Shown here in pieces: positions 1 through 64,000 of a DNA stretch of 64,000 nucleotides; position 1 is the stretch's first letter, and each line of letters starts with the position of its first letter. The position numbers and the translations under genes are program-made. The stretch lies in contig MNWP01000020.1 in assembly GCA_001872575.1 (NCBI GenBank), forward strand, positions 72,747-136,746, given 5' to 3'. The notes under the pieces were generated by a model. The model worked only from the letters and a program-made list of their open reading frames with translations. It ran no database searches and was not told where the DNA came from. Source of the stretch: Candidatus Peregrinibacteria bacterium CG1_02_54_53 (lineage in GTDB: Bacteria; Patescibacteriota; Gracilibacteria; Peribacterales; Peribacteraceae).

Positions 1-750
1 AAACTCATCGAGGATCGCGACACTGCTATTGCAGACGTCGCTGTTGCCAAGGACACCATTGTCCGACTGGAACAACGGCTTGGGGGGGGAACTGTAGATC
101 TCGCAAACTTTGGCATGGGCACCAGCGGCAATCGCTCACACCAAGTGAAGAACGGTTGCCTCGCAGAAAACGACGCACTTCCTGCGGGCATCACTTTCTG
201 GGAACGCCGTGGGCCATTCGCCTTCTCATCAAATGAGCCCACCCTCATGCCCAAACTCGCGGCTATCTGGGATGGATGGGGTCAGCAACGTCTACCTCCC
301 GCCTATCTTCGCGATTCCGACGAATTACCGGATGGACCCGAAAAAGAAGCGGCCCTGGCAGCAGAGAATAATATGCTCTTATGGCTGCTGGGCGCCCGCT
401 ACAACGCCCAGTTATACCTGCAAAAATTCAGTCTGGAGCAAGCGAAAAAAGAGAGCGCGCAGATCGCCAAAACCATCGATGCACCGCAACGCGTGTTGAA
501 TTTGTTCGCGCCGGTGCGAACAGAGGTACGCAAACTAGCGCTGACAGTGCAAAGTCCGAATGCGGGCCTGCGAAAGTTTGTGCGCGACTACGCATCATTC
601 CTGCGAACATCATGCATTTTCCGCCCCTGTAATGCGCAGCTGGATCGCATACTGAAAATTGTCTTCGAAGATGAATGTTTCCCGTATGCAAGAGGAGCGC
701 CCATCGAATCCGACGTGGCAAAACGGTGTAAAGATGCAGCCGGACTCTAG
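1..750 (+). CDS. hypothetical protein, 5'-truncated by the window edge
   Basis: Frame of ORF 115..750 is open to base 1 (KLIEDRDTAIADVAVAKDTIVRLEQRLGGG...); no family recognised. Confidence 0.6.
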   Translation, partial: KLIEDRDTAIADVAVAKDTIVRLEQRLGGGTVDLANFGMGTSGNRSHQVKNGCLAENDALPAGITFWERRGPFAFSSNEPTLMPKLAAIWDGWGQQRLPPAYLRDSDELPDGPEKEAALAAENNMLLWLLGARYNAQLYLQKFSLEQAKKESAQIAKTIDAPQRVLNLFAPVRTEVRKLALTVQSPNAGLRKFVRDYASFLRTSCIFRPCNAQLDRILKIVFEDECFPYARGAPIESDVAKRCKDAAGL

Positions 751-812
751 ACGTGAAAACCTCATGAGAGCTGTATACTCGGCACGGAATACTGCATACT
801 GGCTCTCCATCC

Positions 813-3800
813 ATGAAGGCCTCTGATTTCGTCCATCTGCACTGTCATAGTACCTATTCCCTCCTTGAGGCGCTTCCTCGCCCCAACGAGATTGTAGAAC
901 GTGCCGCAGAGCTGCAACAGACGGCTGTGGGCCTTGCGGATAAAGGTCACATCTATGGCCTTGTGGAGTTTTATCGTGCAGCAAGGAAAGCTGATCTGAA
1001 ACCGATACTCGGGCTCGAGACGTATGTCGCCGTACGCACACGTTTCGACCAAGAGAGCGGTACGGATACCAAGCGCTATCCGTTGGTGCTCCTCGCGGAA
1101 AATGAGGAAGGATATCGTAACCTTCTGGCCCTTGCTTCGCTCGCGTCACTTGAGGGGATGTACTACAAACCTCGCGTCGACAGTGAATTGCTCAGTAAGT
1201 ACGGCAAGGGGCTCATTGCACTTTCCGGCCCTATCGGCGGAGCGATACCGCAGGCGGCCCTGGTGGAGGATGGCGAACGTATCAAAGCGCTCACCGAGCA
1301 GTACCGCTCGTTCTTCGGCAAAGACAATCTCTACTTCGAGCTCATGGATCTGCCAAACGTGACAGGGCAAAATGAAGTGAACCAGCAACTCATTGCCTGG
1401 GGGAAGAAGCTTGGAGTGCCGTTAGTTGCGACCTGTAACAGTCATTACTGTCGCCCTTCGGACAATGAGGCACACGATGTGCTTCTCTGCATTCAAAAAA
1501 ATGCCAATGTCGCAGACCCCGCACGATTCTCCATGCGGGACAGTGATTTCTCGATGCGCCCGTATGAGGAAATGGAAAAAGTGTTCGCCCATGTGCCGGA
1601 GGCACTGGAGAACACGCGAACCATTGCCGATCGCTGCTCTGTCACGCTGGAGATGGGCAAGTACCACATCCCGCGTTTTCAGGTCCCCGCAAATACGACG
1701 GAAGAGAAGGAATTGCGACGTCTTGCCGAGGAGGGACTTGCTCGTCGTTACGAACAGCCGACAGAGGAGCATCGCCGAAGGTTGGATTTTGAACTGAAAA
1801 TTATCGAGCAAGTGGGGTTTGCCGGATACTTCCTGATCGTTGCCGATTTTGTGAATGAAGCGAAGAAACGCGGTATCACTGTAGGACCGGGACGTGGATC
1901 GGCCGCAGCTTCTTTAGTCTCGTACTGCCTGAACATTACGGGATTGGATCCGCTTGAGCACGGGCTTTTCTTCGAGCGCTTTCTGAATCCCGAACGCATT
2001 TCAATGCCGGATTTCGACATTGATTTCGCCGATACGCGACGTGACGAAATTCTCGACTACGTGCGAAAGAAATACGGCATCGATCACGTGGTGCAAATCT
2101 GTACATTCGGAACACTCGCTGCTCGCGCGGCCGTGAAAGACGTTGGCCGTGCCTACGGCGTGCCCTTTCTCGAGATGAACGCCCTCGCAAAGCTCATCAC
2201 GGATCGACCCGGGACCAAGCTGCAAGAGGCTCTCGAGACGCAGGAGCTCAAATCCGCATACGATACGAACGAGACGTACCGCAAAATCATCGATACGGCC
2301 CTCAAGCTTGAGGGCAAAGCGCGCCACGTCTCCGTGCATGCCTGCGGGGTCATTATCACCGAAGAGCCCGCCATGCAGTACACCGCCCTGCAGCGGGCGC
2401 CCAAAGATGAGCACACCATCATCACACAGTACGAAGCCAAGCCACTCGAAGCGCTGGGGCTGCTCAAGATGGACTTTCTGGGGCTCACCAACCTCACGGT
2501 CATTCAGACAACTCTCGAAATCATTGAGCGGTTGTACGGTCTTACGCTCGACCTGACGACTCTTCCCGTTGATGACCCCGCCACCTATGAGCTGCTTCAG
2601 CAGAGCGATACGACGGGGGTCTTTCAGTTGGAATCTGCAGGAATGCGACGCTACCTAAAGCAGCTCAAGCCCACGATATTCGGGGATATCACGGCCATGG
2701 TCTCGCTCTACCGTCCGGGGCCTATGGAGTGGATCCCCAGCTTCATTAAACGCAAACACGGACAGGAACAGGTGGCATACCTGCATGACGATCTCAAGCC
2801 GATTCTTGAGCCCACATACGGCATTGGCGTCTATCAGGAACAGGTGCTGCAAATTGCGCAGGTTTTTGCGGGTTTCAGTCTTGGTGAAGCCGATATTCTT
2901 CGACGTGCGATCGGAAAAAAGATTAAAAAAGAGCTCGATGCTCAGCGTGAAAAATTCCTGAAGGGCGCCGGGCAAAAGGGTTATGACAAAGCTCTTGCAG
3001 AGAAAATTTTCGACGATGTTATCACCCCGTTCGCCGGATACGGATTCAATAAATCGCACGCGACAGGCTACGCACGCATCGCCTTCGAGACCGCTTACCT
3101 CAAGGCGCACTTCCCAACGGAGTTCATGGCGGCGCTCTTGTCATCGGATGCGCAACGCACCGATCGCATCATGATCGAAATTGAAGAGTGCCGCACTATG
3201 GGCATTCAGGTTCTTCCGCCGGATATTAACGAGTCTCTTCGGCACTTTACTGCTCTGCCGCCGCCGGGAGGTACGCTGATCCGTGGCATAGCGAAGAAAG
3301 GGGAGATTCGTTTCGGGCTCAGTGCGATTAAAGGTATCGGCGACAGCTCCGTACAGCAGATTATCCAGGTACGCGAAGAGGGCGGAAAATTCGCCTCCAT
3401 TGAAGATTTTTCTCGTCGTATCCCGTCAAAAGTTCTCAATAAAAAATTGCTCGAGGCCCTGGCGAAGTCGGGGGCTCTCGACTCACTCGGCGAGAGGAGA
3501 ACACTCGTTGAACACTATGAGCAAATCGTTGATTATGCGAAATCATGCGGTGATGTTTCGACGGCACAGCACGATCTGTTTGCCGCAACTGACGGCGGAA
3601 TGAATGAGGCGTGCATTGACTTTCCAAGGACCCCGGAGGCCACTTCGCAGCAGAAACTGCAGTGGGAAAAGGAGACGCTTGGCATGTATGTAAGCAGCCA
3701 TCCCCTCGCGGGATTGAAAAAGTACATCGGCAAGAAGGCACAGCTCGTCGCCGATCTTTCGGCAAAGGATACTGGAAAAAAAGTGAAAATTGCGGGCCTC

Positions 3801-4595
3801 GTCGAGAACATTAAGCGCATCACGACCAAGAAAGGCGACACCATGGCGGTGATACTGCTTGAGGATCCAACGGGTAAAATCGAGGCCACACTCTTTCCTC
3901 GTATCTACGCGGAATTCGCCGCGCTGTTGGAGCAGCCCGATTCTGTATTGGTTGTGGGCGGTACGCTGGATATGCGGGCCGGCCAACTGCAGATTCGCGC
4001 CGATGCACTCAAGCGCGCTGCCCTCTCAACCATGATTATGCATGCCAAGGAGGCGGGATTCTTCGACGAGGAAGAGGCGCGTCAGGGACTGAGAATTACA
4101 TGCAAGCGCATCGAAGAGGTGGAAGAGGTTGAGGCAGTCGACGAAGAGGGAAATGTTATAGCCGGCGAAACAGTCGCCGTGAGAAAAGGGGAGGAGGAAC
4201 AAAATGAATTCCATGGTCCGCTCAGCGCATGGCTGCTGCAAGGCATGCCTACCGCCGATCTGCTCCGTACACTTAAATTCGAAGATGCTGCAGCGGATGC
4301 CCCACCGCCGCAGACGAAGAAAAAGGCGGCGAAAACGAAAGAGAAAGAGCCCTCTGCGGAGCCGAAAACCTACACGACGGAAATTTCCATTCATACGATT
4401 GAGTTGCCGCAACGCGCACCGAAGAAACTGCTGCTCGATCTCAAGCATGTGCTCGAAACGTTTCCGGGAAAGGAGAAAGTTCAACTGAAGATCGGCGAGC
4501 AGCTCATCTCTCTCCCGCTCACGATCAATATGTCGACAATTCTCGAAAAGAAAATCGAAGATGTCCTCAGTGCATACGCATCCTCCGCCGTGTAA
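813..4595 (+). CDS. dnaE: DNA polymerase III subunit alpha
   Basis: 1260 aa; PHP N-terminus (FVHLHCHSTYSLLEA), PDFDIDFAD and GPGRGSAAASLVSYCL motifs, C-terminal OB region. Confidence 0.97.
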   Translation: MKASDFVHLHCHSTYSLLEALPRPNEIVERAAELQQTAVGLADKGHIYGLVEFYRAARKADLKPILGLETYVAVRTRFDQESGTDTKRYPLVLLAENEEGYRNLLALASLASLEGMYYKPRVDSELLSKYGKGLIALSGPIGGAIPQAALVEDGERIKALTEQYRSFFGKDNLYFELMDLPNVTGQNEVNQQLIAWGKKLGVPLVATCNSHYCRPSDNEAHDVLLCIQKNANVADPARFSMRDSDFSMRPYEEMEKVFAHVPEALENTRTIADRCSVTLEMGKYHIPRFQVPANTTEEKELRRLAEEGLARRYEQPTEEHRRRLDFELKIIEQVGFAGYFLIVADFVNEAKKRGITVGPGRGSAAASLVSYCLNITGLDPLEHGLFFERFLNPERISMPDFDIDFADTRRDEILDYVRKKYGIDHVVQICTFGTLAARAAVKDVGRAYGVPFLEMNALAKLITDRPGTKLQEALETQELKSAYDTNETYRKIIDTALKLEGKARHVSVHACGVIITEEPAMQYTALQRAPKDEHTIITQYEAKPLEALGLLKMDFLGLTNLTVIQTTLEIIERLYGLTLDLTTLPVDDPATYELLQQSDTTGVFQLESAGMRRYLKQLKPTIFGDITAMVSLYRPGPMEWIPSFIKRKHGQEQVAYLHDDLKPILEPTYGIGVYQEQVLQIAQVFAGFSLGEADILRRAIGKKIKKELDAQREKFLKGAGQKGYDKALAEKIFDDVITPFAGYGFNKSHATGYARIAFETAYLKAHFPTEFMAALLSSDAQRTDRIMIEIEECRTMGIQVLPPDINESLRHFTALPPPGGTLIRGIAKKGEIRFGLSAIKGIGDSSVQQIIQVREEGGKFASIEDFSRRIPSKVLNKKLLEALAKSGALDSLGERRTLVEHYEQIVDYAKSCGDVSTAQHDLFAATDGGMNEACIDFPRTPEATSQQKLQWEKETLGMYVSSHPLAGLKKYIGKKAQLVADLSAKDTGKKVKIAGLVENIKRITTKKGDTMAVILLEDPTGKIEATLFPRIYAEFAALLEQPDSVLVVGGTLDMRAGQLQIRADALKRAALSTMIMHAKEAGFFDEEEARQGLRITCKRIEEVEEVEAVDEEGNVIAGETVAVRKGEEEQNEFHGPLSAWLLQGMPTADLLRTLKFEDAAADAPPPQTKKKAAKTKEKEPSAEPKTYTTEISIHTIELPQRAPKKLLLDLKHVLETFPGKEKVQLKIGEQLISLPLTINMSTILEKKIEDVLSAYASSAV

Positions 4596-5212
4596 TGCGC
4601 TCTGTCGTTGCATCACCGCAGACGCTCGAAGAGGCTCTGCACATTCTTGCCGCAGGAGGTGTGATCGCTCACGCAACAGAGACCTGCTATGGGCTTGCCT
4701 GTGATCTCACCAATCCGCAGGCGGTTGCAAAGCTCTTCGCAATCAAAAATCGCCCGGCAAATCAGCCGGTGAGCGCATTGTTTGCATCGGTCGATGCGGC
4801 AAAGAAGTATGTCGAGTGGAATGCGAAGGCTGAAGAGTTCGCACAACAGCATCTTCCCGGCCCTCTCACACTCATTCTCCCTCTCCATAAAGATGCCCAG
4901 CAAATATTCCCCACGCCCCACCCTCTACGCCCTACGCCCTCTCTCGGCATCCGTATCTCGAGTCATCCTTTGGCCATGGAGCTTGCCAAGCGCTTCGGCA
5001 AGCCCCTCTCCACCACATCGGCGAACCTTCACGGTCAACCGAACCCTTACTCGGCGCAGGAAATTGAGCGTCAGTTCACATCTGCTGTCGTTCAGCCTAA
5101 TCTGATTCTCGATAGCGGCAAACTCCCCTCTGTGCCTCCGTCAACGGTGATTAATCTGACACAAGCTGCCTCCCTGCGAATCGAGCGCAATGGAAACCTC
5201 TCTGGAATATAG
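4595..5212 (+). CDS. tsaC: L-threonylcarbamoyladenylate synthase (Sua5/YrdC/YwlC family)
   Basis: GGVIAHATETCYGLACD, KNRPANQPVSALF, LPGPLTLILP, STTSAN; TAATG overlap with dnaE stop. Confidence 0.92.
   Translation: MRSVVASPQTLEEALHILAAGGVIAHATETCYGLACDLTNPQAVAKLFAIKNRPANQPVSALFASVDAAKKYVEWNAKAEEFAQQHLPGPLTLILPLHKDAQQIFPTPHPLRPTPSLGIRISSHPLAMELAKRFGKPLSTTSANLHGQPNPYSAQEIERQFTSAVVQPNLILDSGKLPSVPPSTVINLTQAASLRIERNGNLSGI
4909..4945 (+). repeat. short tandem C-rich repeat (CCCTACGCCC-like) inside tsaC
   Basis: ccccacgccccaccctctacgccctacgccctctctc; encodes FPTPHPLRPTPSL. Confidence 0.5.
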
Positions 5213-5270
5213 TAGAGGAACTCTGCAAAGTCCCTTCCTCTCCGTAAGAAAGGGCAGGTAAGCTCTTGGC

Positions 5271-5717
5271 ATGTTCTGCCCGCGCTGTAAGGCGGCTGAT
5301 ACTGCAGTGGTTGACTCGCGCATTGCCGAGGACGGTCGCGCAGTACGTCGACGCCGTGAGTGCCCCAAGTGCAATCACCGTTTCACGACATTCGAGCGTC
5401 AGGAGCTCAGTAATCTCATCGTCATCAAACGCGACGGCACACGTGAACCGTACAGTCGTTCCAAGTTGGAGCGCGGTATTTGGTTGGCATGTTCGAAACG
5501 GCCGATCTCACAAGAAAAAATTGACCGTCTGCTCACCAAATTGGAGGAAAAATGGGGTGGCAACCGCCGTGAAGTGGCCAGTTCGACCATCGGAACGGAT
5601 GTCATGCGGGAATTGAAGAAACTCGATACTGTCGCGTACATCCGATTTGCCTCTGTGCATCGCGAATTTAAAGATGTCGTTGAATTTAAAAAAGAACTGG
5701 GCAGATTGCTGCACTGA
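5271..5717 (+). CDS. nrdR: transcriptional repressor NrdR
   Basis: MFCPRCKAADTAVVDSRIAEDGRAVRRRRECPKCNHRFTTFE Zn ribbon plus ATP-cone; 148 aa. Confidence 0.96.
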   Translation: MFCPRCKAADTAVVDSRIAEDGRAVRRRRECPKCNHRFTTFERQELSNLIVIKRDGTREPYSRSKLERGIWLACSKRPISQEKIDRLLTKLEEKWGGNRREVASSTIGTDVMRELKKLDTVAYIRFASVHREFKDVVEFKKELGRLLH

Positions 5718-5823
5718 ACACACTATAGAACAGAGGGATATTCCGACGAATAGACCCTGAGCGAGCCTTGAAGAGACAAATCGAAGGGTGCAGGAATTCA
5801 AGAAGGAATTGAGGCAGCTCTTG

Positions 5824-6300
5824 AAGTAAGAAAAGTAAGGAAAGGCAGGAGAGTAAGGAAGGGATTCTCTGCTATGATTTCATCATGCTCAGAAAAATGG
5901 ACATTGGCTTCCGCAGGCTCATTGTCTGGCAAGAGGCAAAAAAATTGGCCCTTAAAATCTATGGAGTAACAAAAGTATTTCCTAAAGAGGAGCAGTTTCA
6001 CCTCTTGACACAAATTCGCAGGGCGGCCACGTCAATCATGGCAAACATCGCAGAAGGATCGGCAATGCAGACACGGGCACACCGTGATGCTTTTTACGGT
6101 AAGGCACGGGGTTCTGTGGCAGAAGTGGATGCATTCATTGAGTTGAGTTCCGACCTGGATCTGATAGCAAAAGCAGATGCAAACGATATTGCTGACCATT
6201 GCGCTCGTTTGAGCTATCTTCTTACCCAATTACTGAGAAGCAAGTAGCTTTTCTGTTCTACTTTCCTTACGTTCCTTACGTCCCTCACCTTCCTTACCTC
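5824..6300 (+). mobile_element. putative IVP/Avd-like cassette: four-helix-bundle gene flanked by inverted GTAAGG-type repeats
   Basis: aagtaagaaaagtaaggaaaggcaggagagtaaggaaggg before the ORF and ctttccttacgttccttacgtccctcaccttccttacc after it, in inverted orientation. Confidence 0.5.
5885..6247 (+). CDS. four helix bundle protein (23S rRNA IVP / Avd-fold family)
   Basis: FRRLIVWQEAKKLALKIYGVTKVFPKEEQFHLLTQIRRAATSIMANIAEGSA... intact 120 aa, typical family signature. Confidence 0.9.
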   Translation: MLRKMDIGFRRLIVWQEAKKLALKIYGVTKVFPKEEQFHLLTQIRRAATSIMANIAEGSAMQTRAHRDAFYGKARGSVAEVDAFIELSSDLDLIAKADANDIADHCARLSYLLTQLLRSK

Positions 6301-8067
6301 ATGTTACGAACGCACACCTGTGGCGAACTCACGGCGAAGAACGCGACGAAAGAAGTGACGCTCTGCGGCTGGGTGCACCGACGTCGCGACCACGGAGGGT
6401 TGATCTTTGTCGACCTGCGGGACCGCTACGGTTTTACACAGATCGTATTTGATCCCGACAACAAGCCCGTATTTGCAACCGCCGAGAAAATCCGTCCCGA
6501 GTGGGTGCTGAAGATCACCGGAACCGTGCGAAAGCGGGTTGAGGGCGCGGAACGGAAGGAGAATCCCACGGGGGAGATAGAAGTGATCGCGGAAGAACTT
6601 GCGGTCCTGAGTGAGGCGAAGACCCCGCCTTTCGAAATCGATCAGGAGAAAGAGGTTAACGAGGAGCTTCGGCTACAGTATCGCTTCTTGGATCTTCGGC
6701 GCCCCACCCTACAAAAAATGATGCAGAGGCGGGATGCCTTCATCGGATACATTCGCACCTACATGCACAGCAAGAATTTTACTGAGGTACAGACCCCCAT
6801 CCTCTCCAATTCTTCGCCGGAAGGAGCGCGTGACTATCTTGTACCGAGCCGACTGCACCGTGGCATGTTCTACGCCCTTCCGCAGGCTCCACAGCAGTTC
6901 AAGCAGCTCCTTATGGTGGCGGGCCTTGACCGTTACTTTCAGATCGCCCCTTGCTTCCGTGACGAAGACCCCCGCGCAGACCGACACCCAGGCGAGTTCT
7001 ACCAGCTTGACCTGGAAATGAGCTTCGTCACACAAGAGGATGTATTTGAAGTTGTGGGACCTCTTATGATGGAACTCACGGAACGCTTTAGTGATAAAAA
7101 AGTCCTGCAGGAAACATTTCCTCAGTTCACATGGAAAGAGATCTTTGACCGCTACGGATCAGACAAGCCCGACTTGCGCTTCGGCTTGGAGCTGGCGGAT
7201 GTCACACCTCTCTGCAGGGGATGCGGATTCTCCGTCTTTGCCGATGCCGTTGCTCAGGGGGGAGCCGTAAAAGCCTTACGAGTCGCCGGTGGCGCAAAAT
7301 TCTCTCGCAAGGAGATTGATGATTTTACAGAGGCCGCCCGGACATTCGGGGCCAAGGGGCTCGCATGGATGAAGCTGACCAAAGGAAAACTCGAAGGTGT
7401 GCCCGCGGCGAAGTTGGGGCCCGATCTCGCTGGAAAAATTTCCGAACAACTTAAGTTGGAAGAAGGGGATATTGCCTTCTTCACGGCGGATAAATGGCTC
7501 ACCGCGTGCCGTTCAATCGGCCAGGTCCGCGCCGAGATCGGCAAAAAACTCAAATTGGCTGACCCCAAGGCGGCCGCGTGGGCATGGGTAAAGGATTATC
7601 CCATGTACGAATGGAACGAGCAGGATAAGAAAATTGATTTTTCGCATAATCCCTTCTCTATGCCACAGGGTGGGATGGAGGCGCTGGAAGCGAAAGATCC
7701 TCTTTCGATTCTTGCCTTCCAGTACGATCTTATTTGCAACGGCTTCGAGATCAGCTCAGGAGCCATCAGAAATCACCGTCCGGATATTATGTACAAAGCA
7801 TTTGGTATCGCCGGATACACGAAAGAGGATGTTGATCGAAAATTTGGTGGCATGATCCGCGCTTTCCAATACGGTGCCCCGCCACATGGCGGCATCGCTC
7901 CGGGCATTGACCGTCTTATGATGGTGTTATGGGAATGTCCGAGTATTCGTGATATTTATGCATTCCCCAAAAATGGAAAGGCGCAGGATGTCATGATGGG
8001 GGCTCCGTCCGTTGTTTCTGACGCACAGCTCAACGAGCTGAACATCCGGGTTGTCGAAGAAAAGTAA
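6301..8067 (+). CDS. aspS: aspartyl-tRNA synthetase
   Basis: MLRTHTCGELTAKNATKEVTLCGWVHRRRDHGGLIFVDLRDRYG; class II motifs, GIAPGIDRLMM; start trimmed from ORF 6199. Confidence 0.96.
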   Translation: MLRTHTCGELTAKNATKEVTLCGWVHRRRDHGGLIFVDLRDRYGFTQIVFDPDNKPVFATAEKIRPEWVLKITGTVRKRVEGAERKENPTGEIEVIAEELAVLSEAKTPPFEIDQEKEVNEELRLQYRFLDLRRPTLQKMMQRRDAFIGYIRTYMHSKNFTEVQTPILSNSSPEGARDYLVPSRLHRGMFYALPQAPQQFKQLLMVAGLDRYFQIAPCFRDEDPRADRHPGEFYQLDLEMSFVTQEDVFEVVGPLMMELTERFSDKKVLQETFPQFTWKEIFDRYGSDKPDLRFGLELADVTPLCRGCGFSVFADAVAQGGAVKALRVAGGAKFSRKEIDDFTEAARTFGAKGLAWMKLTKGKLEGVPAAKLGPDLAGKISEQLKLEEGDIAFFTADKWLTACRSIGQVRAEIGKKLKLADPKAAAWAWVKDYPMYEWNEQDKKIDFSHNPFSMPQGGMEALEAKDPLSILAFQYDLICNGFEISSGAIRNHRPDIMYKAFGIAGYTKEDVDRKFGGMIRAFQYGAPPHGGIAPGIDRLMMVLWECPSIRDIYAFPKNGKAQDVMMGAPSVVSDAQLNELNIRVVEEK

Positions 8068-8124
8068 TATCCTGCCTGTTTGCAACAGAGTGCATCAGAA
8101 AGGCGTTTCTGCTATAATGATCAG

Positions 8125-9114
8125 ATGCCCAATGATCCCAGAGACCCCAAGAAGGCCGATATGCAAAAGGAGCTTAAGCGCGCTCAGGAGCTTAAACAAA
8201 AACAGCTGGAAAAAGAGAGAGTCCACCGGGCAGATCGTGAGCAGGAAACCGTTGAACGATTGGGGCGACAACGTGCGTTTGTTGAGGCGGATCTTCTCGC
8301 AGAAGAGCGAAAAAAGCGCGAGATGAAGGAATGGCACGAAGCCGAAATAGAGCGCAAGAAAGCGGTGGCGGAGATGAAGAAGAAAAAGGCGGAAGAAAAA
8401 AAATTCTGGGAGGATCAGGCAGCGGAACGCGAAGAGCGCATGAAGAAACGCCGCGAGTACATGAAGCAGATGCAGGAACAGAACGCCCGTATGGTTCTGA
8501 AAGAGCGTCGAAAGAACGAGGGCAGAAAACTGATGGATTCCACTCGGGAACAGGCGGAATGGGATGCCATGCGTATGCACCAACAGACGGATCTATGGGC
8601 TAAGCAGGAAAGAAGCAGAACAGAAGCACAGAGTCGTAAAAAACGCGCGGATGCCGATCTGGAGGAACAGCGACTGAAAGAATCCGCCGATGAAGAGGCG
8701 CGACAGAAGAAGGCGAAACTCGATACGCAGGAGCGTGAGGCGACAATGCGACTGGAGAGTGATATCCGCAGACGCCGCCTTGCAGCTGCCAGCTTACCCA
8801 TGGGTGTACGCGACATGGAGCAACACAAGATTGATGCTGATGAGCGCCGTGAGCATGAGAAGATCGCACAAGAGAGACGCAACAAACAGACAGCTATCGA
8901 TACCGAAACCACCAAACGGAAAATGGAAATCGAATCACTTGCCCGTCGTAAGCGCGAAGAGGCAACGGTCAACGAGCGAGAAACATTGAAAAATGTGCAG
9001 CAAGAGGAAAAGCGGCGCGGCGGTCAGGCTACCAAAGAGGCCATACGCCGCGAAGAAGAAGCGGCCCGCCGTGCAGAACGCATCGCACGGGGAGAGGAAG
9101 AAATCCCCTCATAA
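8125..9114 (+). CDS. hypothetical highly charged coiled-coil protein
   Basis: K/E/R-rich throughout; start at MPNDPRDPKK 6 nt after TATAAT. Confidence 0.75.
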   Translation: MPNDPRDPKKADMQKELKRAQELKQKQLEKERVHRADREQETVERLGRQRAFVEADLLAEERKKREMKEWHEAEIERKKAVAEMKKKKAEEKKFWEDQAAEREERMKKRREYMKQMQEQNARMVLKERRKNEGRKLMDSTREQAEWDAMRMHQQTDLWAKQERSRTEAQSRKKRADADLEEQRLKESADEEARQKKAKLDTQEREATMRLESDIRRRRLAAASLPMGVRDMEQHKIDADERREHEKIAQERRNKQTAIDTETTKRKMEIESLARRKREEATVNERETLKNVQQEEKRRGGQATKEAIRREEEAARRAERIARGEEEIPS

Positions 9115-9144
9115 ACGATAGAAAGCTTGCTACAGTATAGGTAT

Positions 9145-9231
9145 GCCGAGGTGGCGAAATTGGCAGACGCGCCAGCCTTAGGAGCTGGTGGGAGCAATCC
9201 CATGGAGGTTCGAGCCCTCTCCTCGGCACCA
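9145..9231 (+). tRNA. tRNA-Leu(UAG), CCA encoded
   Basis: GCCGAGG...CCTCGGC acceptor, anticodon loop CTTAGGA, variable arm TGGGAGCAATCCCA, TTCGAGC T-loop, 3' ACCA. Confidence 0.95.
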
Positions 9232-9351
9232 TCCGGCTTCGTTCCTGCGGGAACTTCGCCGTGATTTGTAATCATAATACAACCTCATAAGCCGGATGCC
9301 ACGGCGTAGTCCGCAGACGAAGCCGGGCTCTCCCTCACCATCATTACTCGA

Positions 9352-9612
9352 TCAGCTTCCTGGCGCAGCAGGCGCCCCCGCAGCCGAAGCAGATCCTGGG
9401 GGTGGTACTGCGGCCGGTGCAAGAGGCGGATTATTCTTTTTGTTTATTTCCTCACGAATGTTCTGCCTCAGCTGTTCCAACACCTGCGACAGTTCTGCAG
9501 GATTATGGAGTACATCTTCTCTTCCAAAGTGGACGGCATCCGCCAAAGCAACGGCAAGCCGCCCGGCAAGGACTTGGGTGAGATTGCTCTTAATGCTCAT
9601 GAGTGAGACCAC
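9352..9612 (-). CDS. hypothetical protein, Pro/Ala-rich C-terminus
   Basis: 86 aa; 7 bp downstream of the preceding CDS on the same strand. Confidence 0.6.
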   Translation of the reverse strand: MVSLMSIKSNLTQVLAGRLAVALADAVHFGREDVLHNPAELSQVLEQLRQNIREEINKKNNPPLAPAAVPPPGSASAAGAPAAPGS

Positions 9613-9619
9613 CAGCCAT

Positions 9620-11362
9620 TTACGCAGTCACCGGTGGAACAGTCGGCGCCGCAGGAGGGGCGGCCGGACGCGGTGGCTCATCTGCCTTCACATCTGTCTT
9701 AAATCCATCGAGCAACTGACGGAAAACCGCCTGGAGTTCTCCCGGCTGCTTGAGTACGGCTTGATCATTAATGGCAAAGTAGTCCACGCCGGTACCCATT
9801 CTGAAGGTAATAGCACCTGAAAGATCGCCAAGAGCTGTGCGATCGATGGGGCCGCCTGTTTCATTCGCTATGGAGAGTTCGAAGCTGTCATTCACTATAA
9901 AAACCATTTTCTTCAGGCCGTCATATATCTTCATGCCGCCCGGAACTCTAACTCTTGCATCTGGCCGGTCAAGGTATGAAATGAGTGCATCTTTACCTCC
10001 ATTCAAAACATTCTTCTGGTTCTCTGCTGTGGTTTTCATTTCCTGCAGCATGGTGATTTCCTGTGTCAGCTGTGCTACTTCCTGCTGCTTTTTCTGTAAC
10101 TCTCCATTTTTGTGCTCAAAGGCAACCTTGTCCTCCTCATCCTCTTTATCTTTGAGTTCATCCACTTCCGTTTGCAGGATTGTAATTTCCCCCTCCAGAG
10201 TGGTTTTTTGAGCCCCTTTATCCGAGAGTAGACGGTCACCCTTCTTTGTTTTCATTTCCTCCTTCATTTTCTGCCTTAACACGTCCTGTCCTGGTGCCGG
10301 AGCCTCTGCCCCTGCGGCAGGTTGCCCTGCGGGCACCTCTGCCCCTGTCTTTCCTTTCATCTGGTCTTTCATTTTCTGAATGCTGAGCAGAATGTACCCG
10401 ATCAGCCCCATGATCTTGTTGAATCCGCGCTCCATGGGCGAGCCCTCGAACGCCCTAAGCACAGGGGGCTTGGCGAAAATTTCTTCAGGATTACCGGTAT
10501 CGATACCGCGCAACTGCATGCGCGCCAGCATGATGTTCTTGTCGATCTCTGTAGCCTTGCTTGCATCGAATTTCTCCAGCTCCTGCCTTGCACCATCAAG
10601 AATGTCTTCTTTCTCCTCGTCAGAAAGTTCTGCGCTTTCTCCTTCTGTTGCTTCAGCTATTGTTTGGCGCAGCTGCTTCACAAATTCCTGCTGACCGACA
10701 GGAATCTCGCTTAAGAACTTTTGAAATGCCGGATCTTTGGTGAGGATCGCCTGTTTCTCTTGCGGGCTCTTCTTGTTGAAGTTCTCGAAGAATCCATGGG
10801 CCACGGCAAGATCGGGGCTGCCTGCTGTCATAGATGCCATCAACCTCTCGGCAGCGACCTTTGATTTAGGATTAGTTGAAAACGCTTCATCAATCATTTG
10901 TTGTTCTGCATCTGTTAATGCGCGGGCTTTCTCTCCTCCGCTTGCAACAGCTTCTCCGCCAATGGTCAGTTTCTCATCCGCTCCCAGTTCAAACACAATG
11001 CCAGCCGGCGCAAACGCCTCATTAACTGTTGCAAGGTGATCCTCGCCATCACCAAATAAAACCAGCTCTGCGAAATACGCGTTCGCCGCACTTATGAGAG
11101 CGGATTTGTAACGCTCCTGCAATTGGCTGTTGTCTTCGTCTGCCTGTTGCACCTGAAAATTAGCCAATTCCTGAGTGGCATCTGGGTTTCCTTGTCTTAT
11201 CGCATCTATCTGATTCTGAATTTCTTTTTGCTTCTCTGTTAATTCTGGGGTTTTAGGTACCGCTGGTCCCGCTTCACCAGAGGCTGGAGCTGCAGCAGGC
11301 GCACCATGAACAAAAACCGGTCTCCGCTCCTTCTCTATTGTGAATTTGGAATGAAACAACAT
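9620..11362 (-). CDS. hypothetical protein with coiled-coil and Ala/Pro-rich segments
   Basis: Likely start MLFHSKFTIEKERR, 4 bp after upstream stop; low-complexity APAPGQ region, coiled coil; no family recognised. Confidence 0.7.
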   Translation of the reverse strand: MLFHSKFTIEKERRPVFVHGAPAAAPASGEAGPAVPKTPELTEKQKEIQNQIDAIRQGNPDATQELANFQVQQADEDNSQLQERYKSALISAANAYFAELVLFGDGEDHLATVNEAFAPAGIVFELGADEKLTIGGEAVASGGEKARALTDAEQQMIDEAFSTNPKSKVAAERLMASMTAGSPDLAVAHGFFENFNKKSPQEKQAILTKDPAFQKFLSEIPVGQQEFVKQLRQTIAEATEGESAELSDEEKEDILDGARQELEKFDASKATEIDKNIMLARMQLRGIDTGNPEEIFAKPPVLRAFEGSPMERGFNKIMGLIGYILLSIQKMKDQMKGKTGAEVPAGQPAAGAEAPAPGQDVLRQKMKEEMKTKKGDRLLSDKGAQKTTLEGEITILQTEVDELKDKEDEEDKVAFEHKNGELQKKQQEVAQLTQEITMLQEMKTTAENQKNVLNGGKDALISYLDRPDARVRVPGGMKIYDGLKKMVFIVNDSFELSIANETGGPIDRTALGDLSGAITFRMGTGVDYFAINDQAVLKQPGELQAVFRQLLDGFKTDVKADEPPRPAAPPAAPTVPPVTA

Positions 11363-11366
11363 AAAA

Positions 11367-11717
11367 TCAGGGGGTACCGAATGAAGATTCAATGGATTTG
11401 AGTTTCTCTTGGTCGGTCGCCGAAGCCTTATCTTCCGCAAAGTGAATAGCGCCGATCTTGAACGACCGTACTTTGGCATCCTGCTTCTGCATATACTGCG
11501 CGTACCGGCGCTCGTACTCCTCCATCGCCTTGGCATAGCGCTCACCGCGCTCCTTTTTCTTCTCGGGTGTCTCGTCTTTATACTTTTCCTTCATTAGGGG
11601 AATCTGATCCAGGGTGAGTTCCGGCTCAATTTCGCGCATGATGCTGTTATAAATTTCCGCACCCGTGCGCTTGGCAGGAATCGCCGGAATCCCTGAAGTC
11701 TGCTGAGAATTGGACAT
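11367..11717 (-). CDS. hypothetical protein
   Basis: Start MSNSQQTSGIPAIPAKRTGAEIYNSIM; 116 aa; first gene of a tight 3-gene minus-strand cluster. Confidence 0.65.
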   Translation of the reverse strand: MSNSQQTSGIPAIPAKRTGAEIYNSIMREIEPELTLDQIPLMKEKYKDETPEKKKERGERYAKAMEEYERRYAQYMQKQDAKVRSFKIGAIHFAEDKASATDQEKLKSIESSFGTP

Positions 11718-11790
11718 GAATATTGGTATGGAAGATTTCTCTACTATTATACCAAATTCCTCAATAAACCTCAACCATCGGGCGAATGCT

Positions 11791-14700
11791 TCAATTCTTC
11801 TCTTTGGCCTTACCAGCGAGTATGCGCACCTGCTTCGTGAGTTCCGCCATCCATTTCGACCCATCCTCCCCTGCCTTCTTGGCTAGTTCCGCGGAAGGAA
11901 GGTTGAGTGTGGAACCAGAGATTTTCCATTGCGGATGTTCCTTGATGAGCTGCATGATCTCTTTGGCGGTCACACGACCGGCAAGCGTGAGCACAAGAAA
12001 ATCTTGCCTGGCTTCGTGCTCCATCTTAATACGCAGCACTCCGGCGTGCCGGCACACGAGCTTGAGCCGGAGAACAGCGAGCAAGTTCTTCACCTGCTGT
12101 GGCGGCTCGCCGTACTCGTCATACAAATCCTCTTCGAATTCTTTCAGGGTGGCTTCGTCTTCACTACCGGCGAGTTTTTGGTACACGGAAATACGCTCCT
12201 GTTCATCCGTAATGTAGAAGGAAGGCAATATCGCTTCGACGGGCAGCAGAATCTCGGGCGAAATCTCTTCTTCGATCTCACTCTTGTCTCCTGCTTTCAG
12301 TTCTTCGACGGCTGCTTTGAGCATACGCAAGTAGTGACTTACGCCCACGGTATTCATGGTGCCTGACTGACTGGCGCCAAGAATCTCGCCTGCCCCGCGA
12401 ATCTCCAGATCACGCATAGCTACCTGGAATCCGCTGCCAAGCTCGCAGGCTTCCACAATCGCCCTCAGACGCTTCTTGGCATCATCCTTCAGTCTTTGCC
12501 CGTGATAGAGGAAATATGCGTAGGCTTGCACCTTGCTGCGACCCACACGACCTCTGAGCTGGTAGAGCTGGGCCAGACCGAAATGCTCCGCCTCATCGAT
12601 CACCAGGGTATTGGCGCGCGGCAGGTCGATTCCGTTTTCAATGATCGTGGAGCTCACCAGTACATCCACCTTGCCTTCTTTAAACTGCAGAACACGCGAT
12701 TCAAGATCCTCGGCCTTCAGTTGTCCGTGCGCGACGATGAACTTCGCCTCGGGAGTGAGCGTGCGCAGTTTATCGGCGAATGCATCGATCGTTTCGACGC
12801 GATTGTGAAGAACGAATATTTGCCCATTGCGTTTCAGCTCGAAAATAATGGCATGCCGTATAAGGGAATCGGAGTAGCGACGGACCTCGGTGATGATCGG
12901 CAGGCGCCCGGGGGGCGGCGTGGTGATCGTGGTGATATCGCGCAATTTGTGAAGACCCAAATTCAACGTACGCGGGATGGGTGTGGCGGTGAGAGTGAGG
13001 ATATCGACGGATGCGCGCATGTCTTTGAACTTCTCTTTCTGCTTCACACCGAAACGCTGCTCTTCATCGACAATCACAAGGCCAAGATTGTGGAATTTCA
13101 CGTCATCTTGCAGCAACCGGTGTGTCCCGATAACGATATCCACTTCGCCTTTCTTCAGTTTATCGAGTGTTTCCTTTTGTTGCCTGGCCGTGCGAAAGCG
13201 GCTGAGCATTTCAACCCGTACGTTGAATGACGACATGCGATCGCGAAAGTTGTGGTAGTGCTGGTCGGCAAGAATGGTGATCGGCGCAACCACGGCAACC
13301 TGTTTGCCGCCCTGCACGGCCTTGAACGCGGCTCGCATGGCCACCTCCGTCTTTCCGAAGCCCACGTCTCCGCAGATCAGGCGATCCATCGGGTGGGGAC
13401 CCTCCATATCGTTCTTCAAGTCTTCAATCGCCTTGCGCTGCCCCGGCGTCTCTTCGTAGGGGAATGACTCTTCGAATTTTCGCTGAACATCCGAATCCTC
13501 GTCAAATCCGAATCCCTTGGCTTTGGCACGTTTGGCATACAGCAGCAAAAGTTCTTTTGCGATCTGTTCGGTTTCTTCTTGGGTCTTCTTCATAACGCGC
13601 TTCCACTCATTCGTTCCAAGGCGCGTAAGTATGGGCTCCTGCCCTTCTTCGTAGACGAATTTACTCAGCTTGTCGGCTTGATCAACCGGCACGAAAAGCT
13701 TGTCTCCTTCTGCGTAGGTCAGTTCGAGATATTCACGGTTTGTTCCGTCCACCTCTTTCTGCGTCATTCCTTCAAAGTGTCCGATACCATGCTCCATGTG
13801 CACCACATAGTCGCCGGGGACCAATGAGGTGATGAAATCGAGCGCGAGTTTCTGAATGCTGCGTTGCTTGCCGGCCTTCTTGAGTGAAAAGATTTCACGA
13901 TCCGTAAGAAGAGCGAACTTCAGGTCGGGATTCTGCAGTGAGTGAGGGAGCAACTCATCATCTTCCGCACCGATGAGTGTCAAAGTCCCCGGCGAATGTC
14001 TGTGCTCCGTAGTACAGGGAATGTGTTCTTCTTTGCAGATGCTCTCCAGTTCGTCCAGACGCTTGGTCACGACGAAAATCGCCCACTTCTGTGTAAGCTT
14101 ATCACGTACGTCATTGAGAAAATCCGTCAGTGTGTAGAATTTTAGAACCGAGAGATAGCGCAGGTGTGCGTGGTGATCGTCGGTCTCGGGAAAAGGAGTG
14201 AACCGCAATGCCGTCGTCGTCAGCGGGAACTCCACGTCATCCTGATCATCGACCACCAACAGCACATCCGTCGGAAGCTGCTCAGATAACGTCGCCATCC
14301 GTTCGTAGAGCAGCGGGAATATTTGCAGCTCCTTTCCCCCCTCCTTCGTTTGTGATAAATCCACCGGATCCACGGTCAAAATTTTCTCCACACGATCGAC
14401 ATCGAATGAAATGCGATAGGGATGAGTTGATTGGATGGGGAATATATCAAAGACATCTCCAATACGACGATACTCACCGGGCGAAAGGTAAAGATCTTCT
14501 CCGTGTCGGTATCCGCGCTCTATGAGATCTTCTATAAATGTTGTGAAGTGAATTTCTTTGCCCACCGCAAGAGTGAGCGTGCGCTCCGTAAGTTCTGCAA
14601 AGCGCGGAAACGACTGGTCCCAGGTCTCACGGGCACAGAGAAATACGCCATTCGCAAATTCCTCCCCCTGCATCAGCTGTAGAAAAACCTGCAAAGCATC

Positions 14701-14970
14701 TGGGAGCACTTCGCCCTCATCGTTCTCAATAGGCTGCAGAATATGTGTCTCTTGTTCGAAAAATTGCAGCCAATGCTGCAGCGTTTCGGCTTCTTCGGCC
14801 CTCCCGGTCAGCAGAAGCGTTCGTTGGGGACGTTGCTCGAGAAAGAGCGAGAGGAGTAAAGCTTTTGCCGTTTCGTTGCTGGCTCCGGAAAGCACAAGAC
14901 GACGCTCCTTTTTCAGGAGTTCGATGAGTTCCCGGTGAGTGTCTCTCCCAAGGAGGAGAGAAGGTTGCAT
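11791..14970 (-). CDS. mfd: transcription-repair coupling factor Mfd
   Basis: CarD-like region ([18 protein letters not shown]), helicase motifs [45 protein letters not shown]. Confidence 0.97.
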
Positions 14971-15116
14971 GAAACGATGTTTAAGGAGCCTAAATTTTGA
15001 CTCCCCTCAAAAAAATGAGGAGAGAATACTGAATGGAAACCGCCCTTTCCTTCCAGGCGTCGATATGCCCAGTATAGAAGAAATGGAGAGAAAATCAAGA
15101 TCGCCCGATGTTTTTC

Positions 15117-16298
15117 TTACTCTTCCTGCAGCCGCAGAGGCATGATCAAATGCAGATAGAGGGGATTACTTGGAAAGCGGAACACTGCAGGATGCATGCT
15201 GTCGGTGAGGGTCAACTCCACATCACCTTCACCATCGGCGTGACTGAGAAAATCCAGCAGGTAACTGGAGCTGAGCGCAATCTTGTTCGCTTCGCCCTTC
15301 ACCTTGGCAGGGAATGTCGCTTCATCACGTCCCGCCTGCGTCTGCGGTGTTTTTACGTGAACGGATTCTTTTGAAAAATTGAAGGTAAGGTTATTATTGA
15401 TCTCCTTCGCAAAGTAATGCATTCGTTTCACAATAGGTGTGAGCTCGCGTACTGAAAGATGAATGGTTGATTTCTGTTCTTTGGGAATGATCTGTTTATA
15501 ATCGGGAAAGCGCCCGTCGATAAGACGCGAGAGTAGATGTGTGGCACCGATATGAAGCTCAATCTGTTGGCTGCTGAGTGCTACTTCCACTGGGGAAAGT
15601 GTTGGTTCCGGCTTACTCTTCTTCTCTGTGTCCTTTTCGTCCCCTTTACTTTTTTCTTCTCGCTCGGGCTTACGAGAGGAAAGGATGGATCGTAGTTCCT
15701 CGAGAACTTTGGTTGGAACGATACATGAAATATCAATATTGGAAGCTTTGGTGGGAATTTTGTACTCCGACAGGCGGTAGCTATCTGTCGCGACGAATGT
15801 AAGGTGGCCCTTTTCCGCATGAAGATAGACCCCCGAGAGCACCGGACGAAGAGATGTTTTAGTGGATGCAAACGTCACCCGATGAAGAGCGTCGAGCAGG
15901 GGAATCGCATCGAGAGTGAAAGTAATTTGTTTTTCGATGGGAGTGATGGTGGGATATTCGGTGGCCGCCTCTCCCGCAATGAGGGTTTTGGCATGTTTGG
16001 ACGTGCACTTTAGCTGTGTTCCTTCGCTGGTTTCAAGCAAGACCTCTTGATCGGAGTTGTACTGCGCAAAATTGAGAATTGCTTTCGCGGGAACGGTAAT
16101 CGAGCCTTCATTCTCAATAGAGGCCTCGAAACTTGTCACAATACTCAGCTCTAAATCCGTCGCGCTCACTTTGCAGCGTTTTCCTTCTGCCTCCAAAAGA
16201 ATATTTCCAAGAATCGGAAGAGCTTGCTGACCACTGATGGCCCGGCTCACAAGAGTGAGTGATTGAAGGAGGTCTGAAGTTTTACACAGGAGTTTCAT
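15117..16298 (-). CDS. dnaN: DNA polymerase III beta sliding clamp
   Basis: MKLLCKTSDLLQSLTLVSRAISGQQALPILGNILLEAEG; C-terminal MPLRLQEE. Confidence 0.95.
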   Translation of the reverse strand: MKLLCKTSDLLQSLTLVSRAISGQQALPILGNILLEAEGKRCKVSATDLELSIVTSFEASIENEGSITVPAKAILNFAQYNSDQEVLLETSEGTQLKCTSKHAKTLIAGEAATEYPTITPIEKQITFTLDAIPLLDALHRVTFASTKTSLRPVLSGVYLHAEKGHLTFVATDSYRLSEYKIPTKASNIDISCIVPTKVLEELRSILSSRKPEREEKSKGDEKDTEKKSKPEPTLSPVEVALSSQQIELHIGATHLLSRLIDGRFPDYKQIIPKEQKSTIHLSVRELTPIVKRMHYFAKEINNNLTFNFSKESVHVKTPQTQAGRDEATFPAKVKGEANKIALSSSYLLDFLSHADGEGDVELTLTDSMHPAVFRFPSNPLYLHLIMPLRLQEE

Positions 16299-16396
16299 AC
16301 GTGTGGTTTCCGATAGTAAGATATAAATAAATAGTAATCTAATAATTCGTCATCATAGTAGGGTCTCTACAAATATACTTCTTCTTCATTGTAGTC

Positions 16397-16639
16397 TGTG
16401 GAAAGTAAGAGTAGTAGCATCATTTTTTCTTCTGGAGAAAGCCAATCGCATTTTTTCGGCCCTACGGAGAGTTGTGGAAGAGGTGTGGAAAACCTGTGGA
16501 GAAGGAGAATGGAAAATGTATGGCAAGCCGAACAATCTATTTAGGGCTGCATAAAGCCAAGATATGATACTTTACGTGGAGAAGTACCGTATGGGGTGGT
16601 GGAACGTTTCCACCGGGCTTTCCACAGGTGTGTGGATAA
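16397..16639. other. candidate oriC: cluster of DnaA-box-like 9-mers upstream of dnaN
   Basis: TGTGGAAAG 16397, TGTGGAAAA 16484, TGTGGAGAA 16495, CTTTCCACA 16618, TGTGGATAA 16631; AT-rich stretch 16320-16350. Confidence 0.45.
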
Positions 16640-16670
16640 CTTTTTTGCACAAAGCTCGGGTTCTTGATCC

Positions 16671-17972
16671 TCAAATTGCTTTTTTAAACACGTTACGCGC
16701 CGCAGGCGGAGGTGCGGAAGTACGATTTTCGCGAACGACCACCTCCCCTCCTTTCATAGAGACGTAACGATGATCAGGAACATCTTGGTCGATCAGCACA
16801 CCGCCGGAAATAAATGTCTCCTTCCCGATTTTCATACCGGGGTTTAAGGCACAGCGGATGCCGAGACGGCAACCATCGCCAATAACACATCCAAACTTTG
16901 TGAGGCCCGTTGCAATACTCTCTTTCCCGACAAACGAAGCAATTTCCTGCTCATCGAGCCGAAGATTCCCCGTCAAACTTCCACCCCCGAATGAAACATT
17001 GGAGCCGATGATACTATCGCCGATGTATGTCATATGCGTCCAGACGTGTGATGCCAGCACGGATGATTTGATCTCTGTGGAATATCCGATAACACAATCA
17101 TCGCCCACGCTCGATTCACGGACGAGTGCGTTGTTTGCCACAATACTGCGCTTGCCAATCGTGCATGGTCCTACGACAGTCGCATGCGCGAACACGCGCA
17201 CGCCCTCTTCAAGGATCACATTCCCTTCAATGACGGCAGTGGGATGAACAACGGCTGTGGGGTGGATGAGGGGCTTCTTTATTAAGCTTAATTCGTGCTG
17301 GAGCAAAGGGAGGAGATGCCATGGATATTTCACCGGATGCCAGGCACCTTCGTAGGGTACGGCGTGATAGATTTTGGATCCGAATAACGTGGCAAGTGCC
17401 CGTTCGTATCCGTCATCATTACTCTCTTTGGCAGTCTGCTTCAGCGCTTCGAGTAGTGATTGCGGATCGTTATGGACATGTGCAACGATCGTGACCAGAT
17501 CACTGGGCTCTTTTCCCTCTCCCGGCTTTTCAACGATGGAGACAATGCGTTCACCCGAGAGTTCCAAATATCCTCCCGGGAAGTATGTTTCCATGCGCTT
17601 TGCGAGCAGCGCCCCGTTCGCATCTTTTCCCTGAGCCTCACGAATAAGAGCGCTGTATGCGGCCGGTTCAATCACGTCATTTCCGCCCACAATCATAGCC
17701 GGCTCTTTGATGTTTGGCAGGGCGTCGAGCAGTGCCCCGCGCATTCCAAGTGAAAGATCTTTTTGTTCGACAGTAGGCAAATCGGGGTAAGCCGCATGAG
17801 CGCGATCAAGGTTGTGCTTTCCGCCGATGAATACGATGTCCTGAATACCCGCGGCACGCAGGTTCTCAATCTGGATTTCAAGCAGCGTCTTTCCGCAGAT
17901 AGGGAAGAGAGACTTTTCGGTGAGCGGCCAGAAACGCTTGCTTAAGCCTGCGAGCAAGAGAAAAGCTTTCAC
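16671..17972 (-). CDS. sugar nucleotidyltransferase with left-handed beta-helix (GlmU-like)
   Basis: KAFLLLAGLSKRFWPLTEKSLFPICGKTLLE; hexapeptide-repeat C-terminus; probable GTG start. Confidence 0.85.
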   Translation of the reverse strand: MKAFLLLAGLSKRFWPLTEKSLFPICGKTLLEIQIENLRAAGIQDIVFIGGKHNLDRAHAAYPDLPTVEQKDLSLGMRGALLDALPNIKEPAMIVGGNDVIEPAAYSALIREAQGKDANGALLAKRMETYFPGGYLELSGERIVSIVEKPGEGKEPSDLVTIVAHVHNDPQSLLEALKQTAKESNDDGYERALATLFGSKIYHAVPYEGAWHPVKYPWHLLPLLQHELSLIKKPLIHPTAVVHPTAVIEGNVILEEGVRVFAHATVVGPCTIGKRSIVANNALVRESSVGDDCVIGYSTEIKSSVLASHVWTHMTYIGDSIIGSNVSFGGGSLTGNLRLDEQEIASFVGKESIATGLTKFGCVIGDGCRLGIRCALNPGMKIGKETFISGGVLIDQDVPDHRYVSMKGGEVVVRENRTSAPPPAARNVFKKAI

Positions 17973-18019
17973 GCGCCCATAGTACGCTCCTGGGGCTTGC
18001 AGAAGCCAGTTCTTCCTCG

Positions 18020-18868
18020 TCAAAACATCAGGTTAATCTGCCCCTCCTGCGCGGTGATACGTACGGGAATTTTCGCTGCGGCAAGCCGCTGAAGCGTGTC
18101 GGGATGCGGATGACCGTAATCGTTTTCTTCTCCCACCGAAATGATTGCGAGACGTGGGGCGACAGCGGCAAGAAATTCCTGTGATGAACTGTAGCGGCTG
18201 CCGTGGTGGCCCACTTTTAATACTTGGGACGCAACATCGATCCCCATGGCCAGCAACTTCTTTTCGCCTTTTTCACTCAGATCTCCGGCGAACAGAATGG
18301 ATCCCGTGCCGAAAGTTGCACGAAGAATTATGGAATTGTCATTGTCATCTTCAAGAAGAACGGGATTGGGAGGCCAAAGAATGTCGAGCACCACTCCGTC
18401 GTTAAAGTCGATATCACGACGGGGATCTGCGGCGATCAGCGGTACGCCCTGTTCTTTCGCTATCGCGAGCAGAGCTTGGTATGGCTCTTCATCATTTTGA
18501 ATCGCAGGAAGCAGGAGTGCATGCACTTCGAAGCGACGAAGAATTTCGGGGAAAGCAGTAAAATGATCCGGATCGGGATGCGAGAGCACGAGCAGATCGA
18601 TGGATCGGCGCGAAAGAGGCAGATTTTTGCCCAATGCTTCAAGAGCGGAAAGGTCCGGCCCCCCATCGATCAGCACGGTTTTGCCCGAAGGACCCATGAG
18701 AAGAGCGGCATCACCCTGGCCCACATCAAAAATCTGAATCCTCAGATGCCCATCGGGAATTCGCCCGATTTCATGAACGAGTATGAATATCGATGCGGCA
18801 AGAAGCGTGCCGAGAAAAAAGATAAAGCGCCGATGGCAGTGGAGCGTCTGCCGCACAGGATCGCTCAC
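18020..18868 (-). CDS. ComEC/Rec2-like metallo-beta-lactamase domain protein with N-terminal TM
   Basis: IQIFDVGQGDAALLMGPSGKTVLIDGG, LVLSHPDPDHFTAFPEIL, LKVGHHGSRYSS. Confidence 0.88.
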   Translation of the reverse strand: MSDPVRQTLHCHRRFIFFLGTLLAASIFILVHEIGRIPDGHLRIQIFDVGQGDAALLMGPSGKTVLIDGGPDLSALEALGKNLPLSRRSIDLLVLSHPDPDHFTAFPEILRRFEVHALLLPAIQNDEEPYQALLAIAKEQGVPLIAADPRRDIDFNDGVVLDILWPPNPVLLEDDNDNSIILRATFGTGSILFAGDLSEKGEKKLLAMGIDVASQVLKVGHHGSRYSSSQEFLAAVAPRLAIISVGEENDYGHPHPDTLQRLAAAKIPVRITAQEGQINLMF

Positions 18869-18895
18869 TCTACAGAGCTCTCCTCAACGACGCCA

Positions 18896-20287
18896 CTAGG
18901 CTTTTCGCTTGATCTTGCGGCTCTTTTTCCAGCCGGCGATTGCGCCAAGCGCGGCAATGCCGACCATTGCCCCTGCACCGGTCTGCGACAGATGATTAGC
19001 TTGCGGCGTAGGAGGAGCGACAGTTGACGAGGGAGAGACCACGGATCCCGCACTGGATGTCGGCGTCGTCACTGCAGCCACGGGTGCGGGAGCCTGCGGG
19101 GTGTTCCAGGTGAAAAGCGACTTGAAGACACCGGGCGAGGAACGACCCTCGGCATCCGCCACGTACACGACGAGGCCGAAGTTCTGCGGCGTCACATTCG
19201 GGATTTGCACTCCATTCAGATTCCCCGGCAGGAATTCCGGTGCGTTGAATGTGCGTCCGCCATCGCGGCTCTGGCGCACGACAATGAAGGCGCCATCGGG
19301 CGCTGCGGGATCGAGTTCCCACTGGCCGGTAACCATGAAGAGTTGGTTTTTCTGCGGCGATGCACTGAGGCGGAAGTCCACAACATCGGGCAGACCGCCC
19401 GCCTGCGGCTGGCCCATTCCCAATCCGGGGATGGCAGGCTGCTGAGCTGGCGCCGTTTGATCCTGTTGAGACTGTGCACGCGCGGCTGCCTCTTGAGGAG
19501 TGAGGCCCGTGGCATGCCCTGTAAAGAACGCCGTGCGGTCAATCGGGTCGAGTGTTAGTCCTCCTTCCCCTGCAAGCGGCTCTGACAGACGCATCTGGTA
19601 GACCATGCCGGAGGCCTGGCGCAGGGTTTGCACCAATGCAGTTCTGCCTTCGATGGTGAGTTGTTCAATGGGCAGTGTGAGTCCCTGCGAGTCGACAATC
19701 GAAAACGCCGCAGGTGCCTGGGTAGGATCAATCACCGGCGTTGTCGAGAAGGCGAGGGCGATGCGGGTGGCGGAGAGCGCCTGTGCGGAGAGTAAGTGCA
19801 GAGTGTTTGCCGAAGGTTGTGCTTGTGGCGAAAAAGCAGACATCGATGCCTCGGCATTGGCCTGTGTCGGAGAGGGCGCCGTCGGCTCCGCGGGAGCAGG
19901 AGGCGATGTTTCATTTACAGCACGGTCAACACGCACCTCTTCCGTGAAGAACGGACTCTCTTCTCCCAGCGCATTCATGGCCATTACGCTGATGTATACG
20001 GTGGAGAATGACGGAGGGAGGCCTTGGAGCACATACATGGTTTCGGGCCCCCCGGTCGTTTCGACATCATCGTAATATCCATCGTTTTCCAGAATGGATT
20101 TCTGACTGTAGTACACACGGTATCGATCAACATCTCCTTCGGATGCAGACCATTCCATGGCAACCGAACCGTCGTCTTGTGCAAAAGCCTGCAGACCGGT
20201 GACACTACCCGGTGCCTCGGCAATTGCCGAGACCGGAAGTACAACGCTCAGGAGGAGAGCGAAAGCAAAGAGTGGGCGGCGTGTCAT
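18896..20287 (-). CDS. secreted fibronectin type III protein with sortase-like C-terminal signal
   Basis: Signal peptide; FN3 region; C-term LSQTGAGAMVGIAALGAIAGWKKSRKIKRKA. Confidence 0.8.
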   Translation of the reverse strand: MTRRPLFAFALLLSVVLPVSAIAEAPGSVTGLQAFAQDDGSVAMEWSASEGDVDRYRVYYSQKSILENDGYYDDVETTGGPETMYVLQGLPPSFSTVYISVMAMNALGEESPFFTEEVRVDRAVNETSPPAPAEPTAPSPTQANAEASMSAFSPQAQPSANTLHLLSAQALSATRIALAFSTTPVIDPTQAPAAFSIVDSQGLTLPIEQLTIEGRTALVQTLRQASGMVYQMRLSEPLAGEGGLTLDPIDRTAFFTGHATGLTPQEAAARAQSQQDQTAPAQQPAIPGLGMGQPQAGGLPDVVDFRLSASPQKNQLFMVTGQWELDPAAPDGAFIVVRQSRDGGRTFNAPEFLPGNLNGVQIPNVTPQNFGLVVYVADAEGRSSPGVFKSLFTWNTPQAPAPVAAVTTPTSSAGSVVSPSSTVAPPTPQANHLSQTGAGAMVGIAALGAIAGWKKSRKIKRKA

Positions 20288-20328
20288 AAGATGGGGTTGG
20301 ATGTGTCTTTCGTACTATAATAGCAGAT

Positions 20329-21825
20329 TCAGTGCGTTTTTCCAAGACCAAGCGAATGGCGGTGCAAAGCCCCCAATAGCTTCACAAGGCCCGTCGCCCA
20401 GAGCAGGACCCCCAGGACGACAACTGCAAGCGCCAGCCCCAAAAATGTGATGGCGTCATTTGCCAGGAACGGTCGCGTGAACCAGAGAGTGCCTCCCAAA
20501 AGAAGCGTGAACACCAACCAACGCACAAAGGCAGTGGGAGGAAAATGTGGCCGTGAGTACCTGAGCGTGGCCGGAAGGAGCAGGCTTACCAAGAGGGATT
20601 GAACGATAATGGCCGTGGTTGCCGCGCCGACGAAGCCAAGCTGCGGAATGAGAAGCAGATTACTGCTTATCGAAAAGGTGGCGCCAATCATCAGTGTTGC
20701 GAGCAGCCGCCTCCAGTGTGCGTGCACCAACGCCATATAGAACGAGAAAAGGATAAACCCATAGAGAAACATGGGTACGCTGGCAAGCCTCAATGCAGTA
20801 TCGGCTCCCGGGTGGTCGATGGTTGAGAGATACTCGCGCGTCGTGAGCAGGGCGATAAGCGGACGTGGCCAAAGTGCGGCGAAGAGTCCCGCCGTGGTGC
20901 CCAGCAGTAGCAAGACAAGGAATGTTTTCCCTAAGAGATTACTGATGTCTTTACCGTTTTCTCGGCGCTCACTCACGATGGGGAGAATGGAATTGAGCAG
21001 GAATGTTGGAATGAGAAAGCCCATTTCTCCCATACGCAGAACGAAACCATAATAGGCATTTTGGATCTGGAAATCGGGGCGCAGTATGGCGATGAGCGTG
21101 GTGTCAAATTGTCGGCAGAAAGAGAGAAGCAAGTACGCAGAGCCGAATGGCAGGGCGCTACGGAGTAAATGGCGCATCGTCGCACCATGCCAGCGGGCAG
21201 TCGGCCGCAGGATGGGGCGCGAAAAGATGATTGAGAGAATAAGGAGTACAAGTGAGCCGATCCCACCGACGAGTGTGCAGAAGTAGAACAGGCGCACATC
21301 GGTACCTCCGCGGATTCCCAGTACGATAATGCTGGCCAAAAGAATCGTTGTGAGAATGCGCTGCGAGACCTCGGCGATAAATACGTAATGCAATTGATAG
21401 TTGATCTGAAAAACTGAGCGAAGTGTGCCCGCCAAGAGCGTGAAGAACGGCGTGAACGCGGCGAAGGTAATGCCCAGAGGAAGGGGCGTTCCTGCCCAAC
21501 GGGGCATCAGCCATGCCAGGGCGATTGCCGATCCCAACGAGAATGCGAGAATCATTGCGCGCAGAAAAATCAGGGCACCCAATACCTCCTCCTTTCTATC
21601 GGAACGACTCATCTCACGCACCGCGATCGCATAGAGCCCGAAATCTGCCAGAATGCCGAATATCTGCAGATAGCCATAGGCCGAGTTGTAGTAACCGGCA
21701 AGTTCCAAACTGAGGGCCATGGCGACGAATTTGACACTCAAGATCGAGAGTGCGGCCATGGTGATTTGGCTTGCGAGTTGCCAGAGGGTTGAAGCCGCAA
21801 TTTTTTTTGCCACCGAAGACATCAC
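20329..21825 (-). CDS. oligosaccharide flippase (Wzx/MVF-like) family membrane protein
   Basis: Multiple TM helices; KKIAASTLWQLASQITMAALSILSVKFVAMALSLELAGYYNSAYGYLQIFGILADFGL. Confidence 0.82.
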   Translation of the reverse strand: MMSSVAKKIAASTLWQLASQITMAALSILSVKFVAMALSLELAGYYNSAYGYLQIFGILADFGLYAIAVREMSRSDRKEEVLGALIFLRAMILAFSLGSAIALAWLMPRWAGTPLPLGITFAAFTPFFTLLAGTLRSVFQINYQLHYVFIAEVSQRILTTILLASIIVLGIRGGTDVRLFYFCTLVGGIGSLVLLILSIIFSRPILRPTARWHGATMRHLLRSALPFGSAYLLLSFCRQFDTTLIAILRPDFQIQNAYYGFVLRMGEMGFLIPTFLLNSILPIVSERRENGKDISNLLGKTFLVLLLLGTTAGLFAALWPRPLIALLTTREYLSTIDHPGADTALRLASVPMFLYGFILFSFYMALVHAHWRRLLATLMIGATFSISSNLLLIPQLGFVGAATTAIIVQSLLVSLLLPATLRYSRPHFPPTAFVRWLVFTLLLGGTLWFTRPFLANDAITFLGLALAVVVLGVLLWATGLVKLLGALHRHSLGLGKTH

Positions 21826-21987
21826 GGAGATTGTACCTGTATTTTGTCCGATCGGTGTGAGCAGAAGTTGCCAGGGGGCAAACTCATTCGTTCATTCAGT
21901 TGGACTCATTCCGCAATTCATGACTGCCACGCAATAGGAGCGGGTTGCTTGCCCTCGCCGCTCTGCGAGGCCTACTCTACAGACACC

Positions 21988-22905
21988 ATGACACTCCCCT
22001 TTCACCACATTACATCCACGAAGCAATTCAGCCGCGACGATACAGATGTCATTCTGAACGTTGCAGAAAAAATGGAGAAGATTCTTGTAAAGGGAGGAAA
22101 CAACCTCCTCAACGGAAAGATTCTCGCAGCACTGTTCTACGAACCCAGCACGCGAACACGACTGAGTTTCGAAACCGCAATGCAACGACTGGGCGGAGAT
22201 GTGATCACTGCCGACGGGTTGCAATTCAGTTCGATGTACAAAGGCGAGACCATTGAAGACACAATGATGGTGGTCGGTCAGTATGCCGATATCATTGCCA
22301 TGCGCCACCCCGAACAAGGCAGCGCCGATCGTGCAGCCGCCGTATGTCCTGTCCCCTTCATCAACGCGGGCGACGGCCCCGGTCAACACCCCACGCAGGC
22401 CCTTTTGGATCTCTATACGATTCGCAAGGAACGCGGATCACTTGACGATATTCACATCACCATGGTGGGCGATCTGAAGTTTGGCCGCACGGTGCATTCC
22501 CTTTCATATCTCCTCGGGCTCTATCGTGACGTCCGTCTCACTCTCATCGCTCCTAAAGAGCTTGCGATGCCCTCCAAAGTGACGAGTTATCTCAAAGAGA
22601 AGAATATCTTCTTCGTAGAGACTGAAGAGCTGCAACAGGGGCTCGATGCCGATGTCGTTTACATGACGCGCGTTCAGAAAGAACGGTTTGAAAATCCGGC
22701 AGAGTATGAACGGCTGAAGCTGAAATACGTTTTGCAGGCGGACCATGTGTGCGATCGTTCGATCACCGTTTTGCATCCACTTCCCCGTATCGGAGAAATC
22801 GCAACAGATGTCGACTCTCTACCCAATGCAGCTTACTTCCGCCAGGTGCGAAACGGGGTTGTGATACGTATGGCACTTCTTGCGATCCTCCTCGGCAAAG
22901 CATGA
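21988..22905 (+). CDS. pyrB: aspartate carbamoyltransferase catalytic subunit
   Basis: FYEPSTRTRLSFETAMQRLGG, INAGDGPGQHPTQALLDLYTI, HPLPRIGEI; start MTLPFHH. Confidence 0.96.
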   Translation: MTLPFHHITSTKQFSRDDTDVILNVAEKMEKILVKGGNNLLNGKILAALFYEPSTRTRLSFETAMQRLGGDVITADGLQFSSMYKGETIEDTMMVVGQYADIIAMRHPEQGSADRAAAVCPVPFINAGDGPGQHPTQALLDLYTIRKERGSLDDIHITMVGDLKFGRTVHSLSYLLGLYRDVRLTLIAPKELAMPSKVTSYLKEKNIFFVETEELQQGLDADVVYMTRVQKERFENPAEYERLKLKYVLQADHVCDRSITVLHPLPRIGEIATDVDSLPNAAYFRQVRNGVVIRMALLAILLGKA

Positions 22906-24230
22906 CGTCGCTTCTCATTCATGGAGGCACCATCGTTCGCCCTACCGGGGACGAGCGAGCCGACCTTCTCATCGATGAGGGGACGATTCGTGAAGTGAAT
23001 GTTCGAACGACCGGTCCGCGAAAACTGCTCGCGGCCGATCAGACCATTGAGGCGAACGGGCAATTGCTCTTTCCGGGCTTCATTGATGCGCATGTTCACT
23101 TTCGCGAACCGGGGATGGAACAGAAGGGAACGATGGAAAGCGAGTCACAGAGTGCTGTTGCCGGAGGCGTGACGGTTGTTTGTGATATGCCCAATACCAA
23201 TCCTCCCACTGTCTCGATTGCCGCCCTGAAAGAGAAGGTGCGTATTGCAGAAAGCATTTTTGCGTGCGACATTCGATTTTTCTTTGGTGTGACACAGAGA
23301 GAACATCTGCAGGAATTGCAGCGACTCTGTTCCGATGTGTCTCTTGCTCCACTCCGTGCGCGCTGCTGTGGCGTGAAGCTGTATCTCGACCATTCCACGG
23401 GCAACCAAAAAGTCGATCAGGATATTGTCCACGATATATTTCATACCTGCGCAGAACTCCAATTACCGATCGTGGCGCACTGTGAAGATCCCGTGCTCAA
23501 TGCCCGCGCGGCCAAACTGAATGCACGCGATGACATCGCAACGCATTCCGTTATTCGTGCTCCGGAATCCGAACAGCGTGCGATAACAACAGCCGTGGAA
23601 ATCGCCAAGGAAACAGGTGCACATTTGCACGTCGCCCATCTCTCGACCAAGCGGGGGGTCGAGCTCATCGCGCAGGCAAAAAGTGACGGCCTCTCCGTTA
23701 CCTGTGAGGTGGCGCCCCATCATCTCTTTCTCTCGACAGAGGATTATGAAGAACTGGGCTCATTTGCCAAAATGAACCCCCCCTTGCGTACCCCCGACCA
23801 CTGTGAGGCCCTTTGGCACGGCATCGAGAACGGCACTATCGATTGTGTCGCCAGTGATCACGCACCCCATACTCTCGAAGAGAAACAGGTCTCACCATCA
23901 CTCAAGGCCCCCAGTGGCGTGCCGGGGGTTGAAACCATGATTCCCTTGCTCCTCACGGTCGCGGCCGGCCGATGGCCGCATCCGCAACATCGAGCATTTG
24001 CACCAAAGTTACTCTATACCGATATTCGTCGTCTGTGTTTTGACAATCCCAATCGTATTTTTTCACTCGGACTGAATATGATTGAACAGGGATCCCCGGC
24101 CAATCTTGTCCTTGTGAATCCGGAAGAGGAATGGGAACTCCAGGGATCTCATCTGCACAGCAAGTGTGGCTGGACACCGTACGAAGGGTGGAAAGTGACA
24201 GGCAAGGCCACTGTCGTCGGGCGGTGGTAA
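22902..24230 (+). CDS. pyrC: dihydroorotase
   Basis: MTSLLIHGGTIVRPTGDERADLLIDEG; FIDAHVHFREPG; DCVASDHAPHTLEEK; ATGA overlap with pyrB. Confidence 0.95.
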   Translation: MTSLLIHGGTIVRPTGDERADLLIDEGTIREVNVRTTGPRKLLAADQTIEANGQLLFPGFIDAHVHFREPGMEQKGTMESESQSAVAGGVTVVCDMPNTNPPTVSIAALKEKVRIAESIFACDIRFFFGVTQREHLQELQRLCSDVSLAPLRARCCGVKLYLDHSTGNQKVDQDIVHDIFHTCAELQLPIVAHCEDPVLNARAAKLNARDDIATHSVIRAPESEQRAITTAVEIAKETGAHLHVAHLSTKRGVELIAQAKSDGLSVTCEVAPHHLFLSTEDYEELGSFAKMNPPLRTPDHCEALWHGIENGTIDCVASDHAPHTLEEKQVSPSLKAPSGVPGVETMIPLLLTVAAGRWPHPQHRAFAPKLLYTDIRRLCFDNPNRIFSLGLNMIEQGSPANLVLVNPEEEWELQGSHLHSKCGWTPYEGWKVTGKATVVGRW

Positions 24231-24887
24231 TTATGAGAGCTCCTGTCGAAGAGCGGCGTGCAATTCGCGGAGTGATGCAAACGATCGGTCGCTCTGTTGT
24301 AGAGCTTCTTTGGCGGTGAATGTGCCGTTAATGATGAATGATTGCATCCCTGCACGGTGGGCACATTCCACATCTGTTGTCATGTCGCCGATGTAGACAC
24401 AGTGCTTCGGCGCGACACCGAGCTCTTTTGTCGCGAGGAGCAACCCATGGGGATGCGGCTTTGGGAAGCCTGCACCGCCCATGCGATCCTCTGTAACGAC
24501 AGTATCGAAGTAGCGCAGAAAGTTGAGACGAGCATCAACCTCATCAACATAGATTTTCCATGAGCCTGTCACCAATCCGAGAGAGATTTTTCCCAAGAGA
24601 GATTCAAGTAGAGCCTGCGCACCGCCGAACCAGCACGCATGATTACGGAGCAAATCAACGTAGTCCGTGTCACGAATAGAACGCATCTCTTCACTGCGCG
24701 ATGGATCAATTCCAAAACGCGTCATCCAAATTGAAAGCTGCCCCGTTGGCGTATAGGCAGCCTTAAATTGTTCCGGCGTGATCTCGACGCCACCAGCTGG
24801 CAACATGTGCGCAATCGCATCACCTCACAGCGGGATAGTGTCGACGAATATTCCATCGAAGTCGAAAAAAATTGCCCGTTTGCTCAT
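24231..24887 (-). pseudogene. HAD-superfamily hydrolase (phosphoglycolate-phosphatase-like) with one in-frame TGA at codon 21
   Basis: MSKRAIFFDFDGIFVDTIPL(TGA 24825-24827)GDAIAHMLPAGGVEITPEQF...GFPKPHPHGLLLATKELGVAPKHCVYIGDMTTDVECAHRAGM; ATGA overlap with RNase J stop. Confidence 0.75.
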
Positions 24888-26767
24888 ACTTCCACAATGA
24901 GCGGAATGACCATGGGTTCCCGGTCCAACTTGCGGTCGAAGTAACGATAGAGTGCGCCGCTGACGGCGCGCTTCAGCGCTTTACGGTCGGTCTCGCCGCG
25001 GGCGATGGCTTCATCGTAGGCTTTACGAACGATATCGGAAGCAGTTTTAGTGATGGCTACCTGTTCTGATCCGTAGATGAGTCCGCGCGAAACAATATCA
25101 GGGTCGCCGACGAGCCGCTTGCTCTGTGCATATGCGCGCAGCATGACGATGATCACGCCGGCGCTACTCATGATCTTGCGGTCATTGAGAACGCGCTGGC
25201 CTTCGCCGGCGCTGCCGAGACCGTCGATGATCACGTCCTGGATCAGGAGCTTCTGCTTGCTCTTGCGAGCGTTACCATGTTGGTCGAACTCCAGAATTTC
25301 ACCGTTCACGAGTGTGTGAATGCGGTTGTCTTCGTATCCCAACTTCTTGGCCAAGTCCACGTGCGCAGAGCACATGTAGGGTTCGCCATGTTCGGGAATA
25401 ATGTGTCGCGCACGAACGAGTTGATGCATCAACAGCAGGTCGCCTTGCTGTCCGTGACCGGTTGTGTGGAGGGCAAGCTCCGCGCTCGTCTTCACGATGG
25501 CGCCCTTGAGATGAAGGTTGTTGATCACCTTCGAGACGGCGCGCTCATTGCCGATAATGGGGTTACTGCTCAGGATGACGGTATCACCGGGCTTCACGGA
25601 AATGTGCCGGTGTGTACCGAGGCCGATACGGGCGAGCCCCGCCATTTCTTCGCCCTGACTGCCCGTGGTGATGATGATGGTTTCGCGATCGGGAATTTTC
25701 TCCATGCCCGGTCCCGCTTTGCGGATGAGTCCGCGCGATGCCTTGAGGTAGCCCAGATTTTGGGCGATCTCAAAGTTCGTTTCCATGCTGCGGCCGGAGA
25801 TAAACACCTTGCGGTTGTACTTTCGCGCATGATCGATGATCTGTTGCATGCGGTTGAGGAGCGAACTGAATGTCGAAATGATCAGGCGCCCTTTCGCGTC
25901 ACGGATGAGCTGATGGAGTGTTTCAGAGATCTCTCTTTCGCTCTTACTGTGGCCGGGCTTCGTGGCGTTCGTCGAATCGGCAACAATGGCCAATACGCCG
26001 CGCTCTCCCAGCTGAGCAAAACGCTGAAAGTCCGCTGCCGGCTCATTTTGCGGAGTGAGGTCAAATTTGAAATCACCCGTATGCAGAATGGTGCCGTACG
26101 GTGTGTGCACCGCGATCGCCGCAGAGTCCGGAATACTGTGGGTTACCCGAAGGAATTCCACTTCGATGCGCCCGATGCGAATCTTTTGGCCGTAATTGAC
26201 GGTATTCATCCGCGCTTTGGAGGTGATGTGCGTCTCATCGAGACGCTTGCGGACGAAGGCCATGGTCAACTTTGTTCCGTACATCGGCGGATAGTGCAAT
26301 TGCGGGAGCAAATGCTGCACGGCTCCGATGTGATCAAGGTGTCCGTGCGTGAACAGCAGGGCCTTGATGCGGTTTTCCTTTCCTTTAAGCGAAGAAATAT
26401 CCGGAACGAGGTAATCGATGCCGAGCATGTCTTCGTCGGGAAACTGAAGTCCCAAATCAATAATGAAGAGATCGCCGTCCACTTCAATGACGAAGCAGTT
26501 GCGGCCGACCTGTTCGAATCCGCCAAGCGGATAGACTTTGAGCCCTCCGCGGCGAGGCTGATCTCGTTGTGATTGCTGCTGCGGACGTGGGCGCTGTTGC
26601 CCTTGAGAACGCTGCGATCCTTGAGGTCGCTGTTGCCCCTGAGGGTGTTGTTGTTGTCCCGAAGAACGTTGAGACTTCCCCTGGTCACCGGGACGAGGAG
26701 GAGAGGAAGGAGAGGATGGTGGTTGATCCCCAAGCTTCTTTTGTAACCACTCACTGACTGTTTTCAT
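24884..26767 (-). CDS. rnj: ribonuclease J
   Basis: KVYPLGGFEQVGRNCFVIEVD, LFTHGHLDHIGAVQHLLPQL, HTGDFKFDLTP; Q/R-rich N-terminal extension. Confidence 0.95.
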   Translation of the reverse strand: MKTVSEWLQKKLGDQPPSSPSSPPRPGDQGKSQRSSGQQQHPQGQQRPQGSQRSQGQQRPRPQQQSQRDQPRRGGLKVYPLGGFEQVGRNCFVIEVDGDLFIIDLGLQFPDEDMLGIDYLVPDISSLKGKENRIKALLFTHGHLDHIGAVQHLLPQLHYPPMYGTKLTMAFVRKRLDETHITSKARMNTVNYGQKIRIGRIEVEFLRVTHSIPDSAAIAVHTPYGTILHTGDFKFDLTPQNEPAADFQRFAQLGERGVLAIVADSTNATKPGHSKSEREISETLHQLIRDAKGRLIISTFSSLLNRMQQIIDHARKYNRKVFISGRSMETNFEIAQNLGYLKASRGLIRKAGPGMEKIPDRETIIITTGSQGEEMAGLARIGLGTHRHISVKPGDTVILSSNPIIGNERAVSKVINNLHLKGAIVKTSAELALHTTGHGQQGDLLLMHQLVRARHIIPEHGEPYMCSAHVDLAKKLGYEDNRIHTLVNGEILEFDQHGNARKSKQKLLIQDVIIDGLGSAGEGQRVLNDRKIMSSAGVIIVMLRAYAQSKRLVGDPDIVSRGLIYGSEQVAITKTASDIVRKAYDEAIARGETDRKALKRAVSGALYRYFDRKLDREPMVIPLIVEV

Positions 26768-26995
26768 GAAACGGAATAAACTAAATAGAACGATGTATGC
26801 CTCCAGTGTACCCTGTTGGAGGTTAGAAAACAATAGGCATTTGTTAAAGCATCGATTTTTTGGCTTCAGATAAACAAATTTTTATTTTAAGAAATTTGCA
26901 TTTCAGTATCGCCCACTCGGTTGAGGGAAACGGAGGACCCCCGAAAAACAGGCGCTTGCTCCTTTGAAGCTAAATAAGGTAGCCTGAGCCACTGT

Positions 26996-28945
26996 ATGGA
27001 CGTTACGGTCCAGACAGGCGTGACTAAATCGACGAAAGGGGTGACCCTCGTCGCTCTTTCATTTGTCTCTTCTCTCAAGGAGCAGGTGTGTCTATTGCTG
27101 GAGATCGAAGCCGATACTTCCGAAGCACGAACAACGGAGAAAGAGTGTATTACTATTGTTGAACACGCACTTCTCGAGACAGAAGGCAGCCCTGCCGAGC
27201 GGTTGGATGGCACCCTGAAAGAACTTAACGGACTCCTGAAAGGGCTGATTCTTTCAAGGGCAATTGAGGGGGTTCATGCCATTGTGGCAATCGTGGATCG
27301 CGATATGGTTCTTCATGTTTCGCATGCGGGCAGTGCAGAGGCATACATTGTGCGTGCCGGTGCTGCGAGCCAGATCACGGAGTACACACGCGGCAAACCG
27401 GTTCCTGCCTTTGTGCACATCGCGAGTGGCCGCCTTGAGGCGCGTGATTCCGCGGTGTTTTCAACCCAGCGACTTCTGCGCGCGGTCACACCGGCGCAAT
27501 TGGCGCAACACGCCCAGCGCGGCGATCAATTGCTCGATGAACTTGTTAACACACTCGAGGCAGAGCGTGAACATGCAGCGCTCAGCGTTTTTCACGCAAG
27601 CGGTGGGCAAATGAAAATCGGAGAAACCCCGTCCCGCCCGAAGGGTCGTGCGCTCACACCGCGTCGTGATCGCCGAGGCCGAACCCATATAGGCATGGCG
27701 ATTGTTGCAAAAATTGGCGAGCGTAGTCGTTCCCTTGTTTCTCTTGGGTTCTTCCAGCGTCTATGGGAGAAGGTCGTCGATTGGGCCACAAAGTTCTTTG
27801 CAGACCTCAGAAGTCCGAAGCGTAAACGCCGCGCACACCTGTTCATTGTTGCCGGCGCACTGGCCGTCTTCATTCTGCTGTGGGCGGTCGTCAATCTCTC
27901 GACATCTTCGGAGCGGGGCAAAACAAAAGCGGAACTCACGCAGTTGATGGAGCAAATTGATCAGGAGATTCGTACGGCAGAGAATCGCCAGTTGAGTGGG
28001 GATGTCGATGGGGCCAATCTCGTCCTTGAACGTGCTCAGGAGGAGGCGCAGCAGGTGATGAACAATGACAGCGGCCTCTTCCGCCGCGAAGCACTGGACC
28101 TCCTGGATCGTATCCGTACCAAGAAAGAAGAGATCAATCACATCGTACGTCTGTCTCCGCGCCTTGTTGTGAATGCTTCGGCGAAGGGCGCGGATATTTC
28201 TCTTCTGGGAATGGTAGGCTTAACCGACGGGGAATTTGCATTGTACGACAAGCAGAATCTCTATCGTGTTCTGCTCAATTCCATCGACGATCCACAGAAA
28301 ATCACCACGCAGGAAACCATCGCCGATGCATCGGGGTTTGCACGCTATCAGACGATCGTCTTCCAGACATCGACTAACGGTATTATCGAAACGATCGGCG
28401 GACAGCCCACGACCATGAAGACCGAAGACCCTGCGGGCTGGATCAGTGGCAAAGACGTGAAGACATACTTGCGATATCTCTACATTCTCTCACCCGAGAA
28501 CAATCAGATTTACAAGTATGAACGCCTCAGCAATCGCTATGCAGCGCCCTCGGAGTACAATGTCAATGGCAAGGTGGAAGGAGCTCTCGATATGGCGATC
28601 GACGGCCCTGTTTTTGTCCTGAAGAGGGGTGGCGAGGTGGTGAAGCTCTTCCGTGGCGAGACGCAACCTTTCACGGTGCGACATGCTCCCGAAGAGAAGA
28701 TTCTCTCAACGGCAACCAAAGTCTTCAAGGTGGCGGGAGGCAACATCTACTTTCTCGATCCCGTCGGAGCGCGCGTAATCGTTGCGACCGATGGCGGGGC
28801 AACGGGCGAATCCTCGTATAAGACGCAGTACGTGCTTGAAGGCGATCAAATCGGAACATTGCAGGATCTCTTCGTCGATGCCGACGAAGGGCATCTGTAT
28901 GTCTTGGATGAGAAGCGCCTGCACGTTGTGGATCTGGTGAAGTAG
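26996..28945 (+). CDS. hypothetical membrane protein; PP2C-like N-terminal region, TM helix, C-terminal propeller-like domain
   Basis: One strong TM (AHLFIVAGALAVFILLWAVVNL); N-terminal region resembles PP2C-type folds only loosely. Confidence 0.65.
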   Translation: MDVTVQTGVTKSTKGVTLVALSFVSSLKEQVCLLLEIEADTSEARTTEKECITIVEHALLETEGSPAERLDGTLKELNGLLKGLILSRAIEGVHAIVAIVDRDMVLHVSHAGSAEAYIVRAGAASQITEYTRGKPVPAFVHIASGRLEARDSAVFSTQRLLRAVTPAQLAQHAQRGDQLLDELVNTLEAEREHAALSVFHASGGQMKIGETPSRPKGRALTPRRDRRGRTHIGMAIVAKIGERSRSLVSLGFFQRLWEKVVDWATKFFADLRSPKRKRRAHLFIVAGALAVFILLWAVVNLSTSSERGKTKAELTQLMEQIDQEIRTAENRQLSGDVDGANLVLERAQEEAQQVMNNDSGLFRREALDLLDRIRTKKEEINHIVRLSPRLVVNASAKGADISLLGMVGLTDGEFALYDKQNLYRVLLNSIDDPQKITTQETIADASGFARYQTIVFQTSTNGIIETIGGQPTTMKTEDPAGWISGKDVKTYLRYLYILSPENNQIYKYERLSNRYAAPSEYNVNGKVEGALDMAIDGPVFVLKRGGEVVKLFRGETQPFTVRHAPEEKILSTATKVFKVAGGNIYFLDPVGARVIVATDGGATGESSYKTQYVLEGDQIGTLQDLFVDADEGHLYVLDEKRLHVVDLVK

Positions 28946-29001
28946 ACGAAATCACCGGATGCTATTTCCTTGGGTTGCTTTCGCATTCACCATAGCTTCG
29001 T

Positions 29002-29385
29002 ATGCGGGTTCTCATCTTCGGAACATTCGATCGGCTGCATCCGGGTCATCGCTTCGTCCTCGACGAGGCGCAGAAGCGAGGCGACCTGACTGTGGTGGTG
29101 GCCCGTGACCGCACCGTGCAACGGTGCAAGGGTAAGCTCCCCGCACAATCAGAGGACGAACGGAAATCAGCCGTCAGCCAAATGATGCCGACGGCGCAGG
29201 TGATACTCGGTGATACCGACGACTACCTGCGGCCGGTGCGTGAGCTGGCCCCCGAACTCATCCTTCTCGGATACGATCAGACTCTACCCAAAGGGGTGCG
29301 CATGGAAGATCTGCCCTGCCCCTTCGAGCGCTTACCGGCGTTCCATCCGGAGCGGTTTAAGAGCAGTCTGCAGGGGTGCGGGTAA
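29002..29385 (+). CDS. cytidylyltransferase-fold nucleotidyltransferase (TagD / archaeal-type FAD synthetase-like)
   Basis: MRVLIFGTFDRLHPGHRFVLDEAQKRGDLTVVVARD with HxGH motif. Confidence 0.85.
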   Translation: MRVLIFGTFDRLHPGHRFVLDEAQKRGDLTVVVARDRTVQRCKGKLPAQSEDERKSAVSQMMPTAQVILGDTDDYLRPVRELAPELILLGYDQTLPKGVRMEDLPCPFERLPAFHPERFKSSLQGCG

Positions 29386-29471
29386 TATTTCCTCTTTGTA
29401 CAGGCATCTTCGGGCCATGGAGGCTAAAGGCATTTTATGCTACAATAATGAGATTTCTTCGCCATACACTC

Positions 29472-30071
29472 ATGGATACCAACACCCAATCCAAACGCCC
29501 CTCTCTCATGAAGCAATTGCTCGGAGCCGTGAGCGGTGCAGCCATCGCACTCCTTTTGTATCAGGCATACAAGATCAGTGCACCGGTGATTACGGCCTGG
29601 CTCGTAGCGCCCCAGTCACAGATTGCCGCAGAGCACCCCGGATCAGTTCGCGTGAATGATGAAATTGGTGAATACCAATTCAACCGCATCGCCGCCCGAG
29701 CCAAAGAAATTTACGAGCGCTTTGCAGCCGAGCCCGGTCCGCAGGTTGCCGTTACTTCGGAAGGAATTGAAGTGGCGCAGCCTCTTACATCGAGCTCCAG
29801 CTCGATTGCGTATGTCGATATCAATGCCGTCATGCCTCAAGAAGTAGATGAAGCCGCTTCTTCTGCCGCGTCCGTTGAAATGGTTTCTTCATCTTCAGAA
29901 AAAATAGAAGCCGCCGATGCGGCCTCTTCTATGCGCGCACGTTCAGAGACGCAGATGCAGGCGAAGCTTGCAGGCGGAAATCTGCCAAGTTCCGGAATCG
30001 GCACGACGCTGGTTGCGGCGGCGGCATTTGGTGCGGCGATACTTACGCGCCAGAAGCGCAACACGCGCTGA
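29472..30071 (+). CDS. hypothetical surface protein with LPxxG-like C-terminal signal
   Basis: N-terminal TM; Ser-rich region; C-term LPSSGIGTTLVAAAAFGAAILTRQKRNTR. Confidence 0.6.
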   Translation: MDTNTQSKRPSLMKQLLGAVSGAAIALLLYQAYKISAPVITAWLVAPQSQIAAEHPGSVRVNDEIGEYQFNRIAARAKEIYERFAAEPGPQVAVTSEGIEVAQPLTSSSSSIAYVDINAVMPQEVDEAASSAASVEMVSSSSEKIEAADAASSMRARSETQMQAKLAGGNLPSSGIGTTLVAAAAFGAAILTRQKRNTR

Positions 30072-30110
30072 GCTACCCGATAAGCCGGTAATCCGTTACA
30101 GTGGGGAGCA

Positions 30111-30866
30111 ATGGCGATGATCGATTATTCTTGGGTCGTGCTCTTCGCAGTGCTGGGGCTGGTTTTCGGGAGTTTCGGCACGGTGCTGATATGTCGCGTT
30201 CCTCTTCATAAGAACATCGGCGGGCGATCACATTGTCCGCAGTGCAGGCATGTGCTGTCGCCCATCGAGCTCGTCCCTCTTATGAGTTACATACTGCAGT
30301 GCGGCCGTTGTCGTCACTGTCATCGGACCATCAATGCACTGTATCCCGGTATCGAACTGTCATCGGCTCTGCTGTTTACCCTGGCTCTCTTTCTCGATCG
30401 ATCGCCTTTGCCGGCCCTGCTGCTTGCACTCGCACTGTGGTTGCTCCTTCTCATCGCGGTTATCGATATGCATACGCGCACTATTCACGACGTTCTTAAT
30501 TTTTCATTTGTGTTCCTCGCCGTTGCGTATGCGATTGCCATTGGTGAGTTTCAAGCAATCGGTGCCCTGCTCCTTGGCGGGTTTTTCGGGCTTCAATGGT
30601 TGCTGAGTCGTGGGCGATGGGTGGGGAGCGGAGATATTCTTCTCGGCGTCGGTATCGGCTTTCTATTGGGCTCTATGGCGCCAGCACTTCTCTGCCTGGG
30701 GCTTTCGTACGTACTCGGCGCCATTGTGGCGAGCTATCTTCTCGTCACACGCAAGGCCACATCGAAAAGCGCCGTGCCGTTTGGTCCGTTTTTGGCAATG
30801 TCCACACTGCTCACCGTTGTTTTCGGAGACCGCATCATTGCCGTTCTCATCCTCGGATTGTTCTGA
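30111..30866 (+). CDS. pilD: type IV prepilin peptidase
   Basis: VFGSFGTVLICRVPLHKNIGGRSHCPQCRHVLSPIELVPLMSYILQCGRCRHCHRTI; A24 aspartates (AVIDMHTRTI, GSGDILLGVG). Confidence 0.94.
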   Translation: MAMIDYSWVVLFAVLGLVFGSFGTVLICRVPLHKNIGGRSHCPQCRHVLSPIELVPLMSYILQCGRCRHCHRTINALYPGIELSSALLFTLALFLDRSPLPALLLALALWLLLLIAVIDMHTRTIHDVLNFSFVFLAVAYAIAIGEFQAIGALLLGGFFGLQWLLSRGRWVGSGDILLGVGIGFLLGSMAPALLCLGLSYVLGAIVASYLLVTRKATSKSAVPFGPFLAMSTLLTVVFGDRIIAVLILGLF

Positions 30867-31132
30867 GGCTTGTTCCGGCATGAGAATTCCCACACATAAA
30901 ATGAGGGCTCTCGCCCGACAGAAGTGGGGCAAGAGCCCGGTAAGTGCCATCGTTTGCACTATTCGCCCGGAAAACCGGAGCGCCGCCACCGAAATGAATG
31001 TCTCAGTGAGGAGCTTAGTGATGGCCCCCCTATCGTACAGAAAGTCGCCAGAATGTCAAGTTACGGTAACGTGGCATATTGTCGCAGAGGATCCATTGGC
31101 GACATCTCATGCTTCGCGCATACTCTTTCCCG

Positions 31133-31570
31133 ATGAAAGTCACTGCCGAGAACCGCCGGGCACGCTTCGATTACGAAATCGTCGAGACCCTGGAAGCCGG
31201 TATCATGCTGACCGGACCCGAAACCAAATCATGCCGACAGGGCAACGTCAATCTCGCAAGTTCGTACGTCACGTTTCGTGATGGAAAGCCATTTCTCATA
31301 AATGCCTCTGTTGCTGCCTATCAATTTGCCGCACATGCCCCGCACGAGGAGCGACGCGATCGTGCATTGCTGCTCAAAACAAAAGAGTTTCGCAGGCTCC
31401 AATCCTGGTCTGAAGAAAAAGGCTGCGCAGTCGTCCCTCTCGAGATTCGCGTCGGGAAATTTGTAAAAGTACTGTTGGGTGTGGGACGAGGACGCAAGAA
31501 AACCGACAAACGCCAGCGCATTAAAGAACGAGAAGTGGAGCGCAAGCTCAAGCAGACTGGGGATTACTGA
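31133..31570 (+). CDS. smpB: SsrA-binding protein SmpB
   Basis: NRRARFDYEIVETLEAGIMLTGPETKSCRQGNVNLASSY; GRGRKKTDKRQRIKERE. Confidence 0.95.
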   Translation: MKVTAENRRARFDYEIVETLEAGIMLTGPETKSCRQGNVNLASSYVTFRDGKPFLINASVAAYQFAAHAPHEERRDRALLLKTKEFRRLQSWSEEKGCAVVPLEIRVGKFVKVLLGVGRGRKKTDKRQRIKEREVERKLKQTGDY

Positions 31571-32706
31571 GTATCACCGAGATGTCGCGAAAATTCCTGC
31601 GCCGAAAAGTAGCGGGCATCCCCTGCAAGGAAGGCAAGGCCCAGCGTGGGGTAATCACAGAGGGCAAGCTTGTGGCGTGCCATAGCTTCCCACCACACAC
31701 CAAAAAGAAGCTCGAGATCTGCGCAGACACGTTCTTCATCCTGCCCGTGTGCCTCGAGTGCGCTTGTAATTGTGAGTTGCTCCAGGAGAAAGCGCCTACT
31801 CTCAAATGAGTCTTGTGTATTCAACATCGCAGCAGAGAAGTACTCCTCGACAAGACCGGAAACAGGTCGATTCCAGTCTTGAATATATGTGCCAAGTTGT
31901 TCAAGTGCGCGAGGCGGCAAACTCGCATGCCACGCATCGGCGATCCAATCGATTGCCTGTCGTTGGTCATCAGTAGAGAATTCAGATTTGCCTTCAAGAA
32001 GCCTTTTCAGCCTCTGTCGTAGATCCAACGCGTAACGGATGCATTTGCCGGTTTTAAGTGAGAGTAAATGCGGCTGAGCTCGCTCGATCAGGCTACTGAT
32101 ACGACCTTGTGGTCCGCGTATATTCGTCTCTGGTCCAGCCAGATACCGCGCAAAACGCTTATCCACCATTGTGGGTTTGCGGTCGCTCACGCGGACAAGG
32201 GTGTCACTGGTGAGCTCCATCAGCCGACCCCGCTTCCAGTGGGGATTGCTGGGCGTTTCGGCGATGTACTCACCACGACTGAATACATGTATCAGGTCTC
32301 TGCGGGTTTTACTCAGACACTCATCGCGTGTCACTTTCTGTGTGTGCAGAGCAGCGGCATGCTGCGTAATACTATGTGAGAGATATCGCATGAGGTGATC
32401 TGCCTGCTTCAGTTCACCAGGTTTAATCGTTGCGGTGGGATGTGTATGGAGTTCCTGTTCCACAACATGGAGCAGGCATTTGCGCAAATCCTCGGCAAAG
32501 TCGGCGATGGTGAGTTCAGTACGATCACAATGCGGACGCAAGTGCCACGGGACGATCCATGGGTTGATGTAGGCGGTTGTATTCCCGGCTAACTGCAGTT
32601 GGATGACCTTATCCTGTTCTGCAATGCAGGAACGTAAAAAAACGGAGTCATACTCATCGTGCCGCTCGGGTATTACCTGAGGAGAACGCTCCATAGAGTG
32701 TATCAC
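31564..32706 (-). CDS. hypothetical protein (380 aa)
   Basis: Long ORF fully occupying the smpB-recR interval, 7-bp convergent overlap with smpB; no family recognised. Confidence 0.65.
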   Translation of the reverse strand: MIHSMERSPQVIPERHDEYDSVFLRSCIAEQDKVIQLQLAGNTTAYINPWIVPWHLRPHCDRTELTIADFAEDLRKCLLHVVEQELHTHPTATIKPGELKQADHLMRYLSHSITQHAAALHTQKVTRDECLSKTRRDLIHVFSRGEYIAETPSNPHWKRGRLMELTSDTLVRVSDRKPTMVDKRFARYLAGPETNIRGPQGRISSLIERAQPHLLSLKTGKCIRYALDLRQRLKRLLEGKSEFSTDDQRQAIDWIADAWHASLPPRALEQLGTYIQDWNRPVSGLVEEYFSAAMLNTQDSFESRRFLLEQLTITSALEAHGQDEERVCADLELLFGVWWEAMARHKLALCDYPTLGLAFLAGDARYFSAQEFSRHLGDTQ

Positions 32707-32787
32707 TCTAACAGCAGGCGCCGTTTCGACAAGGAATCAGATAGTTTCCTTTCGCACCATATCCTGCATCCTGCATACTGCTCTCAC

Positions 32788-33381
32788 ATGTCTCTTCTCC
32801 CTCCCCAAATCACCAGGGCCATCGAGGAATTTTCGAAGCTCCCCGGCATCGGGGCCAAGTCCGCCGAACGATTGACGTTTCACTTGCTGCGCAGCTCCAA
32901 GGCTTCGCCCGAAACACTGGGCAAGGCACTCACCGACCTTAAAATTGAACTGAAGTACTGCAAATGCTGTCAGATGGTGACGCTGCAGGAAGAGTGTTCC
33001 ATTTGCTCCGATTCCACTCGCGACCATGCAACGCTGTTGGTAGTCGAGAATCCTCTCGATGTGATCGCTTTCGAGCGTTCGGGATACAAAGGCGTCTATC
33101 ATGTTCTGCACGGAGTGCTCTCTCCTATCGATGGCATGGGGCCCGAACAGCTCAAGCTACGCGAGCTCGTTGAACGCTGCACGGACGGTATTGAAGAAGT
33201 GATTGTCGCCACTAATCCCGATGTGGAGGGCGAAGCAACGGCCAGCTTCATTCGTGAGCGCCTGAAAAACAACGTTGCAAAAATCACGCGTCTCGCACAC
33301 GGGCTACCCATGGGAGCGGATATTGAATTTGCGGATCAAGTGACGCTGAAAGAGGCGATTGAGGGTAGAAGAACTCTCTGA
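32788..33381 (+). CDS. recR: recombination mediator RecR
   Basis: LPGIGAKSAERLTFHLL HhH, CKCCQMVTLQEECSIC Zn finger, TOPRIM (LLVVENPLDV). Confidence 0.95.
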   Translation: MSLLPPQITRAIEEFSKLPGIGAKSAERLTFHLLRSSKASPETLGKALTDLKIELKYCKCCQMVTLQEECSICSDSTRDHATLLVVENPLDVIAFERSGYKGVYHVLHGVLSPIDGMGPEQLKLRELVERCTDGIEEVIVATNPDVEGEATASFIRERLKNNVAKITRLAHGLPMGADIEFADQVTLKEAIEGRRTL

Positions 33382-33385
33382 TGGA

Positions 33386-34897
33386 TCAATGACGGAATCC
33401 CCGTACTCCGGTCGTCACCATCGGAATCTTCAGCTCATTTGCTTTGGCGATCACTTCTGCATCGCGCATCGATCCCCCCGGCTGGATGATGGCGGCGATC
33501 CCCTCTTTGGCTGCGGCTTCCACGCTATCGGGGAACGGGAAGAATGCATCACTGGCCATAACGGCACCTTTTGCTTTCTCGCCCGCTCGTCGAGCCGCGA
33601 TAATGGTCGAATCCACTCTGCTGGTCTGACCGGCGCCGATACCGACGGTACAGACATCCTTTACGAAGACGATGGCGTTTGATTTGGTATGTTTCACAAT
33701 TTTCCATGCAAAGAGGAGGTCACGAACCTGGTCCTTCGTCGGCTTGGTCTCCGTCGTACACGTGAGATCCTTCTCCGTCACCACGCGCGTGTCGAGGTTC
33801 TGCACGAGCATCCCCCCCAGCGCAGTACGGAAGGAGGCCACCTCCGCATTGGGTTTGAGACAATGGTTTTCGATCACGCGGATCTTCGATTTCTTTTTGA
33901 GCAGCTCCAAGGCGGCGGGTTCATAGCTGGGAGCGATGATGATTTCAACAAAGATTTTCTGCTCGATGATTTTTGCAATAACTCTCTCGGTACAGAGTCG
34001 ATTGAGAGCGATGATAACGCCGAAGGCCGAGAGACGATCGGCATCGTACGCACGCTGGAACGCTTCGGCAATATCACTGTGCGAAGCCGCGCCAGAGGGG
34101 TTGGCGTGTTTGATACAGGCGGCGGTCGGTTCCTCAAATTCACAGACGAGATTCCATGCGCCATCGGCATCGAGAATGTTGAGGTAACTCATCTGTTTTT
34201 CCTCCTGCAGAACCATCCAATCGGGCGGGCTACCCTTCAGCTCGTAGAAGGCGCCCCACTGGTGCGGGTTCTCGCCGTATCGCAGCTTCATGCGATTCGT
34301 GAGTGCGATACCTGTGTTCTCACCATCAGAGAGCGTGCGGGCAATGGCACAGTCGTAGGCTGCAGTGTGCAGAAAGACTTTCTGGGCAAGTCGTGTTCGC
34401 GTCTCGGGCTTCGTGTTCCCCTCCTTCAACTCTGTAAGTATCGACGGGTAGTCTTGCGGGTCGCAGAGAACGGTGACGCTCTCGGCATTCTTGGCTGCCG
34501 CCCTGAGCAGGCTGGGTCCACCGATGTCGATTTGCTCAATGACTTCTTCACTCGTGATGCCCGGTTTGGCCGCAGTTTCTTCAAACGGGTAGAGGTTTAC
34601 GCACACAAGATCGATCGGTTCAACCTTAAGCTTCTTCGCCTCGGCAACATGCTTCTGATCTTCACGCCGAAAGAGGAGCCCCCCAAAAATGAGCGGGTGC
34701 AATGTCTTGAGTCTGCCGTCGAAGCACTCGGGAAACCCCGTGACCTTCTCGACGGGTGTTACGGGAATATTGGCTTTCTCCAGGGTTTTCTGCGTCCCTC
34801 CGGTCGAGATGATTTCATATCCAAGTTCGATGAGCCCGCGGGCAAAATCCTCGATGCCGTGCTTGTCACTGACTGAGAGGAGGGCGCGTCGAATCAT
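33386..34897 (-). CDS. purH: bifunctional AICAR transformylase / IMP cyclohydrolase
   Basis: RALLSVSDKHGIEDFARGL, TGFPECFDGRLKTLHPLIFGGLL, GIGAGQTSRVDS. Confidence 0.97.
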   Translation of the reverse strand: MIRRALLSVSDKHGIEDFARGLIELGYEIISTGGTQKTLEKANIPVTPVEKVTGFPECFDGRLKTLHPLIFGGLLFRREDQKHVAEAKKLKVEPIDLVCVNLYPFEETAAKPGITSEEVIEQIDIGGPSLLRAAAKNAESVTVLCDPQDYPSILTELKEGNTKPETRTRLAQKVFLHTAAYDCAIARTLSDGENTGIALTNRMKLRYGENPHQWGAFYELKGSPPDWMVLQEEKQMSYLNILDADGAWNLVCEFEEPTAACIKHANPSGAASHSDIAEAFQRAYDADRLSAFGVIIALNRLCTERVIAKIIEQKIFVEIIIAPSYEPAALELLKKKSKIRVIENHCLKPNAEVASFRTALGGMLVQNLDTRVVTEKDLTCTTETKPTKDQVRDLLFAWKIVKHTKSNAIVFVKDVCTVGIGAGQTSRVDSTIIAARRAGEKAKGAVMASDAFFPFPDSVEAAAKEGIAAIIQPGGSMRDAEVIAKANELKIPMVTTGVRGFRH

Positions 34898-35140
34898 GGG
34901 GAGAAAAGAGCGTACACAGTCTAGCGATGTCGCAAAGGGAAGCCAAGGGTTCTCGCTTAAAAAAGCGACTGCCGGCCGACCATACCAAAGTCCGCAGTCA
35001 GATGTATGACATCCTCATTCGCGTTTACAGAACCGATACCGGCTATCTGCGGCAGTGCGGGAAGTTCGTTGTGCTTGCATAGAGTGCTCGTTACAATGCG
35101 TGCGATTTTGCTTCAGTTCTCACGTATTCCCCCTTCTTTC

Positions 35141-37219
35141 ATGTCTGTGCCTCTCCTTCCGTATCTCTTTGCTGTTGTGGGTTGCGGCGTGCTCGCCGTG
35201 ATCGTCTCTATTGCTTTTTCCCGGATCATAGTCAGTAAGGATTCCGGCAACGAACGTATGCGCAGCATTGCGGCGCAGGTGCGTGCGGGGGCAATGGCAT
35301 TCCTCATGCGGGAATATAGAGTGATCGGCATATTCGTTGCAGTTGTTTCGGTTCTTCTCTACTTCTTCCTCGATACAGGAGTACAGGGATTGCGCGAAGG
35401 CGTCTTCAGTCTTCCGTTCATCGCATGCTCGTTTATTGTGGGTGCACTCTGTTCGGCGATTGCCGGATTCGTCGGTATGCGCACGGCAACGAATGCGAAT
35501 GTCCGCACGACGCAAGCAGCGACAATCAGTCTGAGCGGAGCCTTGAGAGTGGCGTTTCTCAGCGGCTCTGTGATGGGTCTCACGGTTGTAGGCATAGGAT
35601 TAATCGGTTTAGGAACGTTGCTCATTCTCTTTCTGACGGTCTTCGGACTCCCGTTGGGTGCGGCGATCCAGATTCTTACAGGATTCAGTTTCGGTGCCTC
35701 GTCCGTGGCGCTCTTTGCCCGCGTCGGAGGTGGCATCTACACAAAAGCGGCAGATGTTGGAGCGGATCTTGTCGGTAAAGTGGAGGCGGGTATTCCCGAG
35801 GATGATCCGCGCAACCCCGCGGTGATCGCAGACAACGTCGGAGATAACGTCGGAGACGTTGCAGGAATGGGCGCCGATCTTTTTGAGAGTTACGTCGGTT
35901 CGCTTGTCGCAGCCATGCTGATCGGTTTCGCGGTCAATTGGGGCGGTGATGCCAGTATGATGGCCGTACTCTTTCCGCTGCTTATCGCGGGCCTTGGCAT
36001 TGTGGCGAGCATCATCGGTTCGTTCGCAGTGCGCACGCGGGAGGGAGGTGAAAAAGTGCATGGCGCCATGCGCAACGGCACGCTGCTCGCTGCCGTTATT
36101 GTCATCGTTGGATCTTTTTTCATCGCGCGCATGATCCTGCCTTCCGATCGCGCGATGGGGGTGTTCATTGCACTGATCTCGGGTCTCGTTGTCGGCGTCA
36201 TCATCGGGCTTTTGACCGAGTACTACACATCGGCAAGCTATAAGCCGGTACAAAAACTGGCAGAGTCAGCGAAAACCGGTTCGGCGACTGTGATGATTTC
36301 AGGACTCGCGCTCGGCTATATATCCACGTGGTTGCCGATTGCATTCATCGCCCTTGCGATTCTCATCGCTCACTGGGGTGCCGGACTCTATGGCATTGCG
36401 ATCAGTGCGATTGGCATGCTTTCCACGCTTGGCATCACGCTCGCCGTTGATGCTTATGGACCGGTTGCAGACAATGCCGGCGGTATTGCAGAGATGTCGC
36501 ATCTTCCGAAGGAAGTACGCGAACGCACAGATGCGCTCGATAGCGCGGGCAATACAACGGCCGCAATCGGCAAGGGTTTTGCCATCGGCTCGGCGGCACT
36601 CACCACACTGGCGCTCTTCACGGCTTTCTCGCAAGCCACGGGAATTGAGGTGCTTAACCTCATGAATCCGCTCACCCTTATCGGTCTGCTCACCGGTGGC
36701 ACGATGGCGTTCGTTTTCTGTGCGCTTACCATGCAGGCCGTTGGCCGTGCCGCATTCTCGATAGTGGAAGAAGTGCGCAGACAGTTCAAAGAAACGCCGG
36801 GGCTCATGGAGGGAACGGCGCAGGGTGACAGTGCGCGGTGCGTGGATATCGCAACGGCTGCCGCCATTCGTGAGATGGTGATTCCCGGCATCCTCGCGAT
36901 TGCCGTACCCGTCCTGATCGGACTGATCTTTGGTGCCGAGGCTCTTGGAGGACTTCTTGCGGGATCTCTTGTCACGGGTGTGCTCATGGCCATTTCCATG
37001 GCGAACAGCGGTGGTGCCTGGGACAACGCGAAGAAGTACATCGAGTCCGGTCACTTGGGCGGAAAGGGCAGCGATGCGCACAAGGCCGCGATTGTCGGCG
37101 ATACGGTGGGCGATCCATTCAAAGATACTTCGGGTCCCTCGATCAATATTCTGATCAAACTGATGTCTATCGTCTCGCTCCTCACTGCGGGGTTGTACTC
37201 GACCGGAGCGATATTCTGA
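35141..37219 (+). CDS. hppA: membrane-bound ion-translocating pyrophosphatase
   Basis: [64 protein letters not shown] (K+-dependent type by the A residue). Confidence 0.95.
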
Positions 37220-37352
37220 GCATTCTCTTGTCAGAAAGGGCACACAACAGTGTGTAGCTATTTCCCCTCCGGCAGTCGACTGACGCCGCGGAAGCCCATG
37301 TTATGCCATTCTGACGACTCCGATGATCCGCAGACATACACAAGTGTGCATC

Positions 37353-37382
37353 TTTGCAGAGAATGGCGTTCTGTGCTATAAT
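37353..37382 (+). promoter_or_regulatory. sigma70-like promoter for the T4P/response-regulator operon
   Basis: TTGCAG - 18 nt - TATAAT (extended TGCTATAAT), about 20 nt before ATG 37403. Confidence 0.6.
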
Positions 37383-37402
37383 TTACGGTACAAACACACC
37401 AT

Positions 37403-37936
37403 ATGTCTGTCTCTCAAAAAGCTCTTCCGGATGACGCGCACACAGGGGAATTGCCTGTGACTGATACAACAAAAAGCGCAGATCTTCCAGTCACACAGCC
37501 GCCCGCCCCCGCCGCGAAAGGGAGCCAAGAAAATGCCCCTGTTGCTGCTGCAAAACCGACGCCGACATCAGGAAAAAATCTCAAGAAGATTCTTATCGTA
37601 GAAGATGAAAGGCCTCTTGCGCATGCGCTCGAGCTGAAATTCCGTCATGAGGGTTTCGATACCCACATTTGTCTTGATGGTGAAGATGCCCTCAAAGAGG
37701 CGACGGAGGGAAAGTACGACGTCATCTTGCTCGATCTCATCATGCCACGCATGGATGGGTTCACGTTCCTTCAGGAAATGAAGACACGCGGAGTAAAGAC
37801 TCCGACTGTTGTGCTCAGTAATCTCGGTCAGGATGAAGACAAGACGCGTGCGCAATCACTTGGTGCCGTGGGATATTACGTAAAATCCAACACCCCGATC
37901 ATGGAGATCATCAAACAGGTCCAATCTCTTCTCTGA
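37403..37936 (+). CDS. response regulator (receiver domain) with Pro/Ala-rich N-terminus
   Basis: KKILIVEDERPLAHALELKFRHEGF...DVILLDLIMPRMDGFTFL...VGYYVKSNT. Confidence 0.92.
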   Translation: MSVSQKALPDDAHTGELPVTDTTKSADLPVTQPPAPAAKGSQENAPVAAAKPTPTSGKNLKKILIVEDERPLAHALELKFRHEGFDTHICLDGEDALKEATEGKYDVILLDLIMPRMDGFTFLQEMKTRGVKTPTVVLSNLGQDEDKTRAQSLGAVGYYVKSNTPIMEIIKQVQSLL

Positions 37937-39762
37937 TGCCCGTCTCTGACACCGATCTCGGCGCGATTCTCGTCAGGCAGAACTACCTTTCTGACGAAGA
38001 ACTAAAGCGCGTTGAAGCAACGGCGAAAGAACGGAACGTTCCCCTACTCACACTCCTTTTCGAACAAGGGCTTCTGACGCAAAACCTTTACGAAGAGGCG
38101 ATCGCAGAACATTACAAGCTGCCGTTCTACGATCTGCAGGCACACTTTCCCTCCCCCGATGTTATTGCAGAATTGCCCGAGGAGATTGCTGCAAAGTACC
38201 ACATGGTCGTTGCCGAGCATACGGGCGACAAAATCACGGTTGCCACATCAGATCCGGGGCAGAAGGGCCTCGAAGAGATCATTCGCCTGAACTTTGGTCA
38301 GAAAGAAGCGGTGATCGCACCCGGGACGACCGATACAACCAGGTCCGATACAGCGGCAAAGCCGCAGCAGAAGAAAGTGGTGCAGCGTTTGCTGACATTG
38401 GGCAAGAAAGAAGAGAAGACAGAGGCGCCACAGCGCTTTGCCGGAGTCATCACGTTCGTCTATACCCCGCAATCAGGCATCGATGCCGCGTGTCAGCACT
38501 ATCGCAAGCCCCTCTCGACACGCTTTCAGTCGATTATCTCGAATGAACAGAAAGTCGCACCCGAAATTTTGGAAGAAATTCTCAACGATGCCGTCGAACT
38601 GCGGGCATCAGATATCCACTTTGAGCCACAGGAGAAAATTGTCGTGGTGCGATTTCGTATTGATGGCGTCATGCACGAGGCGGGACGCATTCCCAAAGAG
38701 CACTACGAAGGGGTCGTCAACCGTATCAAGATCCAGGCGAATATGCGCATTGACGAGCACTATGCCGCACAGGACGGTGCTATTCGTTATGCCTCGGCTC
38801 ACGGAACCATGGACATCCGTGTTTCGATCGTGCCGGTGGTGGAAGGCGAGAAAGTGGTGATGCGTCTTCTGTCGTCGTACGTGCGCTCCATCACGCTTTT
38901 GGATCTTGGATTCTCGCAGAAGAATCAAGAGATTCTCACTGCGGCTGCGCACAAGCCTTTCGGAATGGTGCTCACCACGGGCCCGACGGGATCGGGAAAA
39001 TCCACCACGCTCACAGCACTGCTCAAAATGCGCAACACGCCCGATGTGAACATTTCGACAATTGAAGATCCGGTCGAGTACAAGATTCCGGGCGTGAATC
39101 ACATTCAGGTGAATCCGAAAACCAATCTCACATTTGCCTCGGGTCTGCGCGCACTTGTGCGACAAGATCCGGACATCGTCCTCGTCGGTGAAATCCGCGA
39201 CGGCGAAACCGCCAACATTTCGGTGAATGCCGCTCTCACGGGTCACTTGGTTTTTTCCACATTACACAGTAACGACGCCGCCACAGCCATTCCGCGTCTT
39301 TTGGATATGGGAGTGGAGCCGTTTCTTCTCGCCTCGACATTGGAGGTCGTCATCGGCCAGCGACTGGTGCGCCGCGTATGCCCACGCTGTCGTCACAGCA
39401 TCAGTGTGCCGGCTGAAGAAGCGCAGAAATTGTTCCCCGGGGCCGACAAGATGATTCCGGCCGCCCAACCACTCACGCTCTACCGTGGCAAGGGCTGTGA
39501 AGCCTGCGGAAACACCGGATACCGAGGCCGCATTGGAATTTACGAATTGCTGGTCATTACACCGGCCATTGAGGAACTCATTCTGCAACGTGCCTCGAGT
39601 TCCGTGCTCAATAAAGCTGCGGTGAAGGATGGAATGCAACTGATGTTCCATGACGGGTTAAACAAGGTGCTTGCCGGGGTTACGACCATCGAAGAGCTAC
39701 TGCGTGTCGCTGCGCCCCCCGCAATCATTCTCCACCCTGCTCATGGCAGAGATGACAAATGA
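37936..39762 (+). CDS. pilB: type IV pilus assembly ATPase PilB/GspE
   Basis: MshEN N-domain; TTGPTGSGKSTTLTALL, Asp/His boxes, CPRCRHSI...CEACGNTGYRGRIGIYELL. Confidence 0.96.
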   Translation: MPVSDTDLGAILVRQNYLSDEELKRVEATAKERNVPLLTLLFEQGLLTQNLYEEAIAEHYKLPFYDLQAHFPSPDVIAELPEEIAAKYHMVVAEHTGDKITVATSDPGQKGLEEIIRLNFGQKEAVIAPGTTDTTRSDTAAKPQQKKVVQRLLTLGKKEEKTEAPQRFAGVITFVYTPQSGIDAACQHYRKPLSTRFQSIISNEQKVAPEILEEILNDAVELRASDIHFEPQEKIVVVRFRIDGVMHEAGRIPKEHYEGVVNRIKIQANMRIDEHYAAQDGAIRYASAHGTMDIRVSIVPVVEGEKVVMRLLSSYVRSITLLDLGFSQKNQEILTAAAHKPFGMVLTTGPTGSGKSTTLTALLKMRNTPDVNISTIEDPVEYKIPGVNHIQVNPKTNLTFASGLRALVRQDPDIVLVGEIRDGETANISVNAALTGHLVFSTLHSNDAATAIPRLLDMGVEPFLLASTLEVVIGQRLVRRVCPRCRHSISVPAEEAQKLFPGADKMIPAAQPLTLYRGKGCEACGNTGYRGRIGIYELLVITPAIEELILQRASSSVLNKAAVKDGMQLMFHDGLNKVLAGVTTIEELLRVAAPPAIILHPAHGRDDK

Positions 39763-41038
39763 ATCAGCGGCCCCCATTGAGCCGACACCTTTGCCGCAGG
39801 AGGCCCCCAAAGAGCCGGCTTCCGTTTCGCCGGAAGCCACGAAGGAGCCAGCTGCGACTTCACTGGAAACACCGAAGGAGCCGGCTGCCGTAACGGAGCA
39901 GGTTACAGAAACAATTCCCGCAAAACCCGTCCCTTCACGATTTGCCGGACAGCGCAAAGAATTGCAGAAATTCTTTGCCTCGCTCAATCACTTGGGCATG
40001 GGCAAACAGCGCATGCTCTTTATCCAGAGCATGGCGATGATGCTCACTGCAGGTCTCTCACTCACCGATGCGCTGAAAACACAGCTTCTCGAGGCAAAAT
40101 CGAAAACCGTCCGCAAGCTCATACAGGGCATCATCACCGCTGTTGAAACAGGCTCATCGCTCTGGAGGGCAATGGACGACCAGTCACTCTTTTCGCCCTA
40201 CGAAATTGCCCTCGTACGCATCGGCGAAGAGGGAGGCAATCTGGCCCGAAACATGCAGTATCTCGCAGAACAACAGGAGAAGGACAGGGCGCTGCGGCAG
40301 AAAGTGAAGATGGCGATGATCTATCCCTCCATTGTCATTGTTTTGGTCTTTGTTCTTGTCATGGGGCTGGGGCTCTTTGTCCTGCCAAATCTTGTGCAGG
40401 TTCTCTACTCGCTGAATGTGGAACTGCCTCTCGCCACGCGTGTCGTCATTGCATTCTCGCAACTTTTCGAGACGCATGGACTGATAATGGCACCCCTTCT
40501 CTTTGTGGTGCTTATTTTGGTTCTGTTAATGGGAAAATACACGCGATTCCGCGTTGTTTCCCAGTGGGTGACTTTTCATACGCCCGGAATCGGCAGCCTG
40601 GCACGCGAAGCTACGATTGCACAATTTGGCGTGATTCTCGGAGGACTTTTGCAGGCAGGCGTGCCTCTTGTGGAAGCCCTTGGCTCTCTTGCAGAGGTGA
40701 CACACATCGTTTCATACAAAAATTTCTACCAAAGATTGCTGGAGCACGTGAATGCAGGCGACTCCTTCAGTAAAAGTTTTGCGGCTCTGCCGGAGTGCAA
40801 TCGTCTCTTTCCCATTTCCGTTCAGCAACTTATCGTCACAGGTGAACGGTCAGGAGGATTGGCAGATGTGCTCGTGAAGATCGCCGACATGTACGACAAG
40901 AAAGCTTCTGAGACGGCAGAGAAACTTCCGGTGATCCTGGAGCCACTGTTGCTCATCATCATTGCCGGTATCGTTGCCGGCATTGCATTTGCTATCATAG
41001 TTCCCATCTATAAGGTTGTCGGGAACATCGGCCGATAG
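39743..41038 (+). CDS. pilC: type IV pilus inner-membrane platform protein PilC/GspF with Pro/Glu-rich N-terminus
   Basis: Duplicated T2SF domain; ALVRIGEEGGNLARNMQYLAEQQEK, TGERSGGLADVLVKIADMYDKK. Confidence 0.93.
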   Translation: MAEMTNESAAPIEPTPLPQEAPKEPASVSPEATKEPAATSLETPKEPAAVTEQVTETIPAKPVPSRFAGQRKELQKFFASLNHLGMGKQRMLFIQSMAMMLTAGLSLTDALKTQLLEAKSKTVRKLIQGIITAVETGSSLWRAMDDQSLFSPYEIALVRIGEEGGNLARNMQYLAEQQEKDRALRQKVKMAMIYPSIVIVLVFVLVMGLGLFVLPNLVQVLYSLNVELPLATRVVIAFSQLFETHGLIMAPLLFVVLILVLLMGKYTRFRVVSQWVTFHTPGIGSLAREATIAQFGVILGGLLQAGVPLVEALGSLAEVTHIVSYKNFYQRLLEHVNAGDSFSKSFAALPECNRLFPISVQQLIVTGERSGGLADVLVKIADMYDKKASETAEKLPVILEPLLLIIIAGIVAGIAFAIIVPIYKVVGNIGR

Positions 41039-41067
41039 GTTGGTTCCCTTTCTTTCCCCCCACAGGT

Positions 41068-43917
41068 ATGGCACATAAAGGGTTTACCGCGGTTGAGATG
41101 CTTCTTACATTGGGCATCATCGCGATTACGACAGGCGCAAGTGTTCCTCTCTATCGAACGTATCAACTTCGCAGCGATCTCGATACGGCCGTGGAACAAG
41201 CCAAGCACGCATTAGAGCGCGCACAGGTTCTGGCACGTGCCGGACAGAACGATTCTATGTGGGGATTTGCCACAAGCCAGGGCATTCTCTTTCAGGGAGA
41301 AGCTTTTTCCATTCGTGAGCCCGATTCCGATGAGCTCTACGTCATTCCTCCCACAGTGCATGTTTCGGGTTTGTCGGAAATCGTCTTCCAGCGTGTAACA
41401 GGAGAGCCAGTCATGACGGGTGACATCGTCTACGAGGCCGGAAACGGCGAGCAACGTATCATCACCATCACTCCCGGAGGATCAGTCACCTTCAGCCCGT
41501 TGCTTCCTCCCGCACAGTCTTCCAGCAGTGTTGGTGACAGCCAGGGAGCCAGCTCTCAGCCTGGCTCTTCAGCCAGCAGCGACGGTCAAGGTGTTGGCAG
41601 CACGGGATCTTCCGCCAGCTCCGCAGGAGCAGAGAGCAGTGCATCGAGTGAGGCCGATGGAGGAGGCGGAGACAGCTCCAGCAGCGAAGCAACCTGTGAA
41701 GATGCTTTTGAACTTCTGCCGGACGGAACAGTCGAGACGACGGGTACGGTGGATGCCACGATAACGGTGCTTGGTTCTCAGGTGAGCGATGGTGCCGGTG
41801 GAGGATCTGCCAAAGTGGTGGTTTCGGTGAGCACCGACGAAGGAGAAACATGGGTGCCACTCTTCGATGGAAAAGCGGTGAAAGGTGGTGAAGAAGAGGT
41901 GGTCCAGAACCTGCCTTCGGGAACGAAGCTCCTCATTCAGGTCAATGGACGACATTCCTGGCTTTTCAATCGCACATTCCGATCGAACAATTCTGCGGGG
42001 CACATGCTCGTTCTGCGCAACGGTCATCGGTTGCCAACTGCCCTCTACGATGCATTTGGTAATCCCACCAGCCTCGCTCCATTTTTGCGCGCGATCATCG
42101 AAAGCGGACGGGTGAAAATTCATTCCCATGCAGTGGTATTCCTCACGGAGCTCGATGCTCTCTGGAAGGGTTCTTCGAAATTCCAAGATGTGGCGATCCG
42201 GGCGGCCTTTGCGGTCAGGCCGGGGAGCTGTGCCCAGTCGATGGATCCTAAGGTGAAGATCGTCTTCGACCGCATTGAAAATCAGGGAGCCGGTGACATG
42301 AAAGCACGTGCCTATATCGGGCCACAGGGCATTCTGTTCGCAGAAGACCAGTGGATTCCCCTCTCGGTAGCAGGAGTCACCATGGTGGATAGCGATCTCG
42401 TTGAAGATGTGCCGGGTTTGGCCGTTGAACGCCGTAGCGGCGTATTGCGCGTGCTCTTGCACGGGTCACACATCTTTCCTTCCGGAAAGGAAATTGTAGA
42501 CGCACGTGTGATCTTCGATCGCGCACAGATTTCTTCTATTGAAGCCGATGTCGGCCAGAATGCACCTGAAAACCTTACAGATGGCATCGTAAACGACGGG
42601 CCCGATGGTGATGAGATCGTCATTGCGGCCGATCAGCGCTCGGTCCTCTTTCAGACACGTGCCACTGTTGCCGATGATGCCATTCTCATTCATTGGAATG
42701 TTGCCAGCGTAACTTCGAGCGCATCTTCAGCGGCAAGCTCCGCCACTTCAAGCGTGGCGTCTTCCGTTTCATCTGAGGCAGGAGAGCCGGGAGAAGACGA
42801 TGAAGGCGGTAGCGAGAGCAGTGTACCCGCCGATGCCTGTGCCGCTGCGTACACGGTCGATGATCAGGGGCGCGTGGTGTTGGCTGAGCAGGCCGATGTT
42901 GCCTTCACCGTTCTCGGATCGTATGCCACGTATGGTGCCAATGGTCCGATGGTTCACGTGCGTTTGAACACCAGTTTTGACGGCGGGAGCACATGGCGCG
43001 GTCTCTTCAATTTCCGCGATATTCTGGCAGGTGATACGCAGACATTCCGCGACGTGCCCTCCGGGTCGATCATTTCACTCTCCGCGGAAGGTCGCTATTC
43101 ATGGCTCTTTAAAAAAGTTGCCAATCTGTCCGACCACGGTGACCGCGTGAAGCTGTTGCGTCCCGGCTCAGCTCTTCCCGGCATTGGATTACTGATGACG
43201 CCAACGCGTCTGCGGCCCTTCCTGCGCGATAGAATTTCGAATGGCATCATCCAGCTGGGCGACAGACAGATCCTGGCACTCGTCGAGTTGCAGAATCTTG
43301 ATGAGACTGCGGACTTTCAAGATGCGGTGGTGGTGATCTCGATCAGCAAGCCGGCAAGCGAAGGTGTTTGTGGCGATGTGTCGGCAAGCAGTCAGTCGAG
43401 CTCGGTGAGCAGCGCTGCATCATCTTCTGTTTCTTCCGAAGTCCCCGGAATCAAAATGACCATTTGCCACTATCCCTCCGGTGATCGCATGCATCCCACG
43501 ACTATGGAAATTGCTGAGGCGGCTTGGCCCGCACACAGCGCCATAGGAGATCGCCTGGGAGCCTGTGAAGCGGATGATGACGGCGACGGCATTGCGAATT
43601 CCCAGGATTTCTGCCCGGGCACCTACTTGCCGGAATCCGTTCCGACAGAGTTCATGCTGTTCAATCGTTATGCTCTTACGGGCACCACGGGAATCTTCCG
43701 TGGAGGCCCGCGCAAGCGCGTAAGTTCCTTCTCGCTTTCTGATACGCGAGGATGCAGCTGCGAACAGTTAATCGATGTCGCAGAGGGCGTGCGCGAATAC
43801 TACTTCACCAGCGAGCCCCTTCTTCTGCGCGAACTGAAGAGCCTCTTCCCCTTCTACACGAACGGTGCGCGCCAGTTTGGTTGCGGAACAGCGATTCTAA
43901 GGATGTCGCGACCGTAG
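41068..43917 (+). CDS. giant minor pilin / T4P tip-adhesin-like protein (949 aa)
   Basis: Class III signal MAHKG|FTAVEMLLTLGII; Ser-rich linkers; duplicated SWLF domain; TSP3-like DDDGDGIANSQDFCPG. Confidence 0.85.
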   Translation: MAHKGFTAVEMLLTLGIIAITTGASVPLYRTYQLRSDLDTAVEQAKHALERAQVLARAGQNDSMWGFATSQGILFQGEAFSIREPDSDELYVIPPTVHVSGLSEIVFQRVTGEPVMTGDIVYEAGNGEQRIITITPGGSVTFSPLLPPAQSSSSVGDSQGASSQPGSSASSDGQGVGSTGSSASSAGAESSASSEADGGGGDSSSSEATCEDAFELLPDGTVETTGTVDATITVLGSQVSDGAGGGSAKVVVSVSTDEGETWVPLFDGKAVKGGEEEVVQNLPSGTKLLIQVNGRHSWLFNRTFRSNNSAGHMLVLRNGHRLPTALYDAFGNPTSLAPFLRAIIESGRVKIHSHAVVFLTELDALWKGSSKFQDVAIRAAFAVRPGSCAQSMDPKVKIVFDRIENQGAGDMKARAYIGPQGILFAEDQWIPLSVAGVTMVDSDLVEDVPGLAVERRSGVLRVLLHGSHIFPSGKEIVDARVIFDRAQISSIEADVGQNAPENLTDGIVNDGPDGDEIVIAADQRSVLFQTRATVADDAILIHWNVASVTSSASSAASSATSSVASSVSSEAGEPGEDDEGGSESSVPADACAAAYTVDDQGRVVLAEQADVAFTVLGSYATYGANGPMVHVRLNTSFDGGSTWRGLFNFRDILAGDTQTFRDVPSGSIISLSAEGRYSWLFKKVANLSDHGDRVKLLRPGSALPGIGLLMTPTRLRPFLRDRISNGIIQLGDRQILALVELQNLDETADFQDAVVVISISKPASEGVCGDVSASSQSSSVSSAASSSVSSEVPGIKMTICHYPSGDRMHPTTMEIAEAAWPAHSAIGDRLGACEADDDGDGIANSQDFCPGTYLPESVPTEFMLFNRYALTGTTGIFRGGPRKRVSSFSLSDTRGCSCEQLIDVAEGVREYYFTSEPLLLRELKSLFPFYTNGARQFGCGTAILRMSRP

Positions 43918-43941
43918 GGAGGTCTCAAGATTTGATACATG

Positions 43942-43972
43942 GTATGCAGGGAGGTAACCCCTCCCTGTATAC
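43942..43972 (+). other. strong hairpin GTATGCAGGGAGG-TAACC-CCTCCCTGTATAC
   Basis: 13-bp stem (one G.U), 5-nt loop; no T tract. Confidence 0.7.
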
Positions 43973-43975
43973 TGC

Positions 43976-45430
43976 ATAGTCGTTACCCTCTTCCTCCGTC
44001 CTCGATCCGGCTCACTTTTACTCGAAGCACTCTTAGGAGTTGCGATATTTGCCATGCTTGCGGGCGCAGTGACATCTGTACTCTTCGTTGGGCAGGAGGG
44101 CATTTTAAAGAGCGGTGATCACATTCGCGCCGTTTTTCTCACTTCTGAAGCGCTGACTGCAGCTCGTAGTATTCGTGATGCTTCCTTCGATCAGCTTGTT
44201 GCAGGCCAGCATGGCACCTGTATCGGCGCAACCGGATTGTGGGAGCTCTGCGGACAAGAGAGCCTGTCAGAAGATGGTTTCACAACAACGCTCACCATTC
44301 AGATCGTGGCAGATGATCATGTTCGAGTAACGGCAGAGACGCGCTGGAGTGAAGGTCGGTCACGTTCGGGATTTGTCGTCCTGGCAGAGGAGCTAACGGA
44401 TTGGCGAGCCGTACAACCCATCGGCGATTGGGCGTCGGTGTTTCTTGAAGGCTCTTCTGTTATCGAGGGGCAACCCCTCTTTTCCGGCATCGGACTCAAA
44501 GACGGTGTCGCTTTTGTGACCAGTGCGTACGGTGAGGGAGGCAGGGGCTTGCACGTCTACGATTACAGTGCCGGCGGCGATCCTCTCCCCATTGCAACCG
44601 GCTTTGATCTGGGAGCTGCCGGCCATACGCTCCTTGTTGCCGGCAATGTGCTATATGTAGCAACAGCCAATTCTTCAGCGGATATTCAGCTTTTTGACAT
44701 CGAAGATCCCGCCGCGTTCTCGCAGTCAAAATTTCTGGCATCAATCGATGTGCCCGGCGACGGTCAGGTACGCTCACTTGCACTTTTTGGTGACACGCTG
44801 TTCGTGGGCGTAACTGAAGACGCCATTGAGCCGGAATTCTTCGCGTACGATGTGTTCGATCCTGTACTCCCGCAGCTTCTCGATTCGCTTGATGACGATA
44901 CATCATTCTTCGGACTGAGTTTGCACGACGGCTTTGCCTATGTTGCAGGGTCCAAAGATTCTTTGGAGCTCAGGGTCATCGATGTATTCGATCCTACAGA
45001 GCTCTCGGTGGCCATAGGAGAAGGATACAATCTTACGGACGTGCATGACGCTCTGGCAGTCGCAGTAGTGAATGAAGATCTTCTCGTCGGACGTCGTAAC
45101 GGGGATGCGATTGAGGAGCTCATTCTCTTCGATATCGGCATGGGAGCGATTCCTTCTCCGCCCCCCGGTCCGTGGTACCAGGAAATTGGCGGCGCGGTTC
45201 CTTCGCTCGTGGCGGAGCCGGGTGGCCGATATGCATTCGTCGCAACCGACAATATCGCGGCCCAGTTACAAGTTGCGGATCTTGCAGCCTTTCGCGAAGG
45301 GCAGTTCCCCATTGTGGCAAGTGCTACCACGTTGACCGGCGGCGGCCGTGCCGTAGCCTACGACGCTCAGCGCGACCGTGTGCTGCTTGCAACCGATCGC
45401 GGCCTTCTTCTCTATCGTCCCGGCTCATGA
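43976..45430 (+). CDS. PilV-like pilin N-terminus fused to LVIVP/beta-propeller-like domain; start codon unclear (called ATG is 44054)
   Basis: In-frame upstream sequence encodes LRPRSG|SLLLEALLGVAIFAMLAGA with E5; in-frame TAA at 43955, no ATG/GTG/TTG in between. Confidence 0.75.
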   Translation: MVVTLFLRPRSGSLLLEALLGVAIFAMLAGAVTSVLFVGQEGILKSGDHIRAVFLTSEALTAARSIRDASFDQLVAGQHGTCIGATGLWELCGQESLSEDGFTTTLTIQIVADDHVRVTAETRWSEGRSRSGFVVLAEELTDWRAVQPIGDWASVFLEGSSVIEGQPLFSGIGLKDGVAFVTSAYGEGGRGLHVYDYSAGGDPLPIATGFDLGAAGHTLLVAGNVLYVATANSSADIQLFDIEDPAAFSQSKFLASIDVPGDGQVRSLALFGDTLFVGVTEDAIEPEFFAYDVFDPVLPQLLDSLDDDTSFFGLSLHDGFAYVAGSKDSLELRVIDVFDPTELSVAIGEGYNLTDVHDALAVAVVNEDLLVGRRNGDAIEELILFDIGMGAIPSPPPGPWYQEIGGAVPSLVAEPGGRYAFVATDNIAAQLQVADLAAFREGQFPIVASATTLTGGGRAVAYDAQRDRVLLATDRGLLLYRPGS

Positions 45431-45849
45431 TGACGTTCCATGCCCGTTTCGGCTACATCTTCCTGCTGAGCATTATCATGATCGGCGCAATTGCACTTGC
45501 CACATTGAGCTCATTGCTCATGATCGGCATCGGCTCGATGCAAATCGGCTTCACGGTTCGTCAATCAGAACAGGCACGTTCATTAGCCCAAACATGCGCG
45601 GAACGCGGACTCCGTTCATTATGGGAGGATACGGGGTATGTCGGAACTGAGGCATTGAATTTTGACGAGGGCGAGTGTGATATCCTGCGCATCGGAGGAT
45701 CAGGAAACGAGAATCGATCGCTCTGTGCCGAGGGCCGCGTGGGCCCCACGGTACGTCGCTACGAAATTCTGCTGGGCCGGGTGCTTCCATCTATCGAGGT
45801 ATCCGCGTGGCGCGAAGTGGAACAATTTACTGCATGTTCTTACGAATGA
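45427..45849 (+). CDS. PilX-like minor pilin
   Basis: MMTFHARFGYIFLLSIIMIGAIALATLSSLLMIGIGSMQIGFTVRQSEQARSLAQTCAERGL; ATGATG overlap with upstream stop. Confidence 0.75.
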   Translation: MMTFHARFGYIFLLSIIMIGAIALATLSSLLMIGIGSMQIGFTVRQSEQARSLAQTCAERGLRSLWEDTGYVGTEALNFDEGECDILRIGGSGNENRSLCAEGRVGPTVRRYEILLGRVLPSIEVSAWREVEQFTACSYE

Positions 45850-46490
45850 AGCAATTCGTCACCCATGATCGGCCAGGCACAACGCTTGTGGAATTACTGC
45901 TCTTTCTCACATTTTTTGCGATCGTTGGAGGAACAGTTGTATCCATCCTGTTTGCTACGAGCGATCAGCGCGCACGTCAGCAGACTATTGCCTCCGTCGA
46001 GCGCACGGGCCTGCAGGCGCTGCAGGGATTGCGATGGCGCATCGAGCATGCGGAACGCATTCTGGCGCCTGGTAGCGGATCAACCGGATCCATCATGGCG
46101 CTCCAGATGGCTTCAGAATACGAAAATCCACTCGTGGTGGGTGTAGAGAGCGGCTCGCTTACGCTCGTACTGAGAGAAGACAAGAAGACCCTCACACCAT
46201 CGGGTATGAGCATTTCGCATTTTACTGCTCGCAATATGTCTTCGGATTCAGACCGCCCGACGATAGTGATTTCATTCGATCTTGCCGAGACGTACCCACT
46301 TCCATCTGCTTCCGTATCGCAGTATGCCCGCCATTTTGAGATGGGGGTTCAGCTGCTTCCGGAAGATGAGCCGGAAGGAAATGCCTGCGGTTGCTCCGTT
46401 CCTGTATGCCAGGGAGGGACGTATGTCTGGAACGTGTGTTCCGACGATGATTGCGTTGTGGCAGGTACTGCACTTCCGTGTTCGCAATAA
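45846..46490 (+). CDS. PilW/GspJ-like minor pilin
   Basis: MKQFVTHDRPG|TTLVELLLFLTFFAIVGGTVVSILFATSDQRARQQ. Confidence 0.82.
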   Translation: MKQFVTHDRPGTTLVELLLFLTFFAIVGGTVVSILFATSDQRARQQTIASVERTGLQALQGLRWRIEHAERILAPGSGSTGSIMALQMASEYENPLVVGVESGSLTLVLREDKKTLTPSGMSISHFTARNMSSDSDRPTIVISFDLAETYPLPSASVSQYARHFEMGVQLLPEDEPEGNACGCSVPVCQGGTYVWNVCSDDDCVVAGTALPCSQ

Positions 46491-46619
46491 GAATTGCGAA
46501 CTGTTTTTTCGTCCAGTCAATGGAATCGCAGCTTCCTCATAAAAAACTTGTTACACTACGAAAGAGCAATCGCTGTATGTTGTGCTCGTTCTCTTCCTAT
46601 CTCTTCCCCAATCTTTTCC

Positions 46620-47066
46620 ATGAAGCTTCGTTCCTCTCGTAAGGGGTTCACCCTGATTGAGCTCCTCCTCGTCATCGGGATCATCGCGATCCTAGCCTCC
46701 ATCGTCATTGTGGCAATCAATCCCACCAAGCAGATGGGTGACGCACGTAATGCGCAACGCCGCAGTGATGTGAATACCATTCTCAATGCGATTTATCAGT
46801 ATGCCATCGACAACAACGGCACGATGCCGGGATGTCTGGCAACGGGTACGGGTGGCAATATCTGTCTCAAAGGTTCTTCGTGCACCGGTGTTACGGGTGG
46901 TTGTGACCTCGATTCTCTTACCACGTCATACATCGTCGATCTGCCGAGGGATCCCTCGGGCGCCACGGGCAATGATACGAATTACGACGTTGCCATCACG
47001 AGCGGTCGCGTCACCGTGTCGGCACCTGGAGCGGAACAGAGTCAGACCATCAGTGTCACGCGCTAA
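46620..47066 (+). CDS. type IV major pilin-like protein
   Basis: MKLRSSRKG|FTLIELLLVIGIIAILASIVIVAINPTKQMGDARNAQRRSDVNTILNAIYQYAIDNNG. Confidence 0.93.
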   Translation: MKLRSSRKGFTLIELLLVIGIIAILASIVIVAINPTKQMGDARNAQRRSDVNTILNAIYQYAIDNNGTMPGCLATGTGGNICLKGSSCTGVTGGCDLDSLTTSYIVDLPRDPSGATGNDTNYDVAITSGRVTVSAPGAEQSQTISVTR

Positions 47067-47091
47067 AGAGAACGCGAGCACTATCCGAAAT

Positions 47092-47126
47092 CCCCGCATT
47101 CCTGACCTCAGGATGCGGGGTTTTTT
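47092..47126 (+). terminator. Rho-independent terminator after pilin operon
   Basis: CCCCGCATtCCTGAccTCAGGATGCGGGG followed by TTTTTT. Confidence 0.9.
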
Positions 47127-47212
47127 GGTGCCCCATAGAGCAATACTGGAGGAATGCAAGTTATGGTAACCTATTAAAAAATATGGTATAATCATAAACA
47201 AGATCAATATTC

Positions 47213-48757
47213 ATGATTAGGCCTCTTTATACTCCTGGCCGGCCACAAACTGCACATATGCGCGGATCCATCTTCTGGCGCACCATGCGCCAATTCGCCT
47301 TATTGGCGACTTTTTCCGTGGTGTTGTTTTCAGGTGCCGCCGTTCTTGCGGCACGGCCCATTCCCCCGTTTCTCGCGTCACTATTCGTGCTACTGGGAGC
47401 ACTTGTTTTTGCCCTTGCGGTGGCTCTGGCCTACTTTCTTGCGAAGGGTCTTACCGAGCCGATAATTTCTCTGTGCCGCAGGGTTGCGCGTCTTGGGCCT
47501 GATCACTGGCAGTACGAGATTGCGGAACAGAAAACCGACGAAGTCGGCATGCTCGACTCTGTCGTGGCGGATATGGCACATCGTCTCGAAAGAGGATACG
47601 AGTACCTTCAGAGTGAGGTGGAGAAACGCACGAGTGAGCTCAAAGAACAGTACCTCAAAGATCGGACCATCCTCACCTCCATTCACCATGGCGTTGTCGT
47701 CATCGATCCTCAGGGCACGATTGCAGATGTGAATCCCATGGGAGTGAGCATCATGGGGAAGGAGCGGCCCGAGGAAGTATTAGGCTGCTTGGCGACACAG
47801 TTGCTTCCGCTCTCCAGTCACCATCACGTCATTTCGGCGGATGAACATCCCATCACACTGTGTCTGAAATCCCAGGCCGAAGTGCGGCCTCGGCCGCAGG
47901 AGCAGGTCAGCATTGAACGCGCCGATCGTACGAGGGTCCCCGTGATGTTCATCGTGAGCCCATTGATGTCGGGCGACAAACTGCTTGGTGCTGTTGCGGT
48001 ATTCCACGACGTAACGGAAGAACGCAAGCTCGACTACATGAAGTCGGAATTCATCTCGCTTGCCTCGCACCAGTTACGCACCCCGCTCTCGACAATTTCT
48101 TGGTATTTGGAACTGCTGCAAACCGACAGGCAGGAGAAGCTCTCGCCGACACAAGAATCGTATATTGCAGAAATGTCCACGGCGAGCCAGCGCATGGTGC
48201 GTCTCATCGATGCCCTGCTCCATGTTTCAAAACTGGAGGGTGGCGGAGTTGCGCCTGTGCCGCAAGAAGTCGATATGGTTGCACTCGTACAGGACACGGC
48301 GGAGGACGAACGATCATTCGCCAAGGAGCGGAAAATCAGTTTGGAGATGCAGCTTCCTGATCAGTTGCCAATCGCGACAGATCCGACCTTTGTACAGATT
48401 ATTCTGCACAACATTCTGAGTAATGCCGTGAAGTACTCGAAATCCGGGGGAAGTATTACCGTGTCACTCTCTCAGTCGGAGACAACAGTCTCGATTGTCG
48501 TGCAGGATACGGGGCTGGGAATTCCACAGGCGGAACAACGCTATCTCTTCACACGGCTTTTCCGTGCCTCCAATGCCACGAAGGTCGACACAACCGGCAG
48601 CGGCCTGGGCCTTTATATTTCACGAATGCTTGTCGAACAATTGAAAGGAAAAATTTCTTTTCTTAGTACCGAGGGCAAGGGAACATCTTTCACCTTGGAG
48701 CTTCCGTTGAGTACATGGAAGAAGCCTGATGGTGCTGCCATCGAGGCTTCCTCATGA
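47213..48757 (+). CDS. membrane sensor histidine kinase (2 TM, HAMP, PAS, HisKA, HATPase)
   Basis: FISLASHQLRTPLSTISWYLELL, NAVKYSKSGG, DTGLGIPQAEQ, GSGLGLYISRMLVEQLKG. Confidence 0.94.
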   Translation: MIRPLYTPGRPQTAHMRGSIFWRTMRQFALLATFSVVLFSGAAVLAARPIPPFLASLFVLLGALVFALAVALAYFLAKGLTEPIISLCRRVARLGPDHWQYEIAEQKTDEVGMLDSVVADMAHRLERGYEYLQSEVEKRTSELKEQYLKDRTILTSIHHGVVVIDPQGTIADVNPMGVSIMGKERPEEVLGCLATQLLPLSSHHHVISADEHPITLCLKSQAEVRPRPQEQVSIERADRTRVPVMFIVSPLMSGDKLLGAVAVFHDVTEERKLDYMKSEFISLASHQLRTPLSTISWYLELLQTDRQEKLSPTQESYIAEMSTASQRMVRLIDALLHVSKLEGGGVAPVPQEVDMVALVQDTAEDERSFAKERKISLEMQLPDQLPIATDPTFVQIILHNILSNAVKYSKSGGSITVSLSQSETTVSIVVQDTGLGIPQAEQRYLFTRLFRASNATKVDTTGSGLGLYISRMLVEQLKGKISFLSTEGKGTSFTLELPLSTWKKPDGAAIEASS

Positions 48758-48986
48758 GTTTCCCGCTCTTCTGTACGCCGGGTTCTGTCTCGCCGCACCT
48801 TTGCTGTGCAAGGGTTGCGGAGTGGATGATCATCTCTCTGGGGTCCCGGTTACCCGAAGACCTCGTCCCCGGTAGCAGGTGTTGCCACCACTACGGGGCA
48901 CTGTGCGGAGGGGTGATCGGCGCGGCGGAACCACCGCGTAATTCCGACGACCCAAATCCTCCTTGCACCACCTAGAGTTTGCCAAC

Positions 48987-49014
48987 CCAGCACTTTTGCG
49001 AGCAAGAGTGCTGG
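48987..49014 (-). repeat. 28-nt hairpin, copy 1 (P12 position in rnpB)
   Basis: ccagcacttttgcgagcaagagtgctgg. Confidence 0.85.
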
Positions 49015-49156
49015 ACCTCGGTACTCCGAGGCGTTTCACTTCCCGCATGCGCGGGACTCGTCTCTGTGGTACTGGTCCGTATCCGCCTTTACCGGATATG
49101 TGACGGATAGATGGGCGTTACCCACTAGGCGTTCGCGTGGTGCCCGGACGTTCCTC

Positions 49157-49185
49157 CCAGCACTTTTGCGGAGCAAGAGTGCTGG
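49157..49185 (-). repeat. 29-nt hairpin, copy 2 (P3 position in rnpB)
   Basis: ccagcacttttgcggagcaagagtgctgg, one-nt insertion relative to copy 1. Confidence 0.85.
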
Positions 49186-49511
49186 GCGATCATCGAAAGA
49201 GCAGGAAGCACCATTCTCCTGCAGCGCATGTATTCCTGCAAGGCCGTACAGTGAAAAAATGGAACCGCTTCTCCCGTACGGGACTGCGATCCAGGCCTTT
49301 CGCACGGCGCTCTTTTTAGCTTGTGCTTAAGAGCTTGTCTCTGGGAGGGGGACTTTCCGCCTTCGCATAAAGCTTCGGCTGGCAGGGGGAACGTTTGCAG
49401 GATTGGATGCCCCCCTCGGCTTCGCTCGGGGCACTCTACGCATGGCTGCGGACGGTCGGAGCACCCGAAGGGTGCGTAGATCACGAGCGAGGAGCGAAAC
49501 GACGAGTCGAG

Positions 49512-49586
49512 TGGAGCCGCTTCGGGGATTTGAACCCCGGACCTACTCATTACAAGTGAGTTGCTCTACCACTGAGCTAAAGCGGC
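49512..49586 (-). tRNA. tRNA-Thr(UGU), CCA encoded
   Basis: GCCGCTTTAGCTCAGTGGTAGAGCAACTCACTTGTAATGAGTAGGTCCGGGGTTCAAATCCCCGAAGCGGCTCCA. Confidence 0.95.
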
Positions 49587-49667
49587 ACATGTATTGGGAT
49601 GGTAGAAAGATCAAAGTATCAATCCGAGCAAAGCTATTTTATGACGCTGCAGCAGACTGCAGCTAGG

Positions 49668-49684
49668 CACTGAACTAAAGCGGC
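49668..49684 (-). pseudogene. tRNA-Thr 5' fragment
   Basis: cactgaactaaagcggc vs cactgagctaaagcggc of the intact tRNA (16/17). Confidence 0.7.
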
Positions 49685-49729
49685 GGACTGATGCAGTATA
49701 GGGAAAAATAGACAATGTGGCATTCCCTC

Positions 49730-50944
49730 TCAATAAGACGGATGTCGGGCATAGTACTGCTGAGCCGCGTTTGTCATACGATCCTTTGTATTCGTTACCT
49801 GTTCCACGGCATCGCAGGCATCCAGGACGGTTTGCATGTTGGACCAGAAACCCAGCAGTGCGACGCGGATTTCGGATGCCGGATCGCGTTTTCCCGCCGC
49901 AACCTCCATGCCGGCAATAGAGCGACCACGCACGGAACGAACTTCTAACAAATTCCTTCGCAATTCTTTTGCATTGATGTGCGATGGAGCAGTGAGAACG
50001 CTGACAACCGCTGCACGCTTTGCCTGTTCCACCGGATTGGAAAAACCGATGGCTTCGAATCCCGCCTCAAGTGCACGCTGGTTTCTGGCGTGTTCCGCAA
50101 AAAGCCCGGAAAGATTTCCATTGGCTCGTTCAATGGTGATTTCCATTGCCCTCCTCAGGCCGTAGAGACTTTGCACTGCGGGAGTCGCGTGGTAGGTGCC
50201 CGCATTCCAATAGTGCATATTTTCCGGCAAATCGAAATACATGCTGCCCGGCGGCTGTCCTTGCTTTCTTCGTTCCTCAATTCTCTTCATGGCAAACGGG
50301 GCGGCAGTAAAAGGTGCCGTGCCTGGCGGCGCATTGACTCCCTTTTGTGAGCAGGCAGAAACGTAAGCAGCTTTCCAGTCATCGGCGTTGACCGCCGTCC
50401 CACCGAAGGCACAGACGGAGTCGATACAGAGCATGACGTCAAAGCGCGTTGCTATGGCGCCCAGCGTCACCAGATCTTCATCAGGGATTTGCGCCCCTGT
50501 TGATGTTTCGATTTGCGCCATGAATGCCGCAGAGATGTTGCCTCTTCCATATCGTTTCAGTGTGTCTTCAAAGACATTGGGATCAATCGTCTCGCCGAAT
50601 TTCGTCGGAATTTCTACGGCCTGTGCACCTCTTCTCCGGATCATATCGCCCAGCCGATCACTGAAGAATCCGGAATTAACGAATACCGCTTTGTCTTTCG
50701 GTTGCACGAAGTTCATGACGCCGGCCTCATTACCGCCGGTCCCCGATGCCGTCAGAATACCCGTGTCGGGATTTGTCGTTCCGAAAAGCGTACGCGCCAA
50801 TCTCTGAATGGCTTTGCATTCTCCCAAAAAATCGGGGTGTGTGTGATTCTGGGTCTGACGTGCCATTTCTCGCTGGACTTCGGGATGGATACCGGTAGGC
50901 CCGGGCGTGAGTTGCAGAATCTCCGGTGCGGCCTCAGATGGCAT
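49730..50944 (-). CDS. class V aminotransferase (SerC / alanine-glyoxylate aminotransferase-like)
   Basis: LTPGPTGIHPEVQREMARQ, TASGTGGNEAGVMNF, CIDSVCAFGG, SACSQKGVNAPPG PLP-lysine region. Confidence 0.88.
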   Translation of the reverse strand: MPSEAAPEILQLTPGPTGIHPEVQREMARQTQNHTHPDFLGECKAIQRLARTLFGTTNPDTGILTASGTGGNEAGVMNFVQPKDKAVFVNSGFFSDRLGDMIRRRGAQAVEIPTKFGETIDPNVFEDTLKRYGRGNISAAFMAQIETSTGAQIPDEDLVTLGAIATRFDVMLCIDSVCAFGGTAVNADDWKAAYVSACSQKGVNAPPGTAPFTAAPFAMKRIEERRKQGQPPGSMYFDLPENMHYWNAGTYHATPAVQSLYGLRRAMEITIERANGNLSGLFAEHARNQRALEAGFEAIGFSNPVEQAKRAAVVSVLTAPSHINAKELRRNLLEVRSVRGRSIAGMEVAAGKRDPASEIRVALLGFWSNMQTVLDACDAVEQVTNTKDRMTNAAQQYYARHPSY

Positions 50945-51032
50945 ATACAGGAAGATGGACAAGAAAAGGAAAAACATCCTCGCCTAGTTTCTTGGGTGGA
51001 TCAAGCCGAGAGATCGATAAATATACGTTCCG

Positions 51033-52457
51033 ATGTCGCTGCTTCGTAGTACACTTTTCACGGTGAAACGTTCCGAAATCCTGCTCGGCCTGCTACGCCT
51101 GCCCATTGACGCGCTTGCGGTTATTGCGGCGCTTCTTCTCGCCTACAGGCTGCGCGAAGCCCGGGTGGACCTCATTCCCGGCGTGCAGCTGCTGGATCCG
51201 GCGACGACCCTTCCTCCATTGCAGATCTACGCCGATTCGTTCGTTGTACCGAGCGTGGTCGCCTTTCTGCTCCTCTCCGCTCTATTGGGCCTCTACGCCC
51301 TGCGCTCCACCATCAGCTCATGGCGGGAAATGGGGAACGTGACGGTTGCATCTCTGCTCTGGCTCGTGGCCGTGGTGGCGTGGTTTTTCTTTGTTGAGAA
51401 GCAGCTCTTCTATTCTCGCATTCTCTTATTCCATGCCGTGTTCTTTTTAGTGATCTTTAGTGTATCGGGTCGCACAACACTCGTGCTGTTGCAGCGCGCA
51501 CTTCTGCGACTTGGGATTGGCGTGCGTACCGTTGTCTCTGTCGGACGTTATCCCATCACACCTCTCGCCCGTAAGACACTGGAGCATGATGCCCGCTATC
51601 GCTACGTCGGGCATTTGCAGGATCTTGCGGGAATCCGCCGACTCGCGCACGCACCGGTCATCGATCTCGTGCTGCAGACCGATCCGAATCCCGAGAGCGA
51701 AGAAACCATCACGCTCATCGATTTCTGTCGAAGTCGCCATATCGGGTATGGGTTCTTCCCTCCCGTTTTTACCGATGTACCACACCTTTTGCGTATCGAG
51801 CGGCTGGGCATGCTCCCCATGATCCGCTTTCAACCAACCCCGCTCGACGGATGGGGACGCGTCGTAAAGCGACTTGGTGATGTTGTCCTCAGCTGTGCGC
51901 TGATTCTCATCCTTCTTCCCCTGTTTGTTCTGTTGGGGATAGGCGTGCTCATCGACAGCGGCTGGCCGATCTTCTTCATTTCGAGACGCGTGGGTGATTT
52001 TGGTCGACGGCACATTCCCATGCTGAAATTCCGTTCCATGGTGTGCGATGCCGAAGCGCGCAAAGAGGAATTGCATCACTTGAGCCATCGCAGCGACGGG
52101 CCGCTCTTCAAAGTGCATGAAGATCCGCGCGTGACCACATTCGGACACTTCCTCCGTCGCTGGTCTCTCGATGAATTGCCTCAGCTCTTCAATGTGCTGG
52201 CGGGGCAGATGTCTCTGGTGGGTCCGCGACCGCACCTGCCCTCCGAAGTCAATCGCTACACGCACGTGCACCGGCGCGTGTTCGCCGTGCGTCCGGGCAT
52301 GACGGGCCTGGCGCAAGTGATGGGTCGCAGCTCTCTGCCGTTCGAAGAAGAGGTGAAATATGACCTGCAGTACGTCGAAGAGTGGTCACCATTTTTGGAT
52401 CTGTGGATCTTGTGGAGGACGGCGTTCGTCGTTCTTAAGAAAAAGGGGGCGGAATGA
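51033..52457 (+). CDS. polyprenyl glycosylphosphotransferase (WcaJ/WbaP-like)
   Basis: KRLGDVVLSCALILILLPLFVLLGIGVLIDSGWPIFFISRRVG...MLKFRSMV...WSLDELPQLFNVLAGQMSLVGPRPHLPSEV. Confidence 0.93.
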   Translation: MSLLRSTLFTVKRSEILLGLLRLPIDALAVIAALLLAYRLREARVDLIPGVQLLDPATTLPPLQIYADSFVVPSVVAFLLLSALLGLYALRSTISSWREMGNVTVASLLWLVAVVAWFFFVEKQLFYSRILLFHAVFFLVIFSVSGRTTLVLLQRALLRLGIGVRTVVSVGRYPITPLARKTLEHDARYRYVGHLQDLAGIRRLAHAPVIDLVLQTDPNPESEETITLIDFCRSRHIGYGFFPPVFTDVPHLLRIERLGMLPMIRFQPTPLDGWGRVVKRLGDVVLSCALILILLPLFVLLGIGVLIDSGWPIFFISRRVGDFGRRHIPMLKFRSMVCDAEARKEELHHLSHRSDGPLFKVHEDPRVTTFGHFLRRWSLDELPQLFNVLAGQMSLVGPRPHLPSEVNRYTHVHRRVFAVRPGMTGLAQVMGRSSLPFEEEVKYDLQYVEEWSPFLDLWILWRTAFVVLKKKGAE

Positions 52458-52477
52458 TGACCTCTTATGAGTTCTTC

Positions 52478-54751
52478 CTAAAACAACTCCATCTGCGGCT
52501 TGCCACTCTCTTTGGAGGGCTTGGCTTCATGGGCGAACTGTTGCAGGTACCCCATTACGCGTTTGCCGTAGGATTTGGTCTTGAGGCGGTCATCGGTAAT
52601 CAGAACCTCTCCGTGAAATGTGCGGTGACGGCAGAAAGTCCGTAGCAGGCGGAACAGTCGGTGTTCCAATCGCGGCAAGAAGTACCCCTCGAAGGCATTG
52701 GGGTAGTGTACGGCTCGCCGCGAGAGCACGGTGTGCGAGGGATGATCGAAGGGCAATGAAGCAATAATCAAACGGTCCGCGATCTCGGCCGGTAGCTCCA
52801 CATCCTCGTAGCTCCAGGGGGTGAGCATCCAGATTGTCGGCGGGGCTGCGGCCAGAAATTCCGCTGTCATGCGTTCGATACCCCCGCTCAAGCTTTGACA
52901 GATGAATGTGACATTGCGTTGCTCCAAAGACGGCGTGAACTCCACGTACTTCTCTTCGATAATGCGACGACTGCCCACGAGGACGACGGATTTGCCGACG
53001 GGAGGGTCCCTCAGAAAGTCATCGAGAGAGATATCGGTACGAATGGAAAGCGGGAGAGAGAATGGCGGAAAAGGAGTTGGGGCAGACAAATCGGCAGTCG
53101 GCAAAATCTCGTGCAATGTTCCCGCACTTTTCGGAGGTACGGTGAGAATGGTCGGGTACTCTTCGTACAGCAGCGAGGAGAGCAGCGGTCCGATACGTTC
53201 CGGAACAGATTGAATGAACTGACTCCCTCCCTGTCGTTGTTCGATCCATGCGATACGGTGATGGAGTAAATCCGGAGTAAGGATGCGATCCAGGTCTGCG
53301 AGATCGCGTCGGGGTAGTTCAGGCAACGTGGTATCTGTCAGAAAAGGGGCGATGCGCTCACGAAGAGCCTCTGCTTCGGCGGTTTCGAGATCCTGACCGG
53401 TGAGATAACGCACATCCTGGAATGCACGCACGCGCTCGATCCAGATCTGCAATAAATCCAAAAAGCTCGTGAGATTCTCACGCCCCTCGGCCGCAGCACG
53501 CACATGGTCGAGCACCACCTGCCATCGCAGAGCCTTGGTGGTGGTGTCTTCGAGCATGGAGGCATCTGTGACGAGCAGATGTGTCTGCGCAGAGAGCGCA
53601 TCACGGCCCGGATGTTGCGAATCAGCGAGAATGGAGAGTAGTTGCTGGTGATCGATGATCACGACGTCAGGCAGTTGTATAAATTGCCGGTGGTACGCTT
53701 GTGATTCCTGTGTGCAGGCGAGTTTTCCATACCAGACCGAGCGCTCATCTCCATGCAGAGGAAGGTCTCTGTGCGCTGTGGGGCGGTACCATCGAAGTTT
53801 CACAGCCAGTGTGGCTTCGTCTGCAGTGAATGATTGCTGCAGCAGCAGAGCTTCGGCTGCATCAGGATCGAGCAGCAGAGGTGCAGGCATGAGTACGCGA
53901 GATTGATCTTCGGACAGTGTGAGACGGCGAACACATGCTTCGAGATTCTTGACGACGATCCAGGTCGGCTCTTTCGATGTCAGGGCAGTATCGACGATAC
54001 GTTGCAGTGTTTGAGGAGCGAGCGAATCTTCGATGAGAGTGACGCCCGGCTTGCTCACGGATGGCAGCGATACGCGTTCTCCAATTTGCTGTTTCTTTGC
54101 GCGCGATGGTCGTGTTCCCGAGAGAAGCCATTTGGGGCGCCTGGCAGCGGCAGTCGTCGGCAACACTTCAGCCAGGCGGCGATACCCGGGCGAAGCGAGC
54201 GAGAACGTTTCGAAGAGAGTGCGTAGTTCGTCGGGGGGCAGCTCGTGCAGACGCGTCCAACATTTACCAAAGAGCTCCAACGTGGCGTGCACATCGCCAA
54301 GCGCGCGGTGAACGGGTTCATGGCGCAATTTCAAAATCGTACTCACATAGCCGAGCGAGTAACTCGTGAGTTCCGGAAACACCAGTGACGCGAGCATGGA
54401 GGTATCGACCCAGGCGCGCTCCGAAAGATCAATGCCCTCCCCTTTGAGCATGCGGATGTCAAAACCTACGTTCTGCCCGACGATCAGCGCATCCGTTCCG
54501 ATGCGTGTTTGGATGGTCTCGCGCATGTCGTCGAACGTCGGCTTACCCTCAAGCATCTGCGGCGTAATATGCGTGAGCACCTGCACGGTCGGCGGAATAT
54601 CTTCGGCGATCGAAATGAGCGTCTCGAACTCTTCTACGACTTTGCCGCCTTCGGCACGCACTGAAGCAAACTCGATCACACGGTTCACCTTAGGAACGAA
54701 ACCCGTTGTTTCGGTATCGAGGACAACGAAGGAAAGTGGCGGGATATTCAC
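52478..54751 (-). CDS. DnaQ-family 3'-5' exonuclease fused to a degenerate DinG-like helicase region
   Basis: FVVLDTETTGFVPKVNRVIEFA, VHRALGDVHATLELF; C-term RLIIASLPFDHPSHTV...AFEGYFLPRLEHRLFRLLRT...DDRLKTKSYGKRVMGYL; no GxGKT found. Confidence 0.8.
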   Translation of the reverse strand: MNIPPLSFVVLDTETTGFVPKVNRVIEFASVRAEGGKVVEEFETLISIAEDIPPTVQVLTHITPQMLEGKPTFDDMRETIQTRIGTDALIVGQNVGFDIRMLKGEGIDLSERAWVDTSMLASLVFPELTSYSLGYVSTILKLRHEPVHRALGDVHATLELFGKCWTRLHELPPDELRTLFETFSLASPGYRRLAEVLPTTAAARRPKWLLSGTRPSRAKKQQIGERVSLPSVSKPGVTLIEDSLAPQTLQRIVDTALTSKEPTWIVVKNLEACVRRLTLSEDQSRVLMPAPLLLDPDAAEALLLQQSFTADEATLAVKLRWYRPTAHRDLPLHGDERSVWYGKLACTQESQAYHRQFIQLPDVVIIDHQQLLSILADSQHPGRDALSAQTHLLVTDASMLEDTTTKALRWQVVLDHVRAAAEGRENLTSFLDLLQIWIERVRAFQDVRYLTGQDLETAEAEALRERIAPFLTDTTLPELPRRDLADLDRILTPDLLHHRIAWIEQRQGGSQFIQSVPERIGPLLSSLLYEEYPTILTVPPKSAGTLHEILPTADLSAPTPFPPFSLPLSIRTDISLDDFLRDPPVGKSVVLVGSRRIIEEKYVEFTPSLEQRNVTFICQSLSGGIERMTAEFLAAAPPTIWMLTPWSYEDVELPAEIADRLIIASLPFDHPSHTVLSRRAVHYPNAFEGYFLPRLEHRLFRLLRTFCRHRTFHGEVLITDDRLKTKSYGKRVMGYLQQFAHEAKPSKESGKPQMELF

Positions 54752-54790
54752 ATCCCGATACTAGAGCGCGCAGCGGATCCCTGCCAGCAA

Positions 54791-56017
54791 TCAACTCTCG
54801 GATGCTTCTGGCTTGGCCTCTTCTTCGGTGGGCTCTTCAGAGGCAACATCAGGGGCAGTATCGGCTTCGGGGGCGGGCGTTTCAGGGGGCACGGCTTCCG
54901 CAAGTGCCACGTCCCCCTCTCTCAGTTCCGCCAACTTCGCTTTGAAGGCCGCCAGTTCCTCGTAGTTGTACATATCGAGTTCGAATCCTGTGAGCTCGGT
55001 GGCCAGTCGAATATTCTGGCCCTTCTTACCGATAGCCATGGGGCGCTGGGCCTCTTCGACGAAAACTGCGGCACGCTTCTTGATACGGCGGCTCTGGTCG
55101 TCCAGTCGCTCCTGATCGTTCACGATAATCACGGCCGAGATGGAAGCCGGCTGCAATGCGGTCGAAATGAGCTTAATGGGATCTTCGCTCCACTCGATCA
55201 TATCCACACGCTCGCCGTTGATCTCTTCCATAACCGCCTGAATACGTACGCCCTTCTGGCCCACGCACGCGCCGATGGGATCGATACGGGGATCACTGCT
55301 TGCAACGGCCACCTTGCTGCGGAAGCCGGCATCACGAGCAATCGCCTTGATCGTCACATCGCCGTTGCGCACTTCGGGGATCTCAAGCTCGAGCAGCTTT
55401 CGCACAAGACCGGCGTGTGTGCGCGAGATGCGCAATTGCGGGCCCTTGCCCGTGAGTTCCACTTTATCCAGGTAAACGCGGAGGCGCTTGCCGGTGTAGT
55501 AGTGTTCTCCGGGAATCTGTTCCCTCCACGGCAGACTCACCGCCATTCCTTCAATCTCGAGGGTCACCCAGTTGGGTTCCACTTTGGTCACGGTGGCCGT
55601 GAGCAATTCGTTCTCACGATCCTTGAACATTTCGTACAGACTCTGCTTCTCGGCCTCCTGCAACTTCTGCAGAATCACCTGTTTGGCCGCCTGTGCGGCA
55701 ATACGTCCGTAACCGACGGGCGTCACATCAATCGAGATCTCGTCACCGGCCTCGGCATCAGGCTTCACCTTGCGTGCGTCCCTGAGGCTGATTTCGAAAT
55801 TCTCATTCTCCACATCCTCGACCACTTCTTTCACCAGCAGGATCGTGGGCATGTCTTTGCCTTCATCCAGATCGACGCGGATTTCCTGCTCCTTGTTACC
55901 GAAATCCTTGCGGTAGGCGGTGGCAATGGCCTGCTTTACGGCCTCAAGCACTTGCTCGGGCTTGACGCTCTTCTCGGCACAGATCTGGTTAATGGCGGCG
56001 ATGAATGATGCTCGCAT
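54791..56017 (-). CDS. nusA: transcription termination/antitermination protein NusA
   Basis: ATAYRKDFGNKEQEIRVDLDEG; S1 region; DPIGACVGQKGVRIQAVMEEINGERVDMIEW KH motif. Confidence 0.95.
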   Translation of the reverse strand: MRASFIAAINQICAEKSVKPEQVLEAVKQAIATAYRKDFGNKEQEIRVDLDEGKDMPTILLVKEVVEDVENENFEISLRDARKVKPDAEAGDEISIDVTPVGYGRIAAQAAKQVILQKLQEAEKQSLYEMFKDRENELLTATVTKVEPNWVTLEIEGMAVSLPWREQIPGEHYYTGKRLRVYLDKVELTGKGPQLRISRTHAGLVRKLLELEIPEVRNGDVTIKAIARDAGFRSKVAVASSDPRIDPIGACVGQKGVRIQAVMEEINGERVDMIEWSEDPIKLISTALQPASISAVIIVNDQERLDDQSRRIKKRAAVFVEEAQRPMAIGKKGQNIRLATELTGFELDMYNYEELAAFKAKLAELREGDVALAEAVPPETPAPEADTAPDVASEEPTEEEAKPEASES

Positions 56018-56138
56018 GGAAGATGGGGGAAAACGCTGCGGAAAATCACCGTTCCGACGCTACGGAACAGTGTGCACTACTTCTTCATGAACTCTAAGCC
56101 TATTGTATCGGTGTTTGGGGCCAGTCGCAAGCAAAAGG

Positions 56139-56759
56139 TCATTCTCTCTTTGGCTGCTCATCATCGAGATGATGCGGCTTCTCTCCGTCAAATACGTACG
56201 TCGACCAGCCGGCCAGTGACTTGTCGGTATCCCTGCGTATCGCGCTTCGTCGGGTGGCAACTCTTTCTCTTCTCGTTAGTGGCTTGAGCCTGCGATCCCT
56301 CAGTGCGTCTTTGTAATGTGCCCGATTGATAGCCTGCATCAATTCGCCCATGGTCTTGACGACCATCTCATAGGGGAAAATTTGATGAAGCTGCAGCGGT
56401 CGATTGAGGGAATCATGAACAGCGACGGAATCATAGAGATCGGGATGTGATTGCACGTGGATTACACGCATAAGCGGCAGTGCCTGCTCGAGTTTGGCAT
56501 GTTGTGTGACCCACGAAGAATCCACAGGATGTACCGGAATGCGGTCAACAGACTGTTGATCGAGACAGTCCGGCAAATCAAATGACTGTCCTGTCCTTGC
56601 CAGTATTGTGATACACCGTACGCGAAATGATTCTTGCATGATCTCCGTGAGCGCCGGCAGCCGAAGATCGTTCAGAAGTTCGCGGCCGATGAGGAGCGTA
56701 TTTCCTTTTTGTTCCATACGACGGAGGATCTTTCTATTCCTCAGGATGGTACCTGTCAA
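56139..56759 (-). CDS. hypothetical protein
   Basis: 206-aa ORF between nusA and lspA (divergent from lspA); possible later start MEQKGNTLLIG. Confidence 0.5.
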   Translation of the reverse strand: MTGTILRNRKILRRMEQKGNTLLIGRELLNDLRLPALTEIMQESFRVRCITILARTGQSFDLPDCLDQQSVDRIPVHPVDSSWVTQHAKLEQALPLMRVIHVQSHPDLYDSVAVHDSLNRPLQLHQIFPYEMVVKTMGELMQAINRAHYKDALRDRRLKPLTRRERVATRRSAIRRDTDKSLAGWSTYVFDGEKPHHLDDEQPKRE

Positions 56760-56808
56760 TCAACGGGACGCATTCTCTCCTGAGCAAAATATTTGCTACC
56801 ATAATCAT

Positions 56809-57234
56809 ATGCACGTTCTCCTCATTTCGGCATTTCTCAGCGGCACGGTCAGCATTGTGAGTGCTGTTTTGGCCGATACATTCCTCTCACAACACATTCC
56901 ACTTGCAGGATCCTTTGCAGGGTTGCAGTTCTCGCAAAACCCGGGAGTCACCTTTGGAGTCGCTTTTGCTCCCACCCTGCAGATGACACTGATTGCCGTT
57001 GCCCTCGTGGCCGTTGCATGGATGTCGCTCAAAGCACATAAAACGGCAGAACGAGTGGCATATGGGCTCATCCTTGGAGGCGGATTGGCGAACATTATCG
57101 ATCGTTTGCGCGACGGTCTTGTCACCGATTACTTCCAGATTGGCTCTTTCCCCGTGTTTAACGTGGCGGATAGCTGTATCACGGTGGGGGTTGGTATTCT
57201 GTTCATGGAGTTTTTGCTGAAGCGGAAAGGGTAG
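56809..57234 (+). CDS. lspA: lipoprotein signal peptidase (SPase II)
   Basis: FSQNPGVTFGVAF, LILGGGLANIIDRLRDGLVTDYFQIG, FPVFNVADSCITVGVGIL. Confidence 0.93.
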   Translation: MHVLLISAFLSGTVSIVSAVLADTFLSQHIPLAGSFAGLQFSQNPGVTFGVAFAPTLQMTLIAVALVAVAWMSLKAHKTAERVAYGLILGGGLANIIDRLRDGLVTDYFQIGSFPVFNVADSCITVGVGILFMEFLLKRKG

Positions 57235-57237
57235 AGA

Positions 57238-57345
57238 CGAAGAATGATGAAGTAAGAATTATGAATTAAACAGGGAATTGCTCAGATTGCATTCCACGTT
57301 CATTATTCTTGATTCTTTATTCCTCATTCATACTTCAATTCCTTC
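57238..57345. repeat. inverted AT-rich simple-repeat pair without a gene between the arms
   Basis: cgaagaatgatgaagtaagaattatgaattaa (57238-57269) and ttcattattcttgattctttattcctcattcatacttcaattcc, inverted. Confidence 0.55.
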
Positions 57346-57394
57346 CGCAAACCGCTACCACCCGCCATCCCTTCACGCTAAAATGCACTCCTCT

Positions 57395-58732
57395 ATGGAT
57401 ATCCGCTATCGCGTACGCGGCGGGCTTCCCCTCCGTGGCGACATCCAGATCAGCGGCTCGAAAAACGCAGCGCTTCCGCTTATCGCAGCATCGGTTCTTG
57501 CCAGCGGAGAAACGGTGCTTCACAACATTCCCCGGCTGCGTGACATCACGGTCATGCTGCGCATTTTGGAATTTCTCGGTGCCGAGACTTCGTTTCAGGG
57601 CAACATCGTTCGCATCCGCACGCATAAGCTTCAGAATCGATTAATCCCCAGCGAACTCGTGAACAGGTTGCGCGGATCGATCGTGTTGCTGGGCCCCCTG
57701 CTTGCCCGTTTCGGCGAGGTATCAATGGCCTATCCGGGCGGTTGCGTGCTTGGCAAGCGACCGGTTCATGCCCACATCGTTGCACTTGAACAATTGGGGG
57801 CAAAAGACCGCAGTACTGATGAAGTGTTGCATCTTGAAGGAGCGCTGAGGCCCGGTCGCGTGATCCTGCCTGAATTCTCTGTGACAGCGACGGAGAACGC
57901 CGTCATGGCCGCCGCTCTGGTTCCGGGAGAAGTGCAAATTGATCTCGCTGCAGCCGAGCCGCACGTACAGGAAGTGGAGAAAATCGTGGCTTCAATGGGG
58001 GCACAGGTGCAGGGAATCGGTACGCATACGGTGTTGATTCAGGGCCAGAAGACACTGCAAGCACGCACACACACGGTTATTTCGGATTATCTTGAAGCGG
58101 GAGCGTTCATCATTGCCGCGCTCGTAACCAAAGGGAAAGTGCGTCTGCATGGAGCGGATAGTGAACACCTCGTTTCATTTCTGAGCGTACTGAAACGCAT
58201 GGGTGCCATTGTGAAACTGGAAGGAGATGTGATGTTTGTTGATGGCGAGCTTTCGACGCTGAAGTCACTCGAAGTACGTACGAACATTTTCCCCGGATTC
58301 CCGACCGATCTGCAGGCGACTATGGGCGTTGCCATGACGCAGGCTCATGGCGTGAGCAGAATCTTTGAGCGGCTCTTCGAAGGGCGCATGGCGTACCTCT
58401 ATGAACTGGAGAAGATGGGAGCGCATATTGAGATTCTCAATGCGCACGAGGCGCTTGTGATCGGCCCCACGGAACTCAAGGGACGCATTGTTTCGAGCAA
58501 TGATATTCGTGCCGGAGCGGCCATGGTTCTGGCGGGTTTATGTGCAAGCGGAGACACCACCATCACCGACATTCGCTACATCGAGCGTGGCTATGACCGT
58601 TTCGATGAAAAACTGAGATCTCTCGGAGCGGACATCGATAAAATCGTCACCGAGGAACATCGCGAGCAGAATGATGAGGCCGATGCCTCGCTCTCCTCTG
58701 GCGCACCGGCTCTGCTCGTGGCACAGAAGTGA
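57395..58732 (+). CDS. murA: UDP-N-acetylglucosamine 1-carboxyvinyltransferase
   Basis: MDIRYRVRGGLPLRGDIQISGSKNAALPLIAASVLASGETVLHNIP; alternative start 57383. Confidence 0.95.
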   Translation: MDIRYRVRGGLPLRGDIQISGSKNAALPLIAASVLASGETVLHNIPRLRDITVMLRILEFLGAETSFQGNIVRIRTHKLQNRLIPSELVNRLRGSIVLLGPLLARFGEVSMAYPGGCVLGKRPVHAHIVALEQLGAKDRSTDEVLHLEGALRPGRVILPEFSVTATENAVMAAALVPGEVQIDLAAAEPHVQEVEKIVASMGAQVQGIGTHTVLIQGQKTLQARTHTVISDYLEAGAFIIAALVTKGKVRLHGADSEHLVSFLSVLKRMGAIVKLEGDVMFVDGELSTLKSLEVRTNIFPGFPTDLQATMGVAMTQAHGVSRIFERLFEGRMAYLYELEKMGAHIEILNAHEALVIGPTELKGRIVSSNDIRAGAAMVLAGLCASGDTTITDIRYIERGYDRFDEKLRSLGADIDKIVTEEHREQNDEADASLSSGAPALLVAQK

Positions 58733-58772
58733 GCGCCTTCAAGGCACAGGCCGTTTGTTGTACTGTGAATGC

Positions 58773-60611
58773 ATGGAGCAATCCAATGTCCTTCTGGCTG
58801 TATCTCTCGCGCCACGGGCCCGATGGATAGCCATTGGCGTCATTGTTCTCGTCACACTTGTCACGTACGCCCCTTCTCTGGGAAATGGATTTGTGAGTAT
58901 TGATGATCCACTTCTCATTACCAAGAATGCGAATGTTCTTCATATGACTCCCCAGACGATCTGGGCAAACTTTACGACATTCGATCCCGAGCTCTACGTA
59001 CCGCTTACTTTAACCACGTATCAGATCGAAGTGGCGCTCTTTGGCCTTCGTCCGTTCATTTTTCATTTCACGAATCTGCTTCTGCATATCGGAACAGCGC
59101 TCCTCTTGTTTGCCGTGGCCTATCGCTTTGCGCAGATATTTTCTCTCTCAAAGGCCGCGTATTCCATTGCGCTCTTCTGTGCACTGGCATTTGCCCTTCA
59201 CCCTCTGAATACCGAAGCGGTCGTGTGGGCGGCGGCACGCAAAGATGTTCTTTCTACATTCCTCTTCTTTGCTTCGCTTCTGCTCTTTCTCCTCTTTCGC
59301 GAGGACGGTAGCCGCCGGTTGTTCATATGGAGCATTGTGTGTTTCTTCTTTGCCCTGCTCGCAAAAGTTTCTGTGCTTATGCTGCCGTTCGTTCTTCTTC
59401 TGGTCGATGTGACAGAGAGAAAATACTTCTCACGAAATGTCTGGAGAGAGAAGATTCCCTTCTTCTTTCTGGCGCTGTGTTTCGGACTGATCGCATTGCT
59501 TGGCAAGCAGACACAGCTCACATCATTGAATATTTTCGAAAAGGGATGGCTAGCCTGCAAGGCAACGGCTTTCTATCTCTGGGCTCTCGTGTGGCCCATG
59601 GGTCTCACCATTTTCCACCCGCAGGAGGTGCCAATCGCCCCTTCGCATGCCGATCTGTGGGTGCCGCTCCTCGTAGTAATACTCATGATGGTTGTCGCGG
59701 CAATCTCGTACCGCCGCAAACGGCTGTTCTTCTTTGGGATTTCGTTCTGCTTGCTGCTGCTCCTGCCAAGCTTTATGACGTTCTGGAAGAACGGTTTCGT
59801 CTACTTCGCCTCAGAACGCTACGCGTACGTGCCGATGGTTGGCATTATCTTCGCACTTGGAGCGACCATATTCCCTCGGTTTCAGTCTATCGTTCGAGGG
59901 CGTCTGATACGGCTGGGTGTAGCGATGCTTCTCGTTGTTACACTGGGAGGTCTTTCTGTTCGGCAATCATTCACATGGCGCGATTCGAGGGCTCTCTACG
60001 AACGCGTCTTGGCCGTTTATCCACAGTCAGCGCAGGCCCTCAACAATCTCGGTTCAATAAACTTTGAGGCGGAGCAGTATCACGAGGCCCTTACATATTT
60101 TGATCGTGCTCTTGCGGCTGATCCGGCTTTGCCGTCCGCGCATGCAAACCGCGGTCAGACATTGCGACAACTCGGTGACAACGACGGGGCACTCAGGGCG
60201 TTTGCCCAAGGTATCGCATCTCTTCCGGAGGATCGCCCATCGCTTCCGCAAGATCTGGCACCGTTTCTCGATCTTTCGCAATTGCTTGATGCGATGGGTC
60301 GTTCAGAAGAGGCCGTGCAGGTGCTTCGGGGGGCCATACAGCGTCTGCCGCGCGCGCCGCTTCCTCACTACTATTTGGGAATCAAAGAGCAGCAGTTCAG
60401 CCGCTTTGAGGAGGCGCGGACCCAGTTCCTCCTCACCACTGAGCTCGATCCACGCATGACAGATGCCTTCTACCGGTTGGCAGCGGTCTCTGCGGAACTG
60501 GGTCAACTTTCAGAGGCAGTGTCGGCTTTGGAGCACGTTCTTCAGCTGGATCCGGGCAACAAGACGGCACGAGAGCACCTGCAGAACATTCAGGATCTTC
60601 AGAGGCAATAA
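58773..60611 (+). CDS. polytopic membrane protein with C-terminal TPRs (TMTC/PMT-like glycosyltransferase)
   Basis: GNGFVSIDDPLLITKNANV; ALHPLNTEAVVWAAARKDVLST; TPR repeats (LNNLGSINFEAEQYHEALTYFDRALAADPALPSAH). Confidence 0.85.
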   Translation: MEQSNVLLAVSLAPRARWIAIGVIVLVTLVTYAPSLGNGFVSIDDPLLITKNANVLHMTPQTIWANFTTFDPELYVPLTLTTYQIEVALFGLRPFIFHFTNLLLHIGTALLLFAVAYRFAQIFSLSKAAYSIALFCALAFALHPLNTEAVVWAAARKDVLSTFLFFASLLLFLLFREDGSRRLFIWSIVCFFFALLAKVSVLMLPFVLLLVDVTERKYFSRNVWREKIPFFFLALCFGLIALLGKQTQLTSLNIFEKGWLACKATAFYLWALVWPMGLTIFHPQEVPIAPSHADLWVPLLVVILMMVVAAISYRRKRLFFFGISFCLLLLLPSFMTFWKNGFVYFASERYAYVPMVGIIFALGATIFPRFQSIVRGRLIRLGVAMLLVVTLGGLSVRQSFTWRDSRALYERVLAVYPQSAQALNNLGSINFEAEQYHEALTYFDRALAADPALPSAHANRGQTLRQLGDNDGALRAFAQGIASLPEDRPSLPQDLAPFLDLSQLLDAMGRSEEAVQVLRGAIQRLPRAPLPHYYLGIKEQQFSRFEEARTQFLLTTELDPRMTDAFYRLAAVSAELGQLSEAVSALEHVLQLDPGNKTAREHLQNIQDLQRQ

Positions 60612-60664
60612 GGGGTCCTGAGTCTTTGCGTTTTCGGCCCTTTCCACTACCATGTCTTCGCTCT

Positions 60665-61210
60665 ATGGCAACCATTACTTCACGCGGCGGTCTCACTCTG
60701 CAGTGCACGTTCGGAAAAACAGATTGTACGATTTTTCCGTCTGCGCAGACAAAGCCGGGTCCCGAGGGGACGATGACGCTCTTCTCAAATCCTGATGAAA
60801 ATCCCCCCGAGCGTACCATCAGCTGGCCGGGCGAGTACGATTTTAACGGCATCTTCATTCGTGGACTCGGTCACAAAGAGGGTGCGCAGGTTTCGTACAT
60901 CATCAATGCCGACGGTGTGCGATGCCTCTTTCTCTCATCACCTCTTCATGATCTCAATGATTCGGAGCTGGAAATTGTCGGGGATATTGATGTCCTCGTT
61001 CTACCCGTGGATGACGTGAAGATCGTGCAGCATCTTATCGATGTGGTCGATCCGCGCGTGCTTATTCCTCTTGAAACGAAAGACGGCAAGATGTTCCAGG
61101 AGGTCCTCAAGATCTGCGGTGCCGTGGGCAAAGAAACCGTGGATGAATACAAGGTGAAAGGACTGCCGGCAGAAGGCCGCGAGGTCGTGGTGCTGAAAGC
61201 GAAGAAATAG
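60665..61210 (+). CDS. MBL-fold-like protein lacking the HxHxDH motif
   Basis: MATITSRGGLTLQC...SWPGEYDFNGIFIRGLG...VGDIDVLVLPVDDVK. Confidence 0.6.
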   Translation: MATITSRGGLTLQCTFGKTDCTIFPSAQTKPGPEGTMTLFSNPDENPPERTISWPGEYDFNGIFIRGLGHKEGAQVSYIINADGVRCLFLSSPLHDLNDSELEIVGDIDVLVLPVDDVKIVQHLIDVVDPRVLIPLETKDGKMFQEVLKICGAVGKETVDEYKVKGLPAEGREVVVLKAKK

Positions 61211-61212
61211 AG

Positions 61213-61230
61213 TTTAGGGTTAGGGTTAGG
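61213..61230 (+). repeat. telomere-like TTTAGGG(TTAGGG) tract, solo
   Basis: tttagggttagggttagg directly after the CDS stop. Confidence 0.9.
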
Positions 61231-61286
61231 ACTAGTGGAAGGAAACGGTTCTCGTATTTTGTGTGCAGCACAGTACAATGGCAGCA

Positions 61287-61362
61287 CGGTCCCATAGTTC
61301 AATGGATAGAACAACCCTCTCCTAAGGGGTAAATGTAGGTTCGATTCCTACTGGGATCACCA
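61287..61362 (+). tRNA. tRNA-Arg(CCU), CCA encoded
   Basis: GGTCCCATAGTTCAATGGATAGAACAACCCTCTCCTAAGGGGTAAATGTAGGTTCGATTCCTACTGGGATCACCA. Confidence 0.95.
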
Positions 61363-61377
61363 TTCGACTCAACACTT

Positions 61378-61704
61378 TCACTTAGAGTTCAAACCATCCT
61401 CATGCGATCCGGTGAAAAATTGTAGAACCACAGGAAAGAATTGAACAAAAAAACCAACACAAATTAGAATGATTCCTATGAGGTTGAAATATGGATGCTT
61501 CATTATCACGAAATGGCCTTCGAGTATTTGATTTGGATAGATTGTTATAGCGCCTGCATTAATTAGTTGCTGAGCCTTCTTAGGATCTACTTGCCCTCCT
61601 TCTGATGTGACCATTGCTAGGGCCATTAGGAGCGCACCAATAAATCCAATGAATGAACCTGCATAACTCCAATATTTGCCCCGCTCATTTCTCATAGAAT
61701 CCAA
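61378..61704 (-). CDS. small membrane protein, AT-rich, accessory
   Basis: 108 aa, two TM segments (SFIGFIGALLMALAMVT; LIGIILICVGFFVQFFPVVLQF). Confidence 0.6.
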   Translation of the reverse strand: MDSMRNERGKYWSYAGSFIGFIGALLMALAMVTSEGGQVDPKKAQQLINAGAITIYPNQILEGHFVIMKHPYFNLIGIILICVGFFVQFFPVVLQFFTGSHEDGLNSK

Positions 61705-61741
61705 TTCTAAGGTAGAATTTTATAGTAAACCACTATAAGAA

Positions 61742-62584
61742 TTACTTTCCGATCGCGGATTGTAGTTCCGTTTTCATCTTTTCCGCTGCCTTCTGCGCCG
61801 CTTCCTTCCAGTCTTTTCCTTTTGAAGCGAAGATAACGGAGCGCGAGGCGTTCACAACCGCCCCCTTACCGTTCACAAATCCGTGCGCCACGTCGGCGGC
61901 CGTTCCTCCCTGCGCACCGTACCCGGGAATGAGCAGAATACTGTGTGCCAGCAGCGTGCGCAGGTATTTGAGCTCTTCGGGGTAAGTGGCGCCAACAACG
62001 GCTCCCACGCAGGAGTAGCCGGATTCTTTGCCCGGATGATCGAGGCCCCAGCTTTCGACCAGCTGCGCCATGTGCTCGTGCACTGTCTCATCCCCTGTGG
62101 GCAGATCTTGCAGTTCGACGGAACTGGGATTAGAGGTCTTCACGAGCACGAAGATGCCTTTGTCATTCTTCGTGCAACGTTCAATGAAAGGCTTGATGCC
62201 ATCGGAACCCAGGTAGGGCGAGACGGTGAGGGCATCGATGGGGGAATCTTTGGTGAGGTAGGCATCGGCATACGCTTCGCAAGTGGAACCGATGTCATTG
62301 CGTTTGCCGTCGGCAATGACAAGCAGCCCCTGCAACTTGGCGTAGGCGCAGGTTTCGTAGAAGGCGCGCATCCCCTCCCAACCGAGCGCTTCGTAGTACG
62401 CCATCTGGGGCTTCACGCAGACGGCGATATCTTTGACGGCATCGATAATTCCGGTGCCGAACGTGATCAATCCCTTTGCGTCTTTCGTAATGCCTTCGGG
62501 AAATTTGCTGAGATTGGGATCAAGCCCCACGCAGACGGGGGATTTCTGTAGAGTGGCGGATGTGAGTGCATCGGCGAAGTGCAT
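61742..62584 (-). CDS. pyrF: orotidine 5'-phosphate decarboxylase
   Basis: MHFADALTSATLQKSPVCVGLDPNLSKFP; LLVIADGKRNDIGSTCEAYADAYL; LLIPGYGAQGG. Confidence 0.95.
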   Translation of the reverse strand: MHFADALTSATLQKSPVCVGLDPNLSKFPEGITKDAKGLITFGTGIIDAVKDIAVCVKPQMAYYEALGWEGMRAFYETCAYAKLQGLLVIADGKRNDIGSTCEAYADAYLTKDSPIDALTVSPYLGSDGIKPFIERCTKNDKGIFVLVKTSNPSSVELQDLPTGDETVHEHMAQLVESWGLDHPGKESGYSCVGAVVGATYPEELKYLRTLLAHSILLIPGYGAQGGTAADVAHGFVNGKGAVVNASRSVIFASKGKDWKEAAQKAAEKMKTELQSAIGK

Positions 62585-62588
62585 GGCT

Positions 62589-62980
62589 CTAGGATACAGG
62601 GTTAGGGTTAGGGTTAGGAGTATTTTTTCGATCTGTGTTTGTGAAACGACGAATGAGTCCAGAAAGCATCTTTCCAACTTCCTGCAGCAATTTCATTGCG
62701 CACACAGTTTGTGAAGCTGAAATATGTCCTACGGTAATACATACAAGTAATAAGGCGTGTGTTTCCGCGCATTCCCCTCGTGCAATGGTGTATCTGTGTG
62801 CCTTGTCAGCCGAAGAATTTCGCCTTCTGCGGTGTTTGCGAGAATACCGGTTGAGGATCTTCGCATTTGAGAAATGAGGTTAAATTTTTCCTCAGGTGGG
62901 AATAAGGAGGTCAATCTATAGATCTCTTTGATGAGATCCATTTCTCGTTGCCAGATATGAAGGTGTTCAAATGATTTCAT
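62589..62980 (-). pseudogene. four helix bundle protein (IVP/Avd-fold) with a -1 frameshift
   Basis: Frame 1: MKSFEHLHIWQREMDLIKEIYRLTSLFPPEEKFNLISQMRRSSTGILANTAEG; frame 2 continues RNSSADKAHRYTIARGECAETHALLLVCITVGHISASQTVCAMKLLQEVGKMLSGLIRRFTNTDRKNTPNPNPNPVS*. Confidence 0.82.
62598..62618 (+). repeat. telomere-like AGGGTTAGGGTTAGGGTTAGG
   Basis: direct reading. Confidence 0.95.
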
Positions 62981-62989
62981 AACTACTGT

Positions 62990-63036
62990 CCTAACCCTAG
63001 TCTTAGCCCTAACCCTAACCCTAACCCTAACCCTAG
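62990..63036 (-). repeat. telomere-like (CCCTAA)n array, interrupted by TCTTAG
   Basis: direct reading; supplies the TAG stop of the adjacent comM-like CDS. Confidence 0.95.
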
Positions 63037-64000
63037 TCTTCGATCGTCTGCCGATACTGCAAAGCCTCTGCCACGTGTGCGATCTCAATATCCTGCGTAC
63101 CCGCCAGATCCGCAATGGTGCGAGCGACCTTGATGGCTCGGTGGTAGCCACGCGCAGAAAGCCCCATTCGATCCACCGCCTGTGAGAGCAGCGTGTGCGC
63201 ATCTTCTTGAAGAGGGCAGAGCGTATCGATTTCTTTCACTCCCATTTCTTTATTGGTGCGAATGTGAAGTTTTGCGAATCGTCGTGCCTGATGCGCGCGC
63301 GCCCGAAGCACACGTTTAAGAACGGCGGCCGTCGTATCACCGTTCGTCTTGGCCGGTCGCTGAAGATCTTCAATCGGAACAGGCTGCACGTTGACGGTGA
63401 GGTCGATGCGATCCAAGAGCGGAGCCGAGATGCGACGGTGCACACGTTCTTTGCTGCCTGCCGTGAAGCGAGGAGGATTCATGGCGGCGATCATGGTGAA
63501 ATCTGCCGGAAAAGTGACGGAGCCCTGCGCCCGCGTAATGGTGATGCGGCGGTCCTCGAGGGGTTGACGCAATACTTCGAGTACTTGTGCCGGAAACTCC
63601 GCGAGCTCATCCAAGAAGAGCACACCTCGATGGGCGAGACTGATTTCGCCGGGCCCTGGAATCTGCCCGCCGCCCACGATGCTCACGCCGCTCGCCGTGT
63701 GGTGCACCACACGGAATGGCCGGTGTGTGATGAGGGGAATCTCGGGAGGGAGCAGATTGGCGACGGAGTAGATCTGCGTGACTTCGATGGATTCTTCCTG
63801 CGACAGGGGCGGCAGAATACCGCGAAATGCACGAGCCAGAAGCGTCTTGCCCGCGCCCGGTGCTCCGCTCATCAGCACGTTGTGCCCGCCCGCCGCGGCG
63901 ATCTCAAGCGCGCGCTTGACGTGCTCCTGACCGCGAATATCACAGAAGTCCACAACCTCAGGATCTTTGTTCACGGCACTGCTCGCCGGTATGGGAATGG
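63033..64000 (-). CDS. comM: Mg-chelatase-like / ComM family AAA ATPase, 5' end outside window
   Basis: DIRGQEHVKRALEIAAAGGHNVLMSGAPGAGKTLLARAF; ISLAHRGVLFLDELAEF; MNPPRF; frame open past window end. Confidence 0.92.
   Translation of the reverse strand, partial: IPIPASSAVNKDPEVVDFCDIRGQEHVKRALEIAAAGGHNVLMSGAPGAGKTLLARAFRGILPPLSQEESIEVTQIYSVANLLPPEIPLITHRPFRVVHHTASGVSIVGGGQIPGPGEISLAHRGVLFLDELAEFPAQVLEVLRQPLEDRRITITRAQGSVTFPADFTMIAAMNPPRFTAGSKERVHRRISAPLLDRIDLTVNVQPVPIEDLQRPAKTNGDTTAAVLKRVLRARAHQARRFAKLHIRTNKEMGVKEIDTLCPLQEDAHTLLSQAVDRMGLSARGYHRAIKVARTIADLAGTQDIEIAHVAEALQYRQTIED

Follow-up and report, generated by a model that had tools for sequence, protein, structure and literature searches.

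What kind of genetic unit is the short cassette that lies between nrdR and aspS in Candidatus Peregrinibacteria bacterium CG1_02_54_53, where a gene for a protein of the IVP family is enclosed by two inverted tandem arrays? The cassette occupies positions 5823-6299 of the window, by which we mean the whole 64,000-nucleotide stretch of DNA analysed here (contig C19, 72747-136746, of the 1.37-Mb genome G000). We consider, with a probability of roughly 0.7, that it is one copy of a small mobile element made up of inverted arrays of 6-9-nt units and an IVP gene, the protein of which would bind the arrays, with host enzymes moving the element. The features of the window are listed in Table 1.

Table 1. 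Coordinates of the cassette, its neighbours and the other array elements of the window.
Feature	Position	Strand	Basis
nrdR	5271-5717		
Left (5') array, about 4.5 tandem copies of a 9-nt purine-rich unit, AAGTAAGAA/AAGTAAGGA/AAGGCAGGA/GAGTAAGGA	5823-5863	+	mechanical repeat search
TATGAT, -10-like hexamer lying 3' of the left array, with 6 nt from its end to the ATG	5873-5878	+	read from sequence
IVP gene, 120 aa, four-helix-bundle protein (PF05635 / TIGR02436)	5885-6247	+	profile matches
Right (3') array, inverted (ACTTTCCTTACGTTCCTTACGTCCCTCACCTTCCTTACCT), its end directly adjoining the aspS ATG	6260-6299	-	
aspS ATG	6301		
Mini lacking an IVP gene: 7-nt unit (GAATTAT/GAATGAT) in inverted arrays, short loop (30-50 nt)	57240-57338	.	
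Second IVP element, at the comM-pyrF junction: its gene is broken and has inverted TTAGGG-type (6-nt) arrays on both sides	62592-63047	-	

It was stated in the first-pass annotation of this DNA that an intact 120-residue IVP gene with inverted arms stands between nrdR and aspS, and this is confirmed. The protein belongs to the family, scoring 110.7 bits against PF05635 (curated cut-off 33.8) and 100.4 bits against TIGR02436 (cut-off 24), and a mechanical search for inverted repeats pairs 5822-5860 with 6263-6301 (39 nt, 74% complementary) and yields an exact 10-mer pair common to both arms. The arms are 74-86% complementary and amount to terminal inverted repeats, or stem-capable ends, around the ORF; set against arms mismatched between IVP copies, their own complementarity (14.5) ranks at the 99th percentile. 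Markov shuffling of the whole window leaves no inverted tandem pair, against three in the real sequence, namely the nrdR-aspS cassette, one at 62.6 kb and one lacking an IVP gene at about 57.24 kb. The 8-nt repeat named in the title of the annotation is wrong: the tandem arrays of both arms have a period of 9 (about AAGTAAGGA), and the unit is therefore 9 nt. It had also been emphasized that a G-rich arm precedes the ATG and a C-rich arm follows the stop codon, which is correct but says less than it seems to, because with inverted arms 'G-rich upstream' holds for either direction of the gene; the regularity behind it is that both arms, read inward, are poor in C (about 10-11%). As placed, the TATGAT hexamer would yield a leaderless mRNA. 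A second copy of the nrdR 3' end (..EFKKELRQLLK and stop) is found at 5788-5823, 70 nt past the nrdR stop; because this copy fits the nrdR ends of genomes G001 and G003 better than does the end of the window's own ORF, the 3' end of nrdR has been duplicated or replaced beside the element.

The arms were compared across the class in a sample of 118 IVP loci from 29 genomes, the upstream arm of each copy being scored against its own downstream arm and this score set against arms mismatched between different copies. The median own-arm score is 17, as opposed to 8 for mismatched copies, and own arms exceed the 95th percentile of the mismatched in 90% of 113 loci and the 99th in 67%. The best periods are 7 (48 loci), 9 (31), 8 (25), 6 (4) and others (5), and the class arms read inward contain about 10-11% C. 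Every copy in this survey has its own unit, with the architecture kept. A second set, obtained by a profile scan of genome contigs, comprised 80 loci, 78 of them usable, from more than 20 phyla (Bacteroidota, Pseudomonadota, Bacillota, Chloroflexota, Planctomycetota, Acidobacteriota, Cyanobacteriota, Fibrobacterota, Elusimicrobiota, several CPR lineages and others). Own arms exceed the 95th percentile of the mismatched in 82% of these 78 loci. The arrays are mostly of period 7, with AG at a fixed position of the unit and the remaining positions nearly free; it should be noted that this profile was built from a narrower alignment and that one IVP clade (period 7) is therefore over-represented. 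The same arm pattern, with an own unit per copy, is seen in 12 named genomes carrying 1-11 IVP copies, and the own-arm match also holds for loci on cyanobacterial plasmids.

Recognisable arms are absent at 10-18% of IVP loci, and IVP proteins are found in other settings too: adjoining an ISL3-type transposase without arms, as in Nostoc PCC 7120 (these copies were excluded from the arm analysis), and as Avd in DGRs. Loci L385, L386 and L391, on plasmids of Nostoc PCC 7120 and HK-01, are arm-less IVP genes adjoining transposase genes, with an ISL3 / IS204-type transposase directly upstream in L385 and L391; L385 and L386 have some 830 bp in common around the IVP gene. In Vreelandella (G039, contig C12) three IVP genes (L291, L298 and L305) lie within 13 kb, two of them 91% identical, and one of the three has extremely long, regular heptamer arms. 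Six IVP loci gave no Rfam match at E up to 0.1, and phages gave no match.

There is good evidence for the earlier proposal that the repeat sequence co-varies with IVP lineage while the architecture is conserved, for which the 118 class loci from 29 genomes provide support. On a tree of 116 IVPs, which is a quick version built on few columns, the period undergoes 15 changes, and it undergoes as many when each site is represented by a single locus (72 loci), against a minimum of 28 over 200 shuffles. Period 9 against the rest takes two changes, nearly all period-9 arrays falling in one clade. Array similarity drops with IVP distance (Mantel r -0.27, p 0.001), and does so within equal period (r -0.43, p 0.001). 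Consensus units can be drawn up for clades, such as GTAAGGAAG for the clade of the window copy and GAGTANTG for a period-8 clade; several beat random groups of arrays of the same period and some do not exceed this null. The period and the core of the unit depend on the IVP lineage. The stricter idea that each clade has its own repeat unit stands as regards the consensus, but the variable positions are copy-specific within a clade, so that one clade is not one unit.

The nrdR-aspS junctions of relatives had been put forward as a check on insertion, and on comparison the cassette proves to be absent or gene-less in some of them. An IVP gene is present in G000 and G002 (84.5% identical); G001 and G003 have the same arrays as G000, with the gene replaced by a short loop (about 36 nt); arrays of other units occupy the junction in G008, G014 and G017; and no arrays are found there in G010 and G015. 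The empty nrdR-aspS junctions available for comparison with the window copy are all diverged. The element would have entered this spacer in an ancestor within the genus, and G001 and G003 probably lost the IVP gene later and kept the arms. At atpD-atpC, four congeners have IVP genes with three unit types, and G010, G016, G018 and G022 have short plain spacers. Seventeen junctions are common to the IVPs of more than one genome, some of them in opposite orientation, and three junctions of the window (28945, 52457 and 60589) are plain here and hold gene-less inverted arrays, which we call minis, in congeners.

Since the window is only about 73% identical to G001-G004, which is too diverged for target duplications to be recognised, plasmids were used to define exact borders. 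At site P1, between two genes of a conjugation region, plasmids of Trichormus and Scytonema carry a 424-bp unit (arms and IVP gene); the site is empty in plasmids of Aulosira, Nostoc carneum, Nostoc PCC 7120 and others, and the flanks are 97-98% identical. The IVP gene is the sole ORF of this element, and no transposase is encoded. A related plasmid element at another junction, where its relatives are plain, has an IVP about 79% identical (DNA 78%) and the same CAG(A/G)A(A/G)T-type unit. The arms and the gene move together, and the unit travels with the element. Flanking short duplications (TAAT at P1, ATTCT(A) at P3) are only suggestive of target duplications, there being two such sites with array ends that blur the border. 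Terminal inverted repeats, and a discrete insertion against an empty allele (the 424 bp at P1), are traits of insertion sequences and MITEs; an insertion sequence with its own transposase is rejected because the plasmid element encodes the IVP only. Also rejected is the idea, which came from the conserved last codons at the lexA-dinB junction of G020, that the unit is copied from the target site: the excess is small over 101 array sides (z 2.3-3.0), and plasmid elements at two different sites have one unit. Near-identical elements differ in copy number (5 against 3 units), from which it follows that the arrays slip. No near-identical copies at different sites of one genome were found among the class loci, the closest pair, at about 79%, being that on plasmids, and an IVP identity of 0.91 within one genome is confined to the local Vreelandella cluster; movement is therefore rare, or recent bursts went unsampled.

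Inverted arrays also occur away from IVP genes. A stretch of 800 kb of G003 contains 24 tandem arrays that are inverted and C-poor, whereas order-3 Markov sequence contains none; three of the 24 hold IVP genes (the IVP label of one pair being given by position), most of the others are hairpins with loops of 12-45 nt, and chance probably explains a few entries whose repeats are GC-rich and coding-like. The gene-less minis outnumber the IVP genes. Their units recur and fit IVP families (GAATTAT with L023, GGGAACTA with L081, GGACTAA with L060, and others), and the minis of one family have sub-terminal motifs in common and different loops. Six IVP-bearing genomes contain 36 minis in 1193 kb and five IVP-free genomes none in 323 kb, against an expectation of about 9.8 (a count of zero having a Poisson P of about 6e-5), in what is a modest sample with base composition differing between genomes; G026, which is IVP-bearing, also has none in 80 kb. 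Of 37 minis, 13 find their best match in an IVP array of their own genome (1.8 expected, p=0.0002). The proposal of the first-pass annotation needs correction in this respect: IVP-less hairpin arrays occur, but in the sample they do so only in genomes that carry an IVP. In this sample, then, minis depend on the presence of an IVP and carry the units of their own genome's IVPs. The 6-nt, telomere-like TTAGGG arrays of the 62.6-kb element are found again in G003 with no gene between them (e.g. at G003:286818 and 692497). At L406 (1160-1417) an IVP-less element has GGCAGGA arrays and a loop of more than 100 nt; at the same junction L397 holds an IVP element of a different unit.

Could the IVP be a regulator rather than a mobility factor, binding arrays in DNA or in nascent RNA, with its own arrays serving self-control and the minis constituting a regulon at operon junctions? 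The clade-matched units speak for this, as do the 7-nt unit of the wide clade, with its conserved AG and otherwise nearly free positions, and the arrays that abut host stop codons, for example at atpD-atpC, nrdR-aspS and lexA-dinB. We nevertheless regard this as unlikely, because minis and IVPs are gained and lost at orthologous junctions, the same junction holds different units in sister genera, the gene itself moves with its arms, as at the plasmid site, and a regulon would have no need of inverted arms at each site.

G000 contains seven matches to PF05635, not counting the two halves of the broken IVP at 62.6 kb, which lie in two different frames. All copies have inverted short-tandem arms, the units being CAGTATG (7), AAGTAAGGA (9), GAGAAGTTG-like (9), GAAGCAGAG (9), GTTTACTGG-type, ACTTGAA (7) and GGGTTA (6); the array of L009 is common with its neighbour L006. 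L009 (contig C20), one of the seven, and L117 (G001, contig C47) are weak IVP matches beside reverse transcriptases and are probably the Avd proteins of the DGRs themselves. L006 (G000, contig C20) and L096 (G002, contig C12) are inserted near DGR reverse transcriptases. A retroelement, in which the transcript is copied in trans by a reverse transcriptase (e.g. of a DGR or group II type), the IVP acts as an Avd-like partner and slippage of the enzyme generates the tandem units, seems to us still less probable than a regulator. Although the kinship of IVP with Avd (weak NF033474 matches of several relatives; PMC10053308) and the resemblance of the telomere-like, copy-specific units to the products of reiterative copying both speak for it, many IVP-rich genomes have no PF00078 reverse transcriptase, among them nine of the class with 3-11 IVPs each (G003, G011, G014, G017, G020, G022, G026, G030 and G032), and the enzyme does not seem to be required for movement. 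The window cassette itself was rejected as a DGR Avd: the reverse transcriptases of G000 are only on contigs C20 and C7, with none on C19, and the window protein has no NF033474 match, its relatives scoring 25-40 bits against a cut-off of 80. A passive origin, in which slippage during replication produces short tandem hairpins in spacers and IVP genes do no more than survive or insert within them, would account for the 5-versus-3 copy numbers and for the G020 lexA-dinB unit, which is the host gene's own last codons, but is very improbable, being strongly disfavoured by the fit of the period to the IVP protein tree and by the mini-free 323 kb of IVP-free genomes, and counting against it also are the joint gain of arms and gene and units that are generally not target-derived (z only 2.3-3.0).

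The reading of the cassette as a small mobile element leads to a possible mechanism. The closest solved relative of the window protein is XCC0516 of Xanthomonas (2gsc, five chains), which is given as a pentameric ring in PMC4990558, citing Lin 2006. By comparison with this ring, the IVP protein would bind the array, probably with one unit per subunit, an arrangement that 4-6 units per arm would suit. It would recognise the ends of its own element, and those of minis in trans, and may hand them over to enzymes of the host for cutting and copying, the DNA being perhaps in hairpin or single-stranded form. The four-helix-bundle IVP fold has no known catalytic domain, and the chemistry of movement must therefore come from elsewhere; the cutting and joining steps would be supplied by the host or by another element. 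Slippage of units, and exchange between the two arms, could keep the arrays alike within a copy and let them drift between copies. TRAP is an oligomeric ring that binds one short NAG-type unit per subunit and winds NAG repeats round the ring; it offers an analogy only, as its fold is unrelated and it is regulatory, not mobile. Avd is a pentamer that binds nucleic acid. Avd and the present IVPs are alike as homologous four-helix-bundle proteins working with nucleic acid (PMC10053308), but Avd is found beside its own reverse transcriptase and template repeat, whereas the IVPs described here stand alone between arrays.

The rRNA intervening sequences of Leptospira and Coxiella encode a protein of the same family (the S23/IVP ORF), are about 430 nt long in Coxiella, have complementary ends that form a long stem, and have long been suspected of being mobile or selfish (PMC4990558). 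They lie inside 23S rRNA, from which they are cut out by RNase III, whereas the present elements lie between protein genes; the window cassette, located at nrdR-aspS, is not such a sequence. Tandem-array arms, a lineage-specific period and gene-less derivatives are not described for rRNA intervening sequences in the literature found. IVP genes have been noted in rRNA insertions of CPR bacteria (PMC11270868) and inside cas loci (PMC3936711); those in the cas loci seen here look like elements between cas6 and cas4. L396 (1119-1483) and L393 are such IVP elements on cyanobacterial plasmids, the left array of L396 having grown to about 300 nt, and the same cas6-cas4 junction in L400 holds an unrelated repeat. 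The likeness to REPIN/RAYT systems and MITEs lies in short inverted-repeat elements that are dispersed in spacers and spread in trans by a protein encoded elsewhere (for REPINs, PMC3116915). A RAYT, however, is a transposase of the HUH type and a REP is a single palindrome, whereas the present elements encode a four-helix bundle without a known catalytic site and end in arrays of 6-9-nt units. G-rich 7-nt arrays have been reported in spacers of Xanthomonas (GGGAATC) and Nostoc (GGGGAYT), with 70-75 convergent inverted pairs per Xanthomonas genome left unexplained, and no link with IVP genes is drawn in the passages of PMC4692102 consulted; we predict that the Xanthomonas heptamer arrays are tied to IVP elements. 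A partial search, with most subscription journals and preprints outside it, found no published link of IVP genes with inverted tandem arrays.

We conclude that the cassette represents a pan-bacterial family of mobile elements, the sole protein of which is a repeat-matched four-helix bundle, and which spreads short non-coding derivatives. We would put at about even odds a broader proposal: these elements would form a class that lacks a transposase, extends across the bacteria and encodes as its sole factor a four-helix-bundle protein able to form rings. The protein would read a telomere-like unit, the length of which (6-9 nt) depends on the protein lineage, and gene-less hairpins would be spread in trans; the rRNA intervening sequences would descend from this class, as perhaps would the heptamer arrays of Xanthomonas and Nostoc. 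Proteins annotated as IVP or 'four helix bundle' occur in most bacterial phyla and have no assigned function, and where the rRNA intervening sequences came from has been a question for more than 25 years (PMC4990558). Viewing IVP genes as parts of elements suggests why they turn up 'inside' cas loci, two having been found between cas6 and cas4. With the IVP tied to clade-matched arrays, gene-less derivatives and clean insertion sites, the binding target of the protein can now be tested, as can the question of how something so small moves without a transposase.
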